Positions 1 through 35,156 of a stretch of DNA of 35,156 nucleotides are shown piece after piece. The first letter of the stretch is position 1; each line of letters begins with the position of its first letter. The DNA is from Verrucomicrobiota bacterium (GTDB taxonomy: Bacteria > Verrucomicrobiota > Kiritimatiellia > SS1-B-03-39 > UBA6053), in NCBI GenBank assembly GCA_020831635.1, contig JAFIGC010000045.1, positions 1-35,156 on the forward strand, given 5' to 3'. Below the pieces are notes generated by a model. The model was given only the letters and a program-made list of their open reading frames with translations, searched no databases and was not told the origin of the DNA. The position numbers were made by a program, and so were the translations under genes.

Positions 1-3
1 CGC

Positions 4-147
4 GGACGCGTAGCGTCTTTGGAGTGCGGTAGCGTCGGGAGGAACGACCAGAGCTACCGCTTTGCAGTGGCCGCGCCATCTCGCACGGGCTCCGGAAAGC
101 GGCAGCTCGCAAGCTCGCTACGCGCACTCCAAAGACGCTTCGCGTCC
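4..147. repeat. Nested inverted repeat (REP-like intergenic element)
   Basis: Positions 4-28 and 123-147 are inverted copies with 24 of 25 bases matching. Inside them, 26-33 pairs perfectly with 53-60, and 53-63 can also pair with 97-107 (10 of 11), so alternative hairpins are possible. The element lies just downstream of the minus-strand cutA gene and runs to the contig edge. That fits a dispersed repeat where assembly stopped. No coding frame is supported here. Whether it is a terminator, a REP-type element or an assembly-breaking repeat cannot be decided from one copy. Confidence 0.65.
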
Positions 148-213
148 CCGCATTTTCCGCGGCGGGGGCAATTTGTCGAATCACCGCTTCTTTCCGAACT
201 GCGCGAGTATTCG

Positions 214-540
214 TCACTCCGCACTCAAAACCTCTCCCATCATCCACTGAAAAAACGCGTCATTGGCTTGTGCGGGAGCCAAACGCAACACGCAGGGGCA
301 GTCATAGGGATGTTCGGACAGCATCAGGGCTTCCAGGGCATCCGCTTTGGCGGGCAGGGTTTTGAGGAGCAGCACCTGTTCGGAAGCCTCGCACAGTTCC
401 CCTTTCCACTCGTACAGGCTGGTGCCCGCCGGTAATAAGTTCGCACAGGCGGCCAATTTGGCGGACAAAGCGGACCGGGCCAGCTTTTTGCCGGTACTGG
501 TGTCGGGAACGGGAATGTAGAACAATTGTACGTCGTTCAT
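214..540 (-). CDS. cutA: CutA-like divalent-cation tolerance protein
   Basis: A 108-residue protein of the CutA1 family, small trimeric cytoplasmic proteins linked to divalent metal (copper) tolerance. The length is typical. Family landmarks are visible: the 'LAACANLLP' stretch near residues 30-38, 'SLYEWKGEL' near 41-49, and 'HPYDCPCVLRL' near 76-86, which matches the usual HPYEVP segment. The ATG overlaps the TGA of the upstream ATP-binding gene by four bases (ATGA), so the two are probably translationally coupled. It is the last gene of a long minus-strand cluster. No link between CutA and polysaccharide export is known to me; co-transcription may be incidental. Function in metal tolerance is inferred from the family only. 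Confidence 0.88.
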   Translation of the reverse strand: MNDVQLFYIPVPDTSTGKKLARSALSAKLAACANLLPAGTSLYEWKGELCEASEQVLLLKTLPAKADALEALMLSEHPYDCPCVLRLAPAQANDAFFQWMMGEVLSAE

Positions 541-1721
541 GTGGAAAATTTCGTGGGCAGGGTGACCATGCCGGGGGCGCCATCCTTGTTTTTGACCGCG
601 AAAGGATACCAGTCTTCCCGCCGATGAAATTGGGTGGCGTGATCATGGGAATGACAGGAGACGCTCAGAAAATAGTTTCCGGCCCGCAACAAAAGCGGAT
701 CGAGACTCACCCGCACCACGCCCTCTCCTTCCACATACGGAATGTCGTGTTGGGCCAACTGGGTGTTGGTGCCGTAGATGTACATGCCATTCGCGGTTTT
801 CAGGCTGTAGCCGAAAACGGGGCGGTCGATACGGGTCGGGGAGCGATAATGCATGTCGATATGCAGGGCCTCGCCTCCGGTGAAGGTCGCGGCTTCTTCG
901 CCACGGGCATCGAGAAGCCGCACATCGGTGAATACCATCTCGCGGGTGCCGAATTCCTGGGCGAAAATGCCCCCGCCCTCCCCGGAATGGTTGCGGATCA
1001 TGTTGAGGATCACCCCGCCGGGCTCCCCGCGGTCGACCAGCTTGCCGTGGTCGATGAGAAAAGCCTCGTCGCAAAATTCTTCCACCGTTTGCAACGCATG
1101 GGAGACAAACATGAGGGTTTTGCCGCGTTTTTGAAACTGTCGAATGCGGTCCAGGCATTTCAACTGAAAGGAAATGTCGCCCACGGCCAGGACTTCATCC
1201 ACCAGCAGGATGTCAGGGTCCACCTCGGTGGCCACGGCAAAGCCCAAACGTACGTACATGCCGCTGGAATAATTTTTCACGGGCTGATCAATGAACGCGT
1301 GCAGTCCGCTGAAATCGAGGATGGCATCGAAGCGTTTGCGGATGTCTTCCCGGGGAATGCCGAGCAGAGCGGCGTTGAGATAGACATTTTCGCGTCCGGT
1401 GAGGTCGGGATGAAAGCCCGCGCCCAGTTCCAGAAGCGAAGAAATGCGGCCATGGGCGCGGATACGGCCTTCGGTGGGCGTGATCGTGCCCGCCGCCAAA
1501 CCCAGGGTGCTGCTTTTTCCGGCGCCATTGGGGCCAATCACCCCGACCGTGCAACCTTTGGGAATCTGAAAGCTGGCGTTGCGGATGGCCCAGAATTTTT
1601 CCGGTTTGCGGCGGGTGAACGCATTGCGGAGGGACCCAAACAGCGTGGGCGGACCCAAACCGCGCATGGCATAGCATTTGCCCAGGTTTTCGGCTTCGAT
1701 GGCAATGGGGGCGGTGGACAT
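537..1721 (-). CDS. Polysaccharide/O-antigen ABC exporter ATP-binding protein (Wzt type)
   Basis: A 394-residue ABC ATPase. Walker A GPNGAGKSS lies at about residues 63-71, the signature YSSGM at 151-155, Walker B ILLVDE at 171-176 and the switch His in 'FVSHAL' near 208. The segment after about residue 260 is a beta-rich extension typical of Wzt C-terminal carbohydrate-binding domains, which recognise the modified end of the O-antigen. With the neighbouring permease it should export a finished lipid-linked glycan across the inner membrane. I chose the start at 1721 (MSTAPIAIEAENL) rather than a longer frame to 1832, because it overlaps the permease stop as TGATG and begins where ABC homology begins. 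The glycan is unknown. Confidence 0.9.
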   Translation of the reverse strand: MSTAPIAIEAENLGKCYAMRGLGPPTLFGSLRNAFTRRKPEKFWAIRNASFQIPKGCTVGVIGPNGAGKSSTLGLAAGTITPTEGRIRAHGRISSLLELGAGFHPDLTGRENVYLNAALLGIPREDIRKRFDAILDFSGLHAFIDQPVKNYSSGMYVRLGFAVATEVDPDILLVDEVLAVGDISFQLKCLDRIRQFQKRGKTLMFVSHALQTVEEFCDEAFLIDHGKLVDRGEPGGVILNMIRNHSGEGGGIFAQEFGTREMVFTDVRLLDARGEEAATFTGGEALHIDMHYRSPTRIDRPVFGYSLKTANGMYIYGTNTQLAQHDIPYVEGEGVVRVSLDPLLLRAGNYFLSVSCHSHDHATQFHRREDWYPFAVKNKDGAPGMVTLPTKFST

Positions 1722-2527
1722 CAGACGTAATCCGCGAAGTTGCGCTGAAGACGGCGGAAAAGCAGGCCGCACAGCGGGGTGAACAAAAGGGGCCAGGCGA
1801 GGCCGATCCACACGAAGGGCGTGTCCGGCCAAACCGTGCCGGGCAAAAAGGCCCAGCGGTACGCGGTGAACAATCCCGCCAGGGGGTTGAGCAGATACAC
1901 ATTCATCACCCAGGGATGCATCTCCCCGGCGAGCGCCTCCACGAACCCGAGGTCATACATGCCCGGACTCATGAAAAACAGGGCGCTGAGCCCCACGCCC
2001 ACCAGATGCTGGGTATCCCGAAAATACACGTTGAGTGAGCCCAACAGCATGGTCAAACCGAAGTTAAACCAGGCATGGGCGAGAAACACCAGGGGCAGGA
2101 TGGCCAGATGCGGTCCAAACATTTCCCCGCCCCGCCACAACAGCACCCCCACCAACCCGAATTGCACCAACAAACTGATGAGATAATCGATTCCCGCCGC
2201 CACCGTCACCGCCATGGGCAAAATTACCCGTGGAAAGGCCACCTTTTTGACCAGATTGCCGTTCCCGGAAATGCAAAAGAGCCCCTGTTGGGCAGAATTG
2301 GCCGTAAACTGCCAAGCGAAGACCCCGACGATGATCGAGGACGTGTTGGCGGCGCGTCCGGAGAGCAGACGAAAGAAAAACGCGTAAATCACGGCCATGA
2401 ACAAGGGGGTCAGCAAGCTCCATAACAAGCCCAGGGCCGACCCTTTGTAGCGGGATTTCATTTCCCGGCCCACCAAGGCGTGAATCAGTTCTCTTCTGGC
2501 GAATACTCCCTTCATGCCCTGGCCCAT
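1721..2527 (-). CDS. ABC-2 type polysaccharide export permease (Wzm type)
   Basis: A 268-residue integral membrane protein of the ABC-2 family. The N-terminal 'LVGREMKSRYKGSALGLLWSLLTPL' region is the usual cytoplasmic amphipathic start of Wzm/TagG-like permeases, followed by about six hydrophobic segments. It should form the membrane channel for the Wzt-type ATPase encoded directly downstream (one-base overlap of stop and start). The start codon also overlaps the stop of the upstream GspM-like gene (TAATG); a second in-frame ATG at 2515 is possible. Glycan substrate cannot be told from sequence. The closest alternative, a teichoic acid exporter, is unlikely in a cell with type II secretion and hence an outer membrane. 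Confidence 0.88.
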   Translation of the reverse strand: MGQGMKGVFARRELIHALVGREMKSRYKGSALGLLWSLLTPLFMAVIYAFFFRLLSGRAANTSSIIVGVFAWQFTANSAQQGLFCISGNGNLVKKVAFPRVILPMAVTVAAGIDYLISLLVQFGLVGVLLWRGGEMFGPHLAILPLVFLAHAWFNFGLTMLLGSLNVYFRDTQHLVGVGLSALFFMSPGMYDLGFVEALAGEMHPWVMNVYLLNPLAGLFTAYRWAFLPGTVWPDTPFVWIGLAWPLLFTPLCGLLFRRLQRNFADYV

Positions 2528-3012
2528 TAAGGCGTATTCGCGGGTTTGTCGAGAGCTTCCATGCGCATGAACCCTTCCAGGCCGTCCACCCCGGCCCGCA
2601 AATCAACTTCCACCAAACGCCAGGGCGGATTCTGGGTGGCGGTTCGTTCCACCAGGCGGCGGACATCCTCCCATCCCCAATCGTCAAACCGCACCACCTG
2701 TTCGCGCCGTCGGATGCCGAGGGCGAGATCGCTTTGGGTTTCCGCTTCAAGGGTCCAGTCCGAACTCGGGGGATAGGCGCGCAAAACCTCGTCCAGATCC
2801 GGTGCGGCCCGATCCAAGGTCCGAGTCATTTCCGCCCGTTCCGCCTCGGCTTCCCGCACCTTGTCAATCACGGCCGCTTTCCGGCTTTGGGCACGGGCCC
2901 ACAGGTCCCGTTCGCCGCGGAATTTCTGCCAGCCCAGACCCAGGCCGAGGGCCACGAGAGACAGGTACAAAAGCCCCCAAGTCGCGGGGCGGACTTGTCG
3001 GAGCGCGCTCAT
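2527..3012 (-). CDS. GspM-like type II secretion inner-membrane protein
   Basis: A 161-residue protein with a short cytoplasmic start, one membrane helix at about residues 13-27, then a charged heptad-like coiled-coil segment (about 33-75) and a small periplasmic domain. This is the layout of GspM (and of PilO in type IV pili), which dimerises with GspL in the inner-membrane platform. Sequence identity to named GspM proteins is weak, so the call rests on layout and on position directly after GspL and GspK genes, with a four-base overlap with the GspL stop. It could equally be called a PilO/GspM-family protein. Confidence 0.6.
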   Translation of the reverse strand: MSALRQVRPATWGLLYLSLVALGLGLGWQKFRGERDLWARAQSRKAAVIDKVREAEAERAEMTRTLDRAAPDLDEVLRAYPPSSDWTLEAETQSDLALGIRRREQVVRFDDWGWEDVRRLVERTATQNPPWRLVEVDLRAGVDGLEGFMRMEALDKPANTP

Positions 3013-4298
3013 GGTTGCAACTCCCCTTCAAACACCCAAACACCATCACCGCGTTCTCGGGGCTCTCCCCGCCAACCGCTGTCCTTTAGTCGGCGTCCCA
3101 ATCGCAGGGCTTCCGTATCCAAGGCCTGCACTTCCAGATGCAATTGATTGGTGCTCAAGCGCAGCTCGCGCACCGAAGTGCCCGTAAATTGAGCCGCCAG
3201 CAATACATCCGCGAGTTGGGTGGGAATTTCCCGGCGGCGCAACCCGGTCAATGCGCCGGAAACCTGACCCCACTCCCGTTCCAGATAGCGGTCCAGCAAA
3301 AGCGCTTCCTCTCCCCGGGCCGGGCTCGGATAACCGGTGAAGGCTTCGAAAATATCGGCAATCTCTTGCCTGATCTCGTTTCGTTCCGACTCAAACCAAA
3401 GCCCAATCGCCGGACGCAACGACAGCGACACCAGCAAAACGCAGACCGCAGCAAACATCAGCCCCCGGGATTTGCGGCCTTTTTGCTTGGCCAGACGCGG
3501 ATGGGCCAAATCCCCGGCCCGCAGGTTTACCCCCGGATGACCCGTCACCACCCCCGCATCGGCCAAAGCGGTTTCCAGATGACAGGACGATTTTGCATTC
3601 TCCGCATGGGCACGGGGACCACAGGCCGAAAACGCGGGAGGCGTGCCGGATTCATCCGCATGAGCGGCCAGAAAGCGCTTGAACGCCCGCCCTTCCGGGT
3701 TCGCGTCCTTGGCACTTCCGGAGGCCGTGGGACCGTACCGTCCCCAGGTCGCGAAAATGGCCCGGTGATTTCCGAACCAGGCGCTGACTCCGCCTTCATG
3801 GGCGGGCAACAGCAACACTTCCGGCACCAGAAACTCCGGCTCCAGATCCAATTCTTTCCAAGCCTTCAGTTCCGATTGCAGATCCAAATCCCGGGCGGCC
3901 AGGGCCAAGCATCGCATCCCCTCGCCCTCGACGCGGCTGAACAAAAACGCCGCCTGACAGTTTTCCAAGGGAAAGGGAATGGCCGCATCCAAGACGGATG
4001 GCCAAATTTCCTCGGTTTTCTGTCGATCTTTGAATGGGGAACTCAATTCGCGGATCAAGACCTTGGACGGGTCCAAACCCGCCACCAGCCGCGCCCCGCG
4101 TTTCACGTCTTGCCGCAGTTTGGCGGACACCTCGTGCTCCGCATTCCATTCCGCGAGGGGGACCTGCCAAAAAGCATGTTTGCCCCGCGCGGTCCGACGA
4201 CAAAAGCGCAATTGATCGCCATCCCGGGCCACCCCCCAGCCGATCTGTACGGGCGCCCAACGGGCCGGTTGCAACCAATCCGTGCCTACCACTGGCAT
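3009..4298 (-). CDS. GspL/PilM-like type II secretion platform protein
   Basis: A 429-residue protein with the GspL plan. It has an N-terminal actin-like cytoplasmic half (about 1-265, ending in the 'GVNLRAGDLA' stretch that matches the 'N-LR-G' motif before the membrane helix), one transmembrane segment at about 279-301, and a periplasmic ferredoxin-like domain. GspL recruits the secretion ATPase GspE to the membrane, but no gspE is in this window. The gene overlaps gspK upstream by 13 bases and gspM downstream by 4, so tight coupling is expected. A low-complexity segment near residues 190-240 looks like a family-specific linker. PilM fusion is the main alternative. Confidence 0.7.
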   Translation of the reverse strand: MPVVGTDWLQPARWAPVQIGWGVARDGDQLRFCRRTARGKHAFWQVPLAEWNAEHEVSAKLRQDVKRGARLVAGLDPSKVLIRELSSPFKDRQKTEEIWPSVLDAAIPFPLENCQAAFLFSRVEGEGMRCLALAARDLDLQSELKAWKELDLEPEFLVPEVLLLPAHEGGVSAWFGNHRAIFATWGRYGPTASGSAKDANPEGRAFKRFLAAHADESGTPPAFSACGPRAHAENAKSSCHLETALADAGVVTGHPGVNLRAGDLAHPRLAKQKGRKSRGLMFAAVCVLLVSLSLRPAIGLWFESERNEIRQEIADIFEAFTGYPSPARGEEALLLDRYLEREWGQVSGALTGLRRREIPTQLADVLLAAQFTGTSVRELRLSTNQLHLEVQALDTEALRLGRRLKDSGWRGEPRERGDGVWVFEGELQP

Positions 4299-5188
4299 TT
4301 GATCACCTCCACAACCCCTTGCTCGCCCCGAACCAAAACGGCCCGCAAGGTATGCAAGGTCAAATCATATTCGGCTTCCACCCGCACTTCCACATATCGG
4401 GTGCGCACATCCAACAATGGCCGCAGGGCATTTTGCACGACCTCAGGCAGAAACTCCAAAACCGTGTGGACGCTTCGGATGGGCTCGCTTTCGCGCATTT
4501 GCTCCACCGTGTCCACCCAAGAGGCGAGCGAATCTCCGACCAAAGCCCGCAAGACCGCCGGATGGGCAGTATTGAGGTTCAGCGTCGTCATGCCCGTGGC
4601 CGTGGAAGGCAATGTGGTCAACAATTCAAAAGGATCCCCCTCCTCCGTGGCCCGCAGCCATTCGGCGCTATCGGGATAGCGGGCCACCAATTCGCCCGGG
4701 GTACGCAACGTTTGGCCCTCCTCGCGCAATTCCGTCAGGATTTGAGTCTCCGGACGCAAGCCGTGGTAGGCCAACAAATCGCGGAACACGTCCCCGGGTC
4801 CTCTCGCCCCGAACAATTCCTCCGGCATCACCAACCAATTGAGGTTGAACCGTCCCTGAAGATCCTCAAAGACCACCCTGACCTTTACCCCGTCCTCGGT
4901 TTCAAAGGAAATAGCTTCCGCCCAAAGTTCGGCGGGATGAGAGACATCCGTATCCATGTCCTCCGCCCAGGCCTTCATCCCCTCTGAAAGCCCCAACAAC
5001 AAGCCGCCGCGCACCTCCAACTTCGCGCGTTCCATGCGCAGTTCGATCGTCTTTCCCGCTTGATGGTGCTGAAATGCGCTCACCAACCCCGCCGCCACCA
5101 CCAGAATCACCAGTACCAGCAAAAATGCCGCCCCGCGTCGGGAGGCCCGCAGTTGGTTTTCAAATGTGAGGTCGGAAGAAAAATGCAT
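4286..5188 (-). CDS. gspK: GspK-like minor pseudopilin
   Basis: A 300-residue protein starting at the ATG at 5188, which has an AGAGGG-type ribosome site; the longer upstream frame lacks protein-like sequence. The N-terminus has a prepilin-like 'RRG|AAFLLVLVILVV' segment: a Gly before the predicted cleavage point and a hydrophobic helix with no Glu at +5. Lack of Glu5 is characteristic of GspK, which caps the pseudopilus tip with GspI and GspJ. The C-terminal half has 'TTLNLNTAHPAVLRAL', matching the helix-hairpin-helix-like 'NVNTA' segment of the T2SSK family. It is first in a gspK-L-M run. The rest of the type II secretion set is not here. Confidence 0.8.
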   Translation of the reverse strand: MHFSSDLTFENQLRASRRGAAFLLVLVILVVAAGLVSAFQHHQAGKTIELRMERAKLEVRGGLLLGLSEGMKAWAEDMDTDVSHPAELWAEAISFETEDGVKVRVVFEDLQGRFNLNWLVMPEELFGARGPGDVFRDLLAYHGLRPETQILTELREEGQTLRTPGELVARYPDSAEWLRATEEGDPFELLTTLPSTATGMTTLNLNTAHPAVLRALVGDSLASWVDTVEQMRESEPIRSVHTVLEFLPEVVQNALRPLLDVRTRYVEVRVEAEYDLTLHTLRAVLVRGEQGVVEVIKCQW

Positions 5189-5261
5189 GGTATACCCTCT
5201 ACGCGATCCCCGAAAATAGACAAGGATGATTTGAGGGAGGCATGCAGTGCGGAGTTCAAGG

Positions 5262-6524
5262 TCAGGAGGAACGTTTGGAAAGCACCGCTTGCTCATAGGC
5301 ATCCATTTCCCCGAGCCATTCCGTGCCAACCGGCACCCCGGCCTGCTCGCAGAGTCGGTCCCAGACCGGACCAAAGGGCATCGACTTGAATTCCTCCATC
5401 ATCGCCAGACGGTGGGTATTTTTTCCCGCCGCCTCCAGGGCCTGCAATTCCAGGGTGGGATCCAAACGCGCGTAGAGAATCCCCTTCCGCGCCGCGCGGG
5501 TGCCAATCACATACGCGCCCAGTCGATTGATCGAGGCATCAAAAAAGTCCAGCGCAACCGCCACCCGGTCCCAAACCCCGCCCCGCTGAATTTCCAGAAA
5601 CACATTTTTCAAATCGTCGTTCCAGATCACCACATGGTCCGAATCCCAACGGATCGGACGGCTCACATGCAGCAGCAGTTTGTCCATGAATTGCAGGTGG
5701 CTGGAGATTTTGCCGTGAATGGTCTCGGTGGGATGAAAATGCCCCATGTCCATGCAAAGCCCGACCTTGCGGCTCAGGGCATAATTGGCGCAAAATTCCG
5801 CGGAACTCACCACGAATTCTTCCGAGGCGATGCCGAAGAGCTTGCTTTCCAGATAATCCACACAGAGGCTGCGGTCCACGGAGTCATCCGCGAAAATTTC
5901 ATCATACGAAGCGGCCATGCGGGCGCGTGGACCAAAGCGATCCGCGGGCATGTCCTTGGTCCCGTCCGGCGTCCACCAATTCACCAGACAGGGCTCCCCC
6001 TGCTCGCGGGCCATCGCCTCCGCAATCTTTCGGCAGGCTTTGCCGTGCCGAATCCAGAAGGCTCGAATTTCATCGTCCGGGTGGGACAGTGTGAACCCGT
6101 CCTCCGCCCGGGGATGCGCAAAAAAAGTGGGGTTGAAATCCAGGGCCACGCCCCGCGCCTTTGCCCAATCCATCCATTGACGAAAACAAGACGCGTCCAT
6201 TTCGTCGCGGTCTACGAAATCCGGCGTTTCCGAATAGCAGGCATGAACGTTCACCCGTTGTTTGCCCGGAATGAGCGACATGGCCTTGGCAATATCCGCC
6301 CGGGCTTCCTCGCCATTGCGGGCCCGTCCCGGATAATTTCCCGTAGCCAGAATGCCGCCACCCGACAAGCCCTCCGGTTTCGTTTCAAATCCGGCCACAT
6401 CGTCCGCCTGCCAACAGTGCAGGGAAATCTGCAACGCCAGAGCCTCCGCAATCGCGGCATCGGTATCGATGCCAAAGTCGGCATATCGCGACTTGGCCAA
6501 CTCATAGGCTTGATCCCGATTCAT
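5262..6524 (-). CDS. rhaA: L-rhamnose isomerase
   Basis: A 420-residue TIM-barrel enzyme converting L-rhamnose to L-rhamnulose, the first step of rhamnose use. Length and numbering match the E. coli enzyme (419 residues): metal-binding His262 falls in 'MGHFHPTE', and Asp294 and Asp296 in 'RWDSDHVV'. The C-terminal run 'LDFFDASINRLGAYVIGTR' is also nearly the same. The start at 6524 has a GAGAGGAG ribosome site; an extension to 6599 would overlap the anti-sigma gene. No rhamnulokinase or aldolase gene is adjacent. It follows the sigma/anti-sigma pair by 29 bases and precedes gspK by 73, so it may be co-transcribed with them. A role in rhamnose-rich polysaccharide degradation fits but is inferred. 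Confidence 0.95.
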   Translation of the reverse strand: MNRDQAYELAKSRYADFGIDTDAAIAEALALQISLHCWQADDVAGFETKPEGLSGGGILATGNYPGRARNGEEARADIAKAMSLIPGKQRVNVHACYSETPDFVDRDEMDASCFRQWMDWAKARGVALDFNPTFFAHPRAEDGFTLSHPDDEIRAFWIRHGKACRKIAEAMAREQGEPCLVNWWTPDGTKDMPADRFGPRARMAASYDEIFADDSVDRSLCVDYLESKLFGIASEEFVVSSAEFCANYALSRKVGLCMDMGHFHPTETIHGKISSHLQFMDKLLLHVSRPIRWDSDHVVIWNDDLKNVFLEIQRGGVWDRVAVALDFFDASINRLGAYVIGTRAARKGILYARLDPTLELQALEAAGKNTHRLAMMEEFKSMPFGPVWDRLCEQAGVPVGTEWLGEMDAYEQAVLSKRSS

Positions 6525-6553
6525 GTGACTCCTCTCAGTTGTGAAAATGTGGT

Positions 6554-7186
6554 TCAAGGCGCGGGGTTCATCACCGGCAAAGCCAAGGGCGCGCTCCACT
6601 GGTTGGTGGAAGTGGCCATCACATCCGGTGACTCACGGGGCAAATCCACGCGTGGAAGGTCGGAAAAGCCAAAGTCACCCAACGAAAAGGTAAAGCCGGG
6701 AATACGGGTCGTAAAAGCATCCTCATGGCGCAGTTCGGAAAATTGAACCGAGCGCATCGTGTCCGAATCCGGGTTTCCGGTCTCGGAAAAATCGAGACCC
6801 GATTCCGTGGTCGCAAGGCCGCCCAATTCCTCTTCCATGGCATCGTTGATCAGCATTTCGCGGTGCACCAGGATGCTCAGCCCGAGCATGATCACCACCA
6901 CGGCCACCATACGCGCCCATTCCGGCACCACCCAATGGGCCCAGGGGCGTTCTTTCACGGGACTGGGTTGATTGCGAATGCGAATCCCCACCCGATGGCA
7001 CACGCGGTCTTCGAGCGCGGGCTCGGGCCGCTCAAATCGTTTCAGAGCAATCAAACCTGAAATGCGATGCTGGGTTTCAAAGGTGGACAGCAATTCGGGA
7101 TCAGCTTCGATTTTCTCGCGGATTTCCACGGGCACGTCCTTGAGAGCGCGTCCGTAATATTTCATGATGGTTGGATCTTCAGTCAT
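6554..7186 (-). CDS. Putative anti-sigma factor, single-pass membrane protein
   Basis: A 210-residue protein with a soluble N-terminal domain (about 1-90), one transmembrane helix near 92-107, and an extracytoplasmic tail rich in acidic and Ser/Thr residues. It follows the ECF sigma gene with an eight-base overlap, the classic position for a cognate anti-sigma factor. I see no HxxxCxxC zinc motif, so it is not a canonical ZAS-type anti-sigma, and the identification rests on topology and position. A start at the internal Met8 (7165) is possible. If correct, it would hold the sigma factor at the membrane until an envelope signal releases it. Confidence 0.6.
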   Translation of the reverse strand: MTEDPTIMKYYGRALKDVPVEIREKIEADPELLSTFETQHRISGLIALKRFERPEPALEDRVCHRVGIRIRNQPSPVKERPWAHWVVPEWARMVAVVVIMLGLSILVHREMLINDAMEEELGGLATTESGLDFSETGNPDSDTMRSVQFSELRHEDAFTTRIPGFTFSLGDFGFSDLPRVDLPRESPDVMATSTNQWSAPLALPVMNPAP

Positions 7187-7781
7187 TTTTCAAAAGGTCT
7201 GCGAGTTCGGCTTGTAATTGTTGGCGGGCATAAAACAGTCTGGATCGGACTGTTCCGGGGGAACACCCCACGTATTCGGCGATCTCGTTGTGAGGCACGC
7301 CTTCAATGTCGTGCATGACCACAACGATCCTGTGTTTTTCAGACAAGGTTTGCAAGGCATTGTTCAATTTTTCCTGGAGTTCTTTGAGGTTGGCCTGGCG
7401 GTGGGGCGAATCCCCGGAAGCCATCTCCACCAAAGCGGGATCTCGCTCGATGCCCAAGTCCACGTTGTCCAGGCTCAAGGCCGTGCGGCGTTTGCGTTTT
7501 TTGACGTAATTAATGGCCCGGTTCACGCCGATTCGATACACCCAAGTGTAAAAAGAGGACTGCCCCTTGAATTTGGGCAAGGCCTGGTAGGCCTTCAAAA
7601 ACACCTCCTGCAAAAGGTCCTCGGCATCCTCCTTGTTGCTGGTCATGTTGTACAACAAGGCGTAAATTCGGCCATGATATCGCCGCATGAGGACCTCAAA
7701 GGCCTCCACATCCCCTTCCCGGGCGCGTTGGACCAAAACTTTTTCCGGAATTTCCTCTTCCGTCTTCTCCACATCACTCAT
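7179..7781 (-). CDS. ECF-type RNA polymerase sigma factor (sigma70 family)
   Basis: A 200-residue two-domain sigma factor. Region 2 (about residues 27-95) contains 'DAEDLLQEVFLKAYQAL' and 'FYTWVYRIGVNRAINYVKKRKRR'; region 4 (about 138-190) contains 'LSEKHRIVVVMHDIEGVPHNEIAEYVGCSPGTVRSRLFYAR', a typical RpoE-like helix-turn-helix. There is no region 1 or 3. I take the ATG at 7781, which overlaps the stop of the LAB_N-like gene by four bases; the 128 residues upstream of it in the same frame are out-of-frame shadow of that gene. Together with the membrane protein downstream it forms a sigma/anti-sigma pair. Its regulon is unknown, but the envelope and secretion genes behind it are candidates. 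Confidence 0.9.
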   Translation of the reverse strand: MSDVEKTEEEIPEKVLVQRAREGDVEAFEVLMRRYHGRIYALLYNMTSNKEDAEDLLQEVFLKAYQALPKFKGQSSFYTWVYRIGVNRAINYVKKRKRRTALSLDNVDLGIERDPALVEMASGDSPHRQANLKELQEKLNNALQTLSEKHRIVVVMHDIEGVPHNEIAEYVGCSPGTVRSRLFYARQQLQAELADLLKND

Positions 7782-8101
7782 ACGGGCGGCCCCTCCAGAC
7801 GTTGACGTTTCCGATGGGTCAGCTCCAGGAACAGGTTGTAGGAGGCAACAAAAGACGGAAACAGATTGCTCAAAATGCCAATGGAATCGTTTTTCCCAAA
7901 GATGAAATACGCCAAAAGCATGAAACTGCCGATCAAACTCATCACCCAATACCCGATGGGCAAAACCGGACGACCCGCGAGCCTGGAGTAGTGCATTTGC
8001 ACAAACCAACGACCCGTGAACATGAGTACGCCAACAAACCCCCAGACTTTCCAGGGCGTGATGAAAACAAGGATATCGGTGAAAGGGATGGTGAAACTCA
8101 T
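7778..8101 (-). CDS. Small membrane protein, lipid-A-disaccharide-synthase N-terminal-like (LAB_N) domain
   Basis: A 107-residue protein with about three transmembrane segments and the pattern 'WKVWGFVGVLMFTGRWFVQMHYSRLAGRPVLPIGYWVMSLIGS'. This resembles the LAB_N domain found alone or attached to LpxB and some glycosyltransferases. Stand-alone LAB_N proteins have no proven activity. I chose Met at 8101 over an upstream Met at 8116 because the family starts with a short hydrophobic lead. It appears to be the first gene of the minus-strand cluster and overlaps the sigma factor start by four bases (ATGA). Confidence 0.65.
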   Translation of the reverse strand: MSFTIPFTDILVFITPWKVWGFVGVLMFTGRWFVQMHYSRLAGRPVLPIGYWVMSLIGSFMLLAYFIFGKNDSIGILSNLFPSFVASYNLFLELTHRKRQRLEGPPV

Positions 8102-8136
8102 ATGGGCGACTCGCAAAAAATGACATGCGGGTACGC

Positions 8137-8165
8137 CCTATACCGACTTCAAAAGCTTGAGGCAA
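8137..8165 (-). promoter_or_regulatory. Candidate sigma70-type promoter for the LAB_N/sigma operon
   Basis: On the minus strand a TTGCCT -35-like hexamer (8165-8160) is followed after 17 bases by TATAGG (8142-8137), about 35 bases before the LAB_N start at 8101. Each box matches four to five of six consensus positions. No ECF-type 'AAC...TC' pair was obvious, so autoregulation by the encoded sigma factor is not supported here. Confidence 0.35.
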
Positions 8166-8174
8166 ACTTAAGTG

Positions 8175-8214
8175 AAAAAAAACGGGGGGAGAGGATCAGG
8201 GCGTATCCTGACCC
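8175..8214 (-). terminator. Candidate intrinsic terminator after the secreted-protein gene
   Basis: On the minus strand 8214-8207 pairs with 8200-8193 (eight pairs, one G-U) around a six-base loop, followed about ten bases on by eight Us (8182-8175). The stem overlaps the stop codon of the upstream gene. The gap between stem and U-run is longer than ideal. It would separate the surface-protein operon from the sigma operon. Confidence 0.4.
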
Positions 8215-9050
8215 TCTGGCGGAAACACGCGGAAGCGGAAAAAAATCCGGTTCATATCCACTTCGGAGAAGTCAGGTTGGAACCTCAAGCCGGTTGGGGT
8301 CTCCTGGACCAGGCGTGCCAAGGATCCGGCGGGCTTCCAGCCTTGCAAGTCATATAAATCATCCGAATACTCGATGAGAAAATCAGCGGGACGGTCGGCA
8401 CGCCGGGGAACGCTCAAGGCCATGGACCCATCCGCATTCCGTGACAGGTTCATGGTGGGATTCTCGCTTCCGGTGGCGTATTCAAGCAGGGCTTCGGGGC
8501 TGGGCTCTAGGGCTTCCTCGGCTAACCATTGGGCCCATGTGGTCGTGGGAGGGACTTTGCCATGCACTCGGGCACTTCGAATCAACTCTCCGTCTTTCCC
8601 AATTGATCCCATGATCACTTCGTTTGCCTCACGAGCATTCCATATTCTTGGGCTTGGATTAAATGAGGCCCGGGGCCAGCGCCAAGACATACCCCGAAAC
8701 AAAGCCCATTCCCCTTCGTCCGGTCCGCCCGAAAACCCCCAAACATAAGCATGGGCGTTCACGGTAAAGGGGGCCTCGTTCTCCGTGACATGGTATACGG
8801 AGGTAAACCACTGGTTGCCCTCGTGATAGGTAACTCGTTGGGCGGCCACCCAGTTTTCGGACCACTGGTCGATATTGTCGGAAGTGGGCACAAACCCGTT
8901 GGCAAACACACCAAGCTCAAAACGGAAAGATTGGTTCAAGACCTCCCCGTCTTCGGTCAAATTCAACGAGGTGGGGTCACAGAACCACTGAATCATCGTG
9001 GCTTGTGCGCACAAGGAGAGGAAAGAGAAAAGAATAAGTGTTTTTTTCAT
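8196..9050 (-). CDS. Secreted protein of unknown function, related to the adjacent PEP-CTERM protein
   Basis: A 284-residue protein with an N-terminal signal peptide (MKKTLILFSFLSLCAQA). Its N-terminal part repeats the pattern of the upstream neighbour: '(F)xFELGVFANGFVP-N-xQWSENWVAAQ' here against 'FVFQIGTFATGFSPDNTNTEFWISNWILFG' there. That suggests paralogous domains. The C-terminal part (about 215-275: 'NADGSMALSVPRRA', 'LIEYSDDLYDLQGW', 'IFFRFRVFP') resembles a small C-terminal beta domain common in secreted proteins of Verrucomicrobiota; this is my pattern recognition, not a database match. Unlike its neighbour it has no PEP-CTERM tail. The start overlaps the neighbour's stop (ATGA). 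Function is unknown. Confidence 0.75.
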   Translation of the reverse strand: MKKTLILFSFLSLCAQATMIQWFCDPTSLNLTEDGEVLNQSFRFELGVFANGFVPTSDNIDQWSENWVAAQRVTYHEGNQWFTSVYHVTENEAPFTVNAHAYVWGFSGGPDEGEWALFRGMSWRWPRASFNPSPRIWNAREANEVIMGSIGKDGELIRSARVHGKVPPTTTWAQWLAEEALEPSPEALLEYATGSENPTMNLSRNADGSMALSVPRRADRPADFLIEYSDDLYDLQGWKPAGSLARLVQETPTGLRFQPDFSEVDMNRIFFRFRVFPPEGQDTP

Positions 9051-9754
9051 GAGCGTTTTCCTTTGCTTCGGTAAAATGTAAGTCCAGTGGCCGCAAGAGC
9101 CAATACCATGAACACCAAGCTGGCGGGTTCGGGAATGATGAAGGTCTGCAGAGTAAAACTGTCTTCGGTGAATTTTTGACCAAAACCCTCAATCAAACTC
9201 TGGCCACCCCAAATCGGAACATCCGATGAGACTAAATCACTCATCGCCCATTGAAGCGGTTCCTCCGTCCCACAGTTATCACAATCTGGATCGGCGGATA
9301 TATTTGGAAAAACCCAAGTCTCCGACCTTCCCAAAAACCATTCTGCGCCTTCATTGGTGATGTTATTGTTGTTATACACCCATAAGTATGCAGGCAAACC
9401 ACTGAAGTCGAATTCCTGAGCGGCTTCGGGGCTGACGGAGTACCCCTCTTCCGTCATTCCTCCCTCAAAACCGATCACCGGGGGGGGGACGTCATTATAG
9501 TTGGCTTCACCAAAGAGAATCCAATTGGATATCCAGAATTCAGTGTTCGTGTTGTCCGGGGAAAAGCCCGTCGCAAAGGTTCCAATCTGAAAAACGAAGT
9601 CGGATTGGTTAAACTCATCGACTAAGAATTCACCTTGGCTGTCCACCAAGGTCTCCAATGTAGTACTCGACAGGGTGATCCCGACAAAGGGTTCAGACCA
9701 AACCGTAACGATCTGGGAGACCAATGCTAAAAACAGGATGTGATATTTATTCAT
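9047..9754 (-). CDS. PEP-CTERM anchored extracellular protein
   Basis: A 235-residue protein with a signal peptide (MNKYHILFLALVSQIVTVWS), a beta-rich body and a C-terminal sorting signal: 'IPEP' followed by a hydrophobic helix and the basic tail 'YRSKGKRS'. This is the PEP-CTERM pattern recognised by exosortase, which links such proteins to exopolysaccharide and biofilm export. No exosortase gene lies in the window. An in-frame ATG at 9784 overlaps the stop of the giant gene upstream. I prefer 9754 because the signal peptide starts there, but the coupled start is possible. The body shares a domain with the next gene downstream. A polysaccharide exporter and glycosyltransferase occur elsewhere in the window, but a link is inference. 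Confidence 0.82.
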   Translation of the reverse strand: MNKYHILFLALVSQIVTVWSEPFVGITLSSTTLETLVDSQGEFLVDEFNQSDFVFQIGTFATGFSPDNTNTEFWISNWILFGEANYNDVPPPVIGFEGGMTEEGYSVSPEAAQEFDFSGLPAYLWVYNNNNITNEGAEWFLGRSETWVFPNISADPDCDNCGTEEPLQWAMSDLVSSDVPIWGGQSLIEGFGQKFTEDSFTLQTFIIPEPASLVFMVLALAATGLTFYRSKGKRS

Positions 9755-9780
9755 GATAGTTTTTTCAAGGGATGAAGGTG

Positions 9781-12700
9781 TCATGGTGTCCAGGGGGATG
9801 GGAGAAAGTAACTGATGTTGTCATTTTTTAACATATAGACTGCCCCGCGGTCACGCACAAAAAGAGGCGATGCTTTGACATCCACGCGGAATACATCGGC
9901 GGAACGAATCCAGCGCTCCGGCGTAAACCAATCGTCGAGGTAATATGTGGTGTAAGTGCGGCCCGTCAAAGTGGAGTCCCCATTCCAAATCCAGAACTGG
10001 TCGGCCTTAACGTAATCGGGGTGGCCTGTGAACCCGTTGTCCAAGGTCATCTCCCGCTCAAGGGCGGATTGCGTGATCGGATATCCAGCCCCCACCAAGT
10101 TTTTCCCCGCGCACAAAGGCCTCCTGAAAGCATTTTGGCGGACCTGACCATAGGAAATCAGAACTTTTTGACTCTTTGAATTCACGAATACCGCGTGTCC
10201 GGGAGGAATGACCCGGCCTCCCTGGTCCACCAGATTGGGGTCTGATGTCAAAGCCCAACGGGTGTTCGCTCCATCTTCATAAAGGAAGTAACACTCAAAA
10301 GTCGTTCCGTTCCAAACCGTGATTTGGTCTGCGTCCGACGGACTGACACCTTCTTGCATTACGTCAACCGGAAACAAACTGTCCAAAGTCTTGTGACGGT
10401 ACAAAGAGCTGGTGGCACCCTCCAAACCTGCGGGCAGCGGCCCGGTGAGGGTGTTGAAAGGGCCGTCCAAGCCGCAAAGACTGGAGGCCTCGGCGAGGGT
10501 GAGCACGTTGTTTTCAGCGGACACGACATCGAAGCGATGCCCCTCGAAATCCCCGTTGGTGATTTCCAGGTAGTACGCCACGCCGGACTCCAGCACCTCC
10601 GCGTTTCTCGACAACACCACTTCCGGCGACACCTCGTCAACAAAGGTGATTTCCGCCGTGAGCGGGCTGCATTCCAGGAAAGGATTGTTGTAGGAACGGC
10701 ACTGGTTGGTTTCAAAGTCGCTGATCACCCAGCCGGATACTTCGCTCAGGACCACCTCATCTGCCACCTCGTCCCCGGAGGTGTCGGTTTCCATGCGGAT
10801 GCGCACGAACCCAGAGTCGCCAATCAGGCCGGTCAGACCGCGGATGTCGGGAATGGTCACGGTTTCAGTTCCGTTGCTGTTACCCATGACCGAAGTATTG
10901 GAGCCATCGAGCGCAATCGCCCCCTGCCACTGCACGGGATCCGCCAGTGCGGAGGCGTATTCCAGATACCAGGTGACGTTGGGAGGCAGGTCCGCTAGCC
11001 GGACAAACGACCCAATCAGGGAGTCGCCATTGTCCAGGGAAAGACAGAAGTCGATGTCCTCCACGATCCCAAGCTGTGTGTTGACGAAATCCTGGTCCTC
11101 GACCTGGGAGCCGGGCAGGACGTCAATGGCGGTGATGTCCCCGTTGATGGTGAGGTCACCTCCGTCCACATCGTCTACCGCGTGAAAACCGGAGGGAACG
11201 GTTTGTGCGACTTTGTAAAAGCCGGTCGGGAGATTCGTGAACTCATAGAATCCATTCTCGTCCGTAACCGTGGTGATCGGGTTGTTGGAACCATCGAGGA
11301 CCGGGTCCCCTTCCAAATCGAGCAGCTCCACCGTCACCCCCTCGTGGGGAATGTCGCCAACATTGTTTCCGGTGGTATCGATGAAAATCGTGCCGCTGAT
11401 GGAGCCGAATTCCGCGTTCACGAAGTCCTGCTCCGCCGTGGTTTGTCCAGGCAGCACAGTGATCAAATCCACATCCCCAATCTGGGTGAGATCGCCACCG
11501 TCCACATCGTTCACCGCGACAAAGCCCGCGGGAACGGATTGCACGACGCGGTATTCACCGGGAGGCAGGTTTTCAAAAACATAAAAGCCATTGGAATCGG
11601 TGTCGGTGGTGCCCAGAGAATTGTTCGCTTCGTCGAACAGTTCAACCTGTATTTCGGCATGGGGAATGTTCCCCGCGTTGTCTCCCGTGGTGTCCAAACG
11701 GATGGTGCCGCTGATGGCACCCAACTGGGTGTTGACAAAATCCTGGCCGGTGACGTCAGTTCCGAGCTCAATGGTAATGACTTCCTCGTCTCCGTTCACG
11801 GTGAGGTTTCCGCCATCCACATCGTCAATGGCGATGAAACCCGTGGGGACGGTCTGACGCACCTGGTAATCTCCAGGCGGCACATTGGTGAAGGAGTAGA
11901 ACCCGTTTTCGTCTGTGGTCACGGTGATGGGGTTGTTGTCACCGTCCAGGATTTCCTCCCCGTCTCCGTCCAAAAGCGTAACCAGAACCCCTTGCTGCGG
12001 GGTGTCACCAGTTCCATTTCCCGTGGTGTCCAAAAGGATGGTGCCACTGATGGACCCCAACGCCTGGTTCACAAAATCAATTCCGGTAATGTTGTTCCCA
12101 AGGTTCACAGTAATGAGGGTGACATCCCCAATCACGGTGAGGTCGCCCCCATCCTCGTCGTTGACCGCCACAAAGCCGGTCGGAACCAACTGCCTGACTT
12201 TATAGTTCCCCGGCTGGGTGATGGGAAACAGGAAACACCCGAAATCAGAGCAGGAAAACGTCGTGGCCAGAACGTTGTCATCTTCATCCAACAATTGCAC
12301 GGTCACCCCCCCGTGCGGGATGTTGCCTTCCAAATTCCCGGTGGTATCAATGGTGATGGTGCCGAAAATAGACATGTTTTGTGCGAGGAGGAAATCCCGG
12401 CCGTCCACATCCTGTCCCGCGAGGGTAAACTCGATCAGGTCATCCCCATTGGCGGACCCGTCCGCGTCCAGGATCGGGGTGGTGCCGGAGGGCGGCACCA
12501 CAACCACGATGTAATCACCGTCGGGAAGGCCGGTGAATTCATACTCACCATCTTGGTCCGTGGTGGTGGAACCCACGAATTCATTGGGATCGGCAACGCC
12601 GTCCCCGTTCAAATCACGGTACAGCCGCACTTCAGTGCCCTCCGAGGGGGTGTCGCCGGGGAATCCGGAAAATTCACCGTCTGTATTTGTGTCAACCCAA

Positions 12701-15700
12701 ACCGTCCCGGAAACCGCCGACAGGGTTTCCGCGTTGTTGATAAGGAAGTCCTGGTCGTCAAAACTTTCTTCCACAACGGACAATTCGATCAGGTCATCCC
12801 CGTTGTCAGACCCGTCCACGTCCAGGACCGCTGTGAAGTCAGCCGGAGTTTGGGACCGGACCTCATAGTTGCCGGGCGGAATCCCGATGAAGGTGTAGCT
12901 TCCGTCCAATTGGGTGACGGTGGAGGCAAGTAGATTGTCGTCGCCGTCGTAGAGTTCCACCACCACACCCGGAACCACGACGTTATTGGAAGTAAATTCC
13001 CCGTCGTTTTCCGCGTCGCGATAGACCGTCCCCGTGACCACATGGAAGCCCCAGCGATAGTCTTCGACCTCCCCGTTGGAGGCCTCGCCCGAAAAGGCGA
13101 GTTCAGGAATCAAGGGTTCGGTGGGAAGGATGCGGAACCGGGAAAACAGGAAGGTGGAGTCCAAGGGAAGATCCTCTGGAACCAGGGTGCCGGCGGGAAC
13201 ATCGAAACTGAACGTGTAGGTGCCGGTGGTGACCGCCTGGCTCAAAACCAGCTCTCCCGCGTCAATAAAATCCCCGTCAATGTTGAAGTCAATGAAGCCG
13301 ACGAGCCAGCCGGTACCCACCACGTCCACGCGCACGCTGCCGCCGTTTGAACCCTCGGACCAAATTCCGGTGACAAACACGCCATCGTCGAAGTCATCTG
13401 CGTCGGCGTTCGGAGAAGGCTGCCCGTTGGGTTCCGTGTTCACGTCTTCGCCCAGATACAAGGTTGGGTTGTCGGGATCCGGTACAATGTGCCGCGCCCC
13501 GTTGGGCAGCAGGGTTATGGAGGCGTAAGCCTCGGGCAGGTCGCCGAAGTCGTATTCCACCACGGAACGGAACGCGAAGTCCATGTTGGTGATTTCGTCG
13601 TCCGCAGCCACCCACATGAAGGCGCCGGTAGTGTGACCCTGGCTGTTGGATGTGATCGACCTTCCATCGGCGGGATGATCATTCACCCCGGGCACGCTGG
13701 TAATCACAAGATTGCCAATGGGCGGCACCATGGAGACAATGTAGAAGTCCGTGTCTGGCAGATTAGTGAAGCTGTAGTCGCCATTGGTGTTCGTGACGGT
13801 GCTGCCCAATAATGTCAACACGCCCGTTCCGAGACCATCTGCAGGATCGTCACCCTCCCACGCGTAAATAAACACGCTCACATTGGCAAAAGCGACTTCA
13901 TCGGCCGCCACGCCCGTGGGGTTCAGTCCGTTGAGGAGACCGTCCTCGGGGTCACCATCCAATCCGATGGTGCCGCTGAACGAGTTGGTGCCAAAGAAAC
14001 GGTAGCCGAAGTTGACCTCCTCGTTGTCGGCGGTCCAGGCGGTTCCGCCAATGGTGGAGATGTTTCCGGAGCTGATCACCACTTCCTCGGCCACGTCGTC
14101 GAGGGTTCCGTCGGGGTCAACCGTCTGCTCGTAATTGGCGGGGAACGGGAAATCGGGGTCGTCCGTCACCACCACCACGCTGTAGGTGCCGTCGTCGAGA
14201 CCGCCAAAGGCGTACTCGCCGTTTTCGTCGGTGAAAGTGGTGGCAATCGGATCGGGGTTGCCAAGCTCATATAGTTCCACGAGAATGAAGGGTATGCGGG
14301 GTTCTTCCTCGCCCACCAGTCCGTCGTCGTCAAAATCCACCCAGAGGGTGCCGGCGATGACCCCGCCGGGAATGAAGTAGCCGAAATCGGCTCCCATGAA
14401 GGTTTGGCCCTGGGCGAGGGTGATCGCGTAACGTCCGTCGCAGCCCACCGCGAGGGGGTCGGAGCAGGGCAAACCGTCGTTGTCGGGATCGGCGGAAATA
14501 AAGGAGCCCGCGGGGAGGGATGTTTCGTCCACGCGCACCTCGTAGTTACCCGGATCGAGGTCTTGGAAGACGTAAAACCCATTCGCGTCGGTTGTCGTAG
14601 TGGCAAAAAACAAGTTGTCACGGTACAGATCCACGACCACACCAGGGATCCCGGGTTCGTTCGTGTCCTGGACCCCGTTGCGGTTCACGTCAAAAAAGAT
14701 GGTATCACCGATGGCCCCGGCGGGATAAATCAGGGTGTCGGCGGTGTCGGACCCGCTGTTTGCGGGACTGCCGTCGAGGAATTGCGCACCATTGACCGAG
14801 GCAATGTTGGTGGTGGTGATCGAGGGACCTGCCAATTCATTGGCGGTGAAGTTCACGGTGACCGACGAACTGCTTTCCGGCGCGATCGGACCGATGTTGT
14901 TCCAGGTCAGCGTGCCGACCGAACCGATGACCGAGGTGCTGTCCGGTGCGGGGTTGGCGCTGACAAAAGTCAGCTCGTCCGCGTTGTACGTGTCGGTGAG
15001 AGGAACCAAGGAGAGAGTGTTGGGGGAAACCGTGTCATTGGTGGTGAGACTGAACCGCACTCCTGAAAGGAACAACGTTCCGGCAGTTGCTTGGTTCCCA
15101 CCTCGATTGGTTTCAAGTTGGACCGAAAGGTTCGAGGGGTTTCCGAAATCCGACCAGGCCCAGGGAGATTTGGCGGATGTCACATTGATCGAAATCACAG
15201 TGGCTCCCGCGGATGTGGTCGGCAGGGCTTGTAACGTGGCGGAGGAAACGGAAAAGGCTTGCAACAAGGTGCCGCTCACATTGTTGTACAAACGAACGTC
15301 AAGCGTGTCCTGTGCCTCAAATTGATTCTGCCTGTAAGCTCCCACAAGTTCCAAAACCACGTTGTTAATGGTTGCGGGCGAACCAGAGGGTATTCCGAAA
15401 TTTCTGACCCCAATTGCCTTGGTGGGATTAGGAAATGTGGCGCTTGTAAAGGACGAGGGTGTATTGCCCTCAATGTTGTCTCGGTTCAGCCAAGTTCTAC
15501 TTGATTGTGTTAAAGTATAATTCGTATCCAAGGCGTTTGCGAAGCCACTTACCACCACGTTCTCCACAACATTCGGATAATTATTGCTCACGGTGATGTC
15601 GTAGGTGACGTCCCCGCCCTCGCGGACGATCTCGGTGCCGGTCTTTTCCACCACCAGGGTGGGGGCGAACCCGAAGTCATTTCCTGTGGAGTCCCCCCCC

Positions 15701-17616
15701 GAAAGCGCGACGTTGATCGTGGTTGCCGTGGTCGGGGCGTAGCCTTCGGGTATGTCCGTGTCCTGAGCATCGACCACCACCTGATAGTCACCGTCCGGAA
15801 GGTTTTCAAAGAGATAATTCCCCTGGGCATCGGTTTGGACGGTTTCCAGAAAAACGGGTTGGCCGTTCACGATGGCAAACAGGGAGACGGACACAGAGTC
15901 AATCCCCGCCTCGGCGCCATCCTGAACCCCGTTTGCATATCCCCCGCCCCCTTCACCATCATCCTCAAACACAGTGCCGGAAATCGACAGGGATCCATTG
16001 ATGAGGGTAATGGCGTCGTCGGTGAGAAAAGGGAGGGCATTCCCAAAGGAAAGTCCGGCGATATTTTGAATGACCGGTACGCCCGTGAGGGGAGAATCAA
16101 TGACCACGGAGAAGGTCACCGATCCGCCAGCATCCGGGTCCAGGGGATCACTTAACCACCATTGCAGATCGGTCACCCCGGAGGCGGGAGCGGGTTCTGT
16201 CGTGACCCAGGTCGCGCCATTATCCGTGGAGTAGCGCACTTGATAGGATGAAACCCCGGCGGGGAGGATATTCCCCGCCGCAGCGGTTCCCGCCACATAC
16301 GTGGTGTTTGGGGGAATGGAATCATGTACAACCAAAGGCAAACCGTTGTTGGGCTCGCCCACAGGTTGCGAGCCATCATTGGAAAAGTCCACCGTGTAGA
16401 GGAGGGTGGCACCGGGATCCGCGTTCTGCAGATTGACGCTTTTCTCCAATACAACCTCGGTTTCGTTGGATTCAAGCACTCCAACACTGACCCCGTAGTC
16501 CCCGTTGAATTTTTCGTTGTCAAAGCCGGAGGCGGCCATTTGATAGGGAGTGAGCACCGCGCTACCGGGCCCCTGAAGAGGCATGAAATCATAGCGGACC
16601 AAGCCGATTACCCCGGTGTTGTCGGGAAGATTGGTGAAATAAAGCTGGTCCTGCACGTCCAACACCAGCTCCCCGCCGCCCTTGAGCTTAACCACGATCA
16701 GCGCGTAGGTGTTCACCAGGCGAAAGGCGCCTGAGTCAAACAAAGAGGGATCGCCCACGGGCTGAAGCCAGGCGTTTTGGTCTGGAACCAGATCCCCGTC
16801 GTTGTCAAAACCCTTGTTCACATTTCCAAGATCATACCAAATCCCCTCGGTGATCACACTGGTCCCGGGGGAGCCGTCCGCTTCGATGTTGTTCCACTCC
16901 GGCTGGAATCTCTCAAGAAGATCCTGGTATTCCTGGGGCACCTTGTTCGCGGTGTTGGGGAAAATTTTGTTCGCCATCGCGCTCAGACACCTGCGCATGT
17001 TCGCGCGGCGGTTCACGTCCGCTTCCCGCTGAACGGCTCCGTCGTCCGCGCGCACCCAGATGTCATAAAACAAGTAGAGGTCGTCGTCTGGTTTTCTGCC
17101 GCCCGTAACGGATTTCTCATCCACGTCCAAATTGGGATAGCTGACAAGCCAGTACACGGGAACATAGCCACCGGCGGGAATTTCGGAGAAGGTGCGGGTG
17201 GCATCCGCCAAACCCATGGAGCCCCCCTCGTGGGTCAGCGCGAAAGCGCCGCCGGGAAGCGGTCCGGTGATGTCGGTGTTTTCCGTGTGCACCCGGCTCG
17301 GGTAGATCCCGGGGGTTCCCTCCGAAAAATCCCCGATGTTGGCAACCACATCGGTCAAAGGCTGGCTGCCGTCGTTCCAAATCCGCGCGGAGATGAAGGC
17401 CGCCCGGGGGGCGTAGGTCGCGGGGGTTTCCACGTTGGAGTCTACGATGAAATTGTAGGCCGTTGTGACCTCAATCCTCAGTGGCCCATCGGGATTTGCC
17501 GTATGTGCAAGAAGGGGGCACAAGGAAAGTCCAATCCATGTGAGTTGCCGCATTCTCACAGGTCCTAAGATGTTCATTACTGATTCGAAAAACTTTGAAA
17601 GAGTATTCGTTTTCAT
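9781..17616 (-). CDS. Giant modular surface protein (DUF11, SdrD-B-like, GEVED domains)
   Basis: About 2611 residues. Signal peptide 'MRQLTWIGLSLCPLLAHTA' comes after a 21-residue lead. If translation starts at 17553 this is the exact N-terminus, and that ATG has an AGGA ribosome site nine bases upstream, so 17553 is a strong alternative start. Domains by approximate residue: unknown N-terminal region 25-382; DUF11-like 383-536; SdrD-B-like (Cna-B/prealbumin-type beta sandwich) 541-646; a second DUF11 654-963 split by a beta-rich insertion at 691-862; SdrD-B-like 964-1084, 1085-1209 and 1210-1350; GEVED domain 1352-1524 ('YDFGDLPEAY ... NGEVEDYRWGF'); two more B-like units to 1748; four ~105-residue tandem repeats 1748-2188; unique C-terminal region 2188-2611. 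Many 'DxDxDG' loops suggest calcium binding. There is no LPXTG or PEP-CTERM tail, so the anchor is unknown. Adhesin or stalk-like role is inference. Confidence 0.85.
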   Translation of the reverse strand: MKTNTLSKFFESVMNILGPVRMRQLTWIGLSLCPLLAHTANPDGPLRIEVTTAYNFIVDSNVETPATYAPRAAFISARIWNDGSQPLTDVVANIGDFSEGTPGIYPSRVHTENTDITGPLPGGAFALTHEGGSMGLADATRTFSEIPAGGYVPVYWLVSYPNLDVDEKSVTGGRKPDDDLYLFYDIWVRADDGAVQREADVNRRANMRRCLSAMANKIFPNTANKVPQEYQDLLERFQPEWNNIEADGSPGTSVITEGIWYDLGNVNKGFDNDGDLVPDQNAWLQPVGDPSLFDSGAFRLVNTYALIVVKLKGGGELVLDVQDQLYFTNLPDNTGVIGLVRYDFMPLQGPGSAVLTPYQMAASGFDNEKFNGDYGVSVGVLESNETEVVLEKSVNLQNADPGATLLYTVDFSNDGSQPVGEPNNGLPLVVHDSIPPNTTYVAGTAAAGNILPAGVSSYQVRYSTDNGATWVTTEPAPASGVTDLQWWLSDPLDPDAGGSVTFSVVIDSPLTGVPVIQNIAGLSFGNALPFLTDDAITLINGSLSISGTVFEDDGEGGGGYANGVQDGAEAGIDSVSVSLFAIVNGQPVFLETVQTDAQGNYLFENLPDGDYQVVVDAQDTDIPEGYAPTTATTINVALSGGDSTGNDFGFAPTLVVEKTGTEIVREGGDVTYDITVSNNYPNVVENVVVSGFANALDTNYTLTQSSRTWLNRDNIEGNTPSSFTSATFPNPTKAIGVRNFGIPSGSPATINNVVLELVGAYRQNQFEAQDTLDVRLYNNVSGTLLQAFSVSSATLQALPTTSAGATVISINVTSAKSPWAWSDFGNPSNLSVQLETNRGGNQATAGTLFLSGVRFSLTTNDTVSPNTLSLVPLTDTYNADELTFVSANPAPDSTSVIGSVGTLTWNNIGPIAPESSSSVTVNFTANELAGPSITTTNIASVNGAQFLDGSPANSGSDTADTLIYPAGAIGDTIFFDVNRNGVQDTNEPGIPGVVVDLYRDNLFFATTTTDANGFYVFQDLDPGNYEVRVDETSLPAGSFISADPDNDGLPCSDPLAVGCDGRYAITLAQGQTFMGADFGYFIPGGVIAGTLWVDFDDDGLVGEEEPRIPFILVELYELGNPDPIATTFTDENGEYAFGGLDDGTYSVVVVTDDPDFPFPANYEQTVDPDGTLDDVAEEVVISSGNISTIGGTAWTADNEEVNFGYRFFGTNSFSGTIGLDGDPEDGLLNGLNPTGVAADEVAFANVSVFIYAWEGDDPADGLGTGVLTLLGSTVTNTNGDYSFTNLPDTDFYIVSMVPPIGNLVITSVPGVNDHPADGRSITSNSQGHTTGAFMWVAADDEITNMDFAFRSVVEYDFGDLPEAYASITLLPNGARHIVPDPDNPTLYLGEDVNTEPNGQPSPNADADDFDDGVFVTGIWSEGSNGGSVRVDVVGTGWLVGFIDFNIDGDFIDAGELVLSQAVTTGTYTFSFDVPAGTLVPEDLPLDSTFLFSRFRILPTEPLIPELAFSGEASNGEVEDYRWGFHVVTGTVYRDAENDGEFTSNNVVVPGVVVELYDGDDNLLASTVTQLDGSYTFIGIPPGNYEVRSQTPADFTAVLDVDGSDNGDDLIELSVVEESFDDQDFLINNAETLSAVSGTVWVDTNTDGEFSGFPGDTPSEGTEVRLYRDLNGDGVADPNEFVGSTTTDQDGEYEFTGLPDGDYIVVVVPPSGTTPILDADGSANGDDLIEFTLAGQDVDGRDFLLAQNMSIFGTITIDTTGNLEGNIPHGGVTVQLLDEDDNVLATTFSCSDFGCFLFPITQPGNYKVRQLVPTGFVAVNDEDGGDLTVIGDVTLITVNLGNNITGIDFVNQALGSISGTILLDTTGNGTGDTPQQGVLVTLLDGDGEEILDGDNNPITVTTDENGFYSFTNVPPGDYQVRQTVPTGFIAIDDVDGGNLTVNGDEEVITIELGTDVTGQDFVNTQLGAISGTIRLDTTGDNAGNIPHAEIQVELFDEANNSLGTTDTDSNGFYVFENLPPGEYRVVQSVPAGFVAVNDVDGGDLTQIGDVDLITVLPGQTTAEQDFVNAEFGSISGTIFIDTTGNNVGDIPHEGVTVELLDLEGDPVLDGSNNPITTVTDENGFYEFTNLPTGFYKVAQTVPSGFHAVDDVDGGDLTINGDITAIDVLPGSQVEDQDFVNTQLGIVEDIDFCLSLDNGDSLIGSFVRLADLPPNVTWYLEYASALADPVQWQGAIALDGSNTSVMGNSNGTETVTIPDIRGLTGLIGDSGFVRIRMETDTSGDEVADEVVLSEVSGWVISDFETNQCRSYNNPFLECSPLTAEITFVDEVSPEVVLSRNAEVLESGVAYYLEITNGDFEGHRFDVVSAENNVLTLAEASSLCGLDGPFNTLTGPLPAGLEGATSSLYRHKTLDSLFPVDVMQEGVSPSDADQITVWNGTTFECYFLYEDGANTRWALTSDPNLVDQGGRVIPPGHAVFVNSKSQKVLISYGQVRQNAFRRPLCAGKNLVGAGYPITQSALEREMTLDNGFTGHPDYVKADQFWIWNGDSTLTGRTYTTYYLDDWFTPERWIRSADVFRVDVKASPLFVRDRGAVYMLKNDNISYFLPSPWTP
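11055..12374 (-). repeat. Four tandem ~105-residue repeats inside the giant surface protein
   Basis: Units begin near 12374, 12054, 11721 and 11404, and each runs 318-350 bases. Each opens with 'GTI(x)(L/I)DTTGN', has 'PH-xVxVxLLD' and 'FYxFxNLPPGxYxVxQ', then 'VPxGFxAxxDxDGGxLT', and closes with 'xDFVNxxLG'. Two units carry an extra 'LDG-NNPIT' insertion. Nucleotide copies have diverged, so this is an old domain duplication rather than a recent DNA expansion. Confidence 0.85.
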
Positions 17617-17989
17617 GGAGTTAGACTTTGTTTGGGGACAGACGGTAAAGGTTGACAATGGACGCGGAGGTAAAACACTGAGCTTTTTATTATACTTCAA
17701 AGGTAAATTCCTCAGAATTAGCCACATATTATTCCAGACCTCCAGTGCTGTCAACACGTTTGTTATAAAAAATTAGTTTAATACTATTTTAACATATAGA
17801 CAATAACTAATACTACGGATAGGTAAAACAGATGGACGAATGAAACACGCCATGGAAACCTCCGATCCCAGGGGATCCAACGGACTCGGGAGGAAGAAAA
17901 GAAAAAGAAGTTTCTTGTTTTTTTCTTTGTCATGTCGATAAAGGCCCAATAGAGGACAATAACGGACAAAAACCACCCTTTAGAAAAAA
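17617..17989. other. AT-rich divergent intergenic region
   Basis: A 373-base non-coding region between the giant gene (minus) and the HTH-EIIA gene (plus), clearly more AT-rich than its flanks around 17690-17830. It should hold both divergent promoters. I found a good candidate for the minus direction and none convincing for the plus direction. Short frames here encode nothing recognisable. Confidence 0.7.
17726..17754 (-). promoter_or_regulatory. Candidate promoter for the giant surface-protein operon
   Basis: Minus strand: a perfect TTGACA (17754-17749), 17-base spacer, then TAATAT (17731-17726), four of six matches to TATAAT, in AT-rich DNA. The untranslated leader would be about 100 bases for a start at 17616 or about 165 for 17553. 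Confidence 0.45.
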
Positions 17990-18703
17990 ATGAGCACAAA
18001 CAAATCCCAAGAGATCATGACCCTCGCCGAATTGGCGAATTACCTGAAAGTCGCTGAAAAAACCGTGGTCCGCATGGCCCGGGAAGGGAAAATTCCCGGC
18101 ACCAAAGTGGCCAGCCAATGGCGATTCATGCGCAGCATGGTGGATGAATGGTTGCAAAAACGCATGCAGCCGGTGACACGCACCAACCTGTTCGAACTCC
18201 TCAAACATGCGCCCGAGGTCGTCCCGGTCTCCCGTTTGGTCTCCCCCGATCTCATGTTGTTTGACGTGAAACCGGGCCCGATGCCCAAAGTGCTGGAGCA
18301 ACTCATCCTGCCTTTGGAAAAAAAGGGCCTGATTGAAGACCGCAAGCTTTACCTCGATCTGCTCATCAAACGCGAGCAGCTCCATTCCACCGCCATCGCC
18401 CCCCATGTGGCCATCCCCCACGCCCGCACCCCTTCGGACTGCAATCTGAAAAAAAGCGCCCTGGTGGTGGGCATCAGCCCCGAGGGGGTTGATTTTGGCG
18501 CGGACGACAAGGAAAAGACGCACGTGTTTCTGCTGATCTGCTCGGAGGATGAGGTGGTTCACCTGCGGCTGCTGGCCAAAATTTCCCGGCTTCTGTCCCG
18601 GAAAGTCATGATCAAACGCCTGATGACCTGTACCAACAGCGAACAGGTCATCGCCCTGCTGGCGGAAGCCGAGTGGGAAGTTGCCCTGAAAAAAGAGGAT
18701 TGA
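17990..18703 (+). CDS. HTH (excisionase-type) protein fused to PTS EIIA domain
   Basis: A 237-residue fusion. Residues about 9-58 form a MerR/excisionase-like helix-turn-helix ('MTLAELANYLKVAEKTVVRMAREGKIPG...WRF...VDEWL'), and about 88-235 form a PTS EIIA domain of the fructose/mannitol/nitrogen class. The expected phosphorylated His is His144 in 'HVAIPHAR'. The usual glycines before the motif ('STGIGNG') are changed to 'STAIAPH', so active-site surroundings differ from the norm. It lies five bases before a second EIIA gene and upstream of a cation antiporter. No EIIB or EIIC gene is nearby, which points to regulation rather than sugar uptake. I infer a phosphorylation-responsive regulator; DNA binding is predicted, not shown. 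Confidence 0.82.
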   Translation: MSTNKSQEIMTLAELANYLKVAEKTVVRMAREGKIPGTKVASQWRFMRSMVDEWLQKRMQPVTRTNLFELLKHAPEVVPVSRLVSPDLMLFDVKPGPMPKVLEQLILPLEKKGLIEDRKLYLDLLIKREQLHSTAIAPHVAIPHARTPSDCNLKKSALVVGISPEGVDFGADDKEKTHVFLLICSEDEVVHLRLLAKISRLLSRKVMIKRLMTCTNSEQVIALLAEAEWEVALKKED

Positions 18704-18708
18704 ATTCC

Positions 18709-19182
18709 ATGAGCGATCACCACGGCGAAGTCTTGTTGGAAGAATCCCTTTCCCCCGAAAGGGTCTTTCTCACCCAAGCGAAAAACAAGGATGAATTGAT
18801 TCATGCCCTGGTGGACGCGATTTTCACGTCGGGTGAAGTGCTGGACTTGGAAGCCTTACGTTCCGCCGTTTTTGCACGGGAAGCGTTGATGAGCACCGGC
18901 ATCGGGCTGGGCGTGGGCGTTCCCCACGCGCGCATATCTTCGGTTCGCCGCCTGATTACCGCCGTGGCCATCAATGATCAAATTTTACCGGATTACGAGT
19001 CCATCGACGGTGGTCCGGTTCGTATCGTGTTTTTGGTCGCGGGCCGCCCCGACCAACAGTCCAACTATGTCCGGCTTCTGGCCGCCATCAGCCGCATTGT
19101 CAAAGACCATGATCGGCGGGAGTTTCTGTTGAAAGCCCAAACGTCCGATGAAGTGTACGCGTCCTTGCTTGGACGGCCATGA
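18709..19182 (+). CDS. PTS EIIA domain protein (PtsN-like)
   Basis: A 157-residue stand-alone EIIA protein. The motif 'MSTGIGLGVGVPHARI' puts the phospho-accepting His at residue 73. Start chosen at 18709, five bases after the upstream stop; an upstream in-frame Met at 18673 lies inside the previous gene. PtsN-type EIIA proteins in other bacteria bind and control potassium channels and kinases according to phosphorylation state. Here the gene overlaps the next one, a CPA2-type antiporter, by four bases (ATGA), so EIIA control of that transporter is a reasonable inference. HPr, enzyme I and EIIB/EIIC genes are absent from the window. Confidence 0.85.
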   Translation: MSDHHGEVLLEESLSPERVFLTQAKNKDELIHALVDAIFTSGEVLDLEALRSAVFAREALMSTGIGLGVGVPHARISSVRRLITAVAINDQILPDYESIDGGPVRIVFLVAGRPDQQSNYVRLLAAISRIVKDHDRREFLLKAQTSDEVYASLLGRP

Positions 19183-20855
19183 CTTTGAATGACCCACCCA
19201 CCTTTGGCATTCTTCTCATTCTGGGAATTGGTGTTTTCGGCGGGGTGCTGGGGGCGTGGCTGTTCCAAAAACTCCGCATTCCCCAGGTCATCGGATATAT
19301 CGCCATCGGCCTGATGATCGGGGAAACCGGTTTTGGCATTCTGAAACGGGAACAACTCACCGATTTGCGGCCTTTCAATTTTCTCGCCCTGGCCGTGATC
19401 GGCTTTTTGGTGGGCGGAGAACTGGAACGCAAAAATTTCAAGCAGTACGGACGCCAGTTCCTGGGCATCACTTTCGGGGAAGGACTGACTTCGTTGCTGA
19501 TGGTGGGTGGTTCCGCGGGGGCCTTGGTCTGGTATCTCACCGGGGATCCGCGCATCGCCCTGGCCACCGCCGCCGTGCTCGGAGCCATCAGCGCCGCCAC
19601 CGATCCGGCTTCGACCATGGACGTGCTCTGGGAAAACCGGGCCAAAGGCATGCTGACCACGAGCATGGTGTCGGTCATCGCCTTGGACGACGCCCTGGCC
19701 ATGATCCTCTATACCTTGGGGACCGCCGCCGCGGCCATGCTCATCGGCAGCAACAGCTCTCTGGGCGGCATGTTGGTCTATGTGGCCACGGAATTGTTCG
19801 GAAGCGTGATTTTAGGGGGAGTCATCGGCCTGCTGCTGGATCAAATTCTTCGGCACAGCAAAACCCTGGAACGCTCGCTGACGGTCATGGTGGGGAGTCT
19901 TTTGTTGATGGCGGGCATTTGCCTGACCTGGCACCTCGATGTCATTTTGTGTTCCATGGCCGCCGGGGTCATCATGGTCAACCGCTCCCCGGCCCGGACC
20001 CACTCCCTGTTCAAAACCCTGCGGGAATTCGCAACCCCCATCCAGGTGATGTTTTTCGTGTTGGTGGGCGCGCGCTTCCATCTCGCCCAAACCCCGACAT
20101 GGATTTGGGGCCTGGTGGGCCTCTATGTGGTCGGCAGTATGGTGGGCAAATATACCGGAAGTTGGGCGGGGGCGAAACTCAGCGGCAGCCTCCCGTCGGT
20201 ACGAAACTACCTGGGACTGGGTTTGTTTGCCCAGGGCGGGGTTGCGGTGGGCCTTTCCATGATGGCCGCGCAGCATTTGTCCGGGATCGAAGTCCGCGGC
20301 GGCATGGATTTGGGCACGGTCATTGTCACCACCGTCACCGCCACCACCCTGATCATGCAGGTTTTAGGACCTCCCTGCACGAAATTCGCCTTGGTACGCG
20401 CGGACGAAGCGGGGCGAAACGTCACCGAAGAAGACATGATCGCGGAACTGCGGGTCAGCGACCTGCTCAAAACGGATGCCGTGTCCATCCCGGAGTCCAC
20501 CCTGCTGTCGGATGTGTTCAAGGTGCTCAAAGAAAACAACCAGTTGGCCTTCCCTATTGTCGACGAGACGGAAGCCTGTATCGGGGTGATTTCGCTGGAA
20601 TCCCTGCGCGAATTGTTTACCGAGCAAGAAATTTGGGAGTGGATGATCGCCGGGGACGTGATGGTACCGGTGGTGGACATCGTCACCCCCACCCTCCCCT
20701 TGGAAGAAGCCATCCGCCGCATGAAGCAAATTGACGCAGACCAAACCATCGTCCGGGATCCGATCAGCCGCAAATCCCTCGGATTGTTCGACCTCCGCCA
20801 AGTTCACCGGGAAGTGACCCGCAGGCTCATGGAGCGGCAGGGTGTGATCCTTTAA
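19179..20855 (+). CDS. CPA2-family cation:proton antiporter with C-terminal CBS pair
   Basis: A 558-residue protein. The first ~405 residues have about twelve hydrophobic segments with the CPA2/KefB pattern ('LRIPQVIGYIAIGLMIGETGFG' near the start; 'AAVLGAISAATDPASTMDVL' and 'VSVIALDDALAMILY' in the ion-binding core, giving the DP and DD acidic residues). Residues about 420-555 contain two CBS domains ('VSDLLKTDAVSIPESTLLSDVFKVLKENN...' and 'AGDVMVPVVDIVTPTLPLEEAIRRMK'), which usually sense adenine nucleotides. There is no TrkA-N/RCK domain as in KefB and KefC. It exchanges Na+ or K+ for H+ by family inference; ion specificity is unknown. It is the third gene of the EIIA operon. Confidence 0.88.
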   Translation: MTLNDPPTFGILLILGIGVFGGVLGAWLFQKLRIPQVIGYIAIGLMIGETGFGILKREQLTDLRPFNFLALAVIGFLVGGELERKNFKQYGRQFLGITFGEGLTSLLMVGGSAGALVWYLTGDPRIALATAAVLGAISAATDPASTMDVLWENRAKGMLTTSMVSVIALDDALAMILYTLGTAAAAMLIGSNSSLGGMLVYVATELFGSVILGGVIGLLLDQILRHSKTLERSLTVMVGSLLLMAGICLTWHLDVILCSMAAGVIMVNRSPARTHSLFKTLREFATPIQVMFFVLVGARFHLAQTPTWIWGLVGLYVVGSMVGKYTGSWAGAKLSGSLPSVRNYLGLGLFAQGGVAVGLSMMAAQHLSGIEVRGGMDLGTVIVTTVTATTLIMQVLGPPCTKFALVRADEAGRNVTEEDMIAELRVSDLLKTDAVSIPESTLLSDVFKVLKENNQLAFPIVDETEACIGVISLESLRELFTEQEIWEWMIAGDVMVPVVDIVTPTLPLEEAIRRMKQIDADQTIVRDPISRKSLGLFDLRQVHREVTRRLMERQGVIL

Positions 20856-20914
20856 ATTTAAGGATAAAGAAACGTATATGTTGGAGGAATGAAGTTTTGA
20901 TCAGAGTTCCAGAA

Positions 20915-20953
20915 GGAGAGAGGGAGAGAGGGAGAGAGGGAGAGAGGGAGAGA
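20915..20953. repeat. GGAGAGAG microsatellite
   Basis: Four exact copies of the 8-mer GGAGAGAG plus seven bases of a fifth. It is non-coding, between the convergent antiporter and Rieske genes, and would be prone to slipped-strand length change. Confidence 0.9.
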
Positions 20954-20987
20954 CACACATTTTTCAATTCCATGGGAAGGACTTCAT

Positions 20988-21068
20988 GTCGGACCCGTGG
21001 GACCCGGCGGACAGGCCCGGGCCAAAGGTTTTCCGTCCGACCCGTCCGATGGGTCAGACGAGTCCGAC
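20988..21068. repeat. 9-bp-period repeat blocks based on GTCCGACCC
   Basis: The right block has four units starting at exactly 9-base spacing (21035, 21044, 21053, 21062): gtccgaccc, gtccgatgg, gtcagacga, gtccgacca. The left block has three units at 20988, 20997 and 21006 (gtcggaccc, gtgggaccc, ggcggacag). Outer GTCGGAC and GTCCGAC are inverted, so the region can also fold. Non-coding. Confidence 0.75.
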
Positions 21069-21106
21069 CATAATGGCAACGTGCCCCATCCACCAAATTT
21101 TCAGCC

Positions 21107-21445
21107 CTACACGGTTACTTTCGCCCACAAACGCCCCTGAACTTCTTTCACCCGGTATGTGCGCAATGCGGGATTGCCGGGATCCGTTTTTCCACAGGCA
21201 TCGAAACGCCAGCCGTGGAGCGGGCAGACGAATTCACAGGTGGATTCTTCCCAAAGCACTTCGCCGCCCTGATGCGGACACAAGGTAGACAAGAGCACCC
21301 ACTTTTTCCGTTGCCGGGTCAGGTAAAAAAAACCGGTGCCGATTTCCACCAATGCCGGAAGGCGTTCGAAGCTGGAAACCGGACCCAGATCAATGTCCAC
21401 GGGGCGTTTTCCAAAAATAGATTTCATCCGCAACAGAACGCGCAC
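21107..21445 (-). CDS. Rieske [2Fe-2S] ferredoxin-like protein
   Basis: A 112-residue single-domain Rieske protein. Box I is 'CPHQGG' (Cys56, His58) and box II is 'CPLHGWRF' (Cys74, His77), the four ligands of a 2Fe-2S cluster. There is no signal or membrane segment, so it should be a soluble cytoplasmic electron carrier of the NirD/dioxygenase-ferredoxin type. I used the GTG at 21445 because AAGAAGGG lies about six bases upstream; an ATG at 21427 (MKSIFGKRP) is the alternative but lacks a ribosome site. It stands alone, flanked by short tandem repeats. Partner reductase or oxygenase is not visible. Confidence 0.85.
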   Translation of the reverse strand: MRVLLRMKSIFGKRPVDIDLGPVSSFERLPALVEIGTGFFYLTRQRKKWVLLSTLCPHQGGEVLWEESTCEFVCPLHGWRFDACGKTDPGNPALRTYRVKEVQGRLWAKVTV

Positions 21446-21470
21446 GCTGTCCCTTCTTCATCTCAATCCT

Positions 21471-21587
21471 CATAATCATACTCATAATCATACTCATAAT
21501 CGTAATCGACGAACGTTTGTTTTTTTTGATTACGAGTAGGATTAAGATTAAGATTAGGATTAGGATTAGGAGTAGGAGTAGGCGTAG
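21471..21587. repeat. Two inverted hexamer arrays flanking a T8 tract
   Basis: The left array (21471-21506) has six hexamers alternating CATAAT and CATACT and ending CGTAAT. The right array (21528-21587) has ten hexamers, GATTAC to GATTAG to GAGTAG. Read in reverse complement, the left units become ATTATG, AGTATG and ATTACG, the same A(T/G)TANG pattern as the right units. The innermost units CGTAATC (21501-21507) and GATTACG (21528-21534) pair perfectly, so the whole can fold as a long imperfect hairpin. It lies 3' of the protease gene and 5' of the Rieske gene. Confidence 0.8.
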
Positions 21588-21594
21588 GAATCCA

Positions 21595-23820
21595 TCAACT
21601 TTCGTGACTCAGCTCGACCAGGTCGGCCAGGATTTGCAAGGTTTCCCGCAGCATCAGGTCCCGTTCGGGACGGATGCGGGGACCATTTTCCGGCTCCTCG
21701 GGCTCGTCGCCATTTTCGATGGGCAACATGAGGCCCCGTTCCTGAAGCTGATCCAACTCGCGGTCGGATTTCGCTTGGGCCAAGCGCTCGTCGAAATTCA
21801 AGGAAATGTTGCGGCGTTGCACCCGTTCGGCCAAACGGTCCACTTGTCTTTGGTAGAGTTGGAATTCATCGTTTTCGGCCAAACGGGCTTCCGAGCGTTT
21901 GCGAAGACTTTCGTTGATTTCGCGAAGGTCCCCAAAGGGCATGAAGCGCGCGGGGCGCACCCAAGTCCATGGCAGGACGTTGTCCAAATATTCTTCGCCC
22001 ATCTCCATCACGTCAGAGGGACTGCGGATTTCGATGTCCGGGCTCACGCCCTTGAGCTGGGTGGAACGTCCGTCCACCCGGTAAAAAGCGGCGGTGGTGA
22101 CCTTCAAACGCCCCAGGCCCTCATCCCGACGATCCAAGGGCATCATGGACTGTACCGACCCTTTGCCGTGGGTTTTGGAATCGCCCACGATCACGGCGCG
22201 GCCATAATCCTGAAGCGCGGCGGCCAGAATTTCAGAGGCGGACGCACTTTGCCGGTTGACCATGACCACCACGGGCTTGTCAAAGACGACCCCGCGGTTG
22301 GGGTCGTTCAGGGCCCGGACTGTGCCTTCGCCGCGCACCTGAACCACGGGACCGGAATCGATGAAATACCCGGTCATCTCGATGGCGTCCTGCAGGCTGC
22401 CGCCGCCATTGTTCCGCAAATCCAGAATCAACCCATCCACGCCCTCTTCGTTCATCTCCTCCAACAGGGCCTTCACATCGGCGGCGGAACTGCGCCCCCC
22501 CCCTTGGAAATCCCGATAGAAGTCGGGGAGTTGGATGATACCCACCTTGAAAGACGTGCCTTCACGTTCCAATTCGTAGACCAAGGATTTGGCCGCGTTT
22601 TCCTCCAGTTTGATTTCCTCGCGAACCAAATCAATGGTGCGCACCTCGGTGCCGGTGGGGTCGCTGGCGGGAATCACGTGCAACACCACGGTGCTGCCGA
22701 TTTCACCGCGAATCAAACGCACGGATCGATAAAGAGGCCAGAAGAGAATGTCTTCGGGCTCCTCGTCGCCCTGCCCCACGGCAATGATTTTGTCGCCCGG
22801 TTGCAAGCGCCCATCCAAGGCGGCGGGGCCCCCTTCTATGAGTCGTTCGATCTTCGCGGTGCCTTCATCATAGGTAAGAATGGCGCCGATCCCCGTCAGG
22901 GACAGGCGCATGTTGATGTCAAAATCCTCATTGGCTCTGGGAGAGAGGTAGCTGGAATGGGTGTCGTATGAACGGGTAAACGCGCTGAGAAACATCTGTT
23001 GCACGTATTCGGCGTCATGTCCGTTCAAGACGCTGATAAACTGCTCGTAGCGGCGACGGATTCGATCTTCGGGAGACAGATCCAGTTGAGGTGCCACCAA
23101 AGTCCGCGGTTCTTCCTCGGGCTCATCCTCGGAATTTTCACCGGCGAGGCCGGTTTCGGCATCTTCGGGATCGTCGGCTTCCGCGTCCTCCGTCTCAGCA
23201 GCCTCTGCGACGGCATTCGCCTCATTTTCGGCCGCTTCTTTGGCCTCTTTTTCAGCTTTGGCCGCCTCTTCCTCGGCCTCAAGTTCCCTCATGCGTTGGC
23301 TGACCAAGTAGCCCACGTATTCATTGGTCACTTTTTTGCGCCAAAGTTCATCCCATTCTTCTTTGCTTTCGGCCCAGGGAGCGTCTTTCCGGCGCCAGAC
23401 AAATTCCTGTTCCTTGTCCGTATCGATCCCCTCTTCCAACATGTTCATGACGAATTCCACGCGGTTGGCGGCCCGCTCCCGGAAAATCCGGAAGGCTTTG
23501 AACGCAAGGGTGAGGTCCCCTTCCCGCAAATCCTGATGCAAAGTGGACGCTTCCCTGCGCAAGGCCATGACGTCTTCGGCCATGAAAATACTGCGGTCAA
23601 AATCCAAGGAGCGCAGATAATTGTCCAAAGTCCGCCGGGAAATGGCCTCGGTGAAGGGGTCATGGTTCATGTGTACCCGGGGCATCATCTGCACCAAGGT
23701 GCGGGTGATGTGCGATGCGTTGGCATCCGGTTCCAGCGGTGCGGGCGCATCGGTCTCCAAGGCAAACAAGCCGATGGGAAGCAGAATTGGCAGAATCAAA
23801 AATTTTATTGCGTTCATCAT
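21595..23820 (-). CDS. prc: Tail-specific protease (Prc/CtpA family, S41)
   Basis: A 741-residue periplasmic C-terminal-processing protease. Signal peptide about 1-20; N-terminal helical domain about 30-300; PDZ domain about 303-385; S41 catalytic domain after about 400. The catalytic Ser lies in 'VNRQSASASEI' (524-531) and the general-base Lys is Lys553 in 'HGKGSVQ'. The C-terminal extension of about 130 residues is typical of the long Prc form, not the short CtpA form. An insertion at about 178-240 is almost entirely Glu, Ala and Asp and splits the N-terminal domain. It should degrade misfolded or tagged periplasmic proteins and process envelope enzymes. It seems to be transcribed alone, 166 bases after the glycosyltransferase gene. 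Confidence 0.92.
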   Translation of the reverse strand: MMNAIKFLILPILLPIGLFALETDAPAPLEPDANASHITRTLVQMMPRVHMNHDPFTEAISRRTLDNYLRSLDFDRSIFMAEDVMALRREASTLHQDLREGDLTLAFKAFRIFRERAANRVEFVMNMLEEGIDTDKEQEFVWRRKDAPWAESKEEWDELWRKKVTNEYVGYLVSQRMRELEAEEEAAKAEKEAKEAAENEANAVAEAAETEDAEADDPEDAETGLAGENSEDEPEEEPRTLVAPQLDLSPEDRIRRRYEQFISVLNGHDAEYVQQMFLSAFTRSYDTHSSYLSPRANEDFDINMRLSLTGIGAILTYDEGTAKIERLIEGGPAALDGRLQPGDKIIAVGQGDEEPEDILFWPLYRSVRLIRGEIGSTVVLHVIPASDPTGTEVRTIDLVREEIKLEENAAKSLVYELEREGTSFKVGIIQLPDFYRDFQGGGRSSAADVKALLEEMNEEGVDGLILDLRNNGGGSLQDAIEMTGYFIDSGPVVQVRGEGTVRALNDPNRGVVFDKPVVVMVNRQSASASEILAAALQDYGRAVIVGDSKTHGKGSVQSMMPLDRRDEGLGRLKVTTAAFYRVDGRSTQLKGVSPDIEIRSPSDVMEMGEEYLDNVLPWTWVRPARFMPFGDLREINESLRKRSEARLAENDEFQLYQRQVDRLAERVQRRNISLNFDERLAQAKSDRELDQLQERGLMLPIENGDEPEEPENGPRIRPERDLMLRETLQILADLVELSHES

Positions 23821-23986
23821 AAGAGTAAAATTGCTTTGTTTTTAGAGGTTGTCAACTGGAAGAAAGACATACGAAGAAAGGTCTTCGTTCAAGCTGAAAA
23901 TCAGGATTTGTGAATAGAATCGCCTTAAATCATGAAAAGTCCACCTTTTCGACCCTGCAAAAACAGATTTTTCATGCGCGTGGCGT

Positions 23987-25234
23987 TCAGGCGCGTGGAG
24001 GTCTGGGCATGGCCCGCAAACGCCGGTGCATCATTCGCCTCCTCGGTTTTTGGGCTTCCAAGGTTTGTTGATAATGGTCCGTCAACTGTCGCACCACGTT
24101 TTCAATATGGTTGTCACGCGCCAATGCGAAGCAATTTTCGTGGCAAATTTGCCATAAATCGTTTTCATCCAACAAACGCAGCATGGCCGCGGCCATGGCG
24201 TGAAAATCACCGGGAGGAAAGAGCAGGCCGGTATCTTCGTGCCGAATCAGTTCGGGAATGCCCTTGGCGTCCGCCCCCACCACGGGCACCCCCATGGACA
24301 TGGCTTCCAGCAAACTGACGGGCTGGTTTTCGGAGGTGCTGGGGGTCACGAAAATCCTGGCCACCCTCGGCAGGTTTTCCGCCATGAGTTGCCGATGGGG
24401 AATGCTCCCGGTGAAAATCGTGGAGGGGGCAATGCCCAGCGTTCGCGACAAGAGGGCCAACTCCTCCCGCGCGGGTCCATCCCCCACCATCAAAAGCTGG
24501 GCGTCGGGACGCGCGCCCAGGACCTCCCGAAATGCCTGCAACAACACCGGCAGGCATTTTTCCCCGGACATTCGCCCAATGTAGGCAAAAGTGGGTCCCA
24601 CGAGGCCCATTTCCGCGCGTTTTCGGCTGATTTCGTCCTCGGAACACAAAGGCGTTGCCGGGATACCGTTGGACATCAAGTGGGGAATCTGATCGATTCC
24701 CCGGGCGGTCAGTTGCTCGATGACGCTGCGACTTGGAGACAGCACCCGGTCACAATGGTTGTAAAAAAAGACCGAATACCGCCACATCATGTTTTGGGTC
24801 AACCGGTGGTTCGGAATATGAAACTGCTTCAAATACTCGGGTTCTGCAAAAAAGGTGTGAAAGGTGCCGACCAAAGGCTTTCGCAGCATTTTCGCCATCA
24901 TCACCCCTTCCCAGCCACAGCCCCACTCCGTATGCACATGCAAAACGTCAGGCCTGAATTTCCGCAAAACCGGCAGGGTTGGCGCGAACATGGGCAGGGC
25001 GATATGCAGACCCGGCTGCCGGTTGCTGGGCAGGCTGATCAAAATATCCCGGATCTTCGCATTCAATTCCCCGCTGCGCTCCAAGCGCTTTTTGCCACTG
25101 GCGCCAAAGGCCTTGGGACGAAAAATCATGACCTGATGTCCCTGGCGGCACAGCTCGTTGGCCTGATTGATGACCGCCGAACACACCCCGGAAACATGCG
25201 GCAAAAAACTGTCGGTGAAAATCGCGATATTCAT
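23987..25234 (-). CDS. GT4-family glycosyltransferase
   Basis: A 415-residue retaining GT-B glycosyltransferase. The N-terminal acceptor domain shows 'IFTDSFLPHVSGVCSAV' and 'RPDVLHVHTEWG'. The C-terminal donor domain shows 'YIGRMSGEKCLPVLLQAF', 'LLMVGDGPAREEL' and the EX7E motif in 'SENQPVSLLEAMSMGVPVV'. The pattern is closest in feel to alpha-mannosyl or alpha-glucosyl transferases acting on lipids (PimB/SQDG synthase type), but the sugar is not identifiable. I start at the ATG at 25234; the frame could begin at a TTG six bases earlier. The tail after about residue 395 is basic and Met/Pro-rich, and may touch the membrane. No other glycan genes adjoin it. Confidence 0.88.
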   Translation of the reverse strand: MNIAIFTDSFLPHVSGVCSAVINQANELCRQGHQVMIFRPKAFGASGKKRLERSGELNAKIRDILISLPSNRQPGLHIALPMFAPTLPVLRKFRPDVLHVHTEWGCGWEGVMMAKMLRKPLVGTFHTFFAEPEYLKQFHIPNHRLTQNMMWRYSVFFYNHCDRVLSPSRSVIEQLTARGIDQIPHLMSNGIPATPLCSEDEISRKRAEMGLVGPTFAYIGRMSGEKCLPVLLQAFREVLGARPDAQLLMVGDGPAREELALLSRTLGIAPSTIFTGSIPHRQLMAENLPRVARIFVTPSTSENQPVSLLEAMSMGVPVVGADAKGIPELIRHEDTGLLFPPGDFHAMAAAMLRLLDENDLWQICHENCFALARDNHIENVVRQLTDHYQQTLEAQKPRRRMMHRRLRAMPRPPRA

Positions 25235-25295
25235 TTGCAAGACAACCTGTACAATTTTCAGGTTCTGGCAAGTGAAATGAAGAAAATAATGCGGA

Positions 25296-25457
25296 CCTGA
25301 ATCCGTGAGATATTTGCAAAGAAGGCGTGCAAGATCATGGAGCGAAAGGGTTTGTCGGGAACCGAGGCATACCCTTGCGGTCTGTCGAGCGTTCCCGACA
25401 ATCCCTTGCAGCCCATGAGATTGTGCGGATTCACAGCAAAGATCTCACGGACTCAGG
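25296..25457 (-). repeat. 162-bp structured palindromic element, copy A
   Basis: Terminal inverted repeats of 22 bases (25296-25317 and 25436-25457, two mismatches) enclose an inner stem: an 11-bp perfect pairing of TTGTCGGGAAC with GTTCCCGACAA around a ~29-base loop. Copy B at 32042-32203 has the same length and about 88% identity. It ends six bases from the stop of the Na/Pi cotransporter gene, so it sits in that gene's 3' region. No coding frame fits it. Orientation is assigned from the neighbouring genes because the element is nearly symmetric. Confidence 0.85.
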
Positions 25458-25463
25458 GCGGGC

Positions 25464-27164
25464 TTAGTCGCCGTGACGCAAGGCCTGCAAGACGTTGATG
25501 GAATGGTTTCCGATGCTTTCCATGTTATTGAGGATGTCAATGTAGAGCATCTCCGCCTTCACGTTTTCTCCGCTGGCCTCAATACGGCTCATGGACTGTT
25601 TGCGCAACCGCTTGCGGAAAGAATCGATGAATTTCTCCAACTGGTAGGCGGTTTCCATGTCCGTGGCCACCACGGGCCCCTCCAGGCGGGAGGTATAAAA
25701 TTCAATGAACTGCAAAATGATGTTGGAGAATTCCCGCACCTCGCCCAGGGTTTCGGAGGGCAAAATCCTTTCCTTGCGGTGTTTTCGTTCCGCCATCATC
25801 ACCAAGCGGTATCCGCAATCGCAAATTTCCTCCAATTCCGCCACCACTCGCAACAGGGCGGTGATGCGGTTGATGCTGGTCTGGGACAGGCCGCTGGAGG
25901 AACAACGCAACAAATACGCGGTGGTCTCAAAGGACAAAATATCGCTTTCCTGCTCCAAACGCTTGGCATCCAACACTTCGGCGGCCAGATTCTCCCCACC
26001 GTTTTCAAACAAATCCGTGAATTTCAGCAATAATTGGCGGGTCAAGACGCCCATGCGCTTCACGTCCCGCTCCGCTTCGGCAAGGCTCAACTCCCCCGTG
26101 TGCGGCACCAGCGCCGATTCATAGGTCATGTGGGGCGACTTTTGCGGAGCCAACAGGTTCACATCGCCCGCATCTTTCACCAAACGACAGACCAGGGCTT
26201 CCAACTTGTGCACAAACCCAATGACCAAACAGATATTAATCAAATTGAAAATCGTGTGAAAAGTGGCCATTAAAATGGGCAACTCGACCCGGGGCTGCAG
26301 CAACAACATCGTCTCCGGGTCAATTTGCGGCTTGATAATCCAGAGGGTCAAATTGGACAAGGGCACAAACAGGGCCATGGCCCAGACCACCCCGATCAGG
26401 TTGAAAATCAAATGCGCCCGGGCCGCGCGTTTGGCGTTCACGCTGCCACTGATGGCCGCCAAGTTCGCGGTAATGGTGGTGCCGATGTTTTCGCCGAGAA
26501 TAATGGCGCAGGCGCTTGGATAGTCAATCCACCCTTGAAAGGCCATGGTGATGGTGATCGCCCCCGCCACCGACGACGATTGCACCATGATGGTCAGCAA
26601 GGTCCCGAAAATGATGAAAGCGATCATGGAAAGGAACCCATGGCCCGTAAACCCGTCAATGAACTCAAACATTTCGGGATTGCTGCGGACATCCGGCACC
26701 GCCTGCTGCAGGTACATCAGGCCGAGAAACAATAAGCTGACCCCGATGAGAAACTCGCCGGTATAACGGATTTTGGGCTTTTTCATGAAAATCAGCGGCA
26801 GCGCCACCCCAATCATGGGCAAGGAGATGGCGGCAAGGCTGAATTTGAAGCCGAAAAGCGAAACAATCCAAAAAGTGGTGGTGGTGCCGAGGTTGGCCCC
26901 CAGAATCATGCCGATCGCCCCGCCCAAGGTCAAAAGCCCGGCGTTTACAAAACTGACGATCATCACCGTGGACGCGGATGAACTTTGCACCATGCAGGTC
27001 ACCGTGAATCCGGTGGTCAAACCGGAAAAGCGGTTGTTGGTCATGGCGTGCATAATGGCGCGCAATCGCTCGCCGGACAATTTCTGCAACGATTCGGACA
27101 TGATTTTCATGCCGAACAAGAACATGCCCAGGCTACCGAGTAGGGTAAGGAATTTGTAGATCAT
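25464..27164 (-). CDS. Na/Pi cotransporter family protein with PhoU-like tail
   Basis: A 566-residue protein. The first ~330 residues hold about eight to nine membrane segments in two inverted repeats, each with the family's QSSS motif ('CMVQSSSASTV' near 58-67 and 'IMVQSSSVAGA' near 191-201) and a 'GxNxGTT' motif ('GANLGTTTTF', 'GENIGTTITAN'). The remaining ~210 residues are helical and PhoU-like. The family is bacterial NptA/YjbB-type, which moves phosphate with sodium, often outward; direction here is unknown. The gene has its own transcription context: the 162-bp element lies just after its stop. No other phosphate genes are near. Confidence 0.88.
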   Translation of the reverse strand: MIYKFLTLLGSLGMFLFGMKIMSESLQKLSGERLRAIMHAMTNNRFSGLTTGFTVTCMVQSSSASTVMIVSFVNAGLLTLGGAIGMILGANLGTTTTFWIVSLFGFKFSLAAISLPMIGVALPLIFMKKPKIRYTGEFLIGVSLLFLGLMYLQQAVPDVRSNPEMFEFIDGFTGHGFLSMIAFIIFGTLLTIMVQSSSVAGAITITMAFQGWIDYPSACAIILGENIGTTITANLAAISGSVNAKRAARAHLIFNLIGVVWAMALFVPLSNLTLWIIKPQIDPETMLLLQPRVELPILMATFHTIFNLINICLVIGFVHKLEALVCRLVKDAGDVNLLAPQKSPHMTYESALVPHTGELSLAEAERDVKRMGVLTRQLLLKFTDLFENGGENLAAEVLDAKRLEQESDILSFETTAYLLRCSSSGLSQTSINRITALLRVVAELEEICDCGYRLVMMAERKHRKERILPSETLGEVREFSNIILQFIEFYTSRLEGPVVATDMETAYQLEKFIDSFRKRLRKQSMSRIEASGENVKAEMLYIDILNNMESIGNHSINVLQALRHGD

Positions 27165-27242
27165 ATGTTAGGATTTCGTTAGAAATTCGTGAGGGGATAT
27201 GATCGAAAAACCCCGCCGGGTCGAGTCCCGAATGAAATTTTT

Positions 27243-27842
27243 TCAACCCAATTTTTGGCGACCGACCAAGGCGCGGCCCAATGTTTCGGGATCGCTGTAG
27301 GCCAGTCCGCTACCCGCGGGGATGCCAAAAGCCAAACGGCTGGTTTTTACCCCAAGGGGGGCAAGGACTTCCACCAACATGGCGGCGGTGGCATCGCTTT
27401 CCACATCGGAATCCAGAGCCACCAGCACTTCTTTCACCTCGTCGGTCCGAATCCGCTCCCGCAGACGATCAAGGACGGCCGGGGTGACGGTTTCGCGGGA
27501 TTGCGGGGAGACTTTTCCCTGCAAACAAAAATAGTGGCCGTGAAAGGCCCGGGCCTGTTCGAGGATTTGAATGTCCGGGGCCCCTTCCACCACACAAAGA
27601 AACGTGGGATCGCGGCGGGCATCCGTGCAAATGCGGCAGGGATCTTCGCCCACGGCGGTGAGGTTGCCGCAACGTCCGCAGATCGTCAGTTCCTTGTCGG
27701 CCCGGTCGAGGGCCAACTGCAGATCCCGCAGCAAATCCTGATGGCGCAGCACCAACCGATACGCCATGCGCTCGGCGCTACGGCGTCCAATGCCCGGCAG
27801 GCGGGCAAGGACGCGGATCAGGTTTTGCAAGGCTTCGGGCAT
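27243..27842 (-). CDS. recR: Recombination mediator RecR
   Basis: A 199-residue protein, normal length. Helix-hairpin-helix 'LPGIGRRSAERMAYRL' is at about 15-30, a C4 zinc finger has Cys55, 58, 69 and 72, and a TOPRIM domain follows ('LCVVEGAPDIQILE', 'EVLVALDSDVESDATAAML'). It ends with a Walker-B-like 'RLAFGIPAGSGLAYSDPETLGRAL' segment. With RecF/RecO it loads RecA on gapped DNA. The gene starts three bases after ybaB, in the widely conserved dnaX-ybaB-recR order. Confidence 0.97.
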   Translation of the reverse strand: MPEALQNLIRVLARLPGIGRRSAERMAYRLVLRHQDLLRDLQLALDRADKELTICGRCGNLTAVGEDPCRICTDARRDPTFLCVVEGAPDIQILEQARAFHGHYFCLQGKVSPQSRETVTPAVLDRLRERIRTDEVKEVLVALDSDVESDATAAMLVEVLAPLGVKTSRLAFGIPAGSGLAYSDPETLGRALVGRQKLG

Positions 27843-27845
27843 GGA

Positions 27846-28160
27846 TTACATCCCCATGCCGGGAATGTTCATTCCCTTGGTTATCGCGCCCATTTCTTCG
27901 CTCATGGTTTCGCGACCCAGATCCAAGGCTCCGGCCACGGCCGTGAAGACCAAGTCCTCCAGCATTTCCACGTCATCGGGATCCACCACCTTGGGGTCGA
28001 TGCTCACTTTTTTCAACACGCCGTCACAGGTGGCGCGGGCGGTGACCATGCCGCCGCCACTGCTGAATTCCACTTCGCGCTCGGCGAGATCGGCCTGCAC
28101 TTTTTGCATTTTCGCTTGCATGGCTTGCGCCTGCTTCATCATTTTCATCATGTTTGCCAT
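27846..28160 (-). CDS. YbaB/EbfC nucleoid-associated protein
   Basis: A 104-residue protein of the YbaB/EbfC family, small dimeric DNA-binding proteins. The Met/Gln/Lys-rich N-terminal helix ('MMKMMKQAQAMQAKMQKVQADLAEREVE') and the 'GGGMVTARATCDGVLKKVSIDP' strand region are typical. Ribosome site GGAGAA lies six to seven bases before the ATG. It is placed between dnaX and recR, as in many bacteria, and is probably co-transcribed with both. Confidence 0.93.
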   Translation of the reverse strand: MANMMKMMKQAQAMQAKMQKVQADLAEREVEFSSGGGMVTARATCDGVLKKVSIDPKVVDPDDVEMLEDLVFTAVAGALDLGRETMSEEMGAITKGMNIPGMGM

Positions 28161-28189
28161 CGGGTTCTCCTAAGGATGTATGGGTGAGG

Positions 28190-28831
28190 TTAAGTTTGAA
28201 TATCGAGAATATCGCCGTGAAAAGCTTCCAACACGGTTCGAACCGCATCATTACGCAACCAGGCGCGGGGATTCAAGCCCGCGCTTTCCGCATCGAACGG
28301 CGCGTCGTCGTCCGGCGCTCCATTTGCCGGGCCTTCCACGGGATGATGGGACCAACGGGCGGGTTCTTCCATCACCGTGTAGTCCAAGTGCACGCTTCGA
28401 CCCAGAACCCGTTGGAAGACGTTCCGGAGGGCCCCGCGTTCGAGTTGACGCACCTGATCGATCTCGCGGGCGAATTCGGGGTCGAAACCAATGACCAAAG
28501 TGGTGTCCGTCAAAGACATCGGCCAGGAATCTTTCAAATAACGCTCCAACATGGGCTGAACCAGGCCACAACGATGCATCAACGCGGGCCATTCCGCCCG
28601 CAGGCGTTCCAACGGATCGGTAATGCTTTCATCCACCTCCGGCAGCCATTCCGCTGGGGAAGGTTCATCGGGAGGGGACGGTTCGACGGGTTCGGTCTGG
28701 GCTGTCGGCGGTTGGGCCTCAGTGGCCAAAACAGGTTCAGGAGCGGGCACGGACGCCGGAACGGATTCAATTTCAGGGACCGAAACGGGGACGGGGTCCG
28801 GAGACCGGGCGGACTCAGGCGCTGTCAGCTC
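28190..28831 (-). CDS. dnaX: DnaX tau-specific C-terminal region (reached by frameshift)
   Basis: This reading frame has no good start of its own. It is open without a stop from the A10 run at 28841-28832 down to a TAA at 28190. It begins with a Pro/Glu/Ser-rich linker (about 28831-28650), then a ~150-residue domain with 'WPALMHRCGLVQPMLERYLKDSWPMSLTDTTLVIGFDPEFAREID', the form of the DnaX C-terminal region that binds the polymerase alpha subunit and helicase. A -1 shift at the A-run joins it to the upstream ATPase frame, giving a tau-like protein of about 606 residues. A GTG at 28750 could be mistaken for an independent start. The alternative, an ordinary frameshift mutation or sequencing error in a homopolymer, cannot be excluded without reads. 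Confidence 0.8.
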   Translation of the reverse strand, partial: ELTAPESARSPDPVPVSVPEIESVPASVPAPEPVLATEAQPPTAQTEPVEPSPPDEPSPAEWLPEVDESITDPLERLRAEWPALMHRCGLVQPMLERYLKDSWPMSLTDTTLVIGFDPEFAREIDQVRQLERGALRNVFQRVLGRSVHLDYTVMEEPARWSHHPVEGPANGAPDDDAPFDAESAGLNPRAWLRNDAVRTVLEAFHGDILDIQT

Positions 28832-30012
28832 TTTTTTTTTTCGTCGGACTCGGAGTCCGGCAAAGCGGGAAGACCCTCTTTCAGGGCCTCGATCTGCTGC
28901 AGCACCTCGTCCAGGGTCACATGATATGCATCCCGTGCGGCACGAATCAGGCTGGTCTCCAGCAGCGTCCGTTTCGAGAGGCTGTGCTTGAGACGGGATT
29001 CGGCTTCCAAAAGCGTCTCCAACAAATTGGACACCCGGGCGGGATCGGTTTTGGCCGCCTGGGCCTGTACCACCGCCGCCTGGCTATCGGTCAATTCCTT
29101 GAGCAAATCGCTTTTGGGGCTGTAGGCATGAATCAAAACATTGCGCATGTGCTCCAGCAAATCCACCAGCACCCGTTCCAAATCCTTGCCGGTTTGATCA
29201 AAGGTGGCAATCGCATCCAACAAACCGGGAATGTCATGGGTCAGCACCGCTTCTGCAAGGGCCTCCAAATTGCGCTGGGACACGAGGCCAAACACCGAAA
29301 GCACATCCTCCTCGCTCAATTCCTTGCCGCGGAAGGCGATCAATTGATCCAAGGCGGATTGCGCGTCCCGCATGCCGCCCTGGGACCCGCGGGCAATGGC
29401 CATGAGCGCGTCTTCGCTGGCGTCCACCCCTTCCGATTCGCAGATGAACCGCAGCCGACCGGCAATGTCGCGGGCCAAAATCCGACGCAAATCGAAGCGC
29501 TGACACCGCGACATGATGGTGGCCGGAATTTTCTGCGGCTCGGTGGTGGCGAAGAAAAACTTCACGTGCGGCGGGGGCTCTTCCAAGGTTTTCAGCAAGG
29601 CATTGAACGCCCCGATGGAGAGCATGTGCACTTCGTCGATGATATAAATCTTGTAGCGGGAATTGTTGGCCCCGAATTTCGCGTTTTCGCGGATTTCGCG
29701 GACCGCTTCCACCCCGTTGTTGCTCGCCCCGTCGATCTCCAGCACGTCCATGGAATTGCCCATGGTGATTTCCTTGCACCGCTCGCAGGTATTGCAGGGT
29801 TGGGGCGTCGAACCCGTCTCGCAGTTCAAACACTTCGCGAAAATACGGGCCATGGTGGTTTTGCCCGTGCCCCGCGGCCCCACGAACAAATACGCGTGCG
29901 CCACCCGGTCGCGCTCAATGGCGCGCGACAAGGTGTCGGTGATATGCCCCTGCCCCACCACATCGGTGAACACTTGGGGACGATATTTTCGTGCGATAAC
30001 TTCGTAGGCCAT
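28825..30012 (-). CDS. dnaX: DNA polymerase III clamp-loader subunit DnaX (gamma form)
   Basis: A 395-residue AAA+ protein in the zero frame. Walker A GPRGTGKT is at residues 45-52; zinc-binding cysteines lie in 'CLNCETGSTPQPCNTCERC' (61-79); Walker B is in 'IYIIDEVHML'; and the SRC motif is in 'IMSRCQRFDL'. Domain III follows to about residue 370. The frame ends shortly after an A10 run with 'SESDEKKKS', giving a gamma-length product; a -1 shift continues into the tau frame. I chose the ATG at 30012 (MAYEVIARKYRP), the invariant DnaX beginning; upstream residues are translated SRP RNA. It loads the beta clamp at the replication fork. Confidence 0.95.
   Translation of the reverse strand: MAYEVIARKYRPQVFTDVVGQGHITDTLSRAIERDRVAHAYLFVGPRGTGKTTMARIFAKCLNCETGSTPQPCNTCERCKEITMGNSMDVLEIDGASNNGVEAVREIRENAKFGANNSRYKIYIIDEVHMLSIGAFNALLKTLEEPPPHVKFFFATTEPQKIPATIMSRCQRFDLRRILARDIAGRLRFICESEGVDASEDALMAIARGSQGGMRDAQSALDQLIAFRGKELSEEDVLSVFGLVSQRNLEALAEAVLTHDIPGLLDAIATFDQTGKDLERVLVDLLEHMRNVLIHAYSPKSDLLKELTDSQAAVVQAQAAKTDPARVSNLLETLLEAESRLKHSLSKRTLLETSLIRAARDAYHVTLDEVLQQIEALKEGLPALPDSESDEKKKS
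28832..28859 (-). promoter_or_regulatory. dnaX: dnaX slippery A10 run with upstream hairpin
   Basis: On the minus strand ten As (28841-28832) are read in frame as GAA AAA AAA AAG, followed two codons later by TGA at 28827-28825. Loss or gain of bases in transcripts, or a -1 ribosomal slip, enters the tau frame. A short perfect hairpin, CGGACT-CCG-AGTCCG (28859-28845), ends two bases before the codon that starts the run. A possible weak downstream stem is GTCCG/CGGAC near 28815-28795. A similar A9 run causes transcriptional slippage in Thermus dnaX. Confidence 0.75.
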
Positions 30013-30026
30013 AAATCCATCCAACC

Positions 30027-30036
30027 AAAAAAAAAA
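30027..30036 (-). terminator. T10 tract between SRP RNA and dnaX (possible terminator)
   Basis: Ten Ts on the minus strand follow the SRP RNA and end about 15 bases before the dnaX ATG. Only a weak stem (CGAG/CTCG around 30065-30045) precedes it. It could end most SRP RNA transcripts while letting some run into dnaX, but the hairpin is poor. Confidence 0.3.
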
Positions 30037-30074
30037 GAAACAGAACGCGAGTTCCGATGACACGGCTCGGACCA

Positions 30075-30179
30075 GGCGATCTACGGCGCCCGAACAACTG
30101 GTCTTAGTGCTGCTGCCTTCCGGCCCTGACACGGTTCGTCCGTGTCCGTCGCATAGGGCCCGGCCGTCAACGCCGCGCC
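30075..30179 (-). ncRNA. ffs: Small bacterial SRP RNA (4.5S type)
   Basis: The minus strand contains the near-invariant domain IV tip: 'GTGTCAGGGCCGGAAGGC' followed by 'AGCAGCACTAAG'. This holds the GGAA tetraloop and the asymmetric internal loop bound by Ffh. Outer strands pair (GGCG and CGGCG at the 5' end with CGCCG and CGCC at the 3' end), giving a hairpin of about 105 nt with no Alu domain. Ends are estimated from this pairing and may be off by several bases. It lies directly upstream of dnaX, a position seen in several bacteria. Confidence 0.9.
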
Positions 30180-30213
30180 ACCGGAATTCGCGCTCTGATT
30201 CACATGAAATTTC

Positions 30214-30242
30214 GTTCTACACCATGCATGAGCAATTGACAA
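30214..30242 (-). promoter_or_regulatory. Candidate promoter for SRP RNA (and perhaps dnaX)
   Basis: Minus strand TTGTCA (30242-30237), 17-base spacer, TAGAAC (30219-30214). The predicted start would be about 30 bases before the estimated mature SRP RNA 5' end, which requires processing or a second start. Confidence 0.35.
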
Positions 30243-30265
30243 GCGGGAATCCCTCGGATTCAGGT

Positions 30266-31291
30266 CTAAAACAATTCCGGCGGCGGTTCGGCGCCGAACA
30301 GAATGTCATGCAGGGTGTTCTTCACCGTGTCCACGCCCTCGCCCAATTCCGCGATCATCGGAAACGGCTCCAATCCGGTGGCCTCGCGAAAGGCGGCCAA
30401 GGCCTCTTCGGCGCCGGGGCCATCCATTTTGTTGGCCGCCACCAAAAACGGACGCTTGGCCAATTCGGGATTGTAGAGACGCAATTCATCCTGCAAGGAA
30501 TGAAAATCCTCCAAGGGCTCCCGTCCATCCGTCCCCGCCATGTCCAAGACAAACAACAGCAAACGGGTCCGCTCGATGTGCCGCAAAAAATCGTGCCCGA
30601 GCCCAATGCCCTCGTGCGCCCCTTCGATCAACCCCGGAATGTCGGCCATCCGCGCCTTGCGGAAATCGGCAAACTCCAAAGTGCCAATGATCGGATTGCA
30701 GGTGGTGAAGGGATAGGCGGCGATTTTCGGATGCGCCTGGGTCAATTGGGACAGCAAAGTGGACTTGCCCGCGTTCGGATATCCGACCAGGCCCACGTCC
30801 GCGATGAGCTTCAACTCCAGCCAAAGCACTTTTTTCTCCCCTTCGGTGCCGGGCGTAAACTCGCGGGGCGCCTGATGGGATGACGTTTTGAAGTGCACAT
30901 TGCCCAAACCGCCCTTCCCGCCCTGGGCCACCTTCAATTCCTCGCCATCCGCCAAAATTTCGCCAATGATCGGCCCGTGTTTGTGTTCCAAGCGCACCAC
31001 CGTTCCCCGCGGCACTTTCACGACCAAATCCTGCCCCCGTTTTCCGTGACACTGGTTGGTGCCCCCTTTTTCGCCATGCTCCGCGCGCTGATGGGGCTGA
31101 TCGTACAGGTCCATCAACGAATCCGTTTGCACGTCCCCCCGGAAAATCACACTGCCCCCATGCCCGCCATCGCCACCGCTGGGACCGCCAAAGGGCACGA
31201 ACTTTTCACGACGAAAATACACGCCGCCGTCCCCGCCGTCGCCGGCGTTGACGTATAACTTCACTTGATCGCGAAAAAGAATGGGTTTCAT
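30266..31291 (-). CDS. obgE: Obg-family GTPase
   Basis: A 341-residue GTPase associated with the 50S ribosome and stress control. The glycine-rich Obg fold covers about 1-158 ('VNAGDGGDGGVYFRREKFVPFGGPSGGDGG'). The G domain follows: G1 'GYPNAGKST', G2 'PFTT', G3 'DIPGLIEGAHEG', and G4 'NKMD'. There is no C-terminal OCT extension, as in many short Obg proteins. Start chosen at 31291 (MKPILFRD); an upstream frame to 31318 would run through a terminator. It is third in the conserved rplU-rpmA-obgE order, but a strong terminator lies between it and rpmA, so its level is probably kept below that of the ribosomal proteins. Confidence 0.96.
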   Translation of the reverse strand: MKPILFRDQVKLYVNAGDGGDGGVYFRREKFVPFGGPSGGDGGHGGSVIFRGDVQTDSLMDLYDQPHQRAEHGEKGGTNQCHGKRGQDLVVKVPRGTVVRLEHKHGPIIGEILADGEELKVAQGGKGGLGNVHFKTSSHQAPREFTPGTEGEKKVLWLELKLIADVGLVGYPNAGKSTLLSQLTQAHPKIAAYPFTTCNPIIGTLEFADFRKARMADIPGLIEGAHEGIGLGHDFLRHIERTRLLLFVLDMAGTDGREPLEDFHSLQDELRLYNPELAKRPFLVAANKMDGPGAEEALAAFREATGLEPFPMIAELGEGVDTVKNTLHDILFGAEPPPELF

Positions 31292-31300
31292 GGTATTGAC

Positions 31301-31330
31301 AAAAAAAACGCGGGCCACAGCGGCCCGCGT
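31301..31330 (-). terminator. Intrinsic terminator between rpmA and obgE
   Basis: On the minus strand CGCGGGCC (31329-31322) pairs perfectly with GGCCCGCG (31316-31309) across a five-base loop, extended by an A-T pair, and is followed at once by a run of Ts (31308-31301). It lies nine bases before the obgE start. The design is textbook, so it should end most rplU-rpmA transcripts. Confidence 0.9.
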
Positions 31331-31354
31331 GAAGTTGACTGAAGCGCGAACGAA

Positions 31355-31618
31355 TCAGTTGTTGCCGGCTTCGGCGGGCTCGCGCACATTGATGCGGCGA
31401 CCATCCCGGTCGAAATACACTTCGCCTTCTTTCAAGGCGAACAGGGTGTAATCCCGACCTTGGCCGACGTTGCGCCCCGCGTGCCAGCGGGTGCCGAGTT
31501 GACGAATCAAAATATTGCCGGCGATGACTTTTTCGCCGCCGAAACGCTTCACGCCACGCCGTTGGGCGTTACTGTCGCGTCCGTTCTTACTGGTTCCTTG
31601 ACCTTTTTTATGTGCCAT
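31355..31618 (-). CDS. rpmA: 50S ribosomal protein L27
   Basis: An 87-residue L27. It starts [16 protein letters not shown], the form without the N-terminal pro-sequence removed by Prp in Firmicutes. It contains '[44 protein letters not shown]', which is nearly invariant. The N-terminus reaches the peptidyl-transferase centre. It follows rplU by 24 bases. Confidence 0.97.
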
Positions 31619-31642
31619 AATGAAATCTCCTGTGAACCGGGC

Positions 31643-31954
31643 TTAGGCAAGCCCGGTGATTTTGACTTTGGTAAGCTCCTGACGGTGTCCGACCCGGCGC
31701 TTGTAACCCTTGCGGCGTTTTTTCTTAAACGCAACCAGCTTGGGTCCACGAAAATGTTCCAACACTTCCGCCTGAACGGCGGCGGTTCCTGCGGCTTCTC
31801 CCACGGACAACCCGGCATCGCCGGCCACCGCAAGGACTTTGTCGAAGGTGACGTTTCCGCCCACTTCGGTTTCAAGGCGTTCAATCGTCAGTACATCGCC
31901 TTCCGAGACTTTGTACTGCTTTCCGCCGGTTTCAATCACTGCATATGCGCTCAT
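31643..31954 (-). CDS. rplU: 50S ribosomal protein L21
   Basis: A 103-residue L21 with 'YAVIETGGKQYKVSEGDVLTIERL' at the start and the basic 'FKKKRRKGYKRRVGHRQELTKVKITGL' end. The ATG at 31954 has AGAAGGAA about seven bases upstream; the longer frame to 31993 is untranslated leader. First gene of the rplU-rpmA-obgE operon, with a strong promoter about 60 bases upstream. The ~80-base leader could bind L21 or other regulators, but I saw no known motif. Confidence 0.97.
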   Translation of the reverse strand: MSAYAVIETGGKQYKVSEGDVLTIERLETEVGGNVTFDKVLAVAGDAGLSVGEAAGTAAVQAEVLEHFRGPKLVAFKKKRRKGYKRRVGHRQELTKVKITGLA

Positions 31955-32010
31955 AATGATAATTCCTTCTAAATCGTTGCCGGGCAAAACCACCCGGAAT
32001 GAGGGGACGC

Positions 32011-32040
32011 GTTATATGCTGGATTTCCATGAATTGTCAA
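32011..32040 (-). promoter_or_regulatory. Strong sigma70-type promoter for rplU-rpmA-obgE
   Basis: Minus strand: perfect TTGACA (32040-32035), 18-base spacer, TATAAC (32016-32011), five of six to consensus. It begins one base after the end of repeat copy B, so the -35 box abuts the element. Confidence 0.8.
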
Positions 32041-32041
32041 G

Positions 32042-32203
32042 CCTGAATCCGTGAGATATTTGCGTTGAAGGTGTGCAAGATCATTCAGCGAAAGGAATTG
32101 TCGGAAACCGAGGCATACCCTTGCGGTCTGTTGAGCGTTTCCGACAATTTCTTGCAGCTCATGAGATTGTGCAGATTCAACGTAAAGATCTCACGGATTC
32201 AGG
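32042..32203 (-). repeat. 162-bp structured palindromic element, copy B
   Basis: Same length as copy A and about 88% identical (roughly 19 differences, counted by eye). Its 22-base ends (32042-32063 and 32182-32203) pair with two mismatches. The inner stem pairs TTGTCGGAAAC with GTTTCCGACAA; the G-C to A-T change relative to copy A is present on both strands, and a second compensated change lies in the stem extension. The loop 'CCGAGGCATACCCTTGCGGTCTG' region is identical in both. It lies 28 bases after the avtA stop and directly before the rplU promoter. Confidence 0.85.
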
Positions 32204-32231
32204 TCCAGCTTATGAACAAGGAAAAAACCAA

Positions 32232-33509
32232 TCATAACTCCGCGACCGTGTCGGCGATGATTTCCACCCCCCGGGCGAATTGCGCCGGGTCCATGGCAGT
32301 GTGCACGCGAATGCACTCGTGCCGCTCGGGCGGGTGCGTCTCCAGCCCATAGAAAAAATAATGCCCCGGTATCACCAATACGTTGCGGGCCTTGAGCCGC
32401 CGATACAATTCGGTGTCCGGAATGGGCAGACCGGGAAACCGCAGCCAGTGAAACATGGACCCTTCCGCCTCGTGCCGCGTCCAGGCCACCCGTTCACCCA
32501 AGGCCTCCTCCCACAGCTTGCCCGCGCGCAGAGAGCGGGCTTCGTAAAAGGGACGGATCACGTCCGCGCACAGTCGGTCCATGCGCCCGCCCGCCAACAT
32601 CGGACCCGCCAGCGCCTGGCCAATGTTGCCATTGGCCAATCCGGCCACCGCATTGATCGAGGTCAGCATGCGAATCACCGGACGGTCGGCGACAATGATG
32701 CCCGTCCGGGTGCCGGGCAGCCCCAACTTGGACAAGCTCATGGCCAAAATGATGTGCGGCGCCCACACCGGGGTCACTTCCCGAAACAATATCCCCGGAA
32801 ACGGCGCCCCGTACGCGTTGTCGATGATCAACGGGATCCCGTGCGCCAGCGCCAAATCCGACAAGGTCTGAATTTCCCCGTCCGTAAGCACGTTTCCGGT
32901 GGGGTTGGTGGGACGCGACACGGCGATGGCGGCAATGTCCGGGGTGATCCGAATCCGATCCGGGTCCATCCTGTATTTGAAGCGGTGGGCCCCGGTCACC
33001 TCCATGCGCCCATGCACGGCCTGAAAAAAATCCGCCCCGTGCCCTTGGTCCGCATAACCAATGTATTCCGGGGACAAGGGCAGCAGAATTTTCTTTCCCT
33101 GACCCGCCAGCAAATTGAACAGATGAAAAAACGCGGTTTGGCTGCCGTTGGTCACGCAAAGATTTTCCGGGGTCACGCCCCAGCCATAACGCGCATTCAG
33201 GTAGTCCGCCATCGCGGAAAGAAACCGAGGCGAGCCCTGCGCGGTGTCGTATTTGCCCAGGACCGCGTCCAATTGCGCAGGCGTATCCCCCAGCGCCCGC
33301 CATTGCTCTCGAAACATCGCCTCCGCCTCCGGGATCGGCGAAGGATTTCCACCGCCCAGCATACACAAATCGGGGTCGCCGGAAGCCAGCGCCTCCCCCA
33401 AATCCCGCATCAACTCCAAAATCCCGGAAGGTTGGGCAAAAGCGTCCCCGTAGTTCGACCATTTCCAGGCGAACGGCGCGGCATGTGAATCGTTGGCGGA
33501 TGCATTCAT
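32232..33509 (-). CDS. avtA: Valine--pyruvate aminotransferase (AvtA-like)
   Basis: A 425-residue fold-type I PLP enzyme. The resemblance to E. coli AvtA (417 residues) runs end to end: 'IMLGGGNPAQIPE'-like 'CMLGGGNPSPIPE', 'TNGSQTAFFHLFNL', 'LSPEYIGYADQG', 'VSRPTNPTGNVLTD', 'IIDNAYGAPFPGI' and 'MSLSKLGLPGTR', with the PLP lysine at residue 261. It interconverts valine plus pyruvate with 2-oxoisovalerate plus alanine. Start at 33509 matches the family N-terminus; two upstream Mets (33551, 33572) would add residues without homology. It appears monocistronic, between repeat element copy B and the short end-only element. Confidence 0.93.
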   Translation of the reverse strand: MNASANDSHAAPFAWKWSNYGDAFAQPSGILELMRDLGEALASGDPDLCMLGGGNPSPIPEAEAMFREQWRALGDTPAQLDAVLGKYDTAQGSPRFLSAMADYLNARYGWGVTPENLCVTNGSQTAFFHLFNLLAGQGKKILLPLSPEYIGYADQGHGADFFQAVHGRMEVTGAHRFKYRMDPDRIRITPDIAAIAVSRPTNPTGNVLTDGEIQTLSDLALAHGIPLIIDNAYGAPFPGILFREVTPVWAPHIILAMSLSKLGLPGTRTGIIVADRPVIRMLTSINAVAGLANGNIGQALAGPMLAGGRMDRLCADVIRPFYEARSLRAGKLWEEALGERVAWTRHEAEGSMFHWLRFPGLPIPDTELYRRLKARNVLVIPGHYFFYGLETHPPERHECIRVHTAMDPAQFARGVEIIADTVAEL

Positions 33510-33576
33510 TTTTTGATCATTCTTGAGGAACGCGAAAATCCCTTCCAACATTTGAATTTGTGCGGACGCCAAACAA

Positions 33577-33617
33577 AAATCTCACGGATCAAGTTTCACC
33601 CTGAATCCGTGAGATTT
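33577..33617 (-). terminator. Hairpin built from two repeat-element ends; probable secG terminator
   Basis: AAATCTCACGGAT (33577-33589) pairs perfectly with ATCCGTGAGATTT (33605-33617). The bases at 33600-33615 are identical to the first 16 bases of the 162-bp elements, so this is an end-only version with no interior. On the minus strand it follows the secG stop by about 35 bases, and the stem continues into a short T-rich run (TTTTTGTTT), as in an intrinsic terminator. Confidence 0.65.
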
Positions 33618-33651
33618 CCGATTTGAGTCCGTAAAAGGGAAGGGAAATGCC

Positions 33652-34206
33652 TTATTCCACGCGGATTTCGGCGTCTTCCTCTGTTAATTCCAGAACTTCG
33701 TCATCATCCGCAGCGTCGTCCGCGGCATCGTCTCCCTCATCCGGCACGATTTCCGCGTCTTCGTCGGGCGTCACGTCAAAAGCCTCGTCCCCTTCAACGG
33801 CTTCATCGGTATCCGCTGCATCCAAGTCGGCATCTTCCTCGGCAAAATCCGTGTCCACGGGATCGAGTTCTTGGAAATCCATTTCCATTTGCTGGGTAGG
33901 CAGGCCACTCAGCCCGGTCGCGGGGGCCGGTTCCAAGGTCTGGAGAGGTTGAACCCCGGTTTGCCGGGAATACACGAGGGCCAGGGCCATGGTGTTGACC
34001 AGGAAGATGACGGTGAAAATCACCGTCCCCTTGGTGAGCACATTGCCGGCGCGGGCGCCGAAAAGCTGTTCGCCCATGCCGCCGCCCCCAAAGGCCGCGC
34101 CCCCGAGCCCGCCGCCGCTTTTGGACGGTTGCACAAGGATAATGAGGATCAGCAAAATGCTGATCACCAACTCAACTGCGATTAAAAATCCGGTCAATAC
34201 ATTCAT
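33652..34206 (-). CDS. secG: Preprotein translocase subunit SecG with long acidic tail
   Basis: A 184-residue SecG. Two transmembrane helices (about 4-25 and 60-79) flank the conserved 'LVQPSKSGGGLGGAAFGGGGMGEQLFGARAGNVLTKGT' loop. It stabilises SecYE during protein export. After residue ~108 comes a ~77-residue tail made mostly of Asp, Glu, Ala and Val, far longer than in typical SecG (about 75-110 residues in all). An AGGAGA ribosome site supports the ATG at 34206. It lies 28 bases after tpiA, a pairing seen in many bacteria, and is probably co-transcribed with it. Confidence 0.93.
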   Translation of the reverse strand: MNVLTGFLIAVELVISILLILIILVQPSKSGGGLGGAAFGGGGMGEQLFGARAGNVLTKGTVIFTVIFLVNTMALALVYSRQTGVQPLQTLEPAPATGLSGLPTQQMEMDFQELDPVDTDFAEEDADLDAADTDEAVEGDEAFDVTPDEDAEIVPDEGDDAADDAADDDEVLELTEEDAEIRVE

Positions 34207-34234
34207 AAGGTTCTCCTGTCGTTGGCCCGCGCTC

Positions 34235-34996
34235 TTACGCGTTTGCAGCCGCTTTGACAATCTCAATAAACGAGGGGGCGTCCAACGCGGCGCCGCCGAT
34301 GAGACCGCCATCGATGTCCGGCTTGGACAACAACTCGGCGGCGTTGGCGGGTTTCATGCTGCCACCGTACTGAATGCGAACGGCGTCGGCGGTGGCCTGG
34401 TCACTGATTTTGGCCAGCAAACCGCGAATCAGGGCGTGCACGTCCTGGGCCTGTTCGGGGGTGGCGGTTTTGCCGGTGCCAATCGCCCAAACGGGTTCAT
34501 AGGCAATGATCACGTTTTTCAATTGTGACGGGGTCAGATCTTTCAAGCCTCCGTTCACCTGGGTGGTGATCACGGATTCAATTTGATCCGCCTCCCGCTC
34601 TTCGAGGGTTTCCCCCACGCAAACGATCGGCTTCAATCCCGCCGCCAAGGCCGCATGGGTTTTCTTGTTCACCGAGGCATCGGTTTCCGCGAAATATTGA
34701 CGGCGTTCGCTGTGTCCCAAAATGACATAGCGACAATAAAGATCCCGCAACATGCCGGCGGACAGTTCGCCGGTGAACGCGCCTTCGGCTTCCCAGTGCA
34801 TGTTCTGTGCGCCCACGGCGAGTTGGCTTCCGCTGACCACTTGGCTGACCGCGCTGATGGCGGTGGCGGGCGGGCAGAGGACCACGTCCACTTTCGTGTC
34901 GTTGCTCAGTTCGCGTTTGATGGACTCGGCCAGCGCTTCGGCTTCCGCGACCGTCTTGTTCATCTTCCAGTTTCCGGCGATAATTTTTTTACGCAT
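34235..34996 (-). CDS. tpiA: Triose-phosphate isomerase
   Basis: A 253-residue TIM-barrel enzyme interconverting dihydroxyacetone phosphate and glyceraldehyde 3-phosphate. Catalytic residues are present: Lys11 in 'AGNWKMN', His95 in 'ILGHSERR' and Glu167 in 'AYEPVWAIGTGK', which also starts the flexible loop. Phosphate-binding 'QYGGSMKP' and 'DGGLIGGAAL' close the sequence. Start at 34996 with AGGAAAA upstream. Length is normal. It probably begins the tpiA-secG operon. Confidence 0.97.
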   Translation of the reverse strand: MRKKIIAGNWKMNKTVAEAEALAESIKRELSNDTKVDVVLCPPATAISAVSQVVSGSQLAVGAQNMHWEAEGAFTGELSAGMLRDLYCRYVILGHSERRQYFAETDASVNKKTHAALAAGLKPIVCVGETLEEREADQIESVITTQVNGGLKDLTPSQLKNVIIAYEPVWAIGTGKTATPEQAQDVHALIRGLLAKISDQATADAVRIQYGGSMKPANAAELLSKPDIDGGLIGGAALDAPSFIEIVKAAANA

Positions 34997-35018
34997 GATT
35001 TTTCCTATGGATTTTTGG

Positions 35019-35066
35019 TTTCCGACCGTCGGAAAAACTTTTTTAAAGCTTTCCGACGCTCGGAAA
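35019..35066. repeat. Pair of TTTCCGA/TCGGAAA palindromes upstream of tpiA
   Basis: Two short palindromes start 31 bases apart: 35019-35035 (8-base arms, one-base centre) and 35050-35066 (7-base arms, three-base centre). They lie within 75 bases upstream of the tpiA start. They could be operator sites, about three helical turns apart, or copies of a small dispersed hairpin; similar arms occur in the inner stem of the 162-bp elements. Confidence 0.6.
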
Positions 35067-35156
35067 CCGGTCAAAAATGGGTTCGCGGGCCCGAAAACCG
35101 GGGCCGGGGGGTTTTTTTTTTTGGGGGAGGGGGTGCGCTGCGGGGCGGGGGTTTGG
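35067..35156. other. Contig-end sequence rich in G and T homopolymers
   Basis: From about 35100 the sequence is almost only G and T runs, including a T12 tract and G5-G6 runs, unlike anything else in the window. It looks like low-quality assembly end. No feature is supported here. Confidence 0.6.

Follow-up and report, generated by a model that had tools for sequence, protein, structure and literature searches.

The 162-bp repeat that lies twice in the window (the whole analysed stretch of 35,156 nucleotides, contig JAFIGC010000045.1 of a Verrucomicrobiota bacterium, assembly GCA_020831635.1) is a MITE, a small transposon. We put at roughly 70% the probability that it is moved in trans by an IS1380-family transposase and that the fold of its interior is kept in the lineages that spread, likeliest as an RNA that aids the element itself. 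Hairpin MITEs with RNA effects are already known and the new part is the depth to which the fold is conserved, together with its strand bias.

Two copies of a folded repeat in the window

The preliminary description of this DNA reported a pair of copies of equal length and about 88% identity. Our comparison confirmed this, with 162 bp in each copy and 143 of the 162 positions identical (88.3%), while the 100-bp flanks of the two copies match at a mere 20-21%. The features are as follows, with bit scores from the covariance model R1 described below.

25296..25457, plus strand: MITE copy 1, full length (R1 167.3 bits on the plus strand, 94.4 on the minus strand)
25296..25317, plus strand: left terminal inverted repeat of copy 1, its outer 17 bp identical to the end of the sister-species IS1380 insertion sequence (IS)
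25436..25457, minus strand: right terminal inverted repeat of copy 1, from sequence comparison
25351..25404, plus strand: conserved inner stem and apical hairpin of copy 1, core AGGCATACCC...GGTCTGTCGAG, corresponding to helices 4 and 5, which covary in alignments A2, A5 and A6
25291..25295, no strand: left half of the decayed 5-bp target-site duplication of copy 1, GCGGA
25458..25462, no strand: right half of the same duplication, GCGGG, a 4/5 match to the left half
32042..32203, plus strand, orientation as copy 1: MITE copy 2, full length, 162 bp (R1 160.1 bits on the plus strand)
32037..32041, no strand: left half of the decayed 5-bp duplication of copy 2, TCAAG
32204..32208, no strand: right half of the same duplication, TCCAG, a 4/5 match to the left half
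33558..33637, no strand: relic composed of the decayed right end of one copy (...ATCTCACGGAT) and, after it, the left end of a second copy (CCTGAATCCGTGAGAT)

The relic was recognised from the inverted-repeat pairs I2/I3 and its sequence, and a scan of it with R1 gave no full-length model match. The plus strand of copy 1 is the better-folding or 'sense' strand (-93.4 kcal/mol against -83.0 for the minus strand), and its fold lies far from that of shuffled sequences (-47.2 +/- 4.2, z -11). A compensated change in the inner stem, GGGAAC/GTTCCC in copy 1 against GGAAAC/GTTTCC in copy 2, is real as first described and so is a second one in the stem extension, from G-C to A-T. The 22-bp inverted ends are likewise genuine although within each copy just 20 of the 22 positions match, and pairing is not perfect in both copies as had been proposed, the outer stem of copy 1 having mismatches. 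What had been taken for an invariant loop is a 26-base run identical in the two copies, but it folds into a small hairpin at the apex and its sequence differs elsewhere in the family. Elsewhere in the window we observed a bacterial small SRP RNA (30067-30165, minus strand, 65.9 bits) and diverged repeats of ~93 nt spaced 315-354 nt apart (11119-12198 and 12389-12835), which may belong to a gene encoding a repetitive protein.

The repeat as a MITE family

The proposal that the repeat is a mobile non-autonomous element is borne out by its terminal repeats, its 5-bp duplications and the IS1380 IS of a sister species, whose ends match. It is short and noncoding with no transposase inside, has ends in common with an autonomous element and occurs in many dispersed copies. 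Among 40 copies of the window genome (G000) target-site duplications of 5 bp are perfect at 12 and match at four of five positions at 15 more, and 5-bp duplications also surround the elements of G009, G431, G433, G477, G557, G094 and G559. No Rfam family matched at its gathering score over the element, the mir-584 match, which at 24.4 bits falls well short of the gathering score of 80, being dismissed as hairpin noise. Searches of plasmids and phages returned no copy, and viral contigs searched for the core or the genus-type end pattern gave no match.

G000 is a draft of 6.0 Mb in 308 contigs, 96.5% complete, and as a lower bound it holds at least 40 full-length copies at 90-100% identity (40 scored out of 162 candidates). 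The end motif occurs 206 times at up to three mismatches, against once in the control, and the exact core CGAGGCATACCC is found in ~50 places; the genome has dozens to about 100 copies. Several contigs terminate within the element, in keeping with a repeat at which assembly breaks off, and other copies are truncated or internally deleted. Long repeats at contig ends were considered as a helper IS and rejected since these are copies of the MITE itself, at which the assembly breaks; lone ends and forms of 42-55 bp, considered as separate mobile families, are truncated or internally deleted copies that have no duplications. All four genomes examined of the window genus carry the element. A variant of 173-174 bp, ~12 bases longer, was seen in two species of the genus (L089:9809-9982, L105:9301-9473 and L067:1501-1674), with the extra bases in the 3' arm in both G000 copies.

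IS1380-family elements as the presumed helper

The CCT... ends and the 5-bp duplication guided a search for transposases of the IS1380 family. In G003, a sister species (MAG Verrucomicrobia bacterium Super_Day4_Bin.15), a frame of 451 aa scores 294.8 bits against NF033539 (cut-off 180) and belongs to an IS of 1,676 bp with ends CCTGAATCCGTGAGAT and duplication TCAAT, its terminal repeats being identical to the outer 16-17 bp of the window-genus MITE. Related IS1380 elements in other families have ends CCTGAATCCGT likewise. Members with matching ends were found in G003 and, beside their own MITEs, in G022, G421, G431 and G557. The MITE ends track those of the resident IS (GTGAGCT in G557, GTCAG in G022), and the two ends of the G421 MITE, GTGAAAGAA/GTGAATAAAA, are the two differing ends of an IS remnant in that genome. 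Judged by these matching ends and the duplications, the MITE is probably moved in trans by an IS1380-family transposase.

No such transposase was found in the G000 draft or in G001, G002 and G009, so in these genomes the helper is either absent, lost or not assembled; longer IS-like end pairs in the examined part of G000 included none with an IS1380 transposase. Origin of the interior by internal deletion of an IS was rejected, as the match is confined to the ends and the model finds no hairpin in the IS loci. G022, a genome in two contigs, has at least 123 nearly identical copies of 163 bp (L121, L141-L170), which is a recent burst, together with ~11 IS1380 transposase copies, most of them with internal stop codons. 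A Spirochaetia MAG (JAQIBN010000220.1, L116:2264-3396) contains an IS1380-like element of 1,133 bp. Each of its ends reads CCTGAATCCGTATAAA, ACTAA flanks it on either side, and its transposase reaches 54% identity in the best-matching segment.

Relatives across the phylum

Of 346 genomes of the class, 5 contained elements that fit the end pattern at a spacing of ~150-180 bp, as did 10 genomes in a phylum-wide sample of 388; the controls gave no match, and G022 alone accounted for 123 copies. Seven lineages (the window genus, G009, G431, G477/G557, G433, G421 and G022) have size, fold and apical core in common and arms that have diverged. The preliminary description had proposed a covariance-model search of related genomes, and model R1 detected the element in 19 of the 388 genomes, in 15 genera, including lineages outside its training set (G559, G013, G085, G094, G467/G572 and G426); the weakest three of the 19 (G587, G492 and G590, at ~43-45 bits) are less certain. 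Little of the arm sequence is still shared among the 19 genomes, but pairing persists in ~90% of cells.

Elements that combine these ends with a different interior served as controls (G533, G559 loci L187 and L188, and viral contigs L185 and L186). They score 30-38 bits on both strands and were rejected as relatives, being other MITEs that have only the ends in common. At L165:2642-2804 of G022 the same hairpin core lies between quite different ends (CCCGGATAATTCATCA) with an apparent 4-bp duplication, TTAG, and the ends of the two G426 copies differ as well. The G022 locus suggests that a core might be exchanged between sets of ends.

Compensatory change supports one fold in independent lineages

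Alignment A2, of 21 rows, yields a consensus fold of 46 pairs, and double changes occur in 27 of them. Cells pair in 91.1% of cases against 76.3% after shuffling and at most 49% when partners are slid, and covariation is 0.427 against 0.170 in shuffled alignments (0/500). Held-out copies aligned alone (A6) give the same kind of fold, with 54 pairs of which 41 show double changes and covariation of 0.605 against 0.224. Individual pairs in these MAFFT alignments are possibly misplaced; the overall fold is independent of any single one. Compensatory changes therefore support one fold in independent lineages, and selection on a folded strand, first suggested from two copies, is supported far beyond them by this phylum-wide covariation and by the one-sided G-U mismatches described below.

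In order to locate this selection we separated the variants of the 40 G000 copies into those private to one copy and those common to two or more, small counts from one genome. Private variants are equally frequent at paired and unpaired sites and their transitions keep or break pairs at 14:13, whereas for shared variants the ratio is 9:0 (shared versus private transitions, Fisher p 0.014; all variants, p 0.004). Shared variants that break pairs number 9 of 27 and are mostly transversions. The preliminary description had regarded substitutions that break the stems as often as they keep them as evidence against a selected fold, and this pattern appears in the private variants but not in the shared ones. 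Selection thus seems to act on the spreading lineage and not on every inserted copy.

A probable folded single strand

Strand preference was assessed without folding, by aligning each 5' arm to the reverse complement of the 3' arm. On the sense strand G-U mismatches outnumber A-C mismatches 43:11 (p 1e-5) in the first seven lineages and 48:11 (p 1e-6) in six held-out lineages, from which G488, of the same genus as a training genome, was left out; these p values are indicative, as the lineages share ancestry and the model score decided which strand was taken for the held-out ones. The sense strand is the more stable one in every lineage tested, by 7-27 kcal/mol. Private mutations in G000 comprise 7 C-to-T and 13 G-to-A changes, and with no C-to-T excess a mutational cause of the G-U bias is unlikely. 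The one-sided mismatches point to a folded single strand, and on these sequence data that strand is most likely RNA.

Tolerance of G-U (as G-T) exists in single-stranded DNA as well, and the same MITE might use its fold as a DNA hairpin, recognised by the transposase or by host factors during replication or transposition. Such a role would suit an element that is mobile as DNA and whose invariant U-A steps in the stem, together with the apical core, resemble a protein site. We regard it as unlikely, however, because double-stranded ends are the presumed substrate of IS1380-type DDE transposases and the IS itself lacks this structure, so that transposition as such does not need the hairpin.

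Genomic context and a proposed role in the host

A function at the level of the host, in which each copy acts as a 3'-UTR stabiliser, terminator or sRNA for its neighbour genes, was among the first suggestions for the repeat. It draws on the very stable fold of one strand, on the position of both window copies downstream of genes and on MITEs such as NEMIS that affect mRNA via RNase III (PMC10969869). Both window copies do lie 3' of a minus-strand gene as described, but they lie equally 5' of the next gene. With genes called by a simple longest-ORF rule, 34 copies divide into 11 convergent, 11 tandem, 9 divergent and 3 contig-edge cases, not far from the intergenic background of 25/50/25% (convergent/tandem/divergent), and in tandem gaps 4 copies have the same orientation as the genes and 7 the opposite. 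A promoter scan of the element gave no match and the single terminator-like match is on the minus strand across the left edge of the element where 0.3 are expected, leaving nothing convincing as an intrinsic terminator or promoter. The lack of bias in gene context and the action of selection on the spreading lineage, private mutations being neutral as to pairing, argue against the 3'-UTR or terminator role, and we consider a host-level RNA element improbable. Antisense pairing of the MITE core with the transposase mRNA was rejected too, the longest complementarity being 8-10 nt and near that of shuffles.

Other proposed origins of the hairpin

Long quasi-palindromes are known to undergo arm-to-arm correction, and hairpin template switching of this kind could create compensatory changes with no selection at all. 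This correction would clear mismatches symmetrically, whereas here G-U exceeds A-C by ~4:1 on one strand in many lineages, wobble pairs are kept at fixed positions and the private mutations show the spectrum given above, so that we find this explanation very hard to sustain. An origin of the interior as a REPIN-like hairpin, belonging to RAYT (IS200-like) transposases and fitted with IS1380 ends later, is hardly credible. In its favour, three copies adjoin RAYT (Y1_Tnp) genes (L089:9809-9982 in G000 C232, L279:1558-1722 in G426 C64 and L269:1501-1663 in G587). Against it, duplications are present, the RAYT-adjacent copies seen are just these three, the G000 one was inserted at the stop codon of the RAYT gene in the manner of IS1380 and is flanked by the duplication TTTAA, and RAYTs are numerous in G426 and G587, most of them without the hairpin.

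Discussion

In the mechanism that we favour, a MITE mobilised in trans with a selected interior fold, an IS1380-family transposase would recognise the terminal repeat CCTGAATCCGTGAG... and insert the element into mostly A/T-rich sites, making the 5-bp target duplication. The interior is a hairpin of ~130 bp with a conserved apical core and not a deleted piece of the G003 IS; it folds better on one strand and seems to be kept across the phylum by compensatory change in lineages that are still spreading. Most likely the sense strand is transcribed, and its folded RNA (folded single-stranded DNA being the less likely form) would aid the survival or spread of the element, possibly through a protein that it binds or by helping the host to tolerate a new insertion. 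The benefit of the fold to the element would fall at or before insertion, and once inserted a copy would decay neutrally. More tentatively, and at odds well below even, the core may be a mobile noncoding RNA found across the phylum that aids the spread of its own transposon, has been kept by covariation while the Verrucomicrobia diverged deeply, and can travel with different ends.

The element resembles IS-mobilised MITEs, e.g. Chunjie and QMITE (review PMC10969869), in being short and without a gene, with IS-related terminal inverted repeats, target duplications, many intergenic copies and a transcript predicted to form a stem-loop. It differs from them in that one fold can be traced by covariation over many families of a phylum, and that review makes no mention of IS1380 or Verrucomicrobia. 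NEMIS/Correia elements of Neisseria are hairpin MITEs as well, whose transcripts are RNase III substrates (PMC10969869), in another host and with another presumed helper. TIMEs are also non-autonomous and contain conserved core segments, for which an influence on the structure of transcripts has been suggested, but have Tn3-type 38-bp ends and usually one copy per genome; the available part of their description contained no covariation evidence. The presumed helper belongs to the family of ISEcp1 and other IS1380-family ISs; ISEcp1 generates 5-bp duplications and can carry adjacent DNA along with it (PMC2887853). Unlike these ISs the MITE has no transposase and has just its ends in common with the IS found here. 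We found no IS1380 MITE described in Verrucomicrobia in the open-access literature searched.

The interiors of MITEs are usually viewed as filler between transposase sites. Here the fold of the interior is better preserved than its sequence, on one strand and over many families, and was apparently selected during spread and not after insertion. A covariance model of the R1 type can be used to look for the element elsewhere, and the family offers a testable case of a non-autonomous bacterial transposon that may depend on its own folded RNA (or single strand).
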